From Candidatus Saccharimonadota bacterium (GTDB taxonomy: Bacteria; Patescibacteriota; Saccharimonadia; Saccharimonadales; Saccharimonadaceae): a stretch of 64,000 bases of DNA. A program made the translations under genes and the position numbers. Below, one piece after another: positions 1 to 64,000 of this stretch. Positions within the stretch are counted from its first letter, which is position 1. Each line of letters opens with the position of its first letter. The stretch spans positions 1 through 64,000 of the forward strand of contig JAFWNB010000003.1 of the NCBI GenBank assembly GCA_017545505.1, given 5' to 3'. The notes below the pieces were generated by a model. That model saw only the letters and a program-made list of their open reading frames with translations, was not told where the DNA came from and did not search any database.

Positions 1-74
1 AACTTTTGACAACAGTTCATGGAGAAATAAGAAAAATACTAATTAGCGTCGGAATCGACAAAGAATTCCTATAA
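1..74 (+). CDS. 3' end of an unidentified gene (partial)
   Basis: The frame starting at base 3 is open from the window edge and ends in TAA at 72-74, giving a tail of about 23 residues that ends GIDKEFL. Local base use looks coding, and no RNA-like structure explains it better. Too short to assign a family. It could also be chance, since another frame runs open to base 56. Confidence 0.4.
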   Translation, partial: LLTTVHGEIRKILISVGIDKEFL

Positions 75-117
75 AAATGCAGTTTCATTAAAACCTCTAT
101 ATTTAACATAAAAGTGA

Positions 118-155
118 TATAATAACCTTGACAATATATATATATATATATAATT
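118..155 (+). promoter_or_regulatory. Promoter region with (AT)9 repeat
   Basis: A TTGACA box lies at 128-133. It is followed by an uninterrupted (AT)9 tract at 134-151 that runs into TATAAT at 149-154, so the spacer is 15 bases. A second, extended -10 box (TGATATAAT, 115-123) lies just upstream; if that is the active promoter, the repeat is in the 5' leader. Slippage by one unit would change the spacer to 17, the optimal length for sigma-70-type promoters. Confidence 0.55.
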
Positions 156-193
156 TAAGTAAGAGTAGATAAAATAAAAACTGAAAGGACAAT

Positions 194-601
194 ATGGCAA
201 CAAAAAACAACAAAACATCAGCAAGGGTTATGATAAACACAGGTTTATTCATTTTAATGGCGATAGCGTTTGCCGCTATGACTTTTTGCGGGATAAATAA
301 GTTAGATATGTCTAGGAGGAACCTGGTTGGTATTTCAGATGCTCCGGCTCTTTGCTATGATGAAGAACTATATAAGAAGAATAATGGAACAGTGATTCAA
401 GACACTTACCCATGTGTAGAAAATGGAACCGAAGAAGCGACTAGCCAAAGAGATCACACTATGTTCCTCTATGACAAAATCAATTTTACCGCTACGGTTA
501 ATTCTCAACAAAATGATATTCTACTAATCACGATTGGTAGCATGATGACAATCGCGAGTTTCGTTGGTGGCATTATTTATTGGAATCACAATAGGAAATA
601 A
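194..601 (+). CDS. Small two-TM membrane protein of unknown function
   Basis: 135 residues, family not recognised. A basic N-terminus is followed by a hydrophobic segment at about residues 14-34. A polar extracytoplasmic stretch follows with two cysteines (in ALCYDE and YPCVEN), which could form a disulfide. A second hydrophobic segment lies at about 106-128, then a short basic tail. The layout predicts both ends inside and the loop outside. AAAGGA lies 5 bases before the ATG. The gene converges on the DUF262-HNH gene with no gap, and an (AT)9 tract lies in its promoter region, so its expression may be phase variable. Membership of the neighbouring defence cluster is only suggested by position. 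Confidence 0.75.
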   Translation: MATKNNKTSARVMINTGLFILMAIAFAAMTFCGINKLDMSRRNLVGISDAPALCYDEELYKKNNGTVIQDTYPCVENGTEEATSQRDHTMFLYDKINFTATVNSQQNDILLITIGSMMTIASFVGGIIYWNHNRK

Positions 602-1765
602 TTATCTATTACCCTTCGCTCTATTATGCGTCTTACATAGCATCTGGCAGTTTTCTTCTGTCGTTGCTCCGCCTTTACTCCAAGCGGAAACGTGATCGGC
701 ATCCATTTCGTTCAGCGCATAAATCTTGTCTTTATTTGCTTCGTGCCCCACAGCGCAAAGCGGACAGTTGGAAATACCTTTTTCTTTCGCTTCTGCAGTT
801 TGTTTGTTGTAAACTCGGCGCTTTACTGCTTCGTCAAATATCCTCACATCTAATAGTTTTGTATCTTTCTCGCCACCAAGAATATATTCAAATATTCCTT
901 TGTGATTTTTAATAAACGGATCGTCGTAAAGTTCGCGAACTCTTTCCGAAACCTTGCTGGGATTATAAGCGATTTTGTGATAAGTGTCATAAAGTCGCCC
1001 CCACTCCAGCCCACACATATCACTCGTGAGGTCAATAAACACCGATGAAACCCAATCAATCACAGAAGTAAAATGCTTTTTCAGTTCGCTAATATCCGCA
1101 TCCTTGCGATGATTACTCATATAATTGTCAATGCTTCCGCCCGACACCCAATCCAGCGCCGCTTTCAAGTAATCCTGGCGATTCACCGAGCCGGAAATAT
1201 ACGCACCCCATTTTTGAATATTCGCATTCTGGGAATTACTAAACTCTTCCTTCGCAGCCGTCACAAACGGACCAGAATAAATCGCATTGAGGAGCTCCTG
1301 CTCGTTTAACGGAATCCCCACGATGTTGATAGTCTTGAACCAACTCTTGATTTCTTTTTCTTCACCTTTGCAAATATAAATCGTCAGCGGATACTCCAAA
1401 ATCTTCTTTTGGATTTCTTCATCCAACCCAGAAAAATACTGTTCCATCCTATTTTGGTCTTTGACCGCAAATTTGTTTGTCACAAATCGCCCAAAACTCG
1501 TAATGCGTTGCTGACCATCCAGAACTTCGTATTTATCTTTACCGGCTTGGTTAAAATAAATCAAACCAAGCGGATAACCACTGAGAATCGATTCAATTAC
1601 CGCCACATCACGCTTGCCGTCGGCGTAAATGTAATTGCGCTGATATTCCGGCTGAATCGTGAGTTTGCCAGACAAACCATAAAGCCCTCTACCTTCTAGT
1701 TCGTTATAAACAAATCCGTCGCAAATGTCTTTAATAGTGATGTCGGTTTTAAGAGTTGTTTTCAT
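602..1765 (-). CDS. DUF262 / HNH endonuclease protein (GmrSD-like)
   Basis: 387 residues. The N-terminal half carries the DUF262 (ParB/Srx-fold) signature: IQPEYQRNY at about 37-45 and [12 protein letters not shown] at about 83-94, the nucleotide-binding motif of this family. The C-terminal 60 residues form an HNH nuclease with a CPLC zinc knuckle and a [12 protein letters not shown]...N...[10 protein letters not shown] core. This pairing is known from GmrSD-type (type IV) and related modification-dependent or anti-phage nucleases. The gene lies downstream of the methyltransferase. Its ATG (1765) overlaps, as ATGA, the stop of the third methyltransferase C-terminal module, and it has its own AAGGAG ribosome site. 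It may be the nuclease partner of the methyltransferase or a separate defence gene; the sequence cannot decide. Confidence 0.88.
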
Positions 1766-1953
1766 GGTTGCTCCTTGTGTTTAATTAAAATTCTATCGTA
1801 AACTTGTCTTCCTTGAATATACCCACGATGACGCATCTTTGGATTTGTTCTTAGCAAATTAACGGCTTTACTCCTATCCCCAGAATGAGTATGTCCAATA
1901 ATAGAAAATTGTTCTGGGCAGTATTTATCTAAAAAACTAATCGGCACTCCCAT
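1762..1953 (-). CDS. Third copy of methyltransferase C-terminal module (silent cassette)
   Basis: Begins [16 protein letters not shown] and ends in an ILIKHK-type tail, matching the C-terminal module of the methyltransferase upstream but with a different centre. It is in a third reading frame. That frame is open upstream to the (CT)9 tract, so loss of one CT unit would make the methyltransferase read through into this module (predicted 481 residues). Its TGA overlaps the ATG of the DUF262-HNH gene. A TTG at 2088 could also start a separate 108-residue peptide, but no clear ribosome site is seen there. Confidence 0.7.
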
Positions 1954-2110
1954 AACTCCATTGCACCTTATGTTTAATGAATATTCTTGAGAACATTCGT
2001 TTTCCATTAACATACCCTCTTCCTCTTGGGATATTGAGGCCGTATTCGTTGCCAACGATTTCGAATTGGTTTGGGTTATACTTGTCAAGGAATGAGATTG
2101 GGACTCCCAT
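1937..2110 (-). CDS. Second copy of methyltransferase C-terminal module (silent cassette)
   Basis: Begins [20 protein letters not shown] at 2110 and ends in an FSRIFIKHK-type tail near 1967, then runs a few out-of-family residues to a stop at 1937. The frame is open from the (CT)9 tract, so gain of one CT unit would attach this module to the methyltransferase (predicted 424 residues). At the nucleotide level it has diverged clearly from copies 1 and 3, so this is an old duplication and not an assembly artefact. Confidence 0.7.
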   Translation of the reverse strand: MGVPISFLDKYNPNQFEIVGNEYGLNIPRGRGYVNGKRMFSRIFIKHKVQWSYGSAD

Positions 2111-2117
2111 GATGCCG

Positions 2118-3209
2118 TTACACCTCCTTCCTTCTGATGACGATTCTGAAGTATGGCGTGACCTTGCGTCCTCTCTCTCTCTCTCTCTCGATGTCGTCAC
2201 TATCTCTTACGGTATAAGTCAAATCTTTGCCGTCTTTACCTTTTCTGAATTTTATTATTTCAAACTGTGAAGGATCATGTTTGTCAAGAAAACTAATCGG
2301 AACTCCCATGTCTTCTTTGTAATCGCTAGGAATCGCATCCGTAAATGGAACTTCGATTGCGTCATAGTTATCGTATTTCTGATAACCATTTTCGCGTATT
2401 TCTTTATGCTTGCTAAACTTTAAATTATCAGACATAGTCATAAGCGCCAACGGCTGATGACGACGACCATGATCGATATTAGTATACCAACGAATATTAC
2501 CTAAAAACTGCATGTTTTTCCCACCAATGCTTTCACTACCTACACGATGCGTTTCTGACGGAACCGTAAAATACATCTTTGTAGAATATGTTGCACCAAG
2601 CCATACTTCACCGTTCTTAATGAGTGGAAACACTTCTTTATATGTGATAGCATTTTGCCCACCAAGTATTGCGAATTGCTTCTTAGCATCATGAATCCAT
2701 GCTAAAAATTCTCTAAATAGCGAGAAAGGTGGGTTTGTTATTATAATATCCGCCTCGTTGCGTAATTTTTTGATTTCAGAACTCCTAAAATCGCCATCAC
2801 CCTTTAGATAATCCCATTCTAAATCGTTGATATTTATCTTTTTATCCTTATTGGTGTCTCGTTCAAGGATAAAAATCTTACCATGAGAGCGAGTCTTTTT
2901 CTTATCAAATTTCGGACTTTCAATTTCAAATAAAGTTGGTTGATATGGAATTTCCTTTGGTTTGCTATTTGCAGCATAACTTGTGCTAATCAGTTTTTTT
3001 ATACCAAAGTTCTCAAAGTTTTGAGCAAAATATTTGGTAAAATTGCTCCATTCTGGATCATCGCATGGAAGAAAGATGATTTTATCTTTAAAGACATCTG
3101 GATTATATTCAAGATAAGCATTCATTTCCTTTTCTATATCTTGATACTGAGTATAGAATTCGTCGTTTTTCTCTTTTTTGGCTCGATGAAGTGATGGCTG
3201 TTTAGGCAT
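2118..3209 (-). CDS. M.EcoRI-family adenine-specific DNA methyltransferase, phase-variable C-terminus
   Basis: 363 residues from the ATG at 3209 (AGGA upstream). An upstream in-frame start at 3236 would add a family-unlike leader. The N-terminus (AKKEKNDEFYTQ, FLPCDDPEWSNF at about 46-57) and the catalytic NPPF motif at 159-162 mark an N6-adenine methyltransferase of the M.EcoRI type. The C-terminal module begins [10 protein letters not shown] at about residue 301 and ends YFRIVIRR. A (CT)9 tract (2171-2189) encodes ERERER at about 341-346. In the present tract length the frame closes after the first C-terminal module. Two further modules lie downstream in the other two frames. No EcoRI-like endonuclease is present; the DUF262-HNH gene is the only nearby candidate partner on this strand. 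What the module does (target contact or folding) is unknown to me. Confidence 0.9.
   Translation of the reverse strand: MPKQPSLHRAKKEKNDEFYTQYQDIEKEMNAYLEYNPDVFKDKIIFLPCDDPEWSNFTKYFAQNFENFGIKKLISTSYAANSKPKEIPYQPTLFEIESPKFDKKKTRSHGKIFILERDTNKDKKININDLEWDYLKGDGDFRSSEIKKLRNEADIIITNPPFSLFREFLAWIHDAKKQFAILGGQNAITYKEVFPLIKNGEVWLGATYSTKMYFTVPSETHRVGSESIGGKNMQFLGNIRWYTNIDHGRRHQPLALMTMSDNLKFSKHKEIRENGYQKYDNYDAIEVPFTDAIPSDYKEDMGVPISFLDKHDPSQFEIIKFRKGKDGKDLTYTVRDSDDIERERERGRKVTPYFRIVIRRKEV
2171..2189. repeat. (CT)9 simple repeat in the methyltransferase gene
   Basis: Nineteen bases of perfect alternating C and T (GA on the coding strand) inside the C-terminal module of the methyltransferase. Because 2 is not a multiple of 3, each unit gained or lost moves translation to another frame. 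All three frames remain open downstream into a C-terminal module, which argues for a selected switch and against a sequencing error. Confidence 0.9.
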
Positions 3210-3465
3210 CTCTGTTGCTTTCCTACAACAGAGCAAGCCGGACGCTTGAACTTATGTCAGAAACAAAATCGGACGCTGTAGCAAGCGTCCAAACTTTTTT
3301 ACAACAGAGATTAGCACCCCATTGGCTATCAGCGCCCGATTCTCCGGTGCTAATAGGCCAACAGACAAATCTCTGTCGATTCTGTTGTAATTAATTAAAG
3401 TTTGGACTCTTTAATTATAACATAAAACACCGTCTTTTGTATTTTGCGATTCAACAGAGATAACA
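3210..3465. promoter_or_regulatory. Divergent control region with repeated CAACAGAGA motif and hairpins
   Basis: The space between the methyltransferase and the NYN gene holds CAACAGAG-like words on + at 3226, 3302 and 3452, and on - at about 3208-3217, 3370-3377 and 3380-3387. TCTGTTG/CAACAGA (3211-3232) forms a hairpin whose loop holds the methyltransferase ribosome site. GGACGCT/AGCGTCC (3271-3290) is a second hairpin. Two TTACAACAGA/TCTGTTGTAA arms (about 3299-3389) enclose the pair TTAGCACC/GGTGCTAA. The + copy at 3452 overlaps the likely -35 of the NYN promoter. A regulator-binding array or a structured leader RNA are both possible. Confidence 0.45.
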
Positions 3466-3492
3466 GATGATTTTTTATGATATAATAGAGAT

Positions 3493-4005
3493 ATGACAAA
3501 CAAAGAAATCCACAATCAAGCGTTTGTAGATGGTCAAAACCTTTATATGAATACAAAGGCTAGTAAATGGGTTGTTGATTTAAAGAAGTTTCGGATTTAC
3601 CTCAGAGATCAATATCATATTGACAAGGCATATTATTTTCTGGGCGCCGTTGATGAGAATAATCAGAGTTTATACGAACTTGTCCAGGAAGCAGGTTTTA
3701 TCTTAACTTTTCGCGAGCATAGTCAAGCAATGGTCGGCAAAAAGAAGGGTAATGTAGATACAGATATTGTTTTCACGATTATGGCGAAAATTGCCGAAAA
3801 AGAAAAGTTTGACAACATCGTGTTAGTTTCAGGGGATGGCGACTACTACAAGATGGTTAAATATCTCATAGAAAAAGGGCGTTTTTGTAAATTATTATCC
3901 CCGAATCGCCACTCTACATCCACTCTTTATAGGAAATTCACTCCAAAATATGTGGATTACCTAGATAATCCTGGTATCAAAAAGAAAATTGCTTATAAAA
4001 AATAA
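3493..4005 (+). CDS. NYN-domain (LabA/PIN-like) putative RNase
   Basis: 170 residues covering a single NYN domain. Acidic residues of the PIN-like active site are seen in AFVDGQNLY (about 11-19), GNVDTDIVF (about 89-97) and LVSGDGDYYKMV (about 112-123). Proteins of this family (LabA/DUF88) are metal-dependent single-strand nucleases acting on RNA. The -10 box TATAAT (3481-3486) ends 6 bases before the ATG, so the mRNA is probably leaderless. It is divergent from the methyltransferase across a region rich in repeated motifs. A role in the same defence block is possible but unproven. Confidence 0.85.
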   Translation: MTNKEIHNQAFVDGQNLYMNTKASKWVVDLKKFRIYLRDQYHIDKAYYFLGAVDENNQSLYELVQEAGFILTFREHSQAMVGKKKGNVDTDIVFTIMAKIAEKEKFDNIVLVSGDGDYYKMVKYLIEKGRFCKLLSPNRHSTSTLYRKFTPKYVDYLDNPGIKKKIAYKK

Positions 4006-4254
4006 GAGAATCAAAAAAGCGGGTCCTTCTTTGGTATTTCTCCGGTTGAATCGCCCGCATCGGAATATGCTTCCATTATATCACACTATTACAAAATAAT
4101 CAAGACCTCTTGTCAAAATTGTTATGGCTAACAGGGGTGGCTTGTGGAAAAAACATAAGAATAATAGATAAAATCGCTCTTGACAGTATCGTATCTGGGA
4201 ATAATTACTGTCAGGCTATCAGTTGCGTTATGATTTTTGTGCTTCCGCTTCGTC

Positions 4255-4412
4255 CTTTCTGGCGGGGCGGGCGGGAGCGCCCCGCCAGAAAGTGACCGGT
4301 TTTCGCGCCTTTCAGGGCCCCTGCGGGCTTGGCGGGGGAAGCCCGCTGGGGCCTGATCATGATGCTGGGGACTTTCGCAGAGCTAAAGCGGGGGAAACTC
4401 GCGAAAGTCCCC
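4255..4412 (+). ncRNA. Three consecutive GC-rich hairpins, possible structured RNA
   Basis: Hairpin A pairs 4255-4269 with 4278-4292 (15 perfect base pairs, 8-base loop). Hairpin B pairs 4313-4330 with 4339-4355 with one mismatch and one bulge. Hairpin C pairs GGGGACTTTCGC (4367-4378) with 4401-4412 (12 perfect pairs). A downstream terminator on the same strand (4480-4502) would close a transcript. It does not match the conserved cores of RNase P RNA, tmRNA or SRP RNA that I know. It could also be a cluster of REP-like DNA repeats. Confidence 0.35.
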
Positions 4413-4467
4413 CACTTATTCGAGTTTTGTAGTAAAATAGTTTCTAGCGGTGTTATATAAATGCACC

Positions 4468-4509
4468 ATCAGATAAAAGAAGCCCTTTATGGGCTTATTT
4501 TTGTCTGAT
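4468..4509 (+). terminator. Rho-independent terminator
   Basis: AAGCCC (4480-4485) and GGGCTT (4491-4496) form a stem followed by ATTTTT. An outer stem ATCAGA/TCTGAT (4468-4473 and 4504-4509) extends it. No protein gene lies upstream on this strand within 450 bases, which suggests that the hairpin region is transcribed. Confidence 0.55.
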
Positions 4510-4517
4510 AATTCCGA

Positions 4518-4584
4518 GACTGGAGGCGAACCACGGTTCGCCCGCCGAAGGCGGATAGCGAGCTTTAGCGAGCGTCCTCCAGTC
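4518..4584. repeat. Cloverleaf-like GC-rich inverted-repeat element
   Basis: A 9-base-pair outer stem GACTGGAGG/CCTCCAGTC (4518-4526 and 4576-4584) encloses CGAACC-GGTTCG (4527-4540), CCGCC-gaa-GGCGG (4542-4554) and a GCTTTAGC turn. It is terminated by a sequence resembling an ACCA end, but it has no anticodon arm and is not a tRNA. It looks like a MITE- or REP-type dispersed element. Confidence 0.4.
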
Positions 4585-4599
4585 GCGGGCACCAAACTT

Positions 4600-5712
4600 T
4601 TAGTCGTTGGCATCTACATCAAGCGTGATGTAGATTTTATAATCTTGATACTTTTTCTGAATTTCCTCATAAATATGTTTATATAATGAATCTCTATCTT
4701 CAACCGCAAAATCAATAATAATATCAAAATGTATCGTTTTTTCATCTTCGTTAAAATGAAAACCATGCATTTCTAGAACTCCCTGATGAGAAAACACAAC
4801 ATCCCTAATATCGTTCTGGATCCTCGCGATAGCTTTATCCTTAGTATTTACCGAATATACACCAATAGTATGCAAAATGACGCCGTATTTTTCTAAAATA
4901 TTCTTAGTGATACGACGTGAAATTTTATCTACTTCAGATACAGTTAAAGTATCCGGTACCTCAATATGAATTGAACCAAGATACTTATCGGGGCCATAAT
5001 CATATAAAACCAAATCAAAAGCGCCTTGAACATCTTTTTCTTTGGCAACCTCCTTCTTAATTTTTCTAGAAAGGGAACTTTCTACTCTAACGCCCAAAAT
5101 ATTATTAACGGACTTCCTAATCAAATCTAAACCAGTTTTAATAATAAACAAAGAGACAAGAATACCGACATAAGCCTCTAAGCTAATATTAAACATCAAA
5201 TAAATAACCGCAGAGGCCAACACAGAAATTGAAAGTACAGCATCATTGAACGCATCAGCGCCACTAGCAATAAGAGAATCCGAATGAATCTTTTTACCAG
5301 TCTTCTTTACATATAACCCAAGAATAAATTTAACAAAAATACCTGCGATAAGAACAATAAGAGTAATCGTATTATAATCTGGAGTTTCAGGCTGAATGAT
5401 TTTTTTGATTGATTCGACAAAGGCAGTAATACCAGCATACAAAACTATTGCCGAGACAGTCAAAGAAGTCATATACTCCAGCCTACCATAACCATAAGGG
5501 TGCTTTTTGTCCGGAGCTTTACCAGCGAGTTTAGTGCCAATAATTGTAATAATACTAGAAAGCGCATCGCTTAAGTTGTTAATGGCGTCAGAAATAATCG
5601 CAATAGAATTAGAAAGAACACCTACAAAGGCCTTAAATCCTACTAAAATCAAATTAGCTACAATACTAAGAATACTAGTTTTGATTACGGTTTTTTCGCG
5701 AGATTTTTTCAT
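4600..5712 (-). CDS. Cation diffusion facilitator (CDF) family metal exporter
   Basis: 370 residues. The first 210 or so form the six-helix CDF membrane domain; the signature ISDAINNLSDALSS lies at about 39-52 with the Asp/Asn metal-site residues, followed by KAPDKKHPYGYGRLEY, the usual first loop. A second metal-site segment, SDSLIASGADAFNDAV, lies at about 144-159. The C-terminal 150 residues are the cytosolic dimerisation domain. The family exports Zn2+, Mn2+, Fe2+ or Co2+ by proton antiport; the metal cannot be read here. ATTATA on + (5719-5724) is a -10 box ending 6 bases from the ATG, so the mRNA is probably leaderless. It is divergent from the AlkD-like gene. Confidence 0.93.
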   Translation of the reverse strand: MKKSREKTVIKTSILSIVANLILVGFKAFVGVLSNSIAIISDAINNLSDALSSIITIIGTKLAGKAPDKKHPYGYGRLEYMTSLTVSAIVLYAGITAFVESIKKIIQPETPDYNTITLIVLIAGIFVKFILGLYVKKTGKKIHSDSLIASGADAFNDAVLSISVLASAVIYLMFNISLEAYVGILVSLFIIKTGLDLIRKSVNNILGVRVESSLSRKIKKEVAKEKDVQGAFDLVLYDYGPDKYLGSIHIEVPDTLTVSEVDKISRRITKNILEKYGVILHTIGVYSVNTKDKAIARIQNDIRDVVFSHQGVLEMHGFHFNEDEKTIHFDIIIDFAVEDRDSLYKHIYEEIQKKYQDYKIYITLDVDAND

Positions 5713-5761
5713 AAAGTTATTATATCATTAATTAATTACTGTTTTTAGTTATAATATAAAT

Positions 5762-6457
5762 ATGCAAACCATCGCAAGTTTCCAGGAATTAAAAACCGAA
5801 CTCGCCAAATATACCGACGACGAATATCGTATTTTTGCAATGAAAGGGATTCCTAGCGAAAGGCCATTTATTGGCGTAAGAATTCCAATAATTCGTAAAG
5901 TCGTAGCAATGATACCAAATGAAAAAATAGAAGAATTCTTATCAGAAGAGCCTATAGCCCTAGAAGAAGTACTAGCGCGAGGAATGATAATTTCGAGACT
6001 ACCTTATAAAGAAATGTTAAAATGGTTTGATTCGCAAATTAGTTATATTGATAATTGGTGCACTTGCGATACTTTTTGCACCGGAATCAAAAAATCTATC
6101 AAAAAGCATCGCGAAGATCTATTTAATCTTAAAATTGAACCGCTCTTAAAAGACGAACTAGAGTTTCACGTAAGAGTCGGATTAGTACTTTTAAAATGTT
6201 ATTATGTAGATTTTGATTATCTTGCAGTGATCTTTGATCGCGTGGAAGAATTAGCAACCAGGAAGGATTATTATATAAAGATGGCTATTGCCTGGCTCGT
6301 AGCGGAATGTTTTATTAAATACCCAGAAGAAACTATGGTATATCTAAAGATTTCTAGACTGCCAAAATGGACTTACAATAAAACTATTTCCAAAATTTGC
6401 GATTCTTATCGCGTAACCCCAGAGATGAAAGAAATATTAAAGAAAATGAGACGCTAA
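5762..6457 (+). CDS. AlkD-like DNA alkylation repair protein
   Basis: 231 residues of the AlkC/AlkD HEAT-like repeat family (DNA glycosylases for alkylated purines). Family landmarks are ERPFIGVRIPIIRKV (about 29-43), SYIDNWCTCDTFC (about 93-105), YYIKMAIAWLVAECF (about 170-184) and the C-terminal WTYNKTISKICDSYR. The conserved Trp and Asp of the DNA-binding face are present in DNWxxCD. Cytosolic. TATAAT at 5750-5755 ends 6 bases before the ATG, so no leader is expected. Many relatives in small genomes are uncharacterised, so the lesion specificity is open. Confidence 0.9.
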   Translation: MQTIASFQELKTELAKYTDDEYRIFAMKGIPSERPFIGVRIPIIRKVVAMIPNEKIEEFLSEEPIALEEVLARGMIISRLPYKEMLKWFDSQISYIDNWCTCDTFCTGIKKSIKKHREDLFNLKIEPLLKDELEFHVRVGLVLLKCYYVDFDYLAVIFDRVEELATRKDYYIKMAIAWLVAECFIKYPEETMVYLKISRLPKWTYNKTISKICDSYRVTPEMKEILKKMRR

Positions 6458-6509
6458 AATTTGCTTCATCACCTCTTGATTTTTATGACGCTAGTGCTAT
6501 AATAAAAGT

Positions 6510-9398
6510 ATGCAAACAAGGAGAGGTAGGCTATTTTTATTAGTGGTATTTTTCTCTGCGACGCTAGCCTTTTTGACTAACTGCAAAGTTTTTGCCGAAG
6601 ACGAAATGAGTATCGAAATTTTACCTAATCCAGTAGAAATGGAATTATTACCAGGTCAAATCGGAGAAGAATCGCAGACTATTACAGCCTATACCTCAAA
6701 TGCCGCCGGATATACAATAAGATTCCGTACTGCAGGTCAAAGTAGTGCCTTGATAAACACCGATGACGATAGCTATACTATCCCGACTTTTTCTCTACCA
6801 AGCGGAGAGGAGAGTATCCCCGCAGACGAATTAACCGACGGTTACGGCTATAGTATAGATAACGGAGAAAACTTCTTACCAGTGCCAGAACCATCGTTAC
6901 ACGCAACAACATTATTCAAAACCACGACTGCCGGCGGAAACACCCACGATCTCACTTTTGAGGCAAAAATACCAATGAATACTGCGGCGGGAGTTTATGA
7001 AAATACATTCATAATAGAAATAGTAGCGAATTTGGAACCCTGTGCGCAGCAAAGCATTTGTTATTTTGGAAATGGTGATGACGGAACCGGTACGATGGAA
7101 GACCAAACGCCGGTAGCATCAAACGACGACGTAATGTTGAGGCCGAGCAATTTTTCAAAGCCTGGATATGGGTTTGTAGGATGGAATACCGAGATTGATG
7201 GGACTGGAACAACTTATGGGCCGAGCCAGACGATTACAGTGGGGGATTTGTCGGAGGAAGGATTGCAGTTATATGCTAAATGGGTGCAATCTGAAGGAGA
7301 TTTGCAAGGATGGAGAGGTTGCGAAACAATGAACGTTGGTGATGTGACGGCGCTCACGGATACGAGAGATGGCAATACTTATGCAGTGGCAAAATATGAG
7401 GATGGGAAGTGCTGGATGATGGAGAATTTGAGGCTTGATTTGTCGGATCCGGATGTGACGATTAGTGCACAAAATACTAATAAACCAACAAGTGATTTTA
7501 TGACGGCCGCGAATACACATCCAGCTTCGTCAAATACTTTTTGTTCTGGGAATAATGCTGGTTGTGTGGACAGAGTGCTTTATAATACCAATAATATAAA
7601 TCGTGAATTAACTCCGTCTTATAGTGCGAACAACTCTAGTAGTTCGTGGTATTCCTATGGAGCGTATTACAATTACTACACGGCAACGGCGGGGAATGGT
7701 GGGTATAGTTTAACTACGAGAGGTGCGCAAGTAAATGGTGATATTTGTCCGATGGGGTGGAGAATGCCTACAGCTTATACTAAGACCAATGATTTAGGGA
7801 ATCTTGATACGAAATATGGAGGTACTGGTACATCCCAAAGTGAAGAGCCTTTAGGTTCCGTGGCTTCGGAGCGATGGCGAGCTTATCCGCTTAATTATAT
7901 ATATAGTGGCGAATATAGAGATGGGGCTGGCTATAATAGAGGAAACTCAACTGGAATGAACTCTGCTAGTAACTACACTGCAACATCAACATACAATTTA
8001 TGGGTTAGAGCTGCTGGTGTAAGCATGACTGCCAATAATACATCGAAGTTACGTGGCCAGACGGTGCGTTGCTTGGCTAGAGATACTATAGACATAACAG
8101 GGAATGTTCATTATGAAGGCAATGGTGGGACTGGTACGGTAGCCGATCAAACGAATGTGAATTTCGCGACTGCTTTTGCTTCTAATAACCAATTTACGAG
8201 GGCAAATTATAAGTTCATGGGCTGGAATACTAATTCGAATGGGTCGGGTGTAGCTGTGTCAGAAGGAGGTGCACTTGACACAGCAGCGACTACACTGCAT
8301 CTTTCGGACGGCGATACGATGACACTTTATGCGATTTGGCAACCGATTTATCGTGTGGTGTATGCTGGTAATGGAGCGAATGCGGGGTCGATGGCGAGCG
8401 TGACGCAAGAGGATGTACCAAATAGCTTTAACTTGATAACTTCAAATTATTCGAAGATTGGATACGGATTTGCAGGGTGGAGTGCTGATGCGAATGCTGG
8501 AACTAAATTGCTAAACCATGAGTCCGTGACGGTGTATGGGCCAAATCAAGTAGTGAAGCTAAACAATACATTTACTAGTAATGCAGATGCAAATAATCAG
8601 ATTACGCTTTATGCGGTGTGGTTGCCGGCGGATACAACTGATACAATGCAAACATTTAGTAGCGCTCGTTGTGCTACTTTAAACACTGGAGAGTATTTGG
8701 CGCTTCGCGATGAACGAGATGGGGATGTGTATGCGGTGTCGAAACTAGCGGATGGACATTGCTGGATGACGGAGAATTTGAGACTGGATCCTTCGGCAGT
8801 GGCGTTTAGTACCGTTAATACGAATGGTCCGACTTCTAACTTTATCAATGAGGCACCTTTGTCGCAAGATTCTAATAGGCTTTGTAATACTGATAGCTCG
8901 GCTTGTATCGATCAGGTATTGTTTAATGCGAATGATATTAATAGAGGTAGCAGTATGACGCCTTCACCTAGTGATAACGGCACCATTTATTCCTGGTATA
9001 GTTATGGCGTGATGTATGGTTGGTACACTGCCACGGCGGGGAATGGCAATTATGATATGGCGAGTGGCAATGTGGCTGGGGATATCTGTCCAGCGGGATG
9101 GAGATTGCCGACCGGTGGTGGAAGTGGGGAATATGTGAGTTTAACGAATGCGGTGGGTGGAGCAAATAATATGGAAAAGAATAACAATTTGCTGGCATTT
9201 CCGAATAACTTTATCTATTCTGGTGATTACAATTATAATACTAGTGGCGGAAGAGGTACCTATGGTAGGTACTGGAGTGCGACGCCGAATGGCAAGGCGA
9301 AAGCATTCCGACTTGGAGTGGCGCAGTCTAACTGGGTGACGCCGGATGGTTCGTGGAACAAGTGGGATGCGTTTGCGGTGAGATGCATTGTGAAATGA
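6510..9398 (+). CDS. Large secreted surface protein with InlB repeats and two Fib_succ-type domains
   Basis: 962 residues. A signal peptide (basic MQTRRGR, hydrophobic core to about 29) precedes a beta-rich N-terminal module (about 30-175) shared with three other proteins in this window. Then come InlB-type repeats (GYGFVGWNTEIDGTG...LYAKW at about 217-258, two more near 545-700) and two paralogous domains of the Fibrobacter succinogenes major type. Each of these has RDGxxYAVxK, CWMxENLRLD, a Tyr/Ser-rich middle, ICPxGWRxPT and a final VRC. No sorting motif or C-terminal membrane anchor is present. TATAAT (6498-6503) ends 6 bases before the ATG. Base use shifts near 7.1 kb from A/C-rich to G/T-rich on this strand. 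Probably exported and involved in contact with a host cell; the function is inferred from domains only. Confidence 0.85.
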   Translation: MQTRRGRLFLLVVFFSATLAFLTNCKVFAEDEMSIEILPNPVEMELLPGQIGEESQTITAYTSNAAGYTIRFRTAGQSSALINTDDDSYTIPTFSLPSGEESIPADELTDGYGYSIDNGENFLPVPEPSLHATTLFKTTTAGGNTHDLTFEAKIPMNTAAGVYENTFIIEIVANLEPCAQQSICYFGNGDDGTGTMEDQTPVASNDDVMLRPSNFSKPGYGFVGWNTEIDGTGTTYGPSQTITVGDLSEEGLQLYAKWVQSEGDLQGWRGCETMNVGDVTALTDTRDGNTYAVAKYEDGKCWMMENLRLDLSDPDVTISAQNTNKPTSDFMTAANTHPASSNTFCSGNNAGCVDRVLYNTNNINRELTPSYSANNSSSSWYSYGAYYNYYTATAGNGGYSLTTRGAQVNGDICPMGWRMPTAYTKTNDLGNLDTKYGGTGTSQSEEPLGSVASERWRAYPLNYIYSGEYRDGAGYNRGNSTGMNSASNYTATSTYNLWVRAAGVSMTANNTSKLRGQTVRCLARDTIDITGNVHYEGNGGTGTVADQTNVNFATAFASNNQFTRANYKFMGWNTNSNGSGVAVSEGGALDTAATTLHLSDGDTMTLYAIWQPIYRVVYAGNGANAGSMASVTQEDVPNSFNLITSNYSKIGYGFAGWSADANAGTKLLNHESVTVYGPNQVVKLNNTFTSNADANNQITLYAVWLPADTTDTMQTFSSARCATLNTGEYLALRDERDGDVYAVSKLADGHCWMTENLRLDPSAVAFSTVNTNGPTSNFINEAPLSQDSNRLCNTDSSACIDQVLFNANDINRGSSMTPSPSDNGTIYSWYSYGVMYGWYTATAGNGNYDMASGNVAGDICPAGWRLPTGGGSGEYVSLTNAVGGANNMEKNNNLLAFPNNFIYSGDYNYNTSGGRGTYGRYWSATPNGKAKAFRLGVAQSNWVTPDGSWNKWDAFAVRCIVK

Positions 9399-9405
9399 GA
9401 ATAAA

Positions 9406-9657
9406 ATGAAAAGAGAATTAGTAATACATGGAATATATCGACATTTCAAAGGTAATTTATATATTGTGGAAGACGTAGCGATCGATTCAGAAACAGACGA
9501 ACACTTGGTATTATATAGGGCGCTTTATGGAAAAGGATTATTATATGCGAGACCTTTAAAGATGTTTCTTAGTCCAGTTGACAGTAATAAATATCCTAAC
9601 GCTAAACAAAAATGGCGATTCGAACTAATAGAAGGAAGTAAGCGTAATGAAGATTGA
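9406..9657 (+). CDS. DUF1653 family protein
   Basis: 83 residues. It matches the DUF1653 pattern: GIYRHFKGNLYIVEDVAIDSET, then a LVLYRALYG motif and ARPLKMF. The family forms a small beta-barrel of unknown function, often found beside nucleotide or RNA metabolism genes. Its end overlaps the start of the metallo-hydrolase by 11 bases, so the two are probably co-translated. There is no strong ribosome site. Confidence 0.88.
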   Translation: MKRELVIHGIYRHFKGNLYIVEDVAIDSETDEHLVLYRALYGKGLLYARPLKMFLSPVDSNKYPNAKQKWRFELIEGSKRNED

Positions 9658-10201
9658 ATACTTAGGACATGCATGTTTTCGGCTAGATAATGAGCTGGTA
9701 ATTGATCCATACAAAGATGGGTCTGTACCGGGACTTCCGCCACTGCGCATTAAAGCAGCCAAAACTATTTGTTCGCATAAACATGCGGACCATAGTGGTA
9801 GAGAGTGCGTAGAGCCAGCTAATAATACATGTGGTTTTGATATCCGCGAAGTGCCGAGTTTTCATGATGATGCCGGCGGAACCTTGCGTGGGCCAAATAC
9901 GATTTTTGTAATTACAAAGGGCGACGAAAAACTGGTACACCTAGGAGATTTGGGACATTTTCCAAATGACACCCAACTAGACGCGATTTCGGATGCGGAT
10001 TACTTATTGATTCCTGTAGGTGGATATTACACGATCGATGCGGAAATGGCGGCAAAAATTTGCGAAGCTTGTCGGCCAAAATGCATAATTCCGATGCATT
10101 ATCGGACGGCTAATTCTGGCTATGCCGAAATTGAGACCGTTGATAAATTCTTAGAACTAGCAAAAGAAAAAGGATTTCTTGACATCGTGAAAGTGATGTA
10201 A
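9647..10201 (+). CDS. MBL-fold metal-dependent hydrolase (UlaG-like)
   Basis: 184 residues, a compact metallo-beta-lactamase fold. The HxHxDH zinc motif is seen as SHKHADHSG (about 43-51). Further metal ligands are the His of VPSFHDD (about 74-80), the Asp of HLGDLGHFP (about 97-105) and the His of IPMHYRT near 150. Such short UlaG-like proteins hydrolyse small phosphate or lactone substrates; the substrate is unknown. Overlaps the DUF1653 gene and converges on the LiaF-like gene. Confidence 0.88.
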   Translation: MKIEYLGHACFRLDNELVIDPYKDGSVPGLPPLRIKAAKTICSHKHADHSGRECVEPANNTCGFDIREVPSFHDDAGGTLRGPNTIFVITKGDEKLVHLGDLGHFPNDTQLDAISDADYLLIPVGGYYTIDAEMAAKICEACRPKCIIPMHYRTANSGYAEIETVDKFLELAKEKGFLDIVKVM

Positions 10202-10208
10202 GGAAAAA

Positions 10209-10916
10209 TTATTTGGCCTTATCAGTAATCGTGACGCCGCCAAAACCGCCAGCTGCGTCGATATAGATTGTGTATTTACCTTTTTCGGAGGCGGATTTGC
10301 GGTCATCGGAAATACCGCCAAAAATGAAACCAGATTTAAGTTCGACTTTGACATCTTCTGGGACTTTGATATCAATCCCACCAAAGAGAGCAAAAGCCTT
10401 AATTACAGTGTCTTTTTCAAATTTGGCATTTCGAAGATCTAGATTAACGCCACCAAAGATAGCGGAGACGTTAGAACCGGTAAAGACTTCGTCTTTATAA
10501 ATGCGATCACTACCAGAAAAGGCGGCAAATTGAGAATCCATAGTTTTGCCATCTTTTGTAGCTTCGGCGACTTTCTTCGCGACTTCCTGGTCGTTTTTGC
10601 TATGAAAAATGCTTTTAATGATAATGGAGAGGCCGGCCGCAACAAGAAAGACTGCAAGAATCACTTTCCAAGCCACATCGTAGGAAAAGACGTCTTGAGC
10701 AGCCAAAAGCAAAATGACACCCACGGCGATAAAACCAAGACTCATAATTTTGTCTTTATCGGTGATAAGGCTGACGATACTTGGGATGATAATAAATAGA
10801 GTCCACCAGCCATCAAAAAAGATGTCAAGATTAAATAGTCCAAGGGCATTGCCGCCAAAAATAATGCCAAGGGCGATAATGGCGATACCCCAAATAATTG
10901 GTTTAATTTGTTTCAT
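10209..10916 (-). CDS. LiaF-like envelope-stress membrane protein
   Basis: 235 residues. Four hydrophobic segments in the first 105 residues (about 8-25, 37-53, 58-74, 82-100) are followed by a soluble C-terminal beta-domain with the repeated FGGVNLDLRNA / FGGIDIKVPEDVKVELKSGFIFGG pattern of LiaF/DUF2154 proteins. In Firmicutes LiaF damps a cell-envelope stress two-component system. A two-component pair lies 2.3 kb away here, but a link is only a guess. AAAGGAG lies before the ATG. Confidence 0.85.
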   Translation of the reverse strand: MKQIKPIIWGIAIIALGIIFGGNALGLFNLDIFFDGWWTLFIIIPSIVSLITDKDKIMSLGFIAVGVILLLAAQDVFSYDVAWKVILAVFLVAAGLSIIIKSIFHSKNDQEVAKKVAEATKDGKTMDSQFAAFSGSDRIYKDEVFTGSNVSAIFGGVNLDLRNAKFEKDTVIKAFALFGGIDIKVPEDVKVELKSGFIFGGISDDRKSASEKGKYTIYIDAAGGFGGVTITDKAK

Positions 10917-10950
10917 ATTAAGTGCTCCTTTAAAATGAATTATAACACAG

Positions 10951-12750
10951 TTATTTTTTATTAGCTAAGAGGCGTGGGCGGATGATGAAGATAAAGATCC
11001 CGATTGATAGAGCAGTAACGATTTCGCAAATCATCTCGGCATACGAAACGGCTATTTCGGTTTGCTGAATAGATGTATTTGCACCGCTATTCGGAACAAC
11101 AATATCTTCTTCGTCTTCCGGAATTAAATCTTTTAGATTTTTCATCATACTTTCGGGGATGTGGCCGATGACAAGGGCTTCGGCATTTTTGACTAGACTA
11201 TAAGTATAATAAAGTGAATAATCTTCACCGAAAGTTTCTTGAGTGTACTTGGCGTCTGCAATAATAAGTGGTGCCAAAGCTTTAACTAGGAGCGATAAGT
11301 TAGTTCTAATAGTCTCAAGCTCTTCTGGCGAAATAGGTGGATCTCCGCCAAGCATCGCTTGGTAATCGCTATATTGTCCTACGTAATTGGCGAGGTGTGC
11401 AACAAAATCGTCAACGTCAGCGTCGGTAGCGGTACCTTTGATGATTCTGACGAGTTCTTGATAGGGCGGGAAATTAGAAAGGGCTTCTTCTAAATCTTCG
11501 CCATATCCACCCGTCATTAAATCCATGAAGGCGTTGATTGCCACCATGTATGGCAAACCTTTTTCGGTGTCACTCAGAAAATCCGTAAACTCGGATTGTT
11601 GATCGAGATGCCTGGTTTGATACATTTTCATGAGTTCAGATAACGGAGCTTTAACTTCAGAATCGAAATATTCACGAGTGAGGCCGTTTTTATTGACGAA
11701 TGTAAGCCAATCGTCCATAAATTCGCGACCGTTTACAGTAGCAACTTCTTCAGTGAGGCCATCGTTATCTGAAAGAATGTTGATAGCCGTGGCAGGATTG
11801 GTAAGGTCGGCAATATTGACTACCGAAGTGGTAATGTTAAGATCGGCTGGGTGGATTTCTTCGTAAGTGCCGGTATTATAGAATCCCCACAGTTCTGGAA
11901 AAACATAGCCAAGTAACAAATCGTTACCATCTTTGACATCGTGAATATTAGTGTAGCCAGTTGCTACAGTGCTGGCTCTTGGTGCACCAAAGGTATAAAC
12001 ATAAAAATCGTCTGGTTCTATTTTGTAATTATTGATATTTTCGTTGATGGTTTTTGCAAACAAATCTATTACGGCGCCACCACGCGAATAACCAACTACC
12101 CATACTTTACAATTTGCAAGATTACGGCTCGACATGTATTGACTAAATCTATCTACGATAAAGCCAGCAGATTCAGAAAATCCGGCATGGTCGCCAGTCA
12201 TGCCGACATTAAAATTAGAAAGCCATTCGGTCATGTAATTGTAGTTACGAGGTGCGACTACCACTAATTCTTGGCCGCTGTTTAAGGTTTTTCGCGCAAT
12301 AGTAGTGCCCATAGAGTGACCATCGTCTTCCGAGGAAAGATCCCAACTTTGATAGTCAGAAAAACCGAGTTGATTTAGAAGGTCATAGAGCTTAGGATTA
12401 GGATTGGACGAGTCGTATGGATAGCCATCGTTCTGGTTTTCGTAGCCGGCAAGAGCAAGAGCATACGATACGGCGCGAAGTTTAGGGTGGTCACCAGGGG
12501 AGGGTTCTTCGAAATAAGAGTCACTGTAATTGATAGTACCAGTGGCGTCAAGCGCATCATAGACACTTTTCCATGGATTGTTTTCATCCTCGATAAAAGC
12601 ATAGTATGGGTAAGTAACCGTGATTTCATCTGAACTTGTCGCAAAAGCTCTGACTACGAACGAGCCGGATGAACTTACGGTAATAAGTCCAGCAATTAAA
12701 ATATATGTTATGGTTTTTAGTTGTGATTTAAAAAAATTAATAACTCGCAC
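10951..12750 (-). CDS. Secreted, membrane-anchored lipase-like alpha/beta hydrolase
   Basis: 599 residues from a GTG start at 12750 (GGAG 6 bases upstream). A signal peptide (hydrophobic about 13-37, ending AFA) is followed by an alpha/beta-hydrolase domain. The nucleophile elbow GYSRGG (GxSxG) lies at about 219-224, followed by VYTFGAPRAS, as in class-3 lipases. The next 250 residues are helical and unassigned. The C-terminus carries VPNSG, a hydrophobic segment (about 574-592) and a short basic tail, so the enzyme is held at the outer face of the membrane or wall. A lipid- or ester-degrading role at the host surface is plausible; the substrate is unknown. Confidence 0.82.
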   Translation of the reverse strand: MRVINFFKSQLKTITYILIAGLITVSSSGSFVVRAFATSSDEITVTYPYYAFIEDENNPWKSVYDALDATGTINYSDSYFEEPSPGDHPKLRAVSYALALAGYENQNDGYPYDSSNPNPKLYDLLNQLGFSDYQSWDLSSEDDGHSMGTTIARKTLNSGQELVVVAPRNYNYMTEWLSNFNVGMTGDHAGFSESAGFIVDRFSQYMSSRNLANCKVWVVGYSRGGAVIDLFAKTINENINNYKIEPDDFYVYTFGAPRASTVATGYTNIHDVKDGNDLLLGYVFPELWGFYNTGTYEEIHPADLNITTSVVNIADLTNPATAINILSDNDGLTEEVATVNGREFMDDWLTFVNKNGLTREYFDSEVKAPLSELMKMYQTRHLDQQSEFTDFLSDTEKGLPYMVAINAFMDLMTGGYGEDLEEALSNFPPYQELVRIIKGTATDADVDDFVAHLANYVGQYSDYQAMLGGDPPISPEELETIRTNLSLLVKALAPLIIADAKYTQETFGEDYSLYYTYSLVKNAEALVIGHIPESMMKNLKDLIPEDEEDIVVPNSGANTSIQQTEIAVSYAEMICEIVTALSIGIFIFIIRPRLLANKK

Positions 12751-12824
12751 CTCTACTCCTTTATGTTTTTATTATAGCATAAGTAAGTTGAGTGTGCGAG
12801 TTAATATTATTATTATTTTAACTA

Positions 12825-13112
12825 TTAAAGGCTATTGTCTTGTTCGTTATTTGACTTTTCGGACGGAGTTGTTGACTGGCTATCTTCGTCGCTTGGTTTA
12901 TCGGGTGGAGTACCACCTTGACCGCCACCAGGAATCTCGGGCGGAGTACCGCTCGGCATCTGCATTGATTGCCCATTGTTATCATCTCCGGCGAGTTTAA
13001 TATATGCGAAGAAGGCACCAGTTGAAATAACTGCACCAATCAAAACACCAATTGCAAAAATAATAATCCTTTCTTTTATGATGTCCTTCTTTTTGATATC
13101 TTCATTTTTCAT
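12825..13112 (-). CDS. Small membrane protein with Pro/Gly/Ser-rich outer tail
   Basis: 95 residues. A lysine-rich cytosolic start, one hydrophobic segment (about 17-41), then a low-complexity exterior rich in P, G, S, T and acids. No family recognised. AAAGGAG precedes the ATG. It is divergent from the response regulator, so it may be a target of that two-component system; this is inferred only from position. Confidence 0.7.
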   Translation of the reverse strand: MKNEDIKKKDIIKERIIIFAIGVLIGAVISTGAFFAYIKLAGDDNNGQSMQMPSGTPPEIPGGGQGGTPPDKPSDEDSQSTTPSEKSNNEQDNSL

Positions 13113-13251
13113 AATTACTCCTTTCAGTTATTTTGTAAAACAATTATCATTTTTAATACTGAAAAGAGCCTTAAAATTAAGCCAAGATTATTTTCAGTTT
13201 CATTTGAGTTTGAAAAGACAAAATTATATTATAATTTAAACAAGGAAAAAT

Positions 13252-13920
13252 ATGAGAATATTATATGTAGAAGATGCGACTTTTCTAGCTGAAGCCGTGA
13301 AGCATAATTTAGAAAAACAGGGGATCGCGGTTGATCTAGTAGGTGATGGCGAAGCAGGGTTAGAAAACGCAATGAGTGATATTTATGATTGCGTAGTGCT
13401 TGATATTATGTTGCCGAAATTATCTGGTACGGATATTTTAAAACGAATGCGTGAAAAGAATGTGCAAACGCCAGTAATTATGTTGTCAGCATTGTCGGAA
13501 GTGGAGACGAAGATTAGTCACTTGGATCATGGAGCGGATGATTATTTAGCCAAACCATTTAAAACCGCTGAACTGGTGGCCAGAATTAAGGCTTTAGTGC
13601 GTCGTCCAAAAATCATTGACAACAAGAATGTGACTTATGGTGATTTAGTACTGGATAAAACTAATGCAACCCTGAACGGCCAACAATTAACAGCGAAGGA
13701 AATTGAAATTATCAGTGAGTTAATGAAGACTCCGGACGTGCTAGTGAGCAAAGAACATTTACTGGCAAAAGTTTGGGGAGAAAATGGACTGGGCGAGGAT
13801 AATTATGTAGAATCCTATATGTCACGAATCCGCAAACTGTTAAAATCAGTTCATAGCAAAACTAGAATTGTGACCATTCGCGGTCTTGGGTATAAATTAA
13901 CGGGTAAAGAAAATGTTTAA
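13252..13920 (+). CDS. OmpR/PhoB-family response regulator
   Basis: 222 residues. The receiver domain (about 1-115) has the acidic pair in VEDAT, the phospho-acceptor Asp51 in VVLDIMLPKLSG, Ser/Thr in MLSALS and Lys in LAKPF. The winged-helix DNA-binding domain (about 125-218) ends IVTIRGLGYKL, typical of OmpR proteins. TATAAT-like boxes lie about 20 bases upstream and AAGGA precedes the ATG. The stop overlaps the kinase start by 8 bases, so the two are one operon. Confidence 0.96.
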   Translation: MRILYVEDATFLAEAVKHNLEKQGIAVDLVGDGEAGLENAMSDIYDCVVLDIMLPKLSGTDILKRMREKNVQTPVIMLSALSEVETKISHLDHGADDYLAKPFKTAELVARIKALVRRPKIIDNKNVTYGDLVLDKTNATLNGQQLTAKEIEIISELMKTPDVLVSKEHLLAKVWGENGLGEDNYVESYMSRIRKLLKSVHSKTRIVTIRGLGYKLTGKENV

Positions 13921-14866
13921 GAAATTACGCAACCGTATAATTATTATTACCATGGCTATCACAACTGTGGTTTTGGTGTTGTCTGGTGTTTTGATTATGC
14001 TGTTTTCGTCTGCCACGCGTCCAGAGCCTAGACCTATGTTAGAAATAAATATATCAAATTCAATGATTTACGACGATCAGGATTTAAAAGAATTTATTCA
14101 TAACGATAGGGAAGAAGGTAGCAGGCGCCTGTTGATTACATTATTGTGTGTTGGTGCCATTATTGAAGTGGCAGTTTTTCTGATTATCTACTATACTTCG
14201 CAGAAAATAATCGAGCCGGTCGAAGAGTCTTATGATAAGCAAAAGATATTTATCGCTAATGCGTCGCATGAGTTAAAGACACCGCTCGCGATTATCCAGG
14301 CTAATATGGAAGCGCTTGAAGTCGATAAGAGTAATGAGAAATGGAAGGATAATATTGAAACCGAGATTAGTCACGCTAATAAACTGGTGCTTGATTTATT
14401 ACAGCTTGCAAAAATGGACGCGGGGAGCGTTGACGCGACTAAACCTGAAGAAGTTGACTTGAAAAAGGAGATCGAAAAGCGAATAGAAATTTTTAAGCCA
14501 AAGTTTGCTGGGAAGATTAGTTTTGAGAATTCTACAAAAAATAGCGTCGTGCTTTTACCTAGACAAGATATTTTGCAGGTTTTAGATATTTTAATAGATA
14601 ATGCAACAAAGTACGGTAATAAGAAAGTAACAATTGATTCAAGTGATGGTAAAATCATTATTTCTAACGATGGTGCGAAAATTCCAAAAGACGAGTCGGA
14701 AAAAGTATTTGACAGGTTTTATCAGACAGACAAGACTAAAGAAGGTTCTGGGCTTGGGCTTGCAATTGCAAAGGCAATTTGTGAGCGAAATGGTTGGGGA
14801 ATTAAATGCGAAAGCGATAAACGATTGACTAGGTTTATTGTGGCTATCCATAGTTGCAATAAATAA
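13913..14866 (+). CDS. Membrane sensor histidine kinase
   Basis: 317 residues. TM1 (about 8-30), a short outer loop of about 40 residues with several prolines, and TM2 (about 73-95). No HAMP domain is obvious. The H-box NASHELKTPLAI (about 119-130) carries the phospho-accepting His. The N-box ILIDNATKYG and G-box GSGLGLAIAKAI are present, so the kinase is complete though short. The small outer loop suggests that it senses the membrane or envelope and not a bulky ligand. Confidence 0.95.
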   Translation: MFKKLRNRIIIITMAITTVVLVLSGVLIMLFSSATRPEPRPMLEINISNSMIYDDQDLKEFIHNDREEGSRRLLITLLCVGAIIEVAVFLIIYYTSQKIIEPVEESYDKQKIFIANASHELKTPLAIIQANMEALEVDKSNEKWKDNIETEISHANKLVLDLLQLAKMDAGSVDATKPEEVDLKKEIEKRIEIFKPKFAGKISFENSTKNSVVLLPRQDILQVLDILIDNATKYGNKKVTIDSSDGKIIISNDGAKIPKDESEKVFDRFYQTDKTKEGSGLGLAIAKAICERNGWGIKCESDKRLTRFIVAIHSCNK

Positions 14867-14902
14867 ACATGATATAATAGCGCTAAATAAAGAAAGGATT
14901 TT

Positions 14903-15160
14903 ATGGAACAAGCTATTTGTCAAAGTTGTGCGATGCCGCTAACGTCGGATGATATGTTTGGTACGAATGCGGATGGGAGCGTGAATAAAGATTATTGTAA
15001 GTGGTGTTATGATAAAGGTGAGTTTTTGGATAATTGTACGATGGAGGAATATATTGAGAAGTGCGCGCAGTTTGGCGAGCAGGCGGGGATGACGAATGAG
15101 CAGATGAAGGAGTATTGCACGAAGGTGTTCCCGACGCTGAAGAGGTGGAAGAAAGATTAG
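14903..15160 (+). CDS. Zinc-ribbon protein (Zn_ribbon_2 type)
   Basis: 85 residues. The CQSCAMPL knuckle (about 7-14) and CKWCYDKGEF (about 33-42) give four zinc-binding cysteines, followed by CTMEEYIEKC and a helical tail ending FPTLKRWKK. This matches the putative zinc-ribbon family with the MPLTSDDMFGTNADGS pattern, common in bacteria and of unknown role. AAAGGA precedes the ATG; TATAAT is about 20 bases further up. Confidence 0.88.
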   Translation: MEQAICQSCAMPLTSDDMFGTNADGSVNKDYCKWCYDKGEFLDNCTMEEYIEKCAQFGEQAGMTNEQMKEYCTKVFPTLKRWKKD

Positions 15161-15204
15161 CGCAACAAGTATTAAAAATGTACTTTCGGAGTTAGGATAA
15201 GAGT

Positions 15205-16461
15205 TTACTGATGTTTAACTTTTATTTCTTGCTCAGTCTTTTTTGCTAGAATCCATGCCACTATGGTGAATCCAATTATGATAACAGCAGGTATAGCGAT
15301 GTTTGTTGCTTTTGCACTACCACCATCGCTAGTAAAAGTGCCGGTGTTAGGAACTGGGACGTCGCCATCGTCTTCGCCGGATTTTTCTTCTACGATTTTG
15401 AAGGTGGCTTTGGCACTTCCTGAATCTGGTTCTGTGAAATATGCTTCAAAGGAATGCTCGCCTAGTGCGAGGGTGTTTAGAAAACTTGCTGGAAGAGTGA
15501 TAGTCTGGTTGTCTGGGTCTACCACGCAATCTGTACGCATGTCATGATACTCGCCATCAATGATGAGATTGCCTGTGCCGCAGAATGTTGTTACATCATT
15601 GTCGATTTTGAAGACTAATGGTTCTTCACTGCCGATGATATGTTCGCCACCGTCGCCTTCTAGTACTTCGTAAACTCGGCGGAAGGTTGCGTAGAAGGTT
15701 AAAGATTCTGTGCCGGGTGTTATTCTGAAGACATTGTCCTCTATCTGATCGGTGACTTCATGGCCGTCTAGTTCTAAATATACTAGTTCGTTGCCGGGTT
15801 CTGGTACGATTCCTACTTCTACATCAGTACCGCCAATGACGATGCTTGGCACATCCAGAGTACCGTTGCCCATAATGTATTTATAAACAGAAAGTTCGTG
15901 GCCGGCTCTTACGTAGGCGTCCATAGTGACGTCTCGGATCTCCTTGCCGGTTTCGGTGCCTTCATCGATAACGGCGAGGTCGAGGGTGACTGGCATATGT
16001 CGTTTCAAAACATCAACATCATCTTTTACCTCGAAGGTAACATAGATAAGAGTGTCACCAGCCTGAACATGGATGCCTTCGTCGCCGACAACATCATCGA
16101 TGCAACCTGGAATATTCCAATCGAATTCGCCGGTTGACATGGAGTAGCAGAGGTGGCTGATGCCAGATGAATAGTCCATCCAGCTCATGTAGTGATTCAA
16201 TTCTTCATCATCTTCACCGATGGGTGTGAAGTATCCGTGCATGGAATGGATGGTCATTTCGCGTGTCGCTTTTAGTCTTACGTCGACCAAGCGCTGGTCT
16301 GGTTCGGACGGGTCGATTTCGTCAAGATTGAGCGTGCCACCTTCTGCGGTGAAGTAGCTTTCAGCGGCGTGAGTTTGGGGGATATAAATGTGTGATGATA
16401 ATAATACTGCTAGCATGAGGCATGCTGCAATTTTTAAGAATTTGTTTTTATGTTTATCCAT
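15205..16461 (-). CDS. Secreted surface protein with C-terminal VPNTG-TM anchor
   Basis: 418 residues. A signal peptide (hydrophobic about 9-31, ending HAA) precedes a first beta-domain (about 35-165; the stretch DTLIYVTFEVKDD recalls cohesin-like folds, weak). Further Ig-like regions follow up to about 360. The C-terminus has VPNTGTF, a hydrophobic segment (about 389-407) and a lysine-rich tail, which looks like a variant sorting signal. AAAGGAG precedes the ATG and TATAAT lies about 40 bases upstream on this strand. No enzyme motif seen. Confidence 0.8.
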   Translation of the reverse strand: MDKHKNKFLKIAACLMLAVLLSSHIYIPQTHAAESYFTAEGGTLNLDEIDPSEPDQRLVDVRLKATREMTIHSMHGYFTPIGEDDEELNHYMSWMDYSSGISHLCYSMSTGEFDWNIPGCIDDVVGDEGIHVQAGDTLIYVTFEVKDDVDVLKRHMPVTLDLAVIDEGTETGKEIRDVTMDAYVRAGHELSVYKYIMGNGTLDVPSIVIGGTDVEVGIVPEPGNELVYLELDGHEVTDQIEDNVFRITPGTESLTFYATFRRVYEVLEGDGGEHIIGSEEPLVFKIDNDVTTFCGTGNLIIDGEYHDMRTDCVVDPDNQTITLPASFLNTLALGEHSFEAYFTEPDSGSAKATFKIVEEKSGEDDGDVPVPNTGTFTSDGGSAKATNIAIPAVIIIGFTIVAWILAKKTEQEIKVKHQ

Positions 16462-16742
16462 TGAGGCTCCTTTAATTTTTTTGTTTGACCTTGTGCTTGT
16501 TTTGATTATATCACAAAACGGTTGTGGTTTGCAAGAAAAAGTGAATGCTGGAGAGGTAAGGTGAAATGGGACTGTCTTAGTGATAATTACATCAGGGATA
16601 GCAGATTTTAAGAGGGTTTTTGTTGCTAAGATTTTGAGGTAATACGGATTATTTTACAAAAATGGTGTTTTATGATATTATAATAATGTTTTTGATTGGT
16701 GGAAGATCAAATGTACATTACAAGAAAGGTTGGTGATGATGA

Positions 16743-17906
16743 ATGCCAAGAAGTTACGAACTAGACTCATTGAAGTCTGCAAAACAGGACGCTTTTGAAA
16801 GAAAGCAGAGAGCTTGGGAAACTTATGCGGATTTGAGAGAACGTTGCAGCCATGCGCATGATGAAATGGAATCTGCCTGGCGGGAACGAGTTGCTGCTAG
16901 GGAGGAAATGAACTCTGAATTCGAAAGTATGCAACAAGCAAGGGAGCAGTCTGCACAGGTTTGGGATGAATATGGACGAATTCGTGATAACAATAATTAC
17001 GAAATTGAACGTCTGCGAGCTGAGGCTAACTCCGAGCATCAGCAAATGATTGGATGCTTTGAGAGGGCGAGTGAATGTTACCAATTTGGTGATAAGGCTG
17101 AGGCGCCTTATTGGTCTCAGCAAGGACATGACCACAAGGAGCGTCGCGATGAACTGAACGAAGAAGTCCGAAGACTTTGCGAAGAGGTGAAGGTTGCGAA
17201 ACAAGATGCCATGTGGCGAGCACCTAAAGTGGATGCTTCGGCATTCCACCGAGCAAAAGCGATTTTTGAAAGTGCTAAGGCTCGTCATGAAGCTGCTCAG
17301 TCGGAGTTCAAATGCCTTAAGGCGAAACGTGACCAAGCGAAGGCTAAATTCGACTTTGCTCAGGGAGAGTTCAAACGTGCTAAGGAAGCATTTCAGAAAA
17401 AGCTTGAAGAAGTGAAGGCTAACAACCAGCGTGAGCGTGATAGAATACTTGATAAAGCTGGTGTACACTATTCTGAGCGTAAAGACGCGAAAATCGTCAA
17501 AAAGCCAGATGGTACTACGCAGATTTATCATGGCGGAGTTGGTTCCGGTGATGGTTACGGACATGGACATACGACACTCGATCAGTTTGGTCGGAAGACG
17601 TATGACCGCGGAGCGTTTGAGGAGCATGGTGGGCAGAATTTTACCGAGGATGGTAAAAATACCTGTAAAACTCTGGCTGTAGGAACAGATTTGTTTGATG
17701 GCAAGCCTGCAAAAGTTCGTCGTCGCAGAGATGGTAAAACTGATGTTTTCTTCGTTGATTCTGGTAATTATGGTGATGGTCTTGGTCATGGCCATGTTGT
17801 GCTGGATAAGGATGATGGCACGGTTTATTATCGCGATAGATGGCAAGATAAAAGACAGGGACAGTATCTCATTGATAATACTAAAGACCCCCATACGAAG
17901 ATTTGA
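16743..17906 (+). CDS. Coiled-coil protein with two GDGxGHGH repeats
   Basis: 387 residues, family not recognised. Residues 1-235 are almost entirely charged helix with regular Ala/Leu spacing (long coiled coil), and the lack of a signal peptide or TM points to the cytosol. Residues about 250-305 and 325-380 are two copies of a small beta-module with a GDGYGHGH / GDGLGHGH motif followed by LD, preceded by a basic DGKTD- or DGTTQ-type strand. The His/Asp clusters could bind metal. AAAGG lies about 14 bases before the ATG, with a TATTATAAT box at about 16674. A hairpin terminator follows. Confidence 0.75.
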   Translation: MPRSYELDSLKSAKQDAFERKQRAWETYADLRERCSHAHDEMESAWRERVAAREEMNSEFESMQQAREQSAQVWDEYGRIRDNNNYEIERLRAEANSEHQQMIGCFERASECYQFGDKAEAPYWSQQGHDHKERRDELNEEVRRLCEEVKVAKQDAMWRAPKVDASAFHRAKAIFESAKARHEAAQSEFKCLKAKRDQAKAKFDFAQGEFKRAKEAFQKKLEEVKANNQRERDRILDKAGVHYSERKDAKIVKKPDGTTQIYHGGVGSGDGYGHGHTTLDQFGRKTYDRGAFEEHGGQNFTEDGKNTCKTLAVGTDLFDGKPAKVRRRRDGKTDVFFVDSGNYGDGLGHGHVVLDKDDGTVYYRDRWQDKRQGQYLIDNTKDPHTKI

Positions 17907-17920
17907 CCTTTCAATTTTTT

Positions 17921-17947
17921 AAGGCTAGCTCTTTGCTAGCCTTTTTG
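17921..17947 (+). terminator. Rho-independent terminator
   Basis: AAGGCTAGC and GCTAGCCTT form a perfect stem with a short loop, followed by TTTTTG. It closes the coiled-coil gene. Confidence 0.85.
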
Positions 17948-17975
17948 CTGTAAAAATGGTATAATATGATTAATC

Positions 17976-18353
17976 ATGATGGAAAAGATTTCTGAAGAAG
18001 AATTGATGGAAATTCTCGAATCATATGGTGTTAATGGCGTGTCTTATATGACATCGAAACAGGTTACACCGGATTCGATGATTTATGTTTTTGTGGATGA
18101 AGAAGGTGCAAACTATGTTTTGTTTGTTGCCGATTATCTTGGTGGATACGAAGATTTGGATTTGCCGCATGATTTTGAGTTTGATGATGGATATCCTTAT
18201 AGTAAGGTTTCTTTTCGTGCCGTTAGAGTTTTTTCTTATGTTGACGATGCGAAAAAGAAAGCAGAAAGCGATATAGATGAAAAGCATTATTGGACGAGGG
18301 CTAGTACCGGGGATGTTTGTATGTTGTTTGCGGTAGATGGGTTGAAGATATAA
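17976..18353 (+). CDS. Small acidic protein of unknown function
   Basis: 125 residues, rich in Asp and Glu, with no TM or signal peptide. Alternating strands such as MIYVFVDEEGANYVLFVADYLGG suggest a compact alpha/beta fold. No family recognised. A TATAAT box lies shortly before the double ATG (17976/17979), so a very short leader is likely. It precedes the ASCH-domain gene by 50 bases. Confidence 0.65.
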   Translation: MMEKISEEELMEILESYGVNGVSYMTSKQVTPDSMIYVFVDEEGANYVLFVADYLGGYEDLDLPHDFEFDDGYPYSKVSFRAVRVFSYVDDAKKKAESDIDEKHYWTRASTGDVCMLFAVDGLKI

Positions 18354-18403
18354 ATAATGATTGGTGAAGAATTAGAGACATTTGGAGGCGCTTCAGAATA
18401 TAT

Positions 18404-18739
18404 ATGAAACATGAAATGGGTTTGCAGCCAAAGTATTTTGACTATATAAAGAATGGGACTAAACGTATAGAACTACGACTTTTTGACGAGAAAAGACAGA
18501 GGATTAGGCTCGGGGATACTATTGAGTTTACTAATCCGGATGGAGAAAGACTTGCGGTGAGGGTGGTTGGGCTTCTCCGGTATGGATCGTTTGAGGATTT
18601 ATTCAAGGATTATGATATTTCGATTTTGGCTGATGAGTCTATGACAAAACGGGAACTGCTTGATGTGTTGAATGGGTTTTATCCTTTGGAAAAGCAGCAT
18701 GAGATGGGGGTTGTGGGGATTAGAGTGGAGGTGGTGTAG
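18404..18739 (+). CDS. ASCH-domain protein
   Basis: 111 residues covering one ASCH (PUA-like) domain. Landmarks are LQPKYFDYIKNGTKRIELRL (about 6-25), RIRLGDTIEFTN (about 33-44), VRVVGLLRYGSFEDLF (about 51-66) and the C-terminal GVVGIRVEV. ASCH proteins bind RNA or modified nucleosides, and some are amidohydrolases of N4-acetylcytidine. The catalytic Lys/Glu pair could be the K of NGTKRIE and its E. Start of the next gene is 3 bases after the stop. Confidence 0.88.
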   Translation: MKHEMGLQPKYFDYIKNGTKRIELRLFDEKRQRIRLGDTIEFTNPDGERLAVRVVGLLRYGSFEDLFKDYDISILADESMTKRELLDVLNGFYPLEKQHEMGVVGIRVEVV

Positions 18740-18742
18740 AGA

Positions 18743-19687
18743 GTGGTTGATGTAGAGTTTGATTTTACTTCCGATTCGCCAGGATATTGGGATAGGTTTT
18801 GGGAGAATAATGATGGATTGGGTGGAGGTGGCTCTGATCCGGACTCGGCGAGTGTGGTTTTGCAGAGGTATAATCAGGAACTTTGGAGCAAGGAACTGCC
18901 GAATGGGGAAAAGATGGAGCTGGCGCTTGGCGAGAATGGGAGTTTGTTGTGGAATGGGTTTCGATTTGGGAGCGATTCGATTATTACAAGTTTTCGGTAT
19001 AAGAGGCAGAGGGCTTTGCTGGAGCAGGTGGCCGAATCGACGGATGATTATCGGGGATTTGTGGAGGATTTCTTGCATAAAACTTATACAATTGGCGGGG
19101 AGATTATCTTTCCGAAGCATGCGAGGAGTATTAATCAAGCGCGCGGAGTGAATCCTTTGATTTGCGATAGGTTTGATTTGACGCTGGAATGTATTCGGCG
19201 GTATTATGTGGGGGTTTCTAGCCTGCTTTATGAGGTATTGCGTGGCGATGGGCGGTTTTTTGATTTGTTTGGGGATTTTGTGTGCGATATGATGGATGAA
19301 ACTCGGAAGAAATATGCGCGCTGCGAAATGAATCTCGAGAGTGCGAAGATGCGAAAACTAGATAGCCGATTATGGATTGAAGGGAATACTTCGATTGCCT
19401 ATGGTCGGCTAGCGGGTGAAGAAGATGCGGATTTGTTCTCGCTAACGTTCTTCCCGGAAGAGATGAAACAAGCTTTAGAAATTCCAATTAATAAGGTAAG
19501 AAAAGCAGAGGTGCTTTGCGGAACCGGCAAACTAGGCGGAGTTTTAGAACGGGCTGTGAGTTTTCCGTATGCGCAACATATGTTGTCAGATGCGCCAGAA
19601 AGAAGAACGCATTATGGATCTGAAGAAGCTTTACGCGAAGCGGTGGAAAAAGTAGATTTTAAGAAAATCAAGACGCTAGGGAATTAA
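18743..19687 (+). CDS. DUF6994-like protein of unknown function
   Basis: 314 residues from a GTG start 3 bases after the ASCH gene. It begins VEFDFTSDSPGYWDRFW and continues DPDSASVVLQRYNQELWSKELPNGE, which resembles the DUF6994 family as I recall it; the name should be taken as tentative. Conserved-looking LWNGFRFGSDSI and FPKHARSINQARG segments follow. No TM or signal peptide. Codon use is very G-rich compared with genes beyond 21 kb. Confidence 0.72.
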   Translation: MVDVEFDFTSDSPGYWDRFWENNDGLGGGGSDPDSASVVLQRYNQELWSKELPNGEKMELALGENGSLLWNGFRFGSDSIITSFRYKRQRALLEQVAESTDDYRGFVEDFLHKTYTIGGEIIFPKHARSINQARGVNPLICDRFDLTLECIRRYYVGVSSLLYEVLRGDGRFFDLFGDFVCDMMDETRKKYARCEMNLESAKMRKLDSRLWIEGNTSIAYGRLAGEEDADLFSLTFFPEEMKQALEIPINKVRKAEVLCGTGKLGGVLERAVSFPYAQHMLSDAPERRTHYGSEEALREAVEKVDFKKIKTLGN

Positions 19688-19689
19688 TA

Positions 19690-20037
19690 TTATTCGTCGC
19701 TTTTAAGGTCGTAATCTTCGGCGCCGATGCCGTAGCCAAGTTCGTAGGCCTCGCGTTGGTCGTCGTCGAGCTCTTCTAGGTCAACCGAAGAGCCAAAGCC
19801 GGAGTGGGGGAGCATATGATGCTCTCTATCAAAACGACCATCGTCAATGCCAAGAGCTTCATAATAGGAAGCGTCGTGGTAGCCGTCGTCATCACTACTT
19901 TCTTCGTCGTCTAAATCGTCGTCAAGGTCGTCGTCATAATTATCTTCGTCATCAGAATCATAGCCATCATCATACAGTTCGTCATCTTCTTTATCGAGGC
20001 CATAATTCTCGTCATCGTATTCGTCAAAGTCGTCCAT
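19690..20037 (-). CDS. Asp-rich acidic protein
   Basis: 115 residues. About half are Asp or Glu with many Tyr, in DDEDNYDDDLDDDLDDEE-like runs, and the last 50 residues are more ordinary (HHMLPHSGFGSSVDLEELDDDQREAYELGYGIG). The C-terminal part looks like a small helical domain; the N-terminal part is probably disordered and may bind cations or basic proteins. Converges with the preceding gene. Function unknown. Confidence 0.65.
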   Translation of the reverse strand: MDDFDEYDDENYGLDKEDDELYDDGYDSDDEDNYDDDLDDDLDDEESSDDDGYHDASYYEALGIDDGRFDREHHMLPHSGFGSSVDLEELDDDQREAYELGYGIGAEDYDLKSDE

Positions 20038-20182
20038 GCGTTCATTATAGCACGCACTACATGTATAGCGTGATGGGAAAGTAGTTTATCGTTTTAGGCC
20101 GACAGATAAGCCGGAAGAGATGGAAGAGAAAATTAAAGACTTATTATAAACTGCGTCATTATGAGAATGTTATAATGAGCTT

Positions 20183-20812
20183 ATGAATATTTTGAAATTT
20201 GCGAGAGAGATAATCAAATTAGAACGTTGGCAATGGGTTGGAATTATGATGCTTTTGATTGTTTTTGCGGGATTCTTTGGATGGCTCTATGAATTTATTT
20301 TTTATTATTTCGATGGCGGCACGGGGGAGTTTTATATGCAGGGCGGCAATTTTTTGCCGTGGATAAATATCTATGCGATTGGTGCGATATTGATCGTGTC
20401 AGCTTGTTGGAGGATTCGCAAGCATCCATGGGCAGTGTTTTTATTGTCGATGGTTATAGCCGGAATTGTGGAATTTGTCGGCGGTTGGTTGGTTTATACG
20501 ATCGGAAACGGAACACGCTATTGGGATTACGATACGGAAATTCTGAATTTTGGTAATATCGAAGGCTTCGTATGTTTAAGAAGTGTATTAATCTTTGGTT
20601 TTTCGGCACTGTTTTTGATATATGTAGTGCTTCCAGCAGCGATTTATTTATCACGTAAATTATCGAAAAAAGCTTTTTTAACACTCGCGATTTCATTATT
20701 TACAATCGTAATGGTAGATGAAGTTTATAATCTGCTAGCATCGAAGTTTTTTGATTGGCCCGACGCGATGGACTTTTATAAATCGCTTGGATGGAAATAT
20801 TTAATAAAATAA
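20183..20812 (+). CDS. Putative ABC-transporter type IV family membrane protein (PF06541-like)
   Basis: 209 residues with about five hydrophobic segments (about 18-38, 58-72, 80-100, 128-155, 162-185). The conserved GWLYEFIFYYF motif and the EGFVCLRSVLIFG stretch (E before the C and R) match the CmpB/putative ABC-transporter type IV family, whose real role is unknown and for which no ATPase partner is nearby. TATAAT (20171-20176) ends 6 bases before the ATG, so the mRNA is leaderless. Confidence 0.8.
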   Translation: MNILKFAREIIKLERWQWVGIMMLLIVFAGFFGWLYEFIFYYFDGGTGEFYMQGGNFLPWINIYAIGAILIVSACWRIRKHPWAVFLLSMVIAGIVEFVGGWLVYTIGNGTRYWDYDTEILNFGNIEGFVCLRSVLIFGFSALFLIYVVLPAAIYLSRKLSKKAFLTLAISLFTIVMVDEVYNLLASKFFDWPDAMDFYKSLGWKYLIK

Positions 20813-20834
20813 AAATCCCGAAATTATTCGGGAT
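20805..20834 (-). terminator. Rho-independent terminator of the zinc-ribbon gene
   Basis: ATCCCG/CGGGAT stem (20815-20834) followed on the - strand by TTTTT and more T-rich sequence. Confidence 0.75.
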
Positions 20835-20847
20835 CGCGGTATAAAGT

Positions 20848-21051
20848 TCAATCGTTCCAGAGCCGAATAGCTCTTTCTTTCAACGATTTATCAGACTCCC
20901 CCTTAAGGGGCTTCAAAGTCGGGGTTTTATAGTTGCATTCCAGGCACTGTACGAGCGCATATCTGATTTTAGAATTACCCATATTGGGTAGCCCTCGCTT
21001 TAATTTGGCCTTCCCACCGCACTTCGGGCAGGGTCTCAACATCTCTGCCAT
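20848..21051 (-). CDS. Lar-like restriction-alleviation zinc-ribbon protein
   Basis: 67 residues from ATG 21051, chosen because GGAGG lies 7-8 bases upstream; a GTG at 21060 overlaps that site. CPKCGG (N-terminal) and CLECNYKTP form a four-Cys zinc ribbon, and the tail KERAIRLWND matches the A..WN end of Lar-family proteins. In phages and Escherichia coli, Lar eases type I restriction. Here the role is unproven and a general zinc-ribbon protein is equally possible. Confidence 0.78.
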   Translation of the reverse strand: MAEMLRPCPKCGGKAKLKRGLPNMGNSKIRYALVQCLECNYKTPTLKPLKGESDKSLKERAIRLWND

Positions 21052-21166
21052 TATTTTCACCTCCCTCCTTCATATATGGCATCTTCATATTATACCACAC
21101 TTATCATATTATGTCAATGCCACATCAAACCTATGCTATAATAGTATTAAGTAAAAAAGGAGCAAG

Positions 21167-22051
21167 ATGGCAAAAGTGTTTTACTCAAAAGAAATCTCAC
21201 CAAAAGCCTTATTAGAAATCTATAAAGCTCTAGGCGTAGAACTAAAAGGTAAAATCGGCATCAAAGTATCTACCGGCGAAAAGGGCGCCAAAGGTTTTTT
21301 GAAGGCAGATTTAATTGGTCCATTCGTAAAATCATTAAACGGCACCATTGTGGAATGTAACACTGCCTATCCGGGCGCTAGAAACGACGCAAAAGAGCAC
21401 ATGAAAGTTGCCGAAGAACACGGCTTCACCAGTTTTGCCGACGTAGACATCATGGACTCCGAAGGCGAAATCAAAATAACAGTCAACAAGGGCAAACATC
21501 TCAAATACGATTTACTCGGTTCGCACTTTGATAACTACGATGCATTCGTGAATTTAGCGCATGGCAAAGGCCATATGATGGGTGGCTTTGGCGCCAACCT
21601 CAAAAACCAATCCATCGGTTTTGCCTCTAGGAATGGCAAAGCCTACATCCACTCCTGCGGCCAAACCGAAGACCCAGACGAGTGTTGGAACTCAAAACAC
21701 GAACAAATTGACTTTATCGAATCGATGGCCGAAGCCGCCACGGCTGTCGCCGACTATTTAGAATCACAAAACAAACCAATTGTATATATTACAGTTATGA
21801 ATGCAATTTCCACTTCCTGCGATTGTGACGAAAATCAAGATGACCCAGTAATGGAAGATTTAGGAATTGTCGCATCACTGGATCCAGTCGCAAATGACCA
21901 AGCCTTTATCGATATGATTTGGGCTTCAAAAGATCCTGGTGTAGCTAAAATGAAAGAGAGAATCGATTCAAGACTCGGTCGCGAAATACTGCCATACGCC
22001 GAATCATTAGGACTTGGCAGTACAAAATATGAACTCATAGAAATCTTGTGA
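21167..22051 (+). CDS. DUF362 domain protein
   Basis: 294 residues. The family pattern is clear: GKIGIKVSTGEKGAKGFLKADLIGPFVK (about 28-55), VECNTAYPGARN, then a FVNLAHGKGHMMGGFGANLKNQSIG core (about 124-148) with Lys and His in a likely active or binding site, and CGQTEDPDECW. DUF362 proteins often carry a ferredoxin part; this one lacks a C-terminal 4Fe-4S motif, though ISTSCDCDENQDDP at about 208-221 keeps two cysteines. AGGAG precedes the ATG. The next gene, an FAD oxidoreductase, starts 17 bases on but has its own -10 box. Confidence 0.88.
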   Translation: MAKVFYSKEISPKALLEIYKALGVELKGKIGIKVSTGEKGAKGFLKADLIGPFVKSLNGTIVECNTAYPGARNDAKEHMKVAEEHGFTSFADVDIMDSEGEIKITVNKGKHLKYDLLGSHFDNYDAFVNLAHGKGHMMGGFGANLKNQSIGFASRNGKAYIHSCGQTEDPDECWNSKHEQIDFIESMAEAATAVADYLESQNKPIVYITVMNAISTSCDCDENQDDPVMEDLGIVASLDPVANDQAFIDMIWASKDPGVAKMKERIDSRLGREILPYAESLGLGSTKYELIEIL

Positions 22052-22067
22052 TATAATCATAAGCAGC

Positions 22068-23651
22068 ATGGGCAAAATTACTAAATACTTGAATCAGTTA
22101 ATTATTGGTAATGTTTTTGATAACCCAGAAATATTAGAGAAATACTCCACTGATCATTCTGCCCTCAAAATTAAACCAAAATTTGTTGTTTTTCCAGAAT
22201 CCACCGATGATATACGCAAATTAATGAGATTTTTTAATCAAATCGCCGCAAAAGACATCAAAGTTGCATTGACTACTCGTGGCGGCGGTCACGATGAAAA
22301 CGGAGCCGCCCTTAGTAGCGACGTGATAATATCCACCGAAAAACTCAATCAATTATTAGAAATTGACCCCAGAGAAAGATTAGTGCGCGTTCAAGCCGGT
22401 ATCACACTAAAAGAACTAAATACCGCCCTTTCAGTATCTGGCTTACATATTCCCATAGATGGCCGCAACGACGAAACCATCGGTGGACTAATTTCCAACA
22501 ATCTCACCGATGAATGTGCGCATAAATACGGCGGTATCCAAAAATACGTCGAACGCATTGAAGTAGTTTTAGCCAACGGCGAATGTTTGCAAACCGAACG
22601 CCTCCGCAAATATGCCGTTGCCAAAAAAGCCGTAGAAAAATCCCTCGAAGGGCATTTGTATCAAAAAATTTCAAAGCTTATCAAAGATAACTCTGAATTA
22701 ATTAAAAATCTAAAAACCTCAAAGAATCTAGCCGGATATCCAGGCATTAAAGACGCTCCAAAACGCGAAACACTAGATTTGATGCCGTTATTCTTCGGCG
22801 CTGAAGGTACACTTGGCATAATTTCTGAAGTAATTTTGCGTGCCATTCCACTTCGCAAACGTCCAGAACGCGTTATTGCCACATTTAAAGATATCGACCA
22901 GGCCGTAAAATATGCCGAAGCTATCGACCCGCTTAAACCACGCAAGTTAAACATTTTTGACCTTAAGATTATTATGGAGGCTCGCGAATCTGGTAAAAAT
23001 CTAGATGGCGTCATCAAAAAACTTGAGGATGGATTCGTAGTCTTTGCGAGCTTTGACGAACATGCTGCCCGAAATCTTAAAAAAATTAAGAACCTGGATG
23101 GCGAAATTCCTCGCAATACTAAATTTGTTTTTGAATCTAGAAATGATCGCCCTACATTAAATGAATTTGAAAATGCCTTGAACAGCTATCTAAACCAAAC
23201 TAAAAACGGCGAACGCGTACCAATCCTCACTAATTTTTATCTACCAAGACAAAATCTCAAAGCCTTTCTGGAAGATTTGGAACTACTCGAAAAAAAGCTC
23301 GACTTAAAACTAGAATTATACGGTTCGCTTGGCACTTCAATTTTTAATCTTCGCCCTAAATTTAATTTAGAAGAAGAAGATTTCAATAAAAAAGCTACTA
23401 TGTTTTTGCGTGCCGGCGCCTACATTATTAGTCGCCAAGGCGGAGAACTCACTAGTGGTGCACCAGAAGGTCGCCTTAAAGCCGTGGTTACTTCTACTAC
23501 TTTGCTTGAACCAGAAATCAAATTATACAACGAAATCAAACAATTATTCGATCAAAACAACATTTTAAATCCAAATGTTAAACTCGGTGCCGATTCAAAA
23601 TACACCCTTACTCATTTTCGTGATACCAACCAGCCAAAGATTATGATATAA
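22068..23651 (+). CDS. FAD-binding oxidoreductase (VAO/GlcD type)
   Basis: 527 residues. The PCMH-type FAD domain occupies about 35-260: VVFPESTDDIRKLMRFF, the TTRGGGHDENGAAL loop around the FAD pyrophosphate, and TIGGLISNNLTDE. FFGAEGTLGIISE closes the domain. The C-terminal half is the substrate domain. D-lactate, glycolate or other 2-hydroxyacid dehydrogenases have this layout, but the substrate cannot be told. No cysteine-rich Fe-S part is present. TATAAT at 22052-22057 lies 10 bases before the ATG. It may work with the DUF362 protein. Confidence 0.9.
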   Translation: MGKITKYLNQLIIGNVFDNPEILEKYSTDHSALKIKPKFVVFPESTDDIRKLMRFFNQIAAKDIKVALTTRGGGHDENGAALSSDVIISTEKLNQLLEIDPRERLVRVQAGITLKELNTALSVSGLHIPIDGRNDETIGGLISNNLTDECAHKYGGIQKYVERIEVVLANGECLQTERLRKYAVAKKAVEKSLEGHLYQKISKLIKDNSELIKNLKTSKNLAGYPGIKDAPKRETLDLMPLFFGAEGTLGIISEVILRAIPLRKRPERVIATFKDIDQAVKYAEAIDPLKPRKLNIFDLKIIMEARESGKNLDGVIKKLEDGFVVFASFDEHAARNLKKIKNLDGEIPRNTKFVFESRNDRPTLNEFENALNSYLNQTKNGERVPILTNFYLPRQNLKAFLEDLELLEKKLDLKLELYGSLGTSIFNLRPKFNLEEEDFNKKATMFLRAGAYIISRQGGELTSGAPEGRLKAVVTSTTLLEPEIKLYNEIKQLFDQNNILNPNVKLGADSKYTLTHFRDTNQPKIMI

Positions 23652-23675
23652 TATATATAATATATAGGAGATTTT

Positions 23676-24953
23676 ATGAAAACTAAGTTGAAAAAACTTT
23701 CTGATTCGCGTGTATCAATCACCGTTACCCTTGACGCCGCTGATTTAAAACCAGCTCGCGAAAAAGCCCTAGCAAAACTAGCAAAAGAAATTAAAGTTGA
23801 AGGTTTCCGCCAAGGAAAAGTCCCAGTAGAAGTAGCAAAAAAATTCATTCCCGAAAACGACCTTAACGCCGAAACAATCGACCTCGCCGTACGCACTACA
23901 GTTATTGAAGCATTTAAAAAAGAAGAAAAATCCCCACTTGTTTTACCAAGCGTAAATGTCACTAAATACGTACCAGGCGAAATGGCTGAATTCACAGCCG
24001 AAGCCGACATTATTCCGGAAATCAAACTAGGCGACTACAAAAAACTTGGCCTCAAGAAACCAGAAGTAAAAGTTTCCGCTAAAGAAATAAATGATGTTTT
24101 AAATAACTTAGCCGAGTCATTTGCCGAGAAAAAAGTTACTAAACGTCCAGCCAAACTCGGCGACGAAGTCGTAATTGATTTTGTCGGTAAAAAAGACGGC
24201 GAAGCATTTAAAGGTGGCTCCGCCAAAGATTACAAATTAATTTTAGGTTCTAAATCATTTATACCAGGCTTCGAAGACGGCATCGTTGGCCATGAGCCCG
24301 GCGATAAGTTTGATTTGAAACTCACATTTCCAAAAGATTACGGCGTCAAAGACCTCGCTGGTGCGAAAACCGTTTTCGAAGTTTTAGTCAAACAAATCAA
24401 CGAAGTCAATAAAGCAAAAATTGACGATGAAATGGCTAAAAAATGTGGCCCATTCAAAACTCTTGCCGAGCTCAAAAAAGATATTGAAAAAAATCTTAAA
24501 GCCCAAAACGAACATCGCGTCAACGAAAAATACAAAGACGATTTATTAAATGAAATTATCAAAAAATCTAAAATTCCTGCTCCTGAAATTTTGATTGACG
24601 ACCAAATGCGCGCCATTCAAGACGATATGACCAGGAATGCTACTTCTCAAGGAATGAGCTTAGACGAATTAATCAAAGCCAGCGGTGAAACCAAAGAAAA
24701 CTGGGAAAAACAGGCTAGAAAAGCCGCCGAAACCCGCGTCAAAGCATCGCTCGCTCTTCAAACTATTGCCGTAGATAACAAAATCACCGTTTCCGATGAT
24801 TTAGTTAACGCTAAAATCGCCGAACTTCGTGAAGTTTATAAAAATTCACCTGAAGCGATCAAAAGCCTTAAAGACCCAAATGTTAAAATGGACATTAAAA
24901 ATAGAATGATAATCGAAGAAACATTAAACTATCTTGTAAAGACTAATAAATAA
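23676..24953 (+). CDS. tig: Trigger factor, ribosome-associated chaperone and PPIase
   Basis: 425 residues, full family length. The ribosome-binding tail (about 1-115) carries the signature VEGFRQGKVPVEVAKKF (about 38-54; canonical G-F-R-x-G-K-x-P). The FKBP-type PPIase domain lies at about 140-235 (LGDEVVIDFVGKKDGEAFKGG, FIPGFEDGIVGHEPGDKF). The helical chaperone arms follow to the end. GGAG lies 7 bases before the ATG with TATAAT boxes just upstream. It follows the FAD oxidoreductase without a terminator. Confidence 0.97.
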   Translation: MKTKLKKLSDSRVSITVTLDAADLKPAREKALAKLAKEIKVEGFRQGKVPVEVAKKFIPENDLNAETIDLAVRTTVIEAFKKEEKSPLVLPSVNVTKYVPGEMAEFTAEADIIPEIKLGDYKKLGLKKPEVKVSAKEINDVLNNLAESFAEKKVTKRPAKLGDEVVIDFVGKKDGEAFKGGSAKDYKLILGSKSFIPGFEDGIVGHEPGDKFDLKLTFPKDYGVKDLAGAKTVFEVLVKQINEVNKAKIDDEMAKKCGPFKTLAELKKDIEKNLKAQNEHRVNEKYKDDLLNEIIKKSKIPAPEILIDDQMRAIQDDMTRNATSQGMSLDELIKASGETKENWEKQARKAAETRVKASLALQTIAVDNKITVSDDLVNAKIAELREVYKNSPEAIKSLKDPNVKMDIKNRMIIEETLNYLVKTNK

Positions 24954-25019
24954 TATTTTAAAAAAATAAACATAAAGCTTTTTATGTGTTATAATTAAAG
25001 CATAAGAAGTGAGATTAAT

Positions 25020-26696
25020 ATGCGATTATTAAAAGTATTTAGAATGCACTATATATTATATATAATTCTTTTTGTTGCCATATTTAATATAGCTACCAGC
25101 GCCAACTCTTCTGCTCTTACCTATCAAAAAAACGTTAATGTTCAATTCACTTTTGGTCCTACTCTAAATATAACTCTTTCTTCTGCGGATTTAATTATTC
25201 CAAATCTTGCTCCAGGCACTTACGACGATTCAAATATTATTACGGTAAATGTAGAAACTAATGCGACTTATGGGTATACTTTATCTGCTGCTACTGGTAA
25301 TGGCAGTACTTACACTAATACGGATTTAGTAAATAGTAGCGATAGTGATGCTACTACTAAAAAATTTACTAGTCTAGCTACTACCGCCAGTTACGCTTCT
25401 ATGGCTTCGGCCAATGATAATTATTGGGGATATTCATATTCTTCAGATAACGGTAGTACTTGGGCTAATTATTCAGGTTTACCGTACTGCGCTCCAGTAG
25501 ACAATGAATGCACACGAGGCACCGCCCTCATTTCCACGACCAACGCTGCAGAGAGTAATTCAATCAAATTTAAGATTGGCGCCAAAGCCTCTAGCGATAA
25601 ACCTGCTGGTACCTACAAAAATGTCATAAATTTCTTTGCTGTGGCTGTACCAGAACCAGTAACATTTACTAGCGCATATTTTGATGCCGGCAAAACAATG
25701 CAGGATGGTTTTTATAAACTCCAAGATATGTCTAGTAGTATCTGCGATGCTGTAGAAGTTTATAACGAAGAAAGTCAAACTCAGGTCATAGATACAAGGG
25801 ACGGTAAAATATATTGGATCGCAAAGATACTAGATAAGGATTCGAATCCGGGATATCTCGATTACGATAGTCACTGTTGGATGACGCAAAATCTAGATTT
25901 AGATTTAGACAAAGAAGCTGAACTTACATCACTTGACACCGATCTAAACCAATACGGCACCGATGCATATAATTCTACGAATGGCTATAGTAATTCAAAC
26001 GGAGTTATATCATGGAATCCCGATGATTCAACTGTAGAATCATCAAGAATAGTCAACGGCTCTATCCCGGATTGGAAGGAAACATTCGGGCCCCAATCAT
26101 TTGATGTTGGAGATTATTACGAAAAAGATAACACATCAAACACAACATGCAATTATTTAGTAGCTACTTGCGAAAACTTTTCTGACGAACCTTTTTCTTC
26201 AAACGGTACGCATGGATCCGTAGGGAACTACTATAACTGGAACGCCGCAGTAGCGTCAAACGATACATCTTCATACAATACAGCTACCACGGGAAGCGAA
26301 GATACTCCGCAAAACTCTATTTGCCCCAAAGGCTGGAAACTTCCAAGTTATTATTTAGGATCATTGTTTGGAGAGTGGTCATATATAATGGGCTCTGAAC
26401 AAACAAAATACCCAATTACGAATAATTATTATAATTTCGCGCCAATATACCTCGTACGTGGCGGGGCAATTCGCGGACAAACCATGGTTGCAGGTTTATA
26501 TGCCCCACCAGCCACTCTAAATAATGCCGGGCGTAATGCTAATTACTGGACGACAATACTCGATAGTTATTCAACTCAAGATCAACGTCCAGAAAGTATC
26601 CAACCCACGAATCTTTCCTATAATTATCGAAACGGAGCAAGAGGACCTAGTAGCTATAGATTCTACGCCCAATCCGTGCGTTGTCTAGCAAGATAG
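25020..26696 (+). CDS. Secreted surface protein, N-terminal beta-module plus Fib_succ-type domain
   Basis: 558 residues. A signal peptide (hydrophobic about 10-32) precedes a beta-module (about 33-212; TNATYGYTLSAAT, YWGYSYSSDNG, a Cys pair in PYCAPVDNECTRG, PAGTYKNVINFFAVA) of the same type as in three other proteins here. Residues about 240-558 form one Fib_succ-type paralogous domain: DTRDGKIYWIAK, HCWMTQNLDLD, ICPKGWKLPS and a final SVRCLAR. No anchor is visible. Short leader with a GTTATAATT box about 20 bases before the ATG. Confidence 0.83.
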   Translation: MRLLKVFRMHYILYIILFVAIFNIATSANSSALTYQKNVNVQFTFGPTLNITLSSADLIIPNLAPGTYDDSNIITVNVETNATYGYTLSAATGNGSTYTNTDLVNSSDSDATTKKFTSLATTASYASMASANDNYWGYSYSSDNGSTWANYSGLPYCAPVDNECTRGTALISTTNAAESNSIKFKIGAKASSDKPAGTYKNVINFFAVAVPEPVTFTSAYFDAGKTMQDGFYKLQDMSSSICDAVEVYNEESQTQVIDTRDGKIYWIAKILDKDSNPGYLDYDSHCWMTQNLDLDLDKEAELTSLDTDLNQYGTDAYNSTNGYSNSNGVISWNPDDSTVESSRIVNGSIPDWKETFGPQSFDVGDYYEKDNTSNTTCNYLVATCENFSDEPFSSNGTHGSVGNYYNWNAAVASNDTSSYNTATTGSEDTPQNSICPKGWKLPSYYLGSLFGEWSYIMGSEQTKYPITNNYYNFAPIYLVRGGAIRGQTMVAGLYAPPATLNNAGRNANYWTTILDSYSTQDQRPESIQPTNLSYNYRNGARGPSSYRFYAQSVRCLAR

Positions 26697-26717
26697 ATAA
26701 ATTATTTAAATTTATTC

Positions 26718-26747
26718 TTGACAAAAATATTTTTCTAGAAGTATAAT
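26718..26747 (+). promoter_or_regulatory. Strong sigma-70-type promoter of a structured RNA
   Basis: TTGACA (26718-26723) and TATAAT (26742-26747) are both perfect, with an 18-base spacer. The predicted start at about 26754 is the first base of a long stem. Confidence 0.8.
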
Positions 26748-26753
26748 AAAACG

Positions 26754-26916
26754 GTAATCATTCAACAACACTTCGTCGGGTCAAAACGCCCAGGAGTGAA
26801 AATGGCATCGTAAGGTGTTCGACTCTTGAGCCATTCGGCGAAATTGTTGGATGATTACACCCTTGCGGTGCCATTTGCGCATATCCTAAAAAATGGCACC
26901 GCAAGGGTGTAATCAT
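26754..26916 (+). ncRNA. Candidate structured RNA with mutually exclusive stems
   Basis: The predicted transcript starts GTAATCATTCAACAA (26754-26768), which pairs with 26844-26858 (15 pairs, one G-U). This closes a junction holding CACT..GGG/CCC..AGTG (26770-26798) and AATGGC/GCCATT (26801-26835). The 3' strand of that stem is also the first part of a perfect 26-base-pair hairpin (26851-26876 with 26891-26916). Eight bases (ATGATTAC) are shared, so the two folds compete. No T-run follows and no SRP, tmRNA or RNase P core is seen. rpsL has its own -10 box further on (26999-27004), so this may be a stand-alone RNA. Confidence 0.5.
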
Positions 26917-26998
26917 ATCAACTATTTAATGTGCAATATAATATTACGACATAATAATACAATAAGCAAATATTATTAGACATTTTAGGCTAAGTGTG

Positions 26999-27052
26999 AT
27001 ATAATCATTTAAAGAGTTTCAGCTTGATTAATATTGCTGTAAAAAATCAAGC
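26999..27052 (+). promoter_or_regulatory. rpsL promoter -10 and leader hairpin
   Basis: A TGATATAAT box (26996-27004) is followed by a leader of about 70 bases. In it GCTTGATT (27022-27029) pairs with AATCAAGC (27045-27052). The loop TTAATATT could pair with the downstream AATATATTAA as a pseudoknot. Autoregulation of the S12-S7 operon by this leader is a possibility only. Confidence 0.4.
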
Positions 27053-27083
27053 AAATATATTAATAATAAAAGGGAGCATTTTA

Positions 27084-27497
27084 ATGCCAACTATTAATCA
27101 GTTGATTCGTAAGCCTCGTAAAAAAGGCGCGAAAAAATCAAAATCCCCAGCTTTAGGGTCTATTATTAATACCCTAAAAACCAAGCGCTACGAAAAAGCT
27201 GCGCCTTTGAAGCGTGGGGTATGTATTAAAGTTACTACTAAAACACCAAAGAAACCAAACTCCGCTATGCGTAAAGTTGCACGTGTACGCCTTACCAATG
27301 GTCAAGAAGTATGGGCCTACATTGGCGGCGAAGGTCACAACCTTCAAGAGCATGCTGTAGTATTAGTACGCGGTGGTCGTGTGCCAGATTTACCTGGTGT
27401 TCGCTATCATATCGTTCGCGGCACACTTGACCTTCAGGGTGTTCAAGGTCGCAAACAAGGCCGTTCTAAATACGGCGCCAAAAAGGAGGGTAAGTAA
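27084..27497 (+). CDS. rpsL: 30S ribosomal protein S12
   Basis: 137 residues from ATG 27084, with AGGGAG 8 bases upstream; the in-frame ATG at 27024 falls in the leader hairpin and is rejected. The N-terminus [13 protein letters not shown] and the decoding-site loop [15 protein letters not shown] (canonical K-P-N-S-A-x-R-K) are as expected. [19 protein letters not shown], the loop with the methylthiolated Asp and streptomycin-resistance positions, is present. Followed 3 bases later by rpsG. The usual fusA and tuf of the str operon do not follow. Confidence 0.98.
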
Positions 27498-27499
27498 TT

Positions 27500-27976
27500 A
27501 TGCCACGCAAAACTACTAAATCCTTAACTCGTAAAGTTAATCCAGATCGCAAATACCAATCAATGCTAGTCCAAAGGTTAATAAATAAATCCATGTTGGA
27601 CGGCAAAAAACAAGTTGCAGAACGCGCTGTATATTCTGCTATCGAAGGTGCAGCTAAAAAACTTGGTAGCGAAAATCCGGTCGAAGTACTAGAAAAAGCA
27701 ATTGCTAACATCAGCCCTGATTTTGAAGTAAAATCTCGTCGCGTCGGTGGCGCAAACTACCAGATTCCTTTCCCAATCTCTGGCCATCGCCAACTTCATT
27801 TCGCGTTTTCTTGGCTCGTGCAATCTGCTCGCGCTAGAAGCGGTATGCCATATACTAAGCGCCTAGAAGCCGAAATCGTCGATGCTTACAATGAAACCGG
27901 TGCCGCTTTCAAGAAGAAAGAAGATTGTCACCGTATGGCCGAAGCCAACCGCGCCTTCGCACACTTCGCAAGATAG
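27500..27976 (+). CDS. rpsG: 30S ribosomal protein S7
   Basis: 158 residues, normal length. It has NKSMLDGKKQVAERAVYSA, the VKSRRVGGANYQIPFPI segment (canonical V-R-x-R-R-V-G-G-x-x-Y-Q-V-P) and a C-terminus HRMAEANRAFAHFAR. S7 nucleates the 30S head on 16S rRNA. Part of a two-gene operon with rpsL. The stop codon TAG is the first part of the left arm of a palindromic element that also acts as terminator. Confidence 0.98.
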   Translation: MPRKTTKSLTRKVNPDRKYQSMLVQRLINKSMLDGKKQVAERAVYSAIEGAAKKLGSENPVEVLEKAIANISPDFEVKSRRVGGANYQIPFPISGHRQLHFAFSWLVQSARARSGMPYTKRLEAEIVDAYNETGAAFKKKEDCHRMAEANRAFAHFAR

Positions 27977-28055
27977 CAACAAGAAAAGTATCTTTGAGGA
28001 CCATAAGCTTGGTCGAACGGCCTTGAGTGTGTCCAAAAAGATACTTTTTTGTTGC
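27976..28055. repeat. Palindromic element copy 1 (also terminator-like)
   Basis: Arms GCAACAAGAAAAGTATCTTT and its near-complement ending TTTTTTGTTGC enclose the core GGACCATAAGCTT-GGTCGAACGGCC-TTGAGTGT-GTCC (27998-28034). The same core, with other arms, lies at 42597-42636 and 57687-57723. The inner stem GGTC/GGCC covaries with GGCC/GGCC and GGGC/GCCC in the other copies. The T-rich right arm would also stop rpsG transcription. Confidence 0.8.
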
Positions 28056-28105
28056 TTTATAGTAAACTGTGTTATAATAGACATAAGTATGTTGGAGGAG
28101 GTAAA

Positions 28106-29110
28106 ATGGTAAAAGTCGCAATTAATGGTTTTGGCAGAATTGGGCGTTGCGCCCTCAAAATTTTGCTCGAACGTCACGACGTCCAAGTTGTAGCCATTAA
28201 TGATCCTGGCGACATTAAAACCTTAGCGTATTTATTAAAACATGATTCTTCATACGGGACCTACGATAAAAGAATTACCGCCACCGAAAAATCAATTATA
28301 ATCAACACCCGCGAAATTCCAGTTTTTTCGGAGAAAGAACCAATCAATTTACCATGGAAAAAGCTTGACGTAGATGTAGTGATTGAATGTACTGGTTTCT
28401 TTACAAAGCCAGAAGATGCTCGCGCTCATATTACCGCAGGAGCCAAAAAAGTTGTTATTTCTGCACCAGCCAAAGGCGAAGGCGCCAAAACCGTAGTAAT
28501 TGGCGTAAACGAAGACATCGTAGATAAAAATGACATAATCATCTCCAACGCGTCTTGTACAACCAACTGTATCGCGCCAATCATGAAAATACTAGAAGAC
28601 GAACTCGGTGTAGAAAAAGCTATGATGACGACTATTCATTCGTACACCGGCTCACAAAAGCTTCTTGACGGTTCCGCCAAAGATTTACGAGAAGGTCGTT
28701 CGGCCGCCGAAAACATCGTACCGACCACCACCGGAGCATCAAAAGCTGCAGCGCTTACTATCCCAACACTTAAAAACAAATTCAACGGTCTTTCTGTTCG
28801 CGTTCCTACGCCGGTAGTTTCACTTTCTGATATTACTGCCATCGTCAAACGAAATACCACTAAAGAAGAATTAATCAAAATTTTTCAAAAAGCCGCAAAA
28901 GAACCATACTACCAGGGAATTGTTGGCGTTACTGAAGAAGAACTTGTTTCATCCGATTTTATCGGTAATCCACATTCTTGCATCGTAGATTTACCACTAA
29001 CAGACGTCGTAGACGGCAATATGATTAAAATTGTTGCGTGGTATGACAATGAATGGGGCTATTCAAATCGCCTAGTTGAACTAGCCGTAGATTTCGGAAA
29101 GGAAATATAA
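28106..29110 (+). CDS. gap: Type I glyceraldehyde-3-phosphate dehydrogenase
   Basis: 334 residues from ATG 28106, with GGAGGAGG 4-8 bases upstream. NAD-binding INGFGRIGRCAL (about 5-16) and the catalytic SNASCTTNCIAP (about 150-161, Cys in SCTTN) are typical, with HSYTGSQKLLDG and WYDNEWGYSNRL near the C-terminus. It oxidises GAP to 1,3-bisphosphoglycerate. First gene of a probable five-gene carbon operon; its TAA overlaps the next ATG by one base. Confidence 0.98.
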   Translation: MVKVAINGFGRIGRCALKILLERHDVQVVAINDPGDIKTLAYLLKHDSSYGTYDKRITATEKSIIINTREIPVFSEKEPINLPWKKLDVDVVIECTGFFTKPEDARAHITAGAKKVVISAPAKGEGAKTVVIGVNEDIVDKNDIIISNASCTTNCIAPIMKILEDELGVEKAMMTTIHSYTGSQKLLDGSAKDLREGRSAAENIVPTTTGASKAAALTIPTLKNKFNGLSVRVPTPVVSLSDITAIVKRNTTKEELIKIFQKAAKEPYYQGIVGVTEEELVSSDFIGNPHSCIVDLPLTDVVDGNMIKIVAWYDNEWGYSNRLVELAVDFGKEI

Positions 29111-29559
29111 TGGACGTATATATTGGCTCAGATTATCGTGGATTTGAAAAGAAAAACCAACTCTTAAAAAGCCTTCCGGCTACTGATTATAATATTATTG
29201 ATGTTGGTGCCTACTCATATCACGAAGGCGACGATTTTAACGATCCAGCTATAGCCGTCGCTAGGAATGTTCGAAAGGATCGCGACAGCAAAGGTATTTT
29301 GATTTGCGATTCTGCTCATGGCGTTACAATGCAAGCAAATCGGTTTAAAGGCGTACGAGCTGCGCATTGCGAAAACGAAGAATCCGCCATACTTGCTCGC
29401 GAACACGACGATGCGAATGTCCTATGCTTATCCGCTCATTTCCTCGATGAAGAAACTATGAAAAAAATAATTCTAACATTCTTAGAAACTAAATTTTCAA
29501 ACTTAGAGCGCCGCGTAAGGCGAATTAATCGCTTAGACGAAAGGGAGGATTATGATTAG
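29110..29559 (+). CDS. rpiB: RpiB/LacAB-family sugar-phosphate isomerase
   Basis: 149 residues. YIGSDYRGFEKK at the start, YHEGDDFNDPAIAVA and GILICDSAHGVTMQANRFKGVRAA (about 58-81) follow the RpiB pattern, including the Cys base. The phosphate-binding GTGxG of textbook RpiB is DSAHG here. HDDANVLCLSA near 100-110 is the usual ANVL segment. Probably ribose-5-phosphate to ribulose-5-phosphate, but the changed loop leaves other aldose phosphates open. Overlaps gap by one base and the epimerase gene by 8. Confidence 0.87.
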   Translation: MDVYIGSDYRGFEKKNQLLKSLPATDYNIIDVGAYSYHEGDDFNDPAIAVARNVRKDRDSKGILICDSAHGVTMQANRFKGVRAAHCENEESAILAREHDDANVLCLSAHFLDEETMKKIILTFLETKFSNLERRVRRINRLDEREDYD

Positions 29560-30208
29560 AACCGTTTCAATCGTTCCAACAATTTTGACCGACAATAAAC
29601 AAGATTACCGCACACAAATTGAGCGTATCAATGTTTTCACGCGTCGCGTACAGATAGATGTTTCAGATGGGACACTCGCTCCAACTCCGACACTAGATAT
29701 AACCAACATTTGGTGGCCAAAAAACTGGGAGGCCGATTTGCATATCATGTCAAAAAACCCTTCTACTCTCTTAGACACTATTTTAAAACTCAATCCATCA
29801 CTCTGTATTTTTCATGCCGAAGCCGAAGAAGATTTATTACCAAGTTTCCAAACCTTAAAAAACGCTGGAATTAAAGTAGGCGTAGCAATTCTTCCTTCGA
29901 CCTTCCCCGGGAATATCAAGCCATACATTGACGCGGCCGACCATGCCTTAATCTTTGCTGGTCAACTCGGCGTTCAGGGCTCACCAGCAGACTTAATGCA
30001 AATGGAAAAAATTCCACTCGTTCGCAATATGAAACCAGAAATCGAAATTAGCTGGGATGGCGGAGCGAATATTACAAATGTTCGCGCTCTCGCACATGCA
30101 GATTTAGATGTTATTAATGTTGGTTCGGCAATTTCAAACGCACCAGATCCAGCTGAGGCCTTTCAATCTCTTGTTGCCGAGATAGACAAAAATGGGGTAG
30201 TTTTATAA
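29552..30208 (+). CDS. rpe: Ribulose-phosphate 3-epimerase family protein
   Basis: 218 residues, TIM-barrel of the Rpe family. VSIVPTILTDNK starts it, VQIDVSDGTLAPTPT holds the metal-binding Asp (canonical DVMDGxFVPN), and EADLHIMSKNP matches the DxHLMxxxP segment. ISWDGGANITNVRALAHADLDVINVGSAI matches VDGGI and the phosphate-binding end. The barrel is complete though diverged. It would link ribulose-5-P and xylulose-5-P, the phosphoketolase substrate. Overlaps both neighbours. Confidence 0.87.
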   Translation: MIRTVSIVPTILTDNKQDYRTQIERINVFTRRVQIDVSDGTLAPTPTLDITNIWWPKNWEADLHIMSKNPSTLLDTILKLNPSLCIFHAEAEEDLLPSFQTLKNAGIKVGVAILPSTFPGNIKPYIDAADHALIFAGQLGVQGSPADLMQMEKIPLVRNMKPEIEISWDGGANITNVRALAHADLDVINVGSAISNAPDPAEAFQSLVAEIDKNGVVL

Positions 30209-31170
30209 TGGCAAGAATCGTTTCGTTGGGAAGCGCTCTTCAAGACATTTATTTCATAGATCGCGATGATCTAGTTTCTACAGCCATCGGAAAAGAAGCG
30301 ATTTTCGGAAAAATACTAGTTGGTTCAAAAGTCGATATTGATAAAATATCTTATGAAGTCGGCGGTGGCGGCATTAACTCCGCTATCACTTTTTCACGTC
30401 ATGGTCACGAAGTAGTTTTAATGAGCAATATTGCTAAAGATTCAGCCGGCTCAGCAATTACTAAAAAACTGAATCAGGAATCTATAGACGATAGCTATAT
30501 TAACGTATTAGAACGTAAAACCACTGGTACTTCTGTAATCTTACTTAACGAAAAAAATGGCGAACGTACAATCTTAACATATCGCGGTGCCAGCGAACAA
30601 TTCGGCAATTTCAGTGAAAAAGATTTAGACTTAATCAATCCAGATTGGCTGTATATCACTACATTAAGAGGCGATCTAGAAACACTGAAACGTTTTCTAA
30701 AAAAAGCCAAAGAACAAAATATTAAAGTAATGCTTAATCCCGGCGTCAAAGAATTGGAAAACGTCAAAGAATTAACTAAACTATTTGAATACATTGATGT
30801 TTTAAATGTTAACAAAAACGAGGCAATGCAAATTGTTCCTGGAGTTACTTTACTCGAACTAGTATACCGTCTGAATAATTACATAAATACCGTTATAGTT
30901 ACAGACGGCACAATGGGTGGAATCGCAACTGATAGCACCGAAACATATCGTTTTGGCATTTACGAAGATTTAAAAGTTAAAGACGCGACTGGAGCAGGTG
31001 ATGCGTTCGGATCAGGCTTCTTGGCCCACCTCGCTTCAGGAAAATCTTTTAAAAACTCTTTAATCTTCGCATCTGCCAACTCGACGTCAGTAATTACTAA
31101 AATCGGTGCTAATAAAGGAATACTAACTGGCTCGGAGAAACTACACCCAATGCCAATTCAAAAAGTCTAA
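30208..31170 (+). CDS. PfkB-family carbohydrate kinase
   Basis: 320 residues. The PfkB/ribokinase fold shows VGGGGINSAITFSRHGHEVVLMSNI near the start (substrate-binding GG), TGTSVILLNEKNGERTILTYRGA, and the second signature DATGAGDAFGSGFLAHL (about 260-276) with the catalytic Asp in GAGD. The substrate (ribose, fructose-phosphate or a nucleoside) cannot be told. Its place after RpiB and Rpe suggests a pentose or nucleoside entry step. Starts in a one-base overlap with rpe. Confidence 0.92.
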   Translation: MARIVSLGSALQDIYFIDRDDLVSTAIGKEAIFGKILVGSKVDIDKISYEVGGGGINSAITFSRHGHEVVLMSNIAKDSAGSAITKKLNQESIDDSYINVLERKTTGTSVILLNEKNGERTILTYRGASEQFGNFSEKDLDLINPDWLYITTLRGDLETLKRFLKKAKEQNIKVMLNPGVKELENVKELTKLFEYIDVLNVNKNEAMQIVPGVTLLELVYRLNNYINTVIVTDGTMGGIATDSTETYRFGIYEDLKVKDATGAGDAFGSGFLAHLASGKSFKNSLIFASANSTSVITKIGANKGILTGSEKLHPMPIQKV

Positions 31171-31178
31171 GGAGGAAC

Positions 31179-31892
31179 ATGACACAAGCATATGACGAAA
31201 TATTAAGAAAACTAACCATCGAAGATCTAGAGCGCGCTAATGCCTACGCCAAAGATTTAACTATGGGTCTACAAATCATTCGCTCATTTCCACAAGGTGT
31301 CACAATTTTTGGCTCCGCAAGGCTACCGCAAGATAACAAATATTGTAAACTTGCGTATCAATTGGGCGAATTACTCGCCGAAAACGGCCACGCAGTAATA
31401 ACCGGTGGAGGCCCTGGCATTATGGAGGCAGCTTCACGTGGCTCATACGAAATCGGTGGTCGTACAATTGGCCTCAATATCAAATTAATTCACGAACAGC
31501 ACCCAAATCCATATCTAACAGACAGTATTACTTTTGAGTACTTCTTTGCCAGAAAAGTCTCACTCGCCATGGCGGCAAAGGTTTTCGTGTTTTTCCCAGG
31601 CGGTTTTGGCACCATGGATGAAATAGCCGAAATATTGTGCCTAATGCAAGAAAATAAAATGCCAAAAATGCCAGTATTTTTAATTGGCGAAGATTTTTGG
31701 GAAAATTTCAGTAAAGCTATCGAAACAATGGTAGAGCATAAAATGGTAAACACTGAAGACACTAAAATTTTTGAAATAACTGACGACATTAAGAAAGTAG
31801 TTGAAGCTGCGAATAAAATCGGTCACCCCAAAGTATCAGAAAACTATTACGATGGCTTTAGAGAGGCTCGCGAACTCGGTAAAATATTATAA
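31179..31892 (+). CDS. LOG-family (lysine decarboxylase-like) nucleotide phosphoribohydrolase
   Basis: 237 residues. VTIFGSARLP, ITGGGPGIMEAASRG (canonical GGGxxGxM) and FFPGGFGTMDEIAEIL (canonical PGGxGTxxE) define the LOG/TIGR00730 family. These enzymes remove ribose-5-phosphate from nucleoside monophosphates. Release of ribose-5-P here would feed the RpiB/Rpe/phosphoketolase route, fitting the operon. AGGAGG precedes the ATG. Converges with enolase. Confidence 0.92.
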   Translation: MTQAYDEILRKLTIEDLERANAYAKDLTMGLQIIRSFPQGVTIFGSARLPQDNKYCKLAYQLGELLAENGHAVITGGGPGIMEAASRGSYEIGGRTIGLNIKLIHEQHPNPYLTDSITFEYFFARKVSLAMAAKVFVFFPGGFGTMDEIAEILCLMQENKMPKMPVFLIGEDFWENFSKAIETMVEHKMVNTEDTKIFEITDDIKKVVEAANKIGHPKVSENYYDGFREARELGKIL

Positions 31893-33176
31893 TTATCTAA
31901 ATGGATTGGCAAGACCAAGTCTTGAATTCGTATCCGCAATACGAATTAATTCATTATATTTCGCAATCCTATCTGTACGGGAAAGAGAACCGGTCTTTAT
32001 TTGATCGGTGCCAAGGCCAACAGCAAGATGTGCAATTGAAACATCTTCCGTTTCGCCGGAACGATGCGACATTACAGTTTTATAACCTGCTTTTTTCGCA
32101 ATCAAAACTGCATCGATAGTTTCCGATAATGTACCAATTTGATTTGGCTTAATTAAAATCGCATTAGCAATTCTATTTTCAATACCTTTTATCAATAATT
32201 TGGCGTTAGTCACAAATAAATCATCTCCAACCAACTGGATATTGGAACCTAAACGATCCGTCATCTTTCTCCAACTAATCCAATCATTTTCAGCTAAGCC
32301 GTCTTCAATTGAAAGAACAGGATAATTGCGCGTAATCCAATCATACCAATCAATCAAATCATCCGCGGTTTTCTGTTCGCCACTAGTCTTTAATTTATAA
32401 CTACCATTTTCATAGAATTCACTTGCCGCAATATCCATCGCAATTGCGATATCGTCGCCAAATACATAGCCAGCTTTTTCAACTGCCAATTTAATACATT
32501 CTAGTGGTTCATTGTTACCGCCTTTTACTCTTGGCGCATATCCACCTTCATCACCAACCGTAGTAGGATAACCACGTTCTTTTAAAACACTCTTGAGCGC
32601 ATGAAACACTTCTGCGCCATATCGCACTGCCTCGGCTATATTTTCAGCCCCTATCGGAATAATCATATATTCTTGAAAATCTGTAGCCCAATCTGCATGC
32701 TCACCACCGTTCATTACATTCATCATCGGCATCGGAATTGACATCTCTTTAGACCTGCCAGATAACTCAGCAATATATTGATAAAAAGGCATTCTATTAG
32801 CTTTCGCGTTAGCCTTAGCGTTTGCTAAAGAAACCGCCAAGATTGCATTTGCGCCAAGACGAGTTTTATTTAACGTACCATCAAGATCACACATCAGTTT
32901 ATCGACCGTAGTTTGCTCTGAGTCATTTCCGACCAAAACATCCCGAATAGAAGAATTAACATTCCAGATTGCCTTTAATACACTTTTACCACCATAGTAT
33001 TCATCATTATCATCTCTTAATTCTAATGCTTCGCCTGAACCAGTGGATGCTCCGGACGGCACAATTGCTCGACCAAAACCACCGCCCTCTAACCAAACTT
33101 CAGCTTCAACTGTAGGATTTCCTCTAGAATCTAAAACTTGCCTTGCTCTAACATTTGAAATCGTAAAACTTTTCAT
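31893..33176 (-). CDS. eno: Enolase
   Basis: 427 residues, full length. [17 protein letters not shown] at the N-terminus, GEAL near the substrate loop, and the metal ligands in [24 protein letters not shown] and VGDDLFVTN. The C-terminal [17 protein letters not shown] and SHRSGETED segments hold the catalytic Lys and substrate contacts. Converts 2-phosphoglycerate to PEP. A TACAAT box (33183-33188 on +) lies 6 bases before the ATG, so it is leaderless. Converges on the LOG gene. Confidence 0.98.
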
Positions 33177-33241
33177 AAGCCTATTGTATCACAATAAATT
33201 ATGCTATAATAAACATAAGATTTATTAATCAAGGAGTTATT

Positions 33242-34510
33242 ATGGATCAAAACAAAGGGGAAACACCAAATCCTCTCAATCCTACTGCAACACCGAGGCC
33301 CACTCCAGTGGCAAAACCTGTTGCTTCTACACAACCAACACCGGTTACGCGACCAATACCGGTTGCAGAGTCAGTACCAAATCAAACCATAAACCCAATT
33401 GAGCGTCCGATGAAACAGGCAGAACAATCTGCACCTGTCAAACCGAAAAAGAAAATATGGCCAATCGTAGCTATTATTATCTGTTTGTTCTTAGCAGTCG
33501 GCTGCGGAGTGACAGCAGTTCTTCTCAGCCTTAATGCTAATAAAAGTAACGCTGTCACGGCAGCGATCGCTAAATTGATCAATGGCGAAGCGCCAGCCAA
33601 TGTTGCGGTTAATGGCGATATAACAATTGACATTAATAACCAAGAATCACCAGTCAAATCCGTAGCTATCAACTTAAAATCCGAGGTTATTCCTAGCTCA
33701 TTAATTAATTCGTCGGTTGCAAACATTACATTTACCACCCAAAGCGGTACCGATATGGCGTTCGAACTAAACGAAGTTTACGCATCAAATAGTGATATAT
33801 ATTTCAAAATCAATAACAATACCGACAATACGGTTATTGACTGTGATAGCGAGACCGAAGAGGAATGTACAACAGAAAATAGTGATACAACGTCGGCAGA
33901 ACAAGCAGCTGTATTTGCAATCGTAGACGCGATAGATGACGAATGGTTAAAAATTTCAACCAACGAAATAACCGAAACCGTCAATAGTACCATCCCGTCC
34001 AACAGTATCAATTGTCTAGCAGATTTAGCAAACAATCTAAAAACTAATAACAATAGCATCGCTAAAGCTTATAATGACAATCAATTTATTATTTCGACTA
34101 CTGAAAACATACCAGTAACTAGCAAAAGATACCCAGTATATTTAATTACATTTGACAAAGAAAAACTAGGCAACTTCCTAAATGCCACAAATGAAGCATC
34201 AATCGTTGAAGATTTATCGTCTTGCTTAGATCAGGAAGTTTCTATAAATTCCGACAATATACTGGATAATCTAAAAAAACTACCAAAAGTTTATACCGAA
34301 ATTGATAATGACAACAATTTCGCTCGTATCTTTACAACAAGCGAAATAGGCGAGGAAGCTTCAGTAATAATTGATTTAAGCTTTGACTATCCAACCAACG
34401 TCAACGTCTCAGAACCAACCGAATACCGCAATTTCAGCGATGTTATACAAGAAATCTTTAGCGGTATGTTTACCTACGACGAAACAGACGTTGTAGAAAT
34501 AGAAGAATAG
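33242..34510 (+). CDS. Membrane-anchored extracytoplasmic protein with Pro-rich cytosolic start
   Basis: 422 residues, family not recognised. Residues 1-70 are rich in Pro, Thr and Val (repeated PTPVA/KPVAS-like units) and end in KPKKK. One hydrophobic segment (about 73-95) is followed by a long acidic outer domain with a Cys pair (DCDSETEEECT) and several NN/TE runs. Together this is a type II single-pass protein. AAGGAG precedes the ATG. No enzyme motif seen. Confidence 0.75.
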   Translation: MDQNKGETPNPLNPTATPRPTPVAKPVASTQPTPVTRPIPVAESVPNQTINPIERPMKQAEQSAPVKPKKKIWPIVAIIICLFLAVGCGVTAVLLSLNANKSNAVTAAIAKLINGEAPANVAVNGDITIDINNQESPVKSVAINLKSEVIPSSLINSSVANITFTTQSGTDMAFELNEVYASNSDIYFKINNNTDNTVIDCDSETEEECTTENSDTTSAEQAAVFAIVDAIDDEWLKISTNEITETVNSTIPSNSINCLADLANNLKTNNNSIAKAYNDNQFIISTTENIPVTSKRYPVYLITFDKEKLGNFLNATNEASIVEDLSSCLDQEVSINSDNILDNLKKLPKVYTEIDNDNNFARIFTTSEIGEEASVIIDLSFDYPTNVNVSEPTEYRNFSDVIQEIFSGMFTYDETDVVEIEE

Positions 34511-34553
34511 GCCTCTACTTGACTTTTTAGCGTAAGTGTGATATAATAAAAAA

Positions 34554-35813
34554 ATGAATGAGGCGCTTAAACAAAAACTATCTAAACTCCCGGCCTCACC
34601 GGGAGTTTATTTTCATAAAAATTCTTCTGGAGAAATCATCTATGTAGGAAAAGCTGCGGTCTTAAAAAATCGCGTACGTCAATATTTTCAAAATACCAAA
34701 AAAGATCCCAAAACCACAGCCCTAGTCGCTGAAATTTACGATACTGACTGGATAGTCGTTGATACGGAAATGGATGCTTTATTCTTAGAATCCGAAATGA
34801 TTAAACGATACATGCCTAAATGGAATATATTACTCCGAGACGACAAAACCGTATCATATGTCCGGATAGATATGAAATCAGAAGTTCCATATGTCTCATT
34901 TACGCGCAACCCCATAGACGACAAAGCGACATATGTCGGACCATTTTATGGAAAATCTTCCATCGAAAAAGCCGTACGAATTCTGCGACATATTTTCCCA
35001 TATTACGACAAGCCATATACCGGAAAAAAATCCCTAAACACCGACCTTAATTTAACACCAGGGATCGAAGTTGGTAAAACAACCGCAAAAGACTACAAAA
35101 GAAACCTTAAAAAACTAATTCGCTACCTAGAAGGAGATCGCGAAAAAATCCTCAGAGAATTAGAAAAAACAATGCACGACGAATCTGCCAAAGGGAATTA
35201 TGAACTAGCTGCCGAAGCCAGAGACCAATTATTCGGCCTAAAAGAATTAAAGAAAAAAATCGTCTTTTCTAATAAAGAATTTCTGGATATTTCATCCGAC
35301 CAGGCCTTAAAACAACTCCAAGAATTACTAGGTCTTAAAGAGCCACCCCGTCGCATCGAAGGTTACGATATATCACATCAATCCGGCAAGAATACCGTAG
35401 GCAGTATGGTGGTATTTATTAATGGCACGGCGACACGTAATGAATATCGTAAATTCAAAATTCGCACTTCAACAAGCGACGATCTAAAAAGCATGCAAGA
35501 AATGATTTCTAGACGTCTAAAACACAAAGAATGGGATTATCCAGACCTAATTATTCTAGACGGTGGTAAAACTCAGGTCAGCGCTATTTTACCATTAGTG
35601 GAACCATATAATATACCGGTAATCGGTCGCGACAAATCCGGCGATCATAGCAAATCCGCCAGCGTAAAGCTAATAATACCCGAACATCAAGAACCCTTAG
35701 CACTATCTAATGGCTCGCACGTCGCGCGTCTCATTGCCAGAATCGATGAAGAAGCCCACCGTTTTGCAATTACGTACCATACTTTACTTAAGCGCAGAAA
35801 CATGCTAAAATGA
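34554..35813 (+). CDS. uvrC: Excinuclease ABC subunit C, C-terminally short
   Basis: 419 residues versus about 600 in most bacteria. GIY-YIG nuclease domain at about 12-90 (GVYFHKNSSGEIIYVGKAAVLKNRV). The UVR motif (GNYELAAEARDQL) lies at about 210-225. The RNase H-like second nuclease domain lies at about 260-415 (IEGYDISHQSGKNTVGSMVVF, LIILDGGKTQV, DEEAHRFAITYH) with its acidic residues and His intact. The C-terminal helix-hairpin-helix pair is missing. Incises damaged DNA on both sides with UvrA/UvrB; uvrB is in this window. TATAAT (34542-34547) ends 6 bases before the ATG. Confidence 0.94.
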   Translation: MNEALKQKLSKLPASPGVYFHKNSSGEIIYVGKAAVLKNRVRQYFQNTKKDPKTTALVAEIYDTDWIVVDTEMDALFLESEMIKRYMPKWNILLRDDKTVSYVRIDMKSEVPYVSFTRNPIDDKATYVGPFYGKSSIEKAVRILRHIFPYYDKPYTGKKSLNTDLNLTPGIEVGKTTAKDYKRNLKKLIRYLEGDREKILRELEKTMHDESAKGNYELAAEARDQLFGLKELKKKIVFSNKEFLDISSDQALKQLQELLGLKEPPRRIEGYDISHQSGKNTVGSMVVFINGTATRNEYRKFKIRTSTSDDLKSMQEMISRRLKHKEWDYPDLIILDGGKTQVSAILPLVEPYNIPVIGRDKSGDHSKSASVKLIIPEHQEPLALSNGSHVARLIARIDEEAHRFAITYHTLLKRRNMLK

Positions 35814-35829
35814 CTTCAGGAGTTATTTT

Positions 35830-36057
35830 ATGCAAATTGGAAATTTTCTAGAAGTATTGATATTCATTTCTGCAATTCTGACAATTGTTTTGATACTATT
35901 ACAACAACGTGGAGCATCGCTTGGTGCTGGTTTTGGTAGTTCCGGCGAACTATACACTACGCGTCGTGGCCTCGACAAATCATTATTTATCACCACAATT
36001 ATAACCTCAGTTATTTTTGTGGCATCAATTCTAGGATTATTAATTATACCGGCATAA
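35830..36057 (+). CDS. secG: Protein translocase subunit SecG
   Basis: 75 residues with two TM segments (about 5-23, 52-72) and the conserved loop LLQQRGASLGAGFGSSGELYTTRRG (QxGKGGGLGxxFG-type). Subunit of SecYEG. AGGAG precedes the ATG. The next gene starts one base after its stop. Confidence 0.93.
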   Translation: MQIGNFLEVLIFISAILTIVLILLQQRGASLGAGFGSSGELYTTRRGLDKSLFITTIITSVIFVASILGLLIIPA

Positions 36058-36058
36058 T

Positions 36059-37792
36059 ATGGCAAATTCATTAAAAAAGCGTGGGCAAAAAATCATTAGG
36101 AAGTTTTCTAAGGTTTCAATAAAAGCCAGCGAAGAAGGCAAGGAACACATTAAAGAAAACTTTATTGAGCGTCTTTCGCATATTGGGAATATTAAACTCC
36201 TCATTTTTGAATGGAGCTTATTAATATTTGCCCTAATTCTATTATCCGTCACACAGGCCTTCTGGTTTGGTAGCTCTTACGCCGGAAATGCTTTTATTTC
36301 GGGCGGCGCCTACACCGAAGCAACTATTGGTAATATCAATTCCTTGAACCCATTATTTGCTACCACGAATAGTGAAAAAGTTCTAAGCAAGTTGATGTTT
36401 GCCACGTTAGTTAAAAACGATTATTCAGGCCATCCAAACATTGGCCTAATCAGTAGTATAAAAGCAGATAAAGACGGCAAAATTTGGACCATTAAGCTAA
36501 GAGATAATCTCAAATGGTCAGATGGTGAGCCAATTACAAACGAAGACGTCTTATTTACGACAGATATCATCAAAAACCCTGCTGTTAGTACAATTTACGA
36601 CGCCAATTTATCAAATGTTAAAGTGTCAGAAAACGAGAATGGCGAAATAGTTTTTAGTCTACCAGCAGCTTATGCAGATTTTATTTCGGCATTAAATATT
36701 CCAATTATCCCTAAACATATTTTAGGCGATGTAGACCCAAAGACACTAATTGAAAATAGCTTCTCCACTTCACCGGTTACTTCTGGTGCATTTACATTTA
36801 ATGCCACTCAAGCCACTTCAATTAACGATGAGGCGACCATCTATTTATCCAGTAATCCAAATTATTATATGGGGGCTCCTCTTTTAAATAGTTTTGCGGT
36901 TCATACTTACACTGACCATGACGGTATAATCAATGCAATTAATTCTGGTTCCGTTACGGCAACAGCAGAATTATCGGAAGCCGATGCCGACAAGATTTCC
37001 TCGGGGCAATTTATTAAAAAGGATTCTAGCCTAAATTCAGGCGCATTTATTTTCTTTAATACGGCAAAGTCAAATATGAGTAAGGCTCTTCGTCTTGCCA
37101 TTCGTCAAGGCATAGATATGTCTAGAATCCGCGAACAAGCCAAAGAAACACTCGCCCTAAACTATCCATTAATAGAATCGCAAATCAAATTAACTAATTA
37201 TCCAGAAATACCCGGCCGAGATTATGAAGCCGCAAAAGCGAAAATCAACGAACTTACTAGTGAAAAACCAATCAAAATAGAAATTGCCACCGTTAATTCT
37301 GGCTTCTTGCCCGGCGTAACAAATACTATCAAAGAGGAACTGGAATCACTAGGCATTGAAACCGATGTCACAGTTTACGAAGAGAATCAAGAATTTATAA
37401 CTAACATTATCTCTAAAAAGAACTACGATATTTTAGTTTATGAAATCGAATTGGGCGCAGATCCAGATCTGTTACCGTACTACCATTCATCACAGGCATC
37501 TTCTTCCGGACTAAACCTATCTAATTACAAAAACACCCTAGTTGACGATTTATTAATTAGTGCTCGCGAAACATTGGAAGAAAATCTTCGTGCCAAAAAA
37601 TACGAATCCTTCTTAGAATATTGGGTAAATGACGTGCCAGCTATCGCAATCTATCAGCCAAATCTCACGTACTATTATAATAAAAACGTTCGTACATTTA
37701 GCAATGACGTGCGTCTAGTAACAGCACTTGATAGATTTACAGATGCTACCGACTGGGCAGTGAATACTGCAACAAAAAATAAAACCCCATAA
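36059..37792 (+). CDS. Peptide/solute-binding protein of ABC transporter family 5 (OppA-like)
   Basis: 577 residues. An uncleaved-looking hydrophobic segment (about 57-76) after a basic, cytosolic start anchors a SBP_bac_5 domain. Landmarks are GGAYTEATIGNINSLNPLFAT, LRDNLKWSDGEPITNEDVLFT (canonical LRxxxKWxDGxPxTAxDV) and RLAIRQGIDMSRI. No lipobox is present, so it is membrane-bound by the N-terminal helix. No permease or ATPase gene is adjacent. Transcribed with secG. Imports peptides or other solutes, as an auxotrophic episymbiont would need. Confidence 0.92.
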   Translation: MANSLKKRGQKIIRKFSKVSIKASEEGKEHIKENFIERLSHIGNIKLLIFEWSLLIFALILLSVTQAFWFGSSYAGNAFISGGAYTEATIGNINSLNPLFATTNSEKVLSKLMFATLVKNDYSGHPNIGLISSIKADKDGKIWTIKLRDNLKWSDGEPITNEDVLFTTDIIKNPAVSTIYDANLSNVKVSENENGEIVFSLPAAYADFISALNIPIIPKHILGDVDPKTLIENSFSTSPVTSGAFTFNATQATSINDEATIYLSSNPNYYMGAPLLNSFAVHTYTDHDGIINAINSGSVTATAELSEADADKISSGQFIKKDSSLNSGAFIFFNTAKSNMSKALRLAIRQGIDMSRIREQAKETLALNYPLIESQIKLTNYPEIPGRDYEAAKAKINELTSEKPIKIEIATVNSGFLPGVTNTIKEELESLGIETDVTVYEENQEFITNIISKKNYDILVYEIELGADPDLLPYYHSSQASSSGLNLSNYKNTLVDDLLISARETLEENLRAKKYESFLEYWVNDVPAIAIYQPNLTYYYNKNVRTFSNDVRLVTALDRFTDATDWAVNTATKNKTP

Positions 37793-37802
37793 AGCCATTT
37801 TT

Positions 37803-37809
37803 ATGATAT
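37803..37809 (+). promoter_or_regulatory. tRNA-Leu promoter -10
   Basis: An extended -10 of the TGATATAAT type lies about 10 bases before the first base of the mature tRNA. Confidence 0.6.
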
Positions 37810-37820
37810 AATGACACTAT

Positions 37821-37911
37821 GCGCGCGTGGTGGAATTGGTAGACACGCTACCTTGAGGTGGTAGTGGCCACATTCACGGCTGTGCTAGTTCGAGTCTAGT
37901 CGCGCGCACCA
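37821..37911 (+). tRNA. tRNA-Leu (anticodon GAG)
   Basis: Acceptor stem GCGCGCG/CGCGCGC with A73 and an encoded CCA (37909-37911). The anticodon arm CTACC-TTGAGGT-GGTAG gives anticodon GAG, reading CUU/CUC. A long variable arm and T-arm with GTTCGAGTC follow, as expected for a class II tRNA. Confidence 0.97.
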
Positions 37912-37955
37912 AATGGAAAGCGCCAGTATCACGCATTAAAAACATAAGGAGGTAG

Positions 37956-38963
37956 ATGAAAACAAACCATTTCAGAATCGTTCTATTAAGTCTAGTCCTA
38001 TTATTTGGCCTAGGCATTTTTGTTAATCAAGTTCATGCAGAAGGAGAAACAAGCGAAGAAACAAAATCTCCTGCAGGCATTAGTATTGGCATCGAGCCGA
38101 CCAGTAAAACCATCCAGCTCTCTTCTGAATCTATATATGATAATTACATCAAAATTAAAAATGATAGCGATGAAGATGTAAAAGTTGAAGTCTACGCCGC
38201 TCCTTATTCATATATTTATTCCGAAGAAGAAGAGTCATACAAACTTGGCTATAGCAACCAAAATAATTTCACCCAAATATCACGCTGGATTTCCATCGAT
38301 GACGGAAATGGTAATTTTGTAGCTAAACCAACTTTCACCGTCAAAGCAAACGATTCTCTAAAAGTCACATACCGCATTGAAACCCCTAAAAATATACCGG
38401 CCGGTGGTCAATACGCCGTGATTTTTGCACATGCTCTCGCGAACGCTACTACCGCAAGCGGTATCAGGGCCGAACCAAATATTGGCATGATCGTTTATGG
38501 CCACTCTACGGAAGGTGAAGCGGAAAGCAAAGCTGAAATATCTAACCTTCAAATCAATACCTCCATTACAGACGGCAACGGTACAACCAAAAATAACATT
38601 AATGCCTTTGCGAAAGTCAAAAATACCGGCAATATCGACTTTAACGCATATGGAACATTAAAAGTTGAACCAATTATTGGTTTTTCATCATATGAAACCG
38701 AACGCAAAGTTCCGGTATCGATCATCCCAGAAGCAGAACTCGTAGTAAAGGATGAATGGGTAGACACTCCAAGTTTTGGCTTATATAAAATTACTTGGAC
38801 TGTAACTGCCGCCAAAGAAGAATCGCAAACTATTGAACGAATTGTCTTCTTAGTCTCACCAATATATATAATTGTTTTCATTATAGTCTTGACAATTATA
38901 ATCATATGGATTATAATAAGAGTAAGGAGACGTAAAGAACGCCGATCAAGGCTAGCGGTTTAG
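37956..38963 (+). CDS. DUF916/WxL-type cell-surface protein with C-terminal anchor
   Basis: 335 residues. Signal peptide (about 8-28, ending HAE). An N-terminal Ig-like domain resembles DUF916, the WxL peptidoglycan-binding domain: PTSKTIQLSSESIYDNYIKIKNDS, VKVEVYAAPYSY, FTVKANDSLKVTYRIETPKNIPAGGQYAVIFA. A second Ig-like domain follows to about 290. A hydrophobic segment (about 297-320) and a very basic tail RVRRRKERRSR anchor it. AAGGAGG precedes the ATG. Probably a cell-wall organising protein; co-oriented with the next surface protein. Confidence 0.82.
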   Translation: MKTNHFRIVLLSLVLLFGLGIFVNQVHAEGETSEETKSPAGISIGIEPTSKTIQLSSESIYDNYIKIKNDSDEDVKVEVYAAPYSYIYSEEEESYKLGYSNQNNFTQISRWISIDDGNGNFVAKPTFTVKANDSLKVTYRIETPKNIPAGGQYAVIFAHALANATTASGIRAEPNIGMIVYGHSTEGEAESKAEISNLQINTSITDGNGTTKNNINAFAKVKNTGNIDFNAYGTLKVEPIIGFSSYETERKVPVSIIPEAELVVKDEWVDTPSFGLYKITWTVTAAKEESQTIERIVFLVSPIYIIVFIIVLTIIIIWIIIRVRRRKERRSRLAV

Positions 38964-39013
38964 TCTTTACAATATCCAAACAAAAATATCAACATAAAAA
39001 GAGAGTGTAGAGT

Positions 39014-39925
39014 ATGAAGAGAATACATAAAAGAATTCTTGGGCTCTGTGGGCTCGCATTAGTTGTGGCTGTTACAATTTTTGCGGCCTTTTTACCGACG
39101 CCAGAGACCCAAGCTATATCAACGTCGGTAACTGATACAATTGTGGTGAGAGTTATTGGCACAAAACCAAACATATATTTCACTAGCCCAGGCAATGATT
39201 ATGATTTTTTGGACCCAAATCAATCATTTACCTACAATTATGAACATATCAAAGAAGCCGAATTTATTCTGGAATACATAGACGAGGAAGGGCATGTCCA
39301 TACATATCCATTAGGAACTAGAACGATACCAGAAGCCGAACAAGATCAAGGAACAGGAACGTTAAATATCAATTTTGAAGACTACGGCAATAATTATGGA
39401 GACTACAACGTTAAGATAATAGGAACTGGCGTAGATGGTGACGCATACGAAAATGTTATAGCCATAACATATTGGCCTATTACTGGTACTGTAGAAGAAA
39501 TTGAAGATACTGGCGATGCGGATGTTTCATTGGACTATTTAGCAAACAATGACGAGATAACAGAAATCATTATTAATGTCTACGACGAAAACCATAACCT
39601 AATCGATGTGCTGTCACCGATAAAAGTCCGAGTACCAAGCAGAAAAGCTGTTATTCCGTTTAGTGACACAAATTTACCAAAGGGGAATTATATTATCACG
39701 ATCACTGGTATTGGCAATGATGGTCAGCCACTTCATGAACCATACCCGATGAACTATTATTATGAGCCAATAGAAGTCCCAAGTACAGACGTACCAGATA
39801 CCGGTAGCTTCTTTGCCACGACAAATATTTCCGAAAACGATTACTTAATTACCGGACTCCTAGTGTTTGGGATAGTAGGAATTTGTGGAATATTCTTTAT
39901 TGCAAAAGATAAGCATAAAAGATAA
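39014..39925 (+). CDS. Secreted surface protein with C-terminal VPDTG-TM anchor
   Basis: 303 residues. Signal peptide (about 8-32), then beta-rich repeats without a recognised family. One pair of Ig-like units is seen in the FEDYGNNYGDYNVKIIGTG and PKGNYIITITGIGNDG segments. The C-terminus has VPDTGSFF, a hydrophobic segment (about 277-296) and KDKHKR, similar to the tails of the 418-residue and lipase-like proteins. Likely anchored at the surface. AGAG-type weak ribosome site. Pairs with the DUF916-like gene 50 bases upstream. Confidence 0.78.
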   Translation: MKRIHKRILGLCGLALVVAVTIFAAFLPTPETQAISTSVTDTIVVRVIGTKPNIYFTSPGNDYDFLDPNQSFTYNYEHIKEAEFILEYIDEEGHVHTYPLGTRTIPEAEQDQGTGTLNINFEDYGNNYGDYNVKIIGTGVDGDAYENVIAITYWPITGTVEEIEDTGDADVSLDYLANNDEITEIIINVYDENHNLIDVLSPIKVRVPSRKAVIPFSDTNLPKGNYIITITGIGNDGQPLHEPYPMNYYYEPIEVPSTDVPDTGSFFATTNISENDYLITGLLVFGIVGICGIFFIAKDKHKR

Positions 39926-39944
39926 TTAAAATCATACTCTACAA

Positions 39945-39987
39945 AAAATCAGGCGCTTTAACTGCGAGGGCGCCTGATTTTGCTTTT
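39945..39987. terminator. Bidirectional terminator
   Basis: AAAATCAGGCGC (39945-39956) and GCGCCTGATTTT (39970-39981) form a perfect 12-base-pair stem. A T-rich tail follows on + and an A-run precedes it, which serves the - strand tsf transcript. Confidence 0.85.
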
Positions 39988-39991
39988 TAAA

Positions 39992-40588
39992 TTATTCCGT
40001 TACACCAAGTTCGATACGTTTGAACTGACGAACAGTGATGTTTTCACCAGTCTTTGCAATCGATTCTTTAATAAATTGTTCAACGGTTTTTGAATCATCT
40101 AAAATATATGGTTGATTCATCAAGACCTTATCGGCAAATGCTTTTTTCATTTGGCCTTCCAAAATCTTGTCTTTCATGTTTTCTGGGCCTTTAAAGCCAG
40201 CTTCAAGTTCTTTAATTTTGGCTTTTCTAGCCTCTTCAGGAATATCATCCTCCGAAACGTAAAGTGGATTCATGGAAGCAACTTGCATTGCGATTTGATG
40301 AGCCAAGGTTTTAAATTCATCAGTTTTAGCCACAAAGCTAGTTTCGCAGTTTACTTCAACAATAGCGCCTAAACGACCGTCGTGGATATAAGATTCAATT
40401 AGACCTTCGCGAGTTTCGCGATCTCCACGTTTCTCAGCCTTAGTTAAACCTTTCTTACGCATCGCTTCTAGAGCCTTGTCGAAATCGCCTTTAGCCTCAA
40501 CTAAAGCTTGCTTAGCATCGGTAAGACCTGCGCCAGAAAGCTCTTTTAATTTTTTGATATCTTCAATTGATACTTTAGTATCTGCCAT
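39992..40588 (-). CDS. tsf: Elongation factor Ts
   Basis: 198 residues, the short EF-Ts form. KKLKELSGAGLTDAKQAL (canonical LRxxTGAGxxDxKxAL) and EVNCETSFVAKTDEF (canonical ExNxETDFVA) are clear. The C-terminal subdomain is present but brief, ending QFKRIELGV. Recycles EF-Tu. Second gene of the rpsB-tsf operon with a 9-base gap and a good ribosome site (TAGGAGG). Confidence 0.97.
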   Translation of the reverse strand: MADTKVSIEDIKKLKELSGAGLTDAKQALVEAKGDFDKALEAMRKKGLTKAEKRGDRETREGLIESYIHDGRLGAIVEVNCETSFVAKTDEFKTLAHQIAMQVASMNPLYVSEDDIPEEARKAKIKELEAGFKGPENMKDKILEGQMKKAFADKVLMNQPYILDDSKTVEQFIKESIAKTGENITVRQFKRIELGVTE

Positions 40589-40597
40589 TTTTGCCTC

Positions 40598-41284
40598 CTA
40601 TTTTTTACCTTCTTTTATAGCCTCTACAAAATAATCGAGGATTAATTTAGTAGCCTTGATTGAATCATCGTTGCCAGGAATTACATAGTCAATCGAAGTA
40701 GGGTCAACATTAGTATCTACGACTGCGAAAACAGGAATTTTAAGGTTATTTGCTTCTTTAATAGCATTCTTGTCTTCGTGTGCATCGATTACAATGATAG
40801 CAGCTGGTTGCTCGGACATGTCCTTAATACCGCCATAACGCTCATTTAGCGTATCGATTTCTTCTTGAAATCTTTGAACTTCCAATTTAGAATAACGATT
40901 TTCGAGCTCGCCAGAATTCATTCTGCGCTCTAAATCCTTTAATTTTTTAATTTGGCGATTAACGGTATCAACATTTGTGAGTGTACCGCCAACCCAACGC
41001 ATAGTGACATATGGCATTTCTACAGAAACAGCAGCATCCTTAACAATATCTGCCATTTGTTTTTTAGTACCTACAAAAAGTACTTTTTTGCCATTTTTGA
41101 CGATTTCGGTAATTTTTGGTAAAGCCGCCTCTAATCCCTCAACAGTCTTTTCAAGGTTGATAATGTGTGCGCCTTGGCGCTTGCTGTGAATGTATGGCGC
41201 CATTTTTGGGTGCCAACGACTCGTTTTGTGCCCAAAATGAGCACCACTTTCAAGAAGCGCCTTCATATCGACATTTACTGCCAT
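40598..41284 (-). CDS. rpsB: 30S ribosomal protein S2
   Basis: 228 residues from ATG 41284, supported by AAAGGAAA 7 bases upstream; a longer in-frame start would run through the leader pseudoknot. LLESGAHFGHKTSRWHPKMAPYIHSKRQGAHIINLEKT is the standard N-terminus, with YVTMRWVGGTLTN and the C-terminal PVFAVVDTNVDPTSIDYVIPGNDD. First gene of rpsB-tsf. Confidence 0.98.
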   Translation of the reverse strand: MAVNVDMKALLESGAHFGHKTSRWHPKMAPYIHSKRQGAHIINLEKTVEGLEAALPKITEIVKNGKKVLFVGTKKQMADIVKDAAVSVEMPYVTMRWVGGTLTNVDTVNRQIKKLKDLERRMNSGELENRYSKLEVQRFQEEIDTLNERYGGIKDMSEQPAAIIVIDAHEDKNAIKEANNLKIPVFAVVDTNVDPTSIDYVIPGNDDSIKATKLILDYFVEAIKEGKK

Positions 41285-41305
41285 ATATGATTTCCTTTCT
41301 CTTTG

Positions 41306-41346
41306 GTTTAGGGACATCTAAAACAGGAAACCTCCCTAAACTGTTT
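41306..41346 (-). promoter_or_regulatory. H-type pseudoknot in the rpsB leader
   Basis: In RNA order (- strand), AAACAG (41346-41341) pairs with CTGTTT (41326-41321). TTTAGGGA inside that loop (41340-41333) pairs with TCCCTAAA (41314-41307). Both stems are perfect and interleaved. It ends about 22 bases before the rpsB ATG, a usual place for ribosomal-protein autoregulation. Confidence 0.6.
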
Positions 41347-41461
41347 CATTAAATTAATATATAAACTAATTATAGCACATATGCTTGAAAAAATCAATTA
41401 TTTTTTATAAAATAACCATGTTATGTTTTAAACATCGCATATTAAAAAGGAGGTGACTAGT

Positions 41462-42130
41462 ATGGCCTTAGGGAAAGACTCAGTCAACGAAACACTTTTA
41501 AATAATACTGTTCTGCAGGTTGGTTGCGACTTGAGCGAATTCAAGCGCATTGTTGATTTTCGCGAAAGGAGACTGTATCTCTACGGCACTATCCTCTCGA
41601 TCGATAGCTATGGCGGACAGCCAGCCTTAGAGTATTCTGTCATCGAAAAGCTGGTTGAAGACATCATTAGATATAACAAAATGGATAAAAACCTTTTGCC
41701 AAAAGATCGTGAGCCAATCAAGCTTTTTATTAACTCGCCTGGCGGCGAAGTAACAGAAGGCTTTTCGCTTATTTCAGCCATTAAAACCAGCAAAACACCC
41801 ATCTACACCATCAACACAGGAGAATGGAGTTCGATGGCCTTTTTAATTGGTATTACCGGCCATAAAAGGTTCTCGTTACCCAACATGACCTTCCTGATGC
41901 ATGATGGATCGTCTTTTGTGGGTGGCTCGATGAACAAAGTCTGGAACAAAGTAGATTTTGACAAGCGCTTCGAAAGGGACGTAGTCAAACCACATATTCT
42001 GGAGCACAGCAATGTGACATCCCAGGAATACGACGAATTGTCTCCTACGGAGTATTACATGTTGCCAGAAGATGCGCTGAGGAAAAAATTCATCGACAGA
42101 ATTATTGAAGATATCGATGAAATAATCTAG
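41462..42130 (+). CDS. clpP: ClpP-like serine protease
   Basis: 222 residues from ATG 41462, with AAGGAGG 8 bases upstream (a GTG at 41453 overlaps that site). KLFINSPGGEVTEGFSLISAI is the ClpP crotonase-fold start. The Ser nucleophile lies in GEWSSMAFLIG (canonical GxAASMG) and the His in MTFLMHDGS (canonical MLHQP). The acid position in the ERDxFM-type segment reads SPTEYYM, so the usual Asp is not conserved (perhaps Glu). Probably a diverged ClpP that works with Clp/FtsH-type ATPases not seen here. A perfect terminator follows. Confidence 0.88.
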   Translation: MALGKDSVNETLLNNTVLQVGCDLSEFKRIVDFRERRLYLYGTILSIDSYGGQPALEYSVIEKLVEDIIRYNKMDKNLLPKDREPIKLFINSPGGEVTEGFSLISAIKTSKTPIYTINTGEWSSMAFLIGITGHKRFSLPNMTFLMHDGSSFVGGSMNKVWNKVDFDKRFERDVVKPHILEHSNVTSQEYDELSPTEYYMLPEDALRKKFIDRIIEDIDEII

Positions 42131-42135
42131 TCACG

Positions 42136-42165
42136 AGGGCGAACTGTTAGTTCGCCCTTTTTCTT
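42136..42165 (+). terminator. Rho-independent terminator of clpP
   Basis: AGGGCGAACT/AGTTCGCCCT, 10 perfect pairs with a GTT loop, followed by TTTTTC. Confidence 0.93.
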
Positions 42166-42202
42166 TACAATTTTTAATTTATCTGATATAATGACAACAA
42201 TT

Positions 42203-42547
42203 ATGAGTAAACAAGAGTTACATCCTAAAGATTATCGTTCTGTCGTCTTTTTAGATGAAGCAGCGAATTTTTCTTTTCTTACAAAATCAACCGCCAAAAG
42301 CGAAGAAACCATTAAGTGGGAAGACGGCAATGAATATCCATTGGTAAAAATCCAGATATCATCAAAAAGTCATCCTTTCTTTACTGGTGAAGAAAAGATT
42401 ATCGATACCGAAGGTCGCGTAGACCGCTTCAAGGCTCGCGCCGAAAAAGCCAAAAAGCTAAGAGAGGCTTTAGAAAACAAAGCTAAAAAGGCTGCCAAAG
42501 AGTCAAAGAAAAAAGAAGCCAAAGCTAACGATAAAATCGAAAAATAA
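42203..42547 (+). CDS. rpmE2: 50S ribosomal protein L31 type B, with long basic tail
   Basis: 114 residues from ATG 42203; an upstream ATG at 42191 overlaps the -10 box (42187-42192) and is rejected. [60 protein letters not shown] is the L31 type B body, and [10 protein letters not shown] ends the usual fold. There is no CxxC zinc knuckle. A lysine/alanine helix of about 35 residues extends it beyond the family norm of about 80-90. The leader is only 3-4 bases. Confidence 0.95.
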
Positions 42548-42681
42548 TAATACTGCTAGCTTAAGTATTTTTAAGCCTAACAGCAAAGTACTTTCAGGAA
42601 CATAAAGACTTGGCCAGAGCGGCCCGGAGCGTGTCCTGAAAGTATTTTGTTGTTAGGCATACTTAAGCTAACAGTATTATT
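42546..42681. repeat. Palindromic element copy 2, very long stem
   Basis: Left arm 42546-42599 and right arm 42634-42681 pair over more than 40 positions in blocks of 10, 12, 8 and 16, with one 6-base bulge. The core is GGAACATAAAGACTT-GGCCAGAGCGGCC-CGGAGCGT-GTCC. The arms share no sequence with those of copies 1 and 3. It fills the gap between the L31 stop and the frr promoter. Confidence 0.8.
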
Positions 42682-42716
42682 ATATGCTATAATTATTTTA
42701 TAATTAAGGAGTGATT

Positions 42717-43262
42717 ATGTTTGACACCAAAGAAGATCGCAAAAAAATGGAAAGCGTCGTCGAGCGTTTTAACAGCGAGATGAAAAAAGTTCGCACCGGT
42801 CGCGCACATCCAGATATGCTAGCCGGTATCAAAGTAGAAGTATTTGGACAATTTATGCCACTAAACCAAGTTGCAAATATTACGGCCGCCGATGCAACTA
42901 TGTTAGTAATTACGCCTTTTGATCCAACCAATATCAAATCAATTGTTGAAGCTATCCGAAACGATCAATCCTTAGGTCTAAACCCAGCTGACGATGGACG
43001 CATCATTAGAGTACCAATTCCAGCATTAACCGAAGAACGTCGCAAAGAAATTGTCAAAAATGCCTCAAACAAAGTCGAAGAAGCCAAAGTCGCACTTCGC
43101 AATATTCGAGAAGATGCCAGAAAAGCGGTAAAAATTGCCAAAGAAATGGGTGAAGACGTTAAAAAACGCGCCGAAAAAGAAATCGATGACTTAACCAAAG
43201 AATTTAATGACAAAGTTGAATCGGAATTTAAAAATAAATCCGATGAAATCATGAAGCTTTAA
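42717..43262 (+). CDS. frr: Ribosome recycling factor
   Basis: 181 residues from ATG 42717 with AAGGAG 6 bases upstream. MKKVRTGRAHPDMLAGIKVEVFGQFMPLNQVA (canonical RTGRA) and DDGRIIRVPIPALTEERRKE are diagnostic. The C-terminal helix ends VESEFKNKSDEIMKL. Splits post-termination ribosomes with EF-G. First gene of frr-uppS, with an 8-base gap. Confidence 0.98.
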   Translation: MFDTKEDRKKMESVVERFNSEMKKVRTGRAHPDMLAGIKVEVFGQFMPLNQVANITAADATMLVITPFDPTNIKSIVEAIRNDQSLGLNPADDGRIIRVPIPALTEERRKEIVKNASNKVEEAKVALRNIREDARKAVKIAKEMGEDVKKRAEKEIDDLTKEFNDKVESEFKNKSDEIMKL

Positions 43263-43270
43263 AGGATAAT

Positions 43271-43942
43271 ATGGAATTAAAACATCTAGGAATTATCGCA
43301 GATGGTAATCGTAGGTGGGCCAAAGAAAATGGGCTACCCAAAATCGAAGGTCACCGTCATGGTCTTAAAACCATCGAAACTTTAGTCGCAGCGGCCGCAA
43401 AAGCCAAAATCCCTTATCTAAGTTTTTATGTTTTTAGTACCGAAAATTGGGGGCGCGAAAAAACCGAAGTCAATTACATTATGAAAATGGCCGAAACCAA
43501 AATCATCAAAATGGCCGAAAAAATGGCCAAAAATAATGTACGACTTCTGATACTAGGCTCACGCGGCAAAGTTAATCCCACCTTAACTTCTCTCGGTGAA
43601 AAAGCCGAAAAAATCACTGAAAACTGTACTGGTACAACTGTCTGTTTTTGCTTTAATTATGGCGGCGAACAAGAAATTGCCGATGCCGCTAATATAGCAT
43701 TGGAAGTGGATGGGGAAATTACGCCAGAAACTATACGAAAACACTTATATCATCCCGAAGTCCCGGATTTAGATATGGTGGTACGCACTAGCGGCGAAGA
43801 ACGCATTTCTGGATTTATGCTATGGCGCGCAGCTTACGCCGAATTTATGTTTATCAAAAAGTATTTTCCAGAAATGGAAGCAGAAGATATTAATAGAATC
43901 ATAGCCGAATACGATAATCGTAATCGCAGATTTGGTAAATAG
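43271..43942 (+). CDS. uppS: Isoprenyl transferase (undecaprenyl diphosphate synthase family)
   Basis: 223 residues. GIIADGNRRWAKENGLPKIEGHRHG (Asp and Arg of the catalytic site), SFYVFSTENWGRE and the C-terminal VVRTSGEERISGFMLWRAAYAEFMF are the Z-prenyltransferase landmarks. Makes the C55 lipid carrier for peptidoglycan and surface glycans. Co-transcribed with frr. Confidence 0.97.
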   Translation: MELKHLGIIADGNRRWAKENGLPKIEGHRHGLKTIETLVAAAAKAKIPYLSFYVFSTENWGREKTEVNYIMKMAETKIIKMAEKMAKNNVRLLILGSRGKVNPTLTSLGEKAEKITENCTGTTVCFCFNYGGEQEIADAANIALEVDGEITPETIRKHLYHPEVPDLDMVVRTSGEERISGFMLWRAAYAEFMFIKKYFPEMEAEDINRIIAEYDNRNRRFGK

Positions 43943-43957
43943 TGGTATAATAAGCTT

Positions 43958-45175
43958 ATGGATATTTTTGCTGGAGTTATTGTCGGCCTATTAGTTTTAA
44001 TGCTTTTAGTGACTGCACACGAATTTGGTCATTTTATTGCCGCCCGTAGAAACGGGGTGAAGGTTTTGGAGTTTGGAATCTGTTTTCCGCCTCGCGCCAT
44101 TGCATGGGTTAAAGATCCAGAAACAAAAAAATGGAAAAGAATCCCACGTAAAGATTGGAAAAAACCTCAGGACGGTTTAATTTTTAGTCTAAACTGGCTT
44201 CCGATTGGTGGTTTTTGCCAAATGGACGGGGAATCGGATGCCGACACTAAAAAAGGTACTTTTGGTGCCGCTAGTTACTGGGCAAAAACCAAAATTCTTT
44301 TCGCCGGTGTAGCTATGAACTGGCTCGTCGCATTTATAATTTTTACAATTCTAGCTTGGGCAGGTATGCCAAAATTCATCGATAATCAATTTACCATAGA
44401 GAACGACACGAAAACAAACGCCACGCTCGTAGAAATAACATCCATTGCAGAAAACTCTCCAGCCGAACAAGCTGGTCTACAAAAAGGCGACAGAATTGTA
44501 TCATTAGATGGTAATAATTATACTCACGCCTATGAAATCACCGACTACAATGAAGCACATGCTGGCGAAAACGTGACATATGAAATCCAAAGAAAAGATG
44601 CAAATAACGAGACAACCGTCACATTACAGAAACAAGTGACTCTCAATCCGAAAGAATCCGAATACTTACTCGGAGTCACAATGGCTTCGGCTCAAACCTT
44701 GTCTTATTCAACCTGGTCAGCCCCAATCGTCGGCGCTGGCCTTACTCTTCAGTTAACCGGTGAAACATTCAAAGGTGTAGGTGTAATGATAGGTAATTTA
44801 ATATCCGGCACAGCTAGATTGTTTAGTCCAAACGCCGAAGTGCGGGAAAGTGGCCAAGAAGCAATTTCATCGGTCAGAGATTCTGTGTCTGGGCCAGTCG
44901 GGATTATCGGACAATTATTCCCAGCTTTTACAGCTGCCGGTCCAGCCAACCTAGCTTTCCTTGCCGCACTTATTTCGGTTTCACTTGCTTGTATGAACGT
45001 ACTGCCAGTCCCAGCGCTTGACGGTGGCCGTTGGCTGCTTATTACAATTTATAAAATCCGCAAGAAAAAACTCACCAAAGAAACAGAAGAAAAAATTGTC
45101 GCACGCGCTTTTATGGTATTACTTGCTTTAATCTTTATCGTTACTATTCTCGATATCGTAAGGTTGGCTCAATGA
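43958..45175 (+). CDS. rseP: RseP-like site-2 intramembrane metalloprotease (M50)
   Basis: 405 residues. TM1 holds the zinc motif TAHEFGHFIAARR (about 20-32, HExxH). A PDZ domain lies at about 160-235 (IAENSPAEQAGLQKGDRIVSLDG), and the third zinc ligand lies in NVLPVPALDGGRWL (about 348-361). C-terminal TM about 383-401. A GxxFxP-like SLNWLPIGGFCQMDGE loop is present. Cleaves anti-sigma factors or signal-peptide remnants in the membrane. TATAAT (43946-43951) ends 6 bases before the ATG. Overlaps the CPBP gene by 4 bases. Confidence 0.96.
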   Translation: MDIFAGVIVGLLVLMLLVTAHEFGHFIAARRNGVKVLEFGICFPPRAIAWVKDPETKKWKRIPRKDWKKPQDGLIFSLNWLPIGGFCQMDGESDADTKKGTFGAASYWAKTKILFAGVAMNWLVAFIIFTILAWAGMPKFIDNQFTIENDTKTNATLVEITSIAENSPAEQAGLQKGDRIVSLDGNNYTHAYEITDYNEAHAGENVTYEIQRKDANNETTVTLQKQVTLNPKESEYLLGVTMASAQTLSYSTWSAPIVGAGLTLQLTGETFKGVGVMIGNLISGTARLFSPNAEVRESGQEAISSVRDSVSGPVGIIGQLFPAFTAAGPANLAFLAALISVSLACMNVLPVPALDGGRWLLITIYKIRKKKLTKETEEKIVARAFMVLLALIFIVTILDIVRLAQ

Positions 45176-45939
45176 CCATAAAAAAAGCGCCTACTAAAAC
45201 TCCGACCAAAAGAATAGTATTACTAGTTTTAGTGGCAATCGTTTGGACAGTCGCCTCCATCATTGCCTCGCAACTATTAATAGGTTACCTATTAATACTA
45301 ATATTAGGTTCCGAAGCACTTTCTCAACCACTCTGGACCGCAATTTATTCTGCTTTATCTTATATACTTGCTTTAATTCTAATCATCATCGTTCCACCAC
45401 TAGTCTTCAAAAAACATCCAGAACTAAAATCCGACCGAATCTCGCTCGGATTAAGAGGATTACCAACTTGGTCAGACATTGGACTAGCTCCTGTAGGGTT
45501 CATAGTCTATTTAATGCTAGCCTCAGTTATTACTTGGTTTTTCACCCTATTCCCATGGTTTAATCCCGAACAAGCGCAAAATGTCGGATTTAGCACATAT
45601 ATGACTAGCGTAGACCGCATTATTGCTTTCTTTACTTTAGTAATTATCGCCCCAATTGCTGAGGAAGTCATCTTCCGTGGCTGGCTTTATGGCAGGCTAA
45701 GAGCCAGATTTTCTAAAAAAGTATCAGATACTACATCAATGATATTATCAATGTTGTTGGTATCTTTAGTATTCGGGCTCGTACATTTTCAGTGGAATGT
45801 TGGTGTTAATGTTTTTGCAATGTCTATCGTACTTTGCGGCTTACGAGAAATTACCGGCACCATTTATTCTGGTATAATCTTACATATACTAAAAAATGGC
45901 CTAGCCTTTTATTTAATATATGTAATTGGTATAGCATAA
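45172..45939 (+). CDS. CPBP-family intramembrane protease (CAAX protease-like)
   Basis: 255 residues with six or more TM segments. The EExxxR motif is seen in APIAEEVIFRGWLYGRLR (about 161-178), the second in SLVFGLVHFQWN (FxxxH, about 200-211), and the third near the C-terminal GIILHILKNG. Members cleave prenylated or small secreted peptides. ATGA overlap with rseP implies coupling. Confidence 0.92.
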   Translation: MTIKKAPTKTPTKRIVLLVLVAIVWTVASIIASQLLIGYLLILILGSEALSQPLWTAIYSALSYILALILIIIVPPLVFKKHPELKSDRISLGLRGLPTWSDIGLAPVGFIVYLMLASVITWFFTLFPWFNPEQAQNVGFSTYMTSVDRIIAFFTLVIIAPIAEEVIFRGWLYGRLRARFSKKVSDTTSMILSMLLVSLVFGLVHFQWNVGVNVFAMSIVLCGLREITGTIYSGIILHILKNGLAFYLIYVIGIA

Positions 45940-45970
45940 AACTTAGAGGTTTTATGTTATAATTCTAACT

Positions 45971-47209
45971 ATGAAACTATCTAAATCTTTTATCAAGACA
46001 TTAAGAGAGGCCCCAAAAGACGAAACCGCTAAAAATGGCGCACTTTTAGTACGTGCTGGTTATATCCATAAAGAAATGGCCGGCGTATATGATTATTTAC
46101 CGCTTGGCCTTAAAGTTATCGAAAACATCAAAAGTATTATTAGAGAAGAGTTAAATAAACTCGGTTGTGAAGAGATTTCAATGACCGCCTTGCAAAACCC
46201 AGAACCATGGGAAAAAACCGGCCGTTTTTCTGATTCCGAAGTAGATATTTGGTTTAAAACCGAATTAAACTCTGGTGGCATTTTAGGATTAGCCCCCACC
46301 CATGAAGAACCAATTACAAATATGTTAAAAAGCTATATTTCGAGCTATAAAGATCTACCATTTTCAGTTTATCAATTCCAAACCAAGTTTAGAAATGAAC
46401 TTCGCGCCAAATCTGGTATTTTACGCGGACGAGAATTCTTAATGAAAGATTTATACAGCTTCCATACTTCGGAAAAAGATTTAGATGATTTTTATGCAAA
46501 AGTTGAAACCGCTTATCAAAACATCTTTAAATATCTCGGAATCGGCGATATTACATTTGAAACTTTTGCATCTGGAGGTATTTTTTCTAAGTATTCACAC
46601 GAATTTCAGACTCTATTACCGGTCGGTGAAGACACAATCTACTACAACAACGATAAATCGCTAGTTTTCAATAAAGAAGTCTTCGAAGATGAAGTCCTAG
46701 ATGAATTTGGTGTCAAAAAAGAAGATTTTGTTGAAACTACAGGCGCCGAAGTGGGCAATATTTTCAAGCTCAAGTTCAAATATTCTGAACCGCTTGGCCT
46801 CAATTTCGTAGATAACGACAACGAAACTAAAACCGTTTATATGGGCTGCTATGGTATCGGTGTCTCAAGATTAATGGGCGTCATCGCCGAAAATTTTGCA
46901 GACGAAAAAGGTTTAATTTGGCCAGAATCAATTACACCGTATAAGTATTATTTAGTAGGAATCGGAGAAGAAGGCTCTAAAAAAGCCGACCAACTATACA
47001 GCGAGCATGAGGATCTAATCATTTTTGACGACCGAGATCTAAGAATTGGCGAAAAATTTGCTGACTCCGAACTCATGGGCATACCATACCGCATAGTTGT
47101 TTCTGATAAAACTTTAGCAAGCAATTCAGCCGAATTAACCTCAAGAGCAACTGGCGAAACCAAAATTATCACTTTAGATGACCTCGCACACCTATTAGCG
47201 AGGAAATAA
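45971..47209 (+). CDS. proS: Prolyl-tRNA synthetase without editing insert
   Basis: 412 residues; the usual bacterial enzyme is about 570 because of an editing (INS) domain between motifs 2 and 3, absent here. Class II motifs: GVYDYLPLGLKVIENI, FQTKFRNELRAKSGILRGREFLMKD (motif 2) and MGCYGIGVSRLMGVIAE (motif 3). The anticodon domain (about 315-412) ends the protein. The short form is known in some alphaproteobacteria and organelles. TATAAT ends 7 bases before the ATG. Overlaps the iscS start by one base. Confidence 0.96.
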   Translation: MKLSKSFIKTLREAPKDETAKNGALLVRAGYIHKEMAGVYDYLPLGLKVIENIKSIIREELNKLGCEEISMTALQNPEPWEKTGRFSDSEVDIWFKTELNSGGILGLAPTHEEPITNMLKSYISSYKDLPFSVYQFQTKFRNELRAKSGILRGREFLMKDLYSFHTSEKDLDDFYAKVETAYQNIFKYLGIGDITFETFASGGIFSKYSHEFQTLLPVGEDTIYYNNDKSLVFNKEVFEDEVLDEFGVKKEDFVETTGAEVGNIFKLKFKYSEPLGLNFVDNDNETKTVYMGCYGIGVSRLMGVIAENFADEKGLIWPESITPYKYYLVGIGEEGSKKADQLYSEHEDLIIFDDRDLRIGEKFADSELMGIPYRIVVSDKTLASNSAELTSRATGETKIITLDDLAHLLARK

Positions 47210-48261
47210 TGATTTATTTAGATCACGCAGCCACTACGCCACTTCTGCCAGAAGTATTAAGTGCTATGCATCAAGCAGAAAAACACTTCTTTGCTAATGC
47301 ATCGGCACTGCATACACCAGGACACATTGCGAAAAATCAAATCGAAGAATGTCGCGCCCTACTCGCTAAGCTTATCAACGCAGAGCCAGAAGAAATTATT
47401 TTTACATCCGGCGCCAGCGAGTCAAACAATACGGTAATTCGTACTTTTGAGGGCCACCAAATCGAAACTTCCGACCTAGAGCATCATTCAGTTTTTGAGG
47501 CCGCCAACGCCTATAGAGGTAAAGCATCTCCAAGGCTATATTCATATATGTTAGTAAACAACGAAATCGGCGAAATTTTAGATTTACCAGATAAAAAAGA
47601 TGGTTATTTACACTCAGATTTAACTCAAGCCTTAGGAAAAATCCCAGTCGATATTAAAAAACTAAACTTAGATTATGCAACATTTTCAGCCCATAAAATT
47701 GGAGGCCCAATTGGTGTTGGCGCTTTATACGTGAAGAAAAATGCTCCATTCAAGCCACTAATTATTGGTGGTAACCAAGAAGGCAAACGTCGCGGCGGAA
47801 CTTACAATACCATAGGTATTATCGGTTTTAAGGCAGCATTAGAATATATCGATAAGCACAAAACTTGGCAAATATATGATAAAAAGATTCGAAATTTGCG
47901 AGATATTTTAGCAAAAAGAATTTTGCAAGAAATATCCGGAAGTAGTCTTAATACCAATTTAAAAAAGGGAAAATCCTTGCCCAATATTCTAAACGTATCC
48001 TTTAAGGCTGCCGAGGGCGAATCAATTCAATTATACTTAGACGCAGAGGGAATCATTGTCTCTACCGGTTCTGCCTGCGCTTCTGGTGACATCACGCCGT
48101 CTCATGTTTTGATGGCCAAAACGGGCGATGCCGAAATCGCACATTCAAGTATCCGTTTTTCGTTCGGACTAGATAATAATATAGAAGACATCGATAAAGT
48201 CATGACGGTTTTGCCCAAAATTATTGACCGTTTACAAAAAATCAGTACAATAAATCTATGA
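47209..48261 (+). CDS. iscS: Cysteine desulfurase (NifS/IscS family)
   Basis: 350 residues. YLDHAATTPLLPEVLSAM at the start, SGASESNNTVI for PLP phosphate, SAHKIGGPIGVGALYV with the PLP Lys (about 162), and the sulfur-carrying Cys in STGSACASGD (about 286). Gives persulfide for Fe-S clusters and tRNA thiolation. ATGA overlap with iscU. Confidence 0.97.
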   Translation: MIYLDHAATTPLLPEVLSAMHQAEKHFFANASALHTPGHIAKNQIEECRALLAKLINAEPEEIIFTSGASESNNTVIRTFEGHQIETSDLEHHSVFEAANAYRGKASPRLYSYMLVNNEIGEILDLPDKKDGYLHSDLTQALGKIPVDIKKLNLDYATFSAHKIGGPIGVGALYVKKNAPFKPLIIGGNQEGKRRGGTYNTIGIIGFKAALEYIDKHKTWQIYDKKIRNLRDILAKRILQEISGSSLNTNLKKGKSLPNILNVSFKAAEGESIQLYLDAEGIIVSTGSACASGDITPSHVLMAKTGDAEIAHSSIRFSFGLDNNIEDIDKVMTVLPKIIDRLQKISTINL

Positions 48262-48656
48262 ACGAAGGTGAAGATTGGGTATACTCAGAAAAAGTTAAGG
48301 ATCATTTTTTGCATCCGCGTAATTTTTTAATGGGAGATGAATCAAAATTTAAATACGATGCTGTAGGTTTAGTAGGAAATCCAATTTGTGGCGATCAAAT
48401 GAAAATGTTTATCAAAGTCAAAGACGATAAAATTCAAGACTTACGTTGGAAAACCTACGGTTGCGCTTCCGCTATTGCTTCTACTTCTGCGCTCTCCGAA
48501 ATCGCCAAAGGGAAAACCTTAGACGAAGCATTAAAGATTTCGGCTCATGATATAGACGATTTCCTTGGTAATTTGCCAAAACATAAATTTCATTGCTCTA
48601 TCTTAGGTCATGACGCCCTAAAGAATGCTATTGAAAACTACCGCAAAAGCACTTGA
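48258..48656 (+). CDS. iscU: IscU/NifU-like Fe-S scaffold protein
   Basis: 132 residues. Three cluster Cys: GNPICGDQMKMFIKV (about 34-48), WKTYGCASAIASTSALSE and the C-terminal HKFHCSILGHDALKNAI. The Asp after the first Cys (GD) is kept. Accepts sulfur from the desulfurase encoded upstream, with which it overlaps. Confidence 0.96.
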   Translation: MNEGEDWVYSEKVKDHFLHPRNFLMGDESKFKYDAVGLVGNPICGDQMKMFIKVKDDKIQDLRWKTYGCASAIASTSALSEIAKGKTLDEALKISAHDIDDFLGNLPKHKFHCSILGHDALKNAIENYRKST

Positions 48657-48709
48657 CATTTTCTAGGATTTTCTGTAAACTCATCTAGGACTTAAATAGG
48701 TATTATTTT

Positions 48710-49156
48710 ATGATTAAAAAAACTGTAAGTTTAACCGCTGAAGGTAAAAAAGAATTAGAAAAAGAGCTAGACGAATTAATTAAAAATCGTCCCGCCATCA
48801 CCGAACGAATTGCTACCGCTCGTGCTTTTGGTGATTTGTCCGAAAACGAAGAATACAGCTCCGCCAGAAATGAACAAAAAATCGCTGAATCCCGCATTTT
48901 AGAAATTCAAGAATTATTAAAAAACGCCAAAATCATTCGTAACGGCAAAAAAGACAAAGTAGTACTTGGTGCGACTGTTGTTTTTGAAATGGATAAAAGA
49001 AAAGTTGAATACACAGTGGTCGGCCCTACTGAAGCAAACCCGCTAGAAGGCAAAATTTCAAACGAGTCACCAATCGGCAAAGCGCTTTTTGGCCGCAAAC
49101 CAGGCGACACTTTCGATTTCAATGACAAAAAAGTGAAAATCATAGAAATAAAATAA
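48710..49156 (+). CDS. greA: Transcription elongation factor GreA
   Basis: 148 residues. The coiled-coil N-terminus has LTAEGKKELEKELDELIKNRP and the acidic tip ARAFGDLSENEEYSSARNEQ (canonical GDLSENxEY). The FKBP-like C-terminal domain has ISNESPIGKALFGRKPGDT. Rescues backtracked RNA polymerase. Followed by a possible decayed palindromic element. Confidence 0.98.
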   Translation: MIKKTVSLTAEGKKELEKELDELIKNRPAITERIATARAFGDLSENEEYSSARNEQKIAESRILEIQELLKNAKIIRNGKKDKVVLGATVVFEMDKRKVEYTVVGPTEANPLEGKISNESPIGKALFGRKPGDTFDFNDKKVKIIEIK

Positions 49157-49226
49157 CAAAGAACATCTTTTCATAGATCTTGAGCTAACAAAACCACTCT
49201 TATAGTGTCCGAGAAGGTGCTTTTCC
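49157..49226. repeat. Possible degenerate palindromic element, copy 4
   Basis: Arms AAAGAACATCTTTTC and GAGAAGGTGCTTTT pair imperfectly. The centre keeps a CATAGATCTTGAG and TAGTGTCC frame like the core of copies 1-3, but lacks the clean inner GG.C/G.CC stem. It may simply be a terminator after greA. Confidence 0.3.
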
Positions 49227-49251
49227 GATATATTTATGTTATAATTACAAC

Positions 49252-50703
49252 ATGTTACTCGAAGATTATCGCAACGAAAGATTAAAAAAACTTGAAGAAA
49301 TCAAAAATCGTGGCATTGAACCATATCCATCAAAATCTAAACGAAATGTCCACATTTCCGAAATTGTAAATCATTTTGACGAAAAACAGGGTCAAGAAGT
49401 TACTATTGCTGGCCGCATCGTAGCTATCCGCTCTTTTGGTAAACTAGTTTTTATAAAGCTTCGCGATTATTCAGGCGAAGTACAAATATTCATGAAAGCA
49501 GTGCCAGACGAAACTCCTAATAACTTATTTGGCGCCAAAGACATTCGACTCTTGGATATTGGCGACTTTATCGAAGCTACTGGTAAAGTAGATAAATCTC
49601 AAACTGGAGAAATATCAGTTTTTTGTGATTTCGTAAAACTTCTCACTAAATCACTTCGACCACTTCCAGAAAAATTTACCAACAAAGAGGAACGTTACCG
49701 CCGACGCTACGTAGATATGAACGTCAATCCTGAAGTGCGCGAAAGATTAGTACGTAGATCAAAATTTTGGCAAGCCACACGAGATTTTATGAATTCACAT
49801 GGTTTTATCGAAATCAACATTCCAATTTTAGAACATACTACTGGTGGCGCCGACGCCGAACCATTCGTTACCCATATGAATGCTCTAGACGAGGACTTTT
49901 ATCTAAGGATTTCGCACGAATTACCATTAAAGCGTTTGCTTGGTGGTGGCTTTGAAAAAGTCTACGACATCGGCGCAAGATTTAGAAATGAAGGCGTAGA
50001 CGATGAACATCTACCAGAACATATTGCATTTGAAGCATATGCTGCATATGAAAACTACGAAGACGGCATGAAACTTTACGAAGAAATGATCAAATATGTC
50101 GCCAAAGAAACCTGGGGCACTTTGAAATATAATGTCGGTGGTTTCGAAATCGATTTAGATCAAGAATGGCCACGTTACAAATATGCCGATTTATTGCGCG
50201 AAAAATTTGATGTAGACGTCTTCAATCCCGACAGGGAGCAACTAATTAGAATCCTTAAAGAAAATGGCGTAGAATCCAATTTCGATATGACTACACCGCA
50301 TCTAATCGATCACGTTTGGAAGCTAATTCGCAAAACCTCCGCTGGGCCTTACTGGATTATCGAAGAGCCACTAAGCTTATCGCCTCTAGCCAAAAAATCC
50401 GCCAATAATCCATTGGTAACCGAAAGATTCCATCCAGTAATAGCCGGGACAGAAATGGGGAATGGTTTTTCGGAATTAAATGATCCATTAGATCAATTAG
50501 AGCGCTTCAAAGAACAACAAGCCGCAAGAGACGCTGGTGACAAAGAAGCACAAATGCTCGATATGGACTTCGTCGAAATGCTAGAATATGGCATGCCACC
50601 AGCTTGTGGTTGGGGCAACTCCGAACGCAATTTTTGGCTACTTGAAGGCGTCTCTGGCCGCGAAGCAGTGCCATTCCCATTAATTAGATCAAAAGAAGAT
50701 TAG
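49252..50703 (+). CDS. lysS: Lysyl-tRNA synthetase, class II
   Basis: 483 residues. OB-fold anticodon domain about 55-145 (VTIAGRIVAIRSFGKLVFIKLRD). The catalytic domain has RRYVDMNVNP, HTTGGADAEPFVTHMNALDEDFYLRISHELPLKRL and motif 2 IGARFRNEGVDDEHLPEH. The motif 3 region reads EYGMPPACGWGNSERNFWLL where most LysRS have GLGIGIDR; the Arg is kept (SER) but the glycines are changed. TATAAT (49240-49245) ends 6 bases before the ATG. Charges tRNA-Lys. Confidence 0.95.
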   Translation: MLLEDYRNERLKKLEEIKNRGIEPYPSKSKRNVHISEIVNHFDEKQGQEVTIAGRIVAIRSFGKLVFIKLRDYSGEVQIFMKAVPDETPNNLFGAKDIRLLDIGDFIEATGKVDKSQTGEISVFCDFVKLLTKSLRPLPEKFTNKEERYRRRYVDMNVNPEVRERLVRRSKFWQATRDFMNSHGFIEINIPILEHTTGGADAEPFVTHMNALDEDFYLRISHELPLKRLLGGGFEKVYDIGARFRNEGVDDEHLPEHIAFEAYAAYENYEDGMKLYEEMIKYVAKETWGTLKYNVGGFEIDLDQEWPRYKYADLLREKFDVDVFNPDREQLIRILKENGVESNFDMTTPHLIDHVWKLIRKTSAGPYWIIEEPLSLSPLAKKSANNPLVTERFHPVIAGTEMGNGFSELNDPLDQLERFKEQQAARDAGDKEAQMLDMDFVEMLEYGMPPACGWGNSERNFWLLEGVSGREAVPFPLIRSKED

Positions 50704-50918
50704 AACTCTACGACTTTATCGTGCGATTTTATACCGCGAACTATCCTAATTGAAGTTTTTGCTACTTTAAAATAGTCAGCAAGACGCTCGATTAAAACCT
50801 TATTCGCTTCGCCATCATGAGGTTTAGCACGAAGATAAACGATATAATTACTTTCATCAATCTCGACAATTTTTTCTTGCGAAGAATTGGTTTTAACTTT
50901 TACAAAGATTTTAGGCAT
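50700..50918 (-). CDS. DUF167 (YggU-like) protein
   Basis: 72 residues. KVKTNSSQEKIVE, YIVYLRAKPHDGEANKVLIERLADYF and a VRGIKSHDKVVE end match DUF167 fully. A small alpha/beta protein of unknown role, common in bacteria. Its stop overlaps the end of lysS by 4 bases on the opposite strand. Confidence 0.93.
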   Translation of the reverse strand: MPKIFVKVKTNSSQEKIVEIDESNYIVYLRAKPHDGEANKVLIERLADYFKVAKTSIRIVRGIKSHDKVVEF

Positions 50919-51074
50919 ATTTCTATATTATATCACACTTATGTTATTCTGTCAATTCTCGGTGCAAAACTCACAAAAAAATACGATTAAAGCACTTGTG
51001 TTTTTAATATAATAAATATATAATAAAAATGTGCAATGTAGAGAGAGGTAACAAAAAAACTGCGGGAGGAAAAA

Positions 51075-54000
51075 TTGTTTAAAAGAAAAACGCTATTTTG
51101 GTGCGTTTCGTCTGTACTGAGTATAGTATGTGTTTTTTGCTTGCAGAATTCTGTTTATGGTGCCGCCGTACAAAGCAACCTCACGATGACAGTGAGCGAT
51201 GATCTTCTAGAATATTCGATCACACCTTCACCTGGTGGAACCTTCGGCAAATCCAGTAATAACACTATCAGCATCACAACAAACAACTATACTGGGTATT
51301 CTTTATCGATTGCCACAAACGAATCGACGAGCATGCTAAATAGTGATGACGTTGAAATTGAATCTATTAGCTCTTCAATAGATGAGTCAACTTTTTCTTC
51401 CAATAGCAGCTACAATAATCAATGGGGATATAAACCCAGCCAATATGTTACGACTAATGGCGGAATCAACACAATAGTTCAAAATACCAATTATTTACCA
51501 GCGCCATCAATGAGTGGTGATCTTTTGGCGGTAACAAATACCGCAAATAGCACCGCAAACACCTATACCTTGACATTTGGTGCAAGAGTTGACACAACTC
51601 TACCGGCTGATACATATTCCTACACCTATATCCTTACTGCAGTCACAAACTCAATCGTTTATAATATAACTTACGACGACAACACCACCGATACTGTCAC
51701 CAACATGCCAGTTCCAAATCCTCAGGCCATAACAATAGACGGCAGTACTCCGGCAGAAGAAAGTTACGCAACACTTTCTGACGCAATTCCAGTGCGCAAC
51801 GAAAAGAAATTTGCCGGTTGGTGCGATGTAGCCACAACTCCAGATGCCACAACCGGAGACGACACTTGTTCAGGAACGCTTTATGAGGCAGGCGATGACT
51901 TGCCAATCGATCAAACTGCAGCGCCAAATATTACTTTGTATGCTGTTTGGGTGGATACATTGTTCCCAATTGTTTGGAATCATATGGATCCCTGCACGTT
52001 CAATGGTGCAACCAATGGAAATATAACAGGTTCTGAATGCGAAGAATACTGGGATGTGAGATTTATTGATACTGGTATTCCATTATATAGCCAAACTAAT
52101 TTCAGCAAAGATTATGAAATTCATTTCACAATTGACCACTATCTTCCTAGTGAGCAGGTAGATTTTTATGGTTCTGAAGATAATGGTCAGCAGACTTTCG
52201 TAAATGATAAGCTTGGTTCTAATGCGGGTGACAAGAAGGCCCCTGGTGTCGTCGTAAGGCGTAATGGTGGCAATAATATAGATGTTAATTCCAAATATAG
52301 TGATGCCCAAATAAGTGCTCCGTATAATTATCAACAAGTCAGTGATGTTTCCGTCTTCAGGTTAGATGGCACTATATATTATAGTTTGAATGGCGGTCCG
52401 CTGATTTTCCTCCAAGATCTCCCATCAAATTACAGCCAGTTCTTTGGTCTTCATACTTGGTTTGGTGCTTATCCAAGAGATGACTGTACTGGCGATGATT
52501 ATGTCTGTACTAATGCTAAACGTATCTTGCAGGGTACTTTGTCTAATATGTATATTAGGCTAGGTGAGTATTCTGATGACGACGTTCATACCATTAACTT
52601 CAAAAAGAATGATGGCACAACTACTAATGAAGCAACTTATTTAATTAAAGACGGTGGTTCAATTACTACTTTGCCGTCCGCCCCAACTTACACTAATCAC
52701 ATATTCCAGGGTTGGTTTACGACGCAAACTGGTGGCACTGAAGTAACTGCTTCTACTGTTCCGACTGCTTCAACGGATTATTATGCTCATTGGCTTGGAA
52801 CTGTGGCAATTGCAGATATTACTACGACTCAAATAGCTCTTCAACCTGGCAATTCAGAAACTATCGTAATAGCAAACAGTAACGAGCTTGAGCCATACGA
52901 ATTTAGTTCTGATCATCAAGGCGTCGCCACAGTTGATCCGGACACTGGTGAAGTTACGGCAGTAGCGGCTGGTACGGCAACAATTACAATAACCGGAAAG
53001 CTTTCTGGTGAGACTAAAACTATTCCTGTTACGGTAGCTGGACAAACTTATCAAGTTTATTTTGATTCGCAAGGCGGTTCTGCGGTTAGTCCAAATCCTA
53101 TAGAAGTGGGTGATGGTGGCACGATTAATCCTTTGCCGACATCTATTAAGGCAAATAGCGAACTTGAGGGATGGTATACTGAGCCAAATGGTGGTGGGAC
53201 TAAACTATCAACTACAACTGTGTTTGTATCAAATACCCCGAAACAGTACTACGCAAATTGGGTAGAACAGCAGTATGTTTGTAAGCCAGCTACATCGCTT
53301 CATGTTGAACCATGTACAAGAACCAGTGCTGGGTGTGCTGCGGCCGGTTATACTAACAAAGACATTACCTATGGCTCACTTATCGAACAAGGCGCCACTT
53401 CCTTGACCGCCGGTAATGCTATGACTTGTGACATCAATGCAGATGGCTATTTTGACGAGGCGGATGAGAGATTCTATTATTTGACCGATGTAGGCGATAA
53501 TGCCGCATTGATTTACTATAAGAGTATTAATAATAACGAAAACCTTTGGAACGATGCCTTGACGCTACTCCCAACTTCAAGCACAACTGGTTGGACTAAC
53601 CCTCATCTAGTAACATTTGGCGCCGGTGATTACAATGGTAAAGTCGCAAGATATATGAGCTATAACGAAGCTAGAGCAACCTGCAATAATAGCACTAACA
53701 ACTTTGGTACTAATGGGAAATGTGTGTACATTCTTGAACAATCTAATTTCGCCTACACTAACATACGTGATGGCTATTGGCTAGGGAGCACCAATAATGC
53801 TCGGGTTCATACATCTAGTCGTAACATCACAACTAATTCTCAGAGAAATGGTGTACGTCCTGTAATTGAGGTGCCGATGGATTATGTATCTCTTCACGTT
53901 CAAGCGCAGTTTGACATTACATTTGATCCACATAATGGTGACTCTACCACTACTGTCACAATTGACGAGGGAGATTCACTTAGTACAAATATTCCAGCCA

Positions 54001-57000
54001 ATCCGACTTATACTGACCATCTATTCCAAGGTTGGTTTACGGCAGCTACTGGTGGCGAACAGATTAATTCCAGCACTGTCCCATCTGGAAATACCACTTA
54101 TCATGCACAGTGGCTAAAGACTGTAGCATTAGCAGAACTCCAGCGAGACACAATTGCGGTTGAGCCAAATAGGACTGCAAATATCGTGGTAACTAATTCT
54201 TCTGAGCTTGAACCCTATACATTTACATCGAATGATACTTCAATTGCTACAGTTGACTCAACGGGCGAAGTAACCGGTGTCACTAATGGCACTACTACGA
54301 TTTCAATGACTGGTACAACTTCTGGTGTCACAAAAACTATTACCGTAAATGTCACGACATTGCTCCCAGTAACTCAAGCAATTATCGGAAATACCGATCT
54401 TACCACAACGGTGGGTGGACAAACTACTGTCATAGTTACTAACTCTGCCGAACTTGAACCATACTCTTTCTCCTCTAGTGATACTTCGATTGCTACCATA
54501 GATGCTTCTGGCGTGATTACCGGTGTAAGCGCTGGAACTACAAGCATCATTATGACTGGCATAAATTCTGGGCTCACAAAAACTCTTGAAGTAGAAATCA
54601 CTGCCGCACCTGTAACAATGTATACTGTAACCTTTAATCCAAATGGCGGTACGTTTAGCAATCCAAGCGATAGTTCGAAACAGGTAGAAGAAAATACTGC
54701 AGTCGGAGCTTTGCCGACGCCGACTAAGGCTAACTACATGTTCTTTGGCTGGTACAAGGATGATGGTACTTTCTATCAAGAAGTTTATCCTGAAGAGGTT
54801 ATTAGTGACGCTGTAACGTACTATGCGAAGTGGATCGAAAACACTTCTAGCTTCCCGATTGTCTGGGCGGAGACTAATGCTTGTACCTTTAATGGGGCAT
54901 CATATGTAACTGGTGATTATTGTCTTGAGGATGCCGTGTCTGGCACTTCAATTGATAAAACTAAGAATTATATTGATAGTGCAATTCAACTATTCTCGCA
55001 GGCAAATTACCAGAAAGACTTTGAAGTTGGGCTCAATATCGTGTCATATGATGGTAGCAGTTCAGTAAATCAAGCTACATTTGTAACTTCTAAGGCAGAG
55101 AACTTGTCTGGTTGGCCTGGATTTACGCTAAGACGAAGTGGTTCCAGCGCAAATCTTGAATTAACTGAAAGATTTAGTATGAATTCACAAGCTGTTGCTG
55201 CGCCGGTTGTGGCTATAAGTAGCGTAAACCAGGTAAAGATTGCAAGAATTGGTGAGAAGATTTACTATTCTTGGAATGGTGCACCATATACATTCTTGCA
55301 AGATATCAAAGAAAACACTACACGTTTTGATACTAATGTGTGGTTCGGTGCTACATTAAATTCCGCTGGTACAGGTTCGCAGCGTCCGATTTATGCAACG
55401 TTTACTGATATGTACGTCAGACTTGGTGTACCTACTGATTACGTAATTGAACTTGATGTTAATGATGGTTCGATGAGCGAGCCAAGTAGCTTTACGGTTA
55501 CAATTGGTGATGAACTAGGGACCTTGCCGACTCCAACTCCGCCAAATGAAAATTATACCTTTGTTGGGTGGTTTGACGAATCGGTTTCGCCAGCCGTCCA
55601 GGTTACTTCTACCACAAGACCAGATGGCAATAAAAAATATATAGCGCATTATTCCTATGATTCGTCTGATGAACCGGTAATATTTAATATCGCTAATGAC
55701 GCCCTTCAAGGATATCAGACTCTTATCAATAGTTGGGTGCCAAGTCCGATTAACATCACTACATTCAATCAAAGTTCACCGATCAACAATTCGACCTGGG
55801 GCGACACAAGCGAACTTTCTGAGCAAGAATTCTGGCAGGGTATAAAAGACAATTTTGAAGATAATCTCTGTTCAATACCTAGCTACGGTGATGCCACCAA
55901 GCCATTATCCTCGCTTTCTAACTGGGGAAATGGTTCGGTAGACTGTTCGAAGCCAAGAGCTTATGACACGAAGATTGGCGCAGCGCTTAATGTCTACCTT
56001 GACGATGAAAATGGTGCTCAAGTTGCATATACTAACGCAACGAATGGCATTATACATAACATGATTCCTGGCCAGACATATTATTGGGAGAAAGCAGATG
56101 ATAGCATGGTCTATGGCTATGTGACGGCTACTTCTGTAAACGGTAGAAGGCCAATTGAGCTTAGCGCAAATCGCAATACTCGTGACCTTGGTGGTTTGCC
56201 AGTGACTTACACAGACAGCAATAACCAAACCGTGACTGGTACGACTGCCTATGGTAGATTATTCCGCGGTGAAAGGCTATGGAATACACCTGCGACTGAA
56301 CTTTATAATCTAGGTATCAATAAACAGTATGATGTGGGCGATCCTACCGAATATGCAAATGATACGAAACTCAGCGATTATAAATGGGATCCAGTAGTCC
56401 ATTACAATTTCGACTATAATTCTGGTGACGAAAACAATGCTTCATCAAACTATATGAAAGCCTGGACCGCCGTGACCGATATCATGACCGATATTACAAG
56501 CGCCAACGATCCAAAAAACATTTACTTCCACTGTCGCGTAGGCGCCGACCGTACTGGTACCACGGCATATCTACTTGAGGGTCTCCTTGGCGTACCGGAT
56601 GAAGCTAGATATGAGGAGTATGAGCTTACGAACCTCTCTGGTCTTTACGATAGAACTAGGTATTACAAGCAAAAGACTAGTACCAATAATTTGAAGTTTG
56701 TCTTCATGATGGAATATGTAAAAACTAATGCGGACATCCTCAATTGGTACATGAGCAATCCAAATTCCGATATGAACTTAGTACAAGCCTTTAGGTCGGC
56801 GATGACAGTTGTGTCGAATTCGGGTAATTCCGGACAAAATAATACTTCAGGACAGAACTCACTAAATAGCGTGTCTCCCACCAGCAATAGGAGCATAACA
56901 AATGCAAATCCAAACAATAATACCGATACTAACTCGGCAAGTAACGGATATATGGGGCCTCTTGGCATCTCAAGAACAACAAACGCTGCAACCGATGCTA

Positions 57001-57131
57001 GTAGTAGCGCAATTATTGAGCCAGGGAACTCATCGATCGGAGAAATCGCCGTTCTAGCGACTGCCGCCGCATCCACTGCCGCCATTGCTCTTGCATTAGT
57101 CAAAAATCATAATGACGACGAAGAACAATAA
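51075..57131 (+). CDS. Giant secreted surface protein with Big_2, InlB repeats and a C-terminal tyrosine phosphatase domain
   Basis: 2018 residues from a TTG start (51075) with GGGAGGA 5 bases upstream. Signal peptide to about 30 and the shared beta-module (about 30-205). InlB-type repeats ending LYAVW, YYAHW, YYANW, YHAQW and YYAKW follow. Two copies of a lectin-like module lie at about 296-500 and 1258-1455, both starting FPIVW and sharing a CTFNGA segment and YYSxNGxPxxFLQD. Three Big_2-type Ig units are seen (for example ELEPYEFSSDHQGVATVD). Residues about 1690-1890 form a Y_phosphatase3-like domain: NRNTRDLGG, LFRGERLW and the active-site loop HCRVGADRTG with Cys1820 and Arg1826. A low-complexity Asn/Ser stretch and a hydrophobic segment (about 1987-2007) with an acidic tail end it. 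Exported phosphatase or adhesin; targets unknown. Confidence 0.88.
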   Translation: MFKRKTLFWCVSSVLSIVCVFCLQNSVYGAAVQSNLTMTVSDDLLEYSITPSPGGTFGKSSNNTISITTNNYTGYSLSIATNESTSMLNSDDVEIESISSSIDESTFSSNSSYNNQWGYKPSQYVTTNGGINTIVQNTNYLPAPSMSGDLLAVTNTANSTANTYTLTFGARVDTTLPADTYSYTYILTAVTNSIVYNITYDDNTTDTVTNMPVPNPQAITIDGSTPAEESYATLSDAIPVRNEKKFAGWCDVATTPDATTGDDTCSGTLYEAGDDLPIDQTAAPNITLYAVWVDTLFPIVWNHMDPCTFNGATNGNITGSECEEYWDVRFIDTGIPLYSQTNFSKDYEIHFTIDHYLPSEQVDFYGSEDNGQQTFVNDKLGSNAGDKKAPGVVVRRNGGNNIDVNSKYSDAQISAPYNYQQVSDVSVFRLDGTIYYSLNGGPLIFLQDLPSNYSQFFGLHTWFGAYPRDDCTGDDYVCTNAKRILQGTLSNMYIRLGEYSDDDVHTINFKKNDGTTTNEATYLIKDGGSITTLPSAPTYTNHIFQGWFTTQTGGTEVTASTVPTASTDYYAHWLGTVAIADITTTQIALQPGNSETIVIANSNELEPYEFSSDHQGVATVDPDTGEVTAVAAGTATITITGKLSGETKTIPVTVAGQTYQVYFDSQGGSAVSPNPIEVGDGGTINPLPTSIKANSELEGWYTEPNGGGTKLSTTTVFVSNTPKQYYANWVEQQYVCKPATSLHVEPCTRTSAGCAAAGYTNKDITYGSLIEQGATSLTAGNAMTCDINADGYFDEADERFYYLTDVGDNAALIYYKSINNNENLWNDALTLLPTSSTTGWTNPHLVTFGAGDYNGKVARYMSYNEARATCNNSTNNFGTNGKCVYILEQSNFAYTNIRDGYWLGSTNNARVHTSSRNITTNSQRNGVRPVIEVPMDYVSLHVQAQFDITFDPHNGDSTTTVTIDEGDSLSTNIPANPTYTDHLFQGWFTAATGGEQINSSTVPSGNTTYHAQWLKTVALAELQRDTIAVEPNRTANIVVTNSSELEPYTFTSNDTSIATVDSTGEVTGVTNGTTTISMTGTTSGVTKTITVNVTTLLPVTQAIIGNTDLTTTVGGQTTVIVTNSAELEPYSFSSSDTSIATIDASGVITGVSAGTTSIIMTGINSGLTKTLEVEITAAPVTMYTVTFNPNGGTFSNPSDSSKQVEENTAVGALPTPTKANYMFFGWYKDDGTFYQEVYPEEVISDAVTYYAKWIENTSSFPIVWAETNACTFNGASYVTGDYCLEDAVSGTSIDKTKNYIDSAIQLFSQANYQKDFEVGLNIVSYDGSSSVNQATFVTSKAENLSGWPGFTLRRSGSSANLELTERFSMNSQAVAAPVVAISSVNQVKIARIGEKIYYSWNGAPYTFLQDIKENTTRFDTNVWFGATLNSAGTGSQRPIYATFTDMYVRLGVPTDYVIELDVNDGSMSEPSSFTVTIGDELGTLPTPTPPNENYTFVGWFDESVSPAVQVTSTTRPDGNKKYIAHYSYDSSDEPVIFNIANDALQGYQTLINSWVPSPINITTFNQSSPINNSTWGDTSELSEQEFWQGIKDNFEDNLCSIPSYGDATKPLSSLSNWGNGSVDCSKPRAYDTKIGAALNVYLDDENGAQVAYTNATNGIIHNMIPGQTYYWEKADDSMVYGYVTATSVNGRRPIELSANRNTRDLGGLPVTYTDSNNQTVTGTTAYGRLFRGERLWNTPATELYNLGINKQYDVGDPTEYANDTKLSDYKWDPVVHYNFDYNSGDENNASSNYMKAWTAVTDIMTDITSANDPKNIYFHCRVGADRTGTTAYLLEGLLGVPDEARYEEYELTNLSGLYDRTRYYKQKTSTNNLKFVFMMEYVKTNADILNWYMSNPNSDMNLVQAFRSAMTVVSNSGNSGQNNTSGQNSLNSVSPTSNRSITNANPNNNTDTNSASNGYMGPLGISRTTNAATDASSSAIIEPGNSSIGEIAVLATAAASTAAIALALVKNHNDDEEQ

Positions 57132-57159
57132 TAAACGCCTCTGTGATATAATTTAGGAT

Positions 57160-59229
57160 ATGGCTAAATTCAAACTAGTATCAAAATATCAGCCAACGGG
57201 TGATCAGCCAACCGCGATTAGACAATTAACCGATGGTGTTAATAAAGGTATCCACGAACAAACCTTGCTGGGTGTCACTGGCTCCGGCAAAACTTTTACG
57301 ATGGCGAATATTATTCAGAATACACAACGGCCAACACTAATACTAGCCCACAATAAAACACTTGCCGCACAGCTGTATTCAGAATTTCGTGATTTCTTTC
57401 CAGAAAATGAAGTGCATTATTTTGTATCATATTTTGATTACTACCAGCCAGAAGCATACATCGCCTCAACCGATACATATATCGAAAAAGATTCCGCTAT
57501 CAATGACGAAATCGATCGTTTACGTCACGGTGCCACAGAAGCTTTGCTTACGCGTAGAGATGTCATAGTGGTTGCATCCGTATCGTGCATTTATGGCATT
57601 GGTTCACCAGATAACTACACCGAAATGTCATTGCCGCTCTGGCGAACAGAGCATGGATGGGCATTAGGGCTAAATACCTCTTTTGAGGACCATAAGCTTG
57701 GGCGAGCGCCCTCGAGCGTGTCTGAAAAGGAGGTATTTAGCCCTTTGTCGCAACTAGATTTTATTCGCCATCTCGTATCAATGCAATATCATAGAAATGA
57801 CCTAGCCTTCGAACGTGGAAATTTTAGAGTAATGGGCGATACTATTGATTTATATCCCGCCAACGGAGAATATGCTTATCGATTTGAATTTGGTTTTGAT
57901 AACCTAGAAGAAATTAAGATCGTCGACCCTTTAACTTTTGAGATACGAGAAAAGCCAGATCATATTCATATCTTTCCAAACACCCATTACGCTACACCGA
58001 TGGATCAATTAGAAAAAGCCCTCATTACAATTCGAGCCGAATACGAAGAGAGATTAGCTTTTTTCGAAAAACATCAAAAATATCTTGAAGCGCAAAGACT
58101 TAGTCAACGCACTAAATACGATTTAGAGATGTTAAAAGAAACTGGCTTTGTAAAAGGCATTGAAAACTATTCCAGGCACCTAGATGGTCGTAAACCAGGT
58201 GAGCCACCTTCCACATTGTTAGATTTCTTTCCGAAAGATTTTCTCTTATTCGTAGACGAGTCACATATGACATTACCACAAGTTCGTGGTATGTATAACG
58301 GCGACCACGCCCGTAAAACTACATTAGTAGATTATGGCTTCCGCCTACCGAGTGCATTGGATAACCGTCCACTTACTTATGGTGAATTTCAAAAACACAT
58401 CAATCAAGCAATTTATGTTTCTGCCACACCGGGAGAATATGAATTAGAGGTTTCACCCAAACCAGCCGAACAAGTCATTCGTCCAACCGGTCTTCTAGAC
58501 CCAGAAATCGAAGTACGCGGCTCCGAAGGACAAATTGATGATTTAATGGAAGAAATCGATAAAAGAATAGCTAAAGGCCAAAGAACGCTAATTACAACCC
58601 TCACGAAACGCATGGCCGAAGATTTAACCGACCACCTAAAAGAACGTGGTGTAAAAACCGCCTACATTCATTCCGATATTGACACACTAGAACGCGGCGA
58701 TATATTGCGAGATTTACGAGCCGGAGTATACGATGTACTCGTTGGAATTAATTTACTTCGTGAAGGATTAGATTTACCAGAGGTTTCATTAGTAGCAATA
58801 CTAGACGCAGACAAAGAAGGTTTCTTACGCTCCGAATCAGCACTAATTCAAACTATCGGCCGCGCCGCCCGTCACGAAGAGGGAAAAGTAATTATGTATG
58901 CAGACTTCATCACTGAGAGTATGGAAAAAGCTATCTCAGAAACAAATCGTCGTCGCGGGATTCAAAAAGAATATAACGAAAAACATGGTATTATCCCGCA
59001 TTCCATCCAAAAAGACGTCGGAGCTGGTCTACGCGCCATCATACCGGAAAAAGAAAAAGAAAACAAGCTAGATATTAAACGTATACCAAAAGATGAACTA
59101 CCAGCCTTAGTCAAACAATTAACATCCGAAATGCAACTCGCGGCCGCAAATCTAGAGTTTGAACGCGCCGCCACCATTCGTGATGAAATAGAGAGAATTA
59201 AGGATTATATAAACGGTAAAAAGACGTAA
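57160..59229 (+). CDS. uvrB: Excinuclease ABC subunit B with in-frame palindromic-element insert
   Basis: 689 residues. Walker [11 protein letters not shown] (about 38-47), [21 protein letters not shown] (beta-hairpin, about 92-112), DESHMT (Walker B-like), and motifs V and [16 protein letters not shown] and QTIGRAARH. The C-terminal UVR domain ends [13 protein letters not shown]. Between [13 protein letters not shown] and [15 protein letters not shown] about 30 extra residues ([17 protein letters not shown] inside) are encoded by palindromic element copy 3; most UvrB proteins have a short link here. TATAAT (57147-57152) ends 7 bases before the ATG. Loads damage for UvrC cutting. Confidence 0.97.
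57667..57743. repeat. Palindromic element copy 3, inside uvrB
   Basis: GGGCTAAATACCTCTTTT and AAAAGGAGGTATTTAGCCC arms (one bulge) enclose the core GGACCATAAGCTT-GGGCGAGCGCCC-TCGAGCGT-GTCT. The core matches copy 1 at nearly every position outside the inner stem. The reading frame of uvrB stays open through it. Confidence 0.85.
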
Positions 59230-59407
59230 TTTTAAACAAGTTGTTCAGGTTTTGTTCGGCAGTATACTAAATATAGTATGTAGGCGCCATATTCAACACG
59301 CTATATATAGCGTGTACAACTCACCATATATTATATATGTAATCTCATTATAAAGTATAAATACCTCGACAATCAATTACATTACTAAAAGGTTAATATA
59401 AAGTAAA
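59230..59407. other. Intergenic region with a perfect 20-base palindrome
   Basis: ACACGCTATATATAGCGTGT at 59296-59315 is fully self-complementary. The rest is A+T-rich without a clear terminator or gene. It lies between the convergent uvrB and surface-protein genes. The palindrome could be a protein-binding site or a cruciform. Confidence 0.5.
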
Positions 59408-61173
59408 TCAATAGTCCCCATCAACGTGATGAACACAACGAATCGGGTAACCATTATTCTTAAGTGAAGACGTAGCAAGAATTTCAGACATTGAATAACC
59501 AGATAAATTAAAAACATTCGCTGAAGTTTCAGAGGAAGATGAAGCAGACCAGTACTCGCCATAATAACCTGGGTTAGTGTAACCGCTATAGTTTCGCACA
59601 CCGGAATTAACAAAATTATAAGGAAAACTTCGCAATTCAGAAACACCATGTCTTGAAATGAGGATATAATATTCGCTATCATTACCAGACGTTGAATAGC
59701 TAATCGGCAAATTCCAATAATGCGGGCAAATAGAAGTTCGTGTAGAAGGTGAAACACTTGAAGAAACACTCTGCGTAGTTGCACTAGCCGCTGCCCAGGT
59801 GTAATAGTTTCCATATTCAAAGGATGCGTCATAAATTGACTCTGGAGAAGTATTAATGGCGACCATATTTCTATTATCAAAACGAGGAAATAGATATTTA
59901 GTAGAATTGCTTATAGTATATTTAGCCCCACTTCCGCTAGCCCCATAGAAAATAATAGTTTTATCCTCCTGGGTCCCATCAGTATTATTCTGAACATAGC
60001 TCAGATTATTATAATTAGTCCCATTCCAAGAACCGGATTCAGGATTAGCTAAACCACCAAACACTCCTCCATATCCCTCTGAATTATTTCTAAAATTCGT
60101 GATACTAGTATTAAAACCAGTATCTGAAGCAACACTCGTACCACCAATACCACTATAATTAACCATTTTTGAAACTATATTAACTGTTCCTAGCCTTAAG
60201 TTCTCCATCATCCAACAAATATTGCCTTGTCTAACCACAGAATAAGTTTGCCCATCGCGCACATCAGTAAGTGCAGTCACATTACCGTCCGGTATAGATG
60301 AACAACGATAACTCTGCATATCGCCAATTGATTCAACCCAAACTGCGTAAAGAGTGGCAGTATGGTCATTAAAATCAATATCCGCCCCAGTAATAGCTTC
60401 ATTTGGACCAAAAATTTTATCCGTACTATTAACGGTTGCATTCTGGTTTGTACTCCAACCGGCAAAACCATAACCAGTTTTATAAAAATTAGGAGCAAAA
60501 AGAGTGGTCGAGCTCGAAGACGTATTAGATTCAAGTTCATTTTTTGCTAAATCCATAGCACCAGCAGTAGCTCCATTTCCGTCATAGGTAATAAAATACG
60601 GACGATAAACAGACGCAATTAACGTTTGTCCCGCAAAATCGGGATTGACAGATTTACCAACATATTCTCCGGATTTATTATCAGTACTTATCGTACTAAT
60701 GAAATCATATTCCTCCCTGTACCAATTCTGTATATTACCATCTATATCAAGCGTCCAAGTACTGTCAAACCCAACTGGCTCTTCGTAATTGCCAGAAATA
60801 GCTCGTACGCTACAACCTACGCTTGGCAACCGTTCATAAATAGTATTAGGCTTGTTGGAATAGTAAACTGGATAAAATTTTGCATAAAAACCGTAATCAT
60901 AACCCTCTAATGGCTCTTCTCCAACCCTCGACGGATACATGCTGTATTCTAAACTATTATTGTTAATTATATAAGCTCTTTGGCTAGATACATTACTAGA
61001 ATCAGATTCACCAAAACCAACATGAATCGCGCCTTCCTTGTCGCCATCTGTAGATATAAAATTATAGTCACCCGCCTCAACCGCATAATCAATCATTATC
61101 TTTATCGCGTCAGCACCTGGAAAACTGATATTTCCAGAAGCATAATCAGATTGTGAATAAGCATGTTCTTGTT
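59408..61173 (-). pseudogene. C-terminal part of a surface protein, out of frame after a G8 tract
   Basis: About 590 residues follow the poly-G tract in the frame that begins GEQEHAYSQSDYASG. Content: beta-rich region, an InlB-type repeat (YKTGYGFAGWSTNQNATVN...LYAVW), then one Fib_succ-type domain (DVRDGQTYSVVRQGNICWMMENLRL, ICPHYWNLPI, final IRCVHH). There is no good start codon or ribosome site at its beginning, so it is the continuation of the 282-residue N-terminal ORF. With seven G's the two would give one 861-residue protein. It is either phase-off or a sequencing error in the tract. Confidence 0.8.
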
Positions 61174-61994
61174 CCCCCCCCAGAAGCAATATTTGTAGTC
61201 ATTGCTTCTTGATAATTACTACCAACGTATCCATAACGACCAGGTTCGCATACCTGAGCATATTTTACTGTATTAGTCATTTTGCCATTTTCAAACAAAA
61301 GGCCACCACCGTCGTACACAATAGTAACTGCATTTTTCAAAGCATCACTCTCTATAAAATCAGGATGAACTAATGTATATTTCACTTTCCCAACGAAAGT
61401 ATCCGGAGCTTGCAATGGCGATATGTAAGCTTGATATGTAGTTCTAAAAGTTGAGCCTACGGCATAACTTCCCACATCGGTACTACTTGTCCGCCAGGCC
61501 ACTCTATCGTAATCATCCGGTACACTATAAAAATCAGAATATTCATCACGAATAGTAATCGGATACAAAGGATTATTCGTGCTATCAGGAAGAATCTTCA
61601 TAGCCCACTGTGATTCATTACCAACTTTACTAGTACCAGTCTGGATAATACTACTATAGCCAACGCTCGAAGATATCATCGAAGTCTCACCTTCATCGTC
61701 AAGTGAAAATCCGATAGCATAAATCGAAAAACCATCAGCATCATTGCAAAAAGCCGTAATTGTACTTTCGCCAATACTAGAGTTAACCTGGCCCGGAATA
61801 ATAGTTGCATTATGAGTGTCCATTCCTACACCGTTTAGCGTACAAGATACCGGCACCGATATATTAACGTCATCAACTACATCATCATCCGCGTGTATAG
61901 AAGACGAAGCGAGCATCAAAATAGAAAACACACAAAAAAATACCAACAAACCGGTAATTCCATAAATGCATTTATAAGGTTGCTGTTTCTCCAT
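61146..61994 (-). CDS. N-terminal part of a phase-variable surface protein
   Basis: 282 residues in the present state. Signal peptide (hydrophobic about 13-33, ending IHA) and the shared N-terminal beta-module (VPVSCTLNGVGMD, ADGFSIYAIGFSLDDEG, ESQWAMKILPDS). It reaches the G8 tract, then runs 9 residues out of frame to a stop. The TGCTATAAT box lies about 45 bases upstream on this strand, and the ribosome site is weak. A truncated secreted form may be made, or the mRNA may not give a useful product while the tract is G8. Confidence 0.82.
   Translation of the reverse strand: MEKQQPYKCIYGITGLLVFFCVFSILMLASSSIHADDDVVDDVNISVPVSCTLNGVGMDTHNATIIPGQVNSSIGESTITAFCNDADGFSIYAIGFSLDDEGETSMISSSVGYSSIIQTGTSKVGNESQWAMKILPDSTNNPLYPITIRDEYSDFYSVPDDYDRVAWRTSSTDVGSYAVGSTFRTTYQAYISPLQAPDTFVGKVKYTLVHPDFIESDALKNAVTIVYDGGGLLFENGKMTNTVKYAQVCEPGRYGYVGSNYQEAMTTNIASGGGTRTCLFTI
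61174..61181. repeat. G8 homopolymer tract (C8 on +)
   Basis: Eight C on the + strand, exactly where the two halves of the surface-protein gene meet. With seven the codons would read TCT GGG GGG GAA CAA and stay open to 59408. Poly-G/C tracts of this length are typical slippage sites of phase-variable genes. Confidence 0.85.
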
Positions 61995-62089
61995 TGCGCA
62001 ATTCTTTCACTGCGCATGTCCATTTTTATATATTACTATTATAGCATAAAAACTTTAATGTCAATAATAATTAATGATATAATATAACC

Positions 62090-63019
62090 ATGAGCACGGT
62101 GGGCATTGCCGAAATCGATAGTATCAAAAGACGAATTCGAGCCTGCGATTATTTAGTAGTCGCACAATTATTTTTGCAAAATAATTTTCTCTTAGAAAAG
62201 CCACTTGAGTTCAACGATATTAAACCACGCCTACTTGGCCACTGGGGTACTTGCCACGGCATTAATGTAGCCTACGCAAATCTAAAAGCACATTTTAAAA
62301 ATAACCCATATTTTTCTTTTATACTCGGGCCAGGACACGGCTTTCCAGCTTTACAAGCCAACCTATTTCTAGATAAAGAACTTTTTAAAATCGACAAAAA
62401 AGCAACTCTAGATAAAGCCGGCATAGAATACATTTGTAAGAATTTTTCATGGCCAGAAGGTTTTCCTAGTCATGCCAGCCCCTTTACCCCCGGAGTAATT
62501 ACCGAAGGCGGAGAACTAGGCTACGCACTTGCCAATGCTTACGGGTTAGCTCTCGGGCATCCAGAAAAAACAATCGCTGTTTTAATAGGGGATGGCGAAT
62601 TAGAAACTGCCACCGCTATAGACTCATTAAATCTGAAAAACCTTTTAGCCGGCTCAAAGAACGGAACAGTCCTGCCAATTTTACATCTAAACGGTTATAA
62701 AATTTCTGGTCCCACTATTTATGCGCGTAAATCCGAAAGGGAATTAAATGAGCTAATCCGCGGATTTGGGTTTACACCGATTATTTTAACTGACAATCCA
62801 GAAGAGTTCCAAGTAAAACTCGACAATAGTCCAAAGTATCCATTTTATATTTTGAAGACCGAAAAAGGATACGGCGGACCTAACCAGTATCAAATGTCAC
62901 ATCAAATTCCGCTTAAAAATCCTGCCACCGACCAATCGGAGCTCATACAAATCGAAGCATGGCTTAAATCATACAATTTTCATGAATTATTTGACGAACA
63001 AAAAGGATTCCAAATATGA
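62090..63019 (+). CDS. xfp: Phosphoketolase, N-terminal (XFP_N) subunit
   Basis: 309 residues matching the thiamine-diphosphate-binding N-terminal domain: IRACDYLVVAQLFLQNN, LGHWGTCHGINVAYANL, ILGPGHGFPALQANLFL, SHASPFTPGVITEGGELGYALANAYG, LIGDGELETATAIDSL (GDG...E ThDP motif) and HLNGYKISGPTIYAR. The enzyme cleaves xylulose-5-P or fructose-6-P to acetyl phosphate. The usual protein of about 790 residues is here cut in the linker; the second half starts in an ATGA overlap. TATAAT (62078-62083) ends 6 bases before the ATG. Confidence 0.93.
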   Translation: MSTVGIAEIDSIKRRIRACDYLVVAQLFLQNNFLLEKPLEFNDIKPRLLGHWGTCHGINVAYANLKAHFKNNPYFSFILGPGHGFPALQANLFLDKELFKIDKKATLDKAGIEYICKNFSWPEGFPSHASPFTPGVITEGGELGYALANAYGLALGHPEKTIAVLIGDGELETATAIDSLNLKNLLAGSKNGTVLPILHLNGYKISGPTIYARKSERELNELIRGFGFTPIILTDNPEEFQVKLDNSPKYPFYILKTEKGYGGPNQYQMSHQIPLKNPATDQSELIQIEAWLKSYNFHELFDEQKGFQI

Positions 63020-64000
63020 AAAATAATTCTGAAGACACTAGCAAAAAACTATATTCACCGGCAAGAAGAATAGGTGAACTCTTGACCGAACAGTTTAAGA
63101 AAGATCCACACTTTTACTTTTTCTCGCCAGACGAAACTACATCTAATAAATTTGACCAAATCTTTGAGGTAGAAAAACGCGCCTGGAATCTAGAACAAAA
63201 GCCTTGGGATTTACCAGAAAGTGCCAACGGCCGCATTATTGAAATGTTATCCGAAAATGTTTTATTTTCAGTCATGACAGGACATCTAGAAAATAACGAA
63301 AAAGCCATGATGGGAAGCTATGAGGCATTTTATCCAATTATAACTTCTCAAATTCTTCAACAGATAAAGTTTATCAAACAATCAAAAAAAGTTAGTTGGC
63401 GTAAACCAATCCCAGCCGTGAATCTACTTTCAACATCAACCTGTTGGCGTCAAGATCATAACGGATTTACCCATCAATCACCAGCTTTGATTTCTACATT
63501 ACTGTCACATCCATCTAATCTTGCTAACTGCTTATTCCCGGTAGACGACATAGCCGCTGAAATAGCATTTAATTATATGATTGGTTCAAACAATGTTGTA
63601 AATCTTACAACATTTGATAAAAACGAACGTCCTCGTTATACTAACCTAGAGCAAGCCAAAAAACAACTTGATGACGGCGGTGCTACAATATTTGATTTTG
63701 CATCAGATCCTAATCCAGATTTTATTTTTGCTGCCGCTGGAGATATTGTTTCTCACGAAACCTTAGAAGCAATTAAAATCATAAAAAATGATATGCCTGA
63801 AATTAAAATTCGTTTTATCAATATTAACGCTCTCTCTTACCGGGCAATCGGCACGACGGAAAACAAACTAAGCACAGATAAATTCAATCAACTTTTTACA
63901 CTAGACAAACCAATCATTGCAAATTTTCATGGATACCCAGAAACATTAGAAAATATTTTAGAAAACTATACCGAGCGACGACGCTTACGCGTGCACGGGT
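63016..64000 (+). CDS. xfp: Phosphoketolase, middle/C-terminal part (continues beyond window)
   Basis: Open from ATG 63016 to the window end, at least 328 residues. RRIGELLTEQFKKDP, FFSPDETTSNKFDQIFE (canonical FGPDETxSNR), GRIIEMLSENVLFSVMTGHLENNEKAMMGSYEAFYPII (canonical GYxLTGRHG.. SYEAF) and LLSTSTCWRQDHNGFTHQSP (canonical TSTxWRQDHNGFSHQ) identify the second ThDP domain and start of the C-terminal domain. The ATGA overlap with the N-terminal ORF predicts coupled translation and a two-subunit enzyme. Confidence 0.93.
   Translation, partial: MKNNSEDTSKKLYSPARRIGELLTEQFKKDPHFYFFSPDETTSNKFDQIFEVEKRAWNLEQKPWDLPESANGRIIEMLSENVLFSVMTGHLENNEKAMMGSYEAFYPIITSQILQQIKFIKQSKKVSWRKPIPAVNLLSTSTCWRQDHNGFTHQSPALISTLLSHPSNLANCLFPVDDIAAEIAFNYMIGSNNVVNLTTFDKNERPRYTNLEQAKKQLDDGGATIFDFASDPNPDFIFAAAGDIVSHETLEAIKIIKNDMPEIKIRFININALSYRAIGTTENKLSTDKFNQLFTLDKPIIANFHGYPETLENILENYTERRRLRVHG

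Follow-up and report, generated by a model that had tools for sequence, protein, structure and literature searches.

In the Saccharibacteria genus to which the analysed DNA belongs, poly-G tracts very probably act as a contingency system by which secreted and surface proteins are switched, through tracts in promoter spacers and through coding tracts close to the signal peptide. Within the stretch of DNA analysed (64 kb in its full length, hereafter the window), a gene whose product is predicted to lie at the cell surface is broken at a run of eight G's, and the proposal that this gene is a simple-sequence contingency locus, subject to translational phase variation and assembled in its OFF state, is about evenly poised. 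The joint statement, that a genus-wide system operates in these MutS-less genomes of ~0.7 Mb and includes the window gene among its coding switches, falls a little short of an even chance. The genus context is the strongest part of the case, and the claim for the window locus is tempered by the scarcity of tracts in its own genome, as the window species carries none of nine or more.

The N-terminal and C-terminal ORFs of the gene (Table 1) overlap by 44 bp with a one-base frame offset, and the G8 lies within the overlap, bearing out the initial annotation, which had two ORFs meeting at eight G's; its arithmetic for a joined frame of 861 residues also agrees with the ORF coordinates. Given this offset, the tract is positioned such that a change in its length would switch the reading frame. 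The N-terminal frame crosses the tract as ...NIASGGG, continues as TRTCLFTI and then reaches a stop, eight residues past the last glycine of the tract, while the C-terminal frame, with ...LLLGGEQEHAYSQSDYASG, remains free of stops over 593 codons. The tract is located mid-gene, near amino acid 274, and the C-terminal ORF lacks a signal peptide of its own. No second lesion was found in the 593 downstream codons, and this undecayed state of the C-terminal part indicates that the break is either recent or recurrently reversed.

Table 1. Features of the broken gene, in window coordinates, and its most similar complete genes in the genus.
Feature	Location	Strand	Remarks
-35 box TTGACA	62059..62064	minus	gene's own promoter
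-10 box TATAAT	62038..62043	minus	spacer 15
N-terminal ORF	61146..61994	minus	282 aa; signal peptide/TM helix and conserved all-beta module
Hydrophobic N-terminal helix	61911..61976	minus	residues 7-28; from a model; putative signal-peptide or anchor role
All-beta module	61365..61847	minus	~residues 50-210; predicted model
G8 homopolymer	61174..61181	minus	meeting point of both reading frames
C-terminal ORF	59408..61189	minus	593 codons open; InlB/List_Bact-type repeat and FISUMP domain
List_Bact_rpt/InlB-type repeat PF09479	60419..60598	minus	25 bits, just under the Pfam cutoff of 27
FISUMP domain TIGR02145	59429..59818	minus	61.5 bits, above the NCBIfam cutoff of 41.65
Orthologue L004/L105	G018		841 aa; one frame
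Orthologue L103	G003		744 aa; one frame
Orthologue L104	G193		741 aa; one frame
Orthologues L005, L006, L008			846-863 aa; one frame

The G8 is the sole G/C run longer than five in the window, in which A/T runs reach a maximum of seven. Markov shuffles of the window contained a G/C run of at least eight in 10-20% of cases, and by itself the tract is therefore nothing unusual; the informative point is that, across 57 ORFs, the one evident frame break falls at the sole long G run. The genome, 707,176 bp in 7 contigs, contains 19 G6, two G7 and two G8 runs and no G tract of at least nine, and no poly-G promoter was found in it. The only other G8 (L002, 1501-1508; contig C6 of G000, 27994-28001, minus strand) is preceded by A8 and ends 6 nt before the ATG of a 131-aa ORF, in the Shine-Dalgarno region, and a matching A8-G9 arrangement occurs in a sister species (L079), 5 nt before an unrelated ATG.

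The domain claims of the initial annotation were upheld for FISUMP, and for the helix and beta-module by the structural model, while the InlB repeat fell narrowly below its cutoff. The N-terminal module is present in 88 of 174 genus genomes (E<=1e-20); it shows weak fold similarity to TasA and to chaperone-usher pilin subunits (best E 7e-4, TM ~0.3-0.5), and a PDB sequence search with it returned no significant match. The PF09479 repeat is clear in two other large window proteins, and many further FISUMP/InlB-repeat matches occur in the genome, both on other contigs and in the window. A scan of the genome contigs returned a single distant relative only, phage records contained no match to the C-terminal protein, and a literature search found no paper on FISUMP in Saccharibacteria. 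Elsewhere in the window, a giant protein of 2018 aa (51075-57131, plus strand) carries five List_Bact repeats and three Big_2 domains together with a tyrosine-phosphatase domain (PF13350, residues 1695-1895), an unusual mix for a predicted secreted protein.

The promoter of the gene is consensus-like, a perfect TTGACA-15-TATAAT, and a poly-G promoter could be rejected for it, as the spacer TTAAAGTTTTTATGC contains no G run. The gene is solitary, standing between a neighbour that we take, by eye from its sequence, to be uvrB and a phosphoketolase pair. The phosphoketolase (62090-64000, plus strand) is itself encoded by two ORFs with a 4-base overlap, with XFP_N on the first and XFP and XFP_C on the second, which looks like a clean division at a domain boundary and not a frameshift.

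Among complete genes of the genus, those most like the window gene have a single open frame of 741-863 aa through the corresponding point (in G018, G003, G193, G044, G054 and G036); a further relative, L007, matches the C-terminal part only. In the G018 orthologue the N-terminal piece aligns up to residue 286 and the C-terminal piece from residue 287 in the same frame, identifying the window break as a frameshift of one gene. The orthologous ORFs contain no G run longer than five and no tract at the corresponding site, so that a conserved tract at this site was rejected; the tract is unshared and, on this sequence comparison, probably arose in the lineage of the window species.

The recognition domain of MutS (MutS_I, PF01624) was absent from all 174 genus genomes in a search for which 11 of 14 control genomes were positive. 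A survey of the genus, restricted by design to G9 or longer, found such tracts in 97 of the 174 genomes, with lengths reaching 20. Reading of 76 distinct tracts, including both G8s of the window genome, revealed two recurring settings, namely the promoter spacer and the first codons or signal peptide of secreted proteins. In the promoter setting, TTGACA is followed by a few bases, then by G9-G19 and directly by TATAAT or a close variant, a sigma-70-type arrangement. Among 71 tracts whose members were not chosen for the TANNNT promoter motif, 25 were directly followed by TANNNT, against a 2% background and two in the mirror control, which rejects a chance-only origin of the genus tracts, and 18 had a -35 box match of at least 5/6 against a background of 6%. 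Genus-wide, G8-TANNNT occurs at 116 sites in 61 genomes, compared with 18 sites for the reversed pattern. Perfect TTGACA was present at 30 of the 59 such sites read, with spacers of 11-22 nt and nearly all of 14-22 nt, where the usual -35/-10 optimum is 17. Beyond the genus the promoter pattern is less frequent: of the genera sampled, 31 of 156 in the order have at least one site, as do 45 of 241 in a phylum sample, and a few lineages have several.

A signal-peptide-like start, by a crude hydrophobicity rule, was found in 29 of 53 ORFs downstream of poly-G promoters, and such promoters precede N-module paralogues of the window gene at L076, L116, L184, L197 and L199. Poly-G control of the whole N-module family was rejected, as G6 or longer lies near the promoter in two of 39 members read. 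Spacer-filling tracts of 9-19 were also seen in many genus genomes, at L136, L158, L146, L199 and L209 among other loci, often upstream of secreted proteins. Tracts of the coding setting occupy the first codons, the signal peptide or a position further in, mostly within the first ~25 codons; the flanking frames match in the assembly at L092, L094, L098, L159 and L168, and are mismatched at L074, L081, L084, L154, L157, L160, L163, L169 and L170. Tract lengths also differ between near-identical copies in one genome, in four pairs: L206 (G15) and L208 (G10), which have identical 40-bp upstream flanks; L189 (G10) and L193 (G9); L160 (G10) and L162 (G9); and two L209 tracts (G10 and G11). Several contigs of the genus assemblies end at or near poly-G (G114:C7 end, 7192; G114:C29 end, 4697; G112:C24 end, 9984; G110:C24:1-9), as if broken by length heterogeneity or by poor read coverage of the tract.

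Under the phase-variation proposal, replication slippage would change the length of the G tract, and transcription would be driven by the gene's own promoter whatever that length. Only certain lengths would then give the full-length product of ~860 residues, and at G8 translation would stop past the tract to leave a secreted N-terminal fragment of 282 aa. We infer a variable tract length in the window species, reversible switching, and a protein that is exposed at the surface and subject to diversifying selection. The intact orthologues together with the undecayed C-terminal part make phase variation at this locus plausible but unproven. The weighing rests on assembled sequence from one genome per species, and the points that favour the proposal are the position of the tract, the open downstream frame, the intact orthologues, the absence of MutS, the practice of the genus and the tract-length result from Neisseria. 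Against it stand the lack of any tract of at least nine or any poly-G promoter in the genome, the mid-gene position of the tract, the tract-free orthologues and the frequency of such runs in the shuffles. The statement in the initial annotation that the gene is switched off by its tract therefore stands in part: the sequence does show a predicted secreted surface-protein gene whose frame breaks at a slippable tract, and many poly-G tracts in the genus, which lacks MutS, occupy switch-like positions in genes for secreted proteins. The phrase 'switched off by' goes further and can be held only conditionally, given the tract-free orthologues, the mid-gene position of a tract only eight long and the lack of any tract of at least nine in the genome. 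As the genome contains neither a tract of at least nine nor a poly-G promoter, the poly-G system may be inactive in the clade of the window species.

An alternative to phase variation is that the assembled tract length is wrong, through a consensus or assembly error, and that in reality the gene is unbroken. Indel errors fall most often in homopolymers, no other G/C run in the window is as long as the G8, and the orthologues are intact, all of which would fit such an error. However, the assembly otherwise looks clean, with 57 ORFs covering 92% of the window, and 140 of the 161 homopolymers in the window (A/T of six or more, G/C of five or more) lie inside intact ORFs. Judged from the ORF layout there is no other evidently broken gene in the window, which makes sequencing error less likely, and overall this reading is considered improbable, though it retains appreciable weight. 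A recent fixed frameshift is likewise regarded as rather unlikely. Here one slip in a MutS-less lineage would have knocked out one FISUMP-type surface gene among many redundant ones, and what remains would be a young pseudogene or a secreted protein stably cut short, in keeping with the many FISUMP/InlB-repeat matches elsewhere in the genome, the missing MutS, the lack of tract conservation in orthologues and a genome otherwise poor in long tracts. This reading has to contend with the 593 open downstream codons free of a second lesion, and with the expectation that a G8 would keep slipping in a MutS-less background.

Recoding, in which slippage during translation or transcription of the G tract would let a single DNA sequence give two products, one short and one long, appears very improbable. 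The G-rich slippery run within the overlap of two open frames is weakly in its favour, but the downstream frame needs a +1 (or -2) shift and not the usual -1, and the slippery site is kept in no orthologue. As the downstream frame lies at +1, a programmed -1 frameshift could be rejected.

The Saccharibacteria known so far spend their lives attached to other bacteria, and it is an open question in the field by what means they vary their contact with the host or evade phages. If the phase-variation proposal is true, a stochastic on/off repertoire of G-tract-encoded secreted proteins in MutS-less genomes would be a mechanism testable from existing metagenome reads. The contingency mechanism itself is classical, and its genus-wide use in Saccharibacteria appears to be the new part. 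This use appears to be unreported: a literature search, whose coverage left out most subscription journals, found no report of poly-G switching in Saccharibacteria or Patescibacteria.

Among known systems, the window gene resembles the poly-G/poly-C contingency genes of Campylobacter, Helicobacter and Neisseria in having a G tract in a surface-related ORF at which a change in length alters the frame. Lengths of at least eight are in the unstable range in those genes (PMC5084427, PMC2823697, PMC539331), and in N. meningitidis homopolymers of eight or more are predominantly variable (PMC5084427), so that the window G8 lies at the short end of the range. The window gene differs from these in that its tract is near amino acid 274 where theirs are at the 5' end, in belonging to an unrelated phylum and unrelated protein families, and in being known from one assembled tract length. 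Within the CPR/Patescibacteria, the precedent found for local hypervariation of one gene is the hypervariable repeat gene of Gracilibacterium BD1-5, which varies within the population (PMC6851277); it differs from the window case in consisting of 9-mer coding repeats and not of a homopolymer switch. In Neisseria phase-variable promoters of the porA type, poly-G lies between -35 and -10 (PMC3899988), and the sister-species tracts, as read from their sequences, are arranged in the same way, with a -35/-10 spacer of mostly 14-22 nt filled by the G tract. This likeness is limited to the relatives, as the spacer of the window gene has no G tract. Taken across the genus, the tract architectures match known poly-G phase variation, including that of porA (PMC3899988) and of Helicobacter canadensis (PMC2823697).
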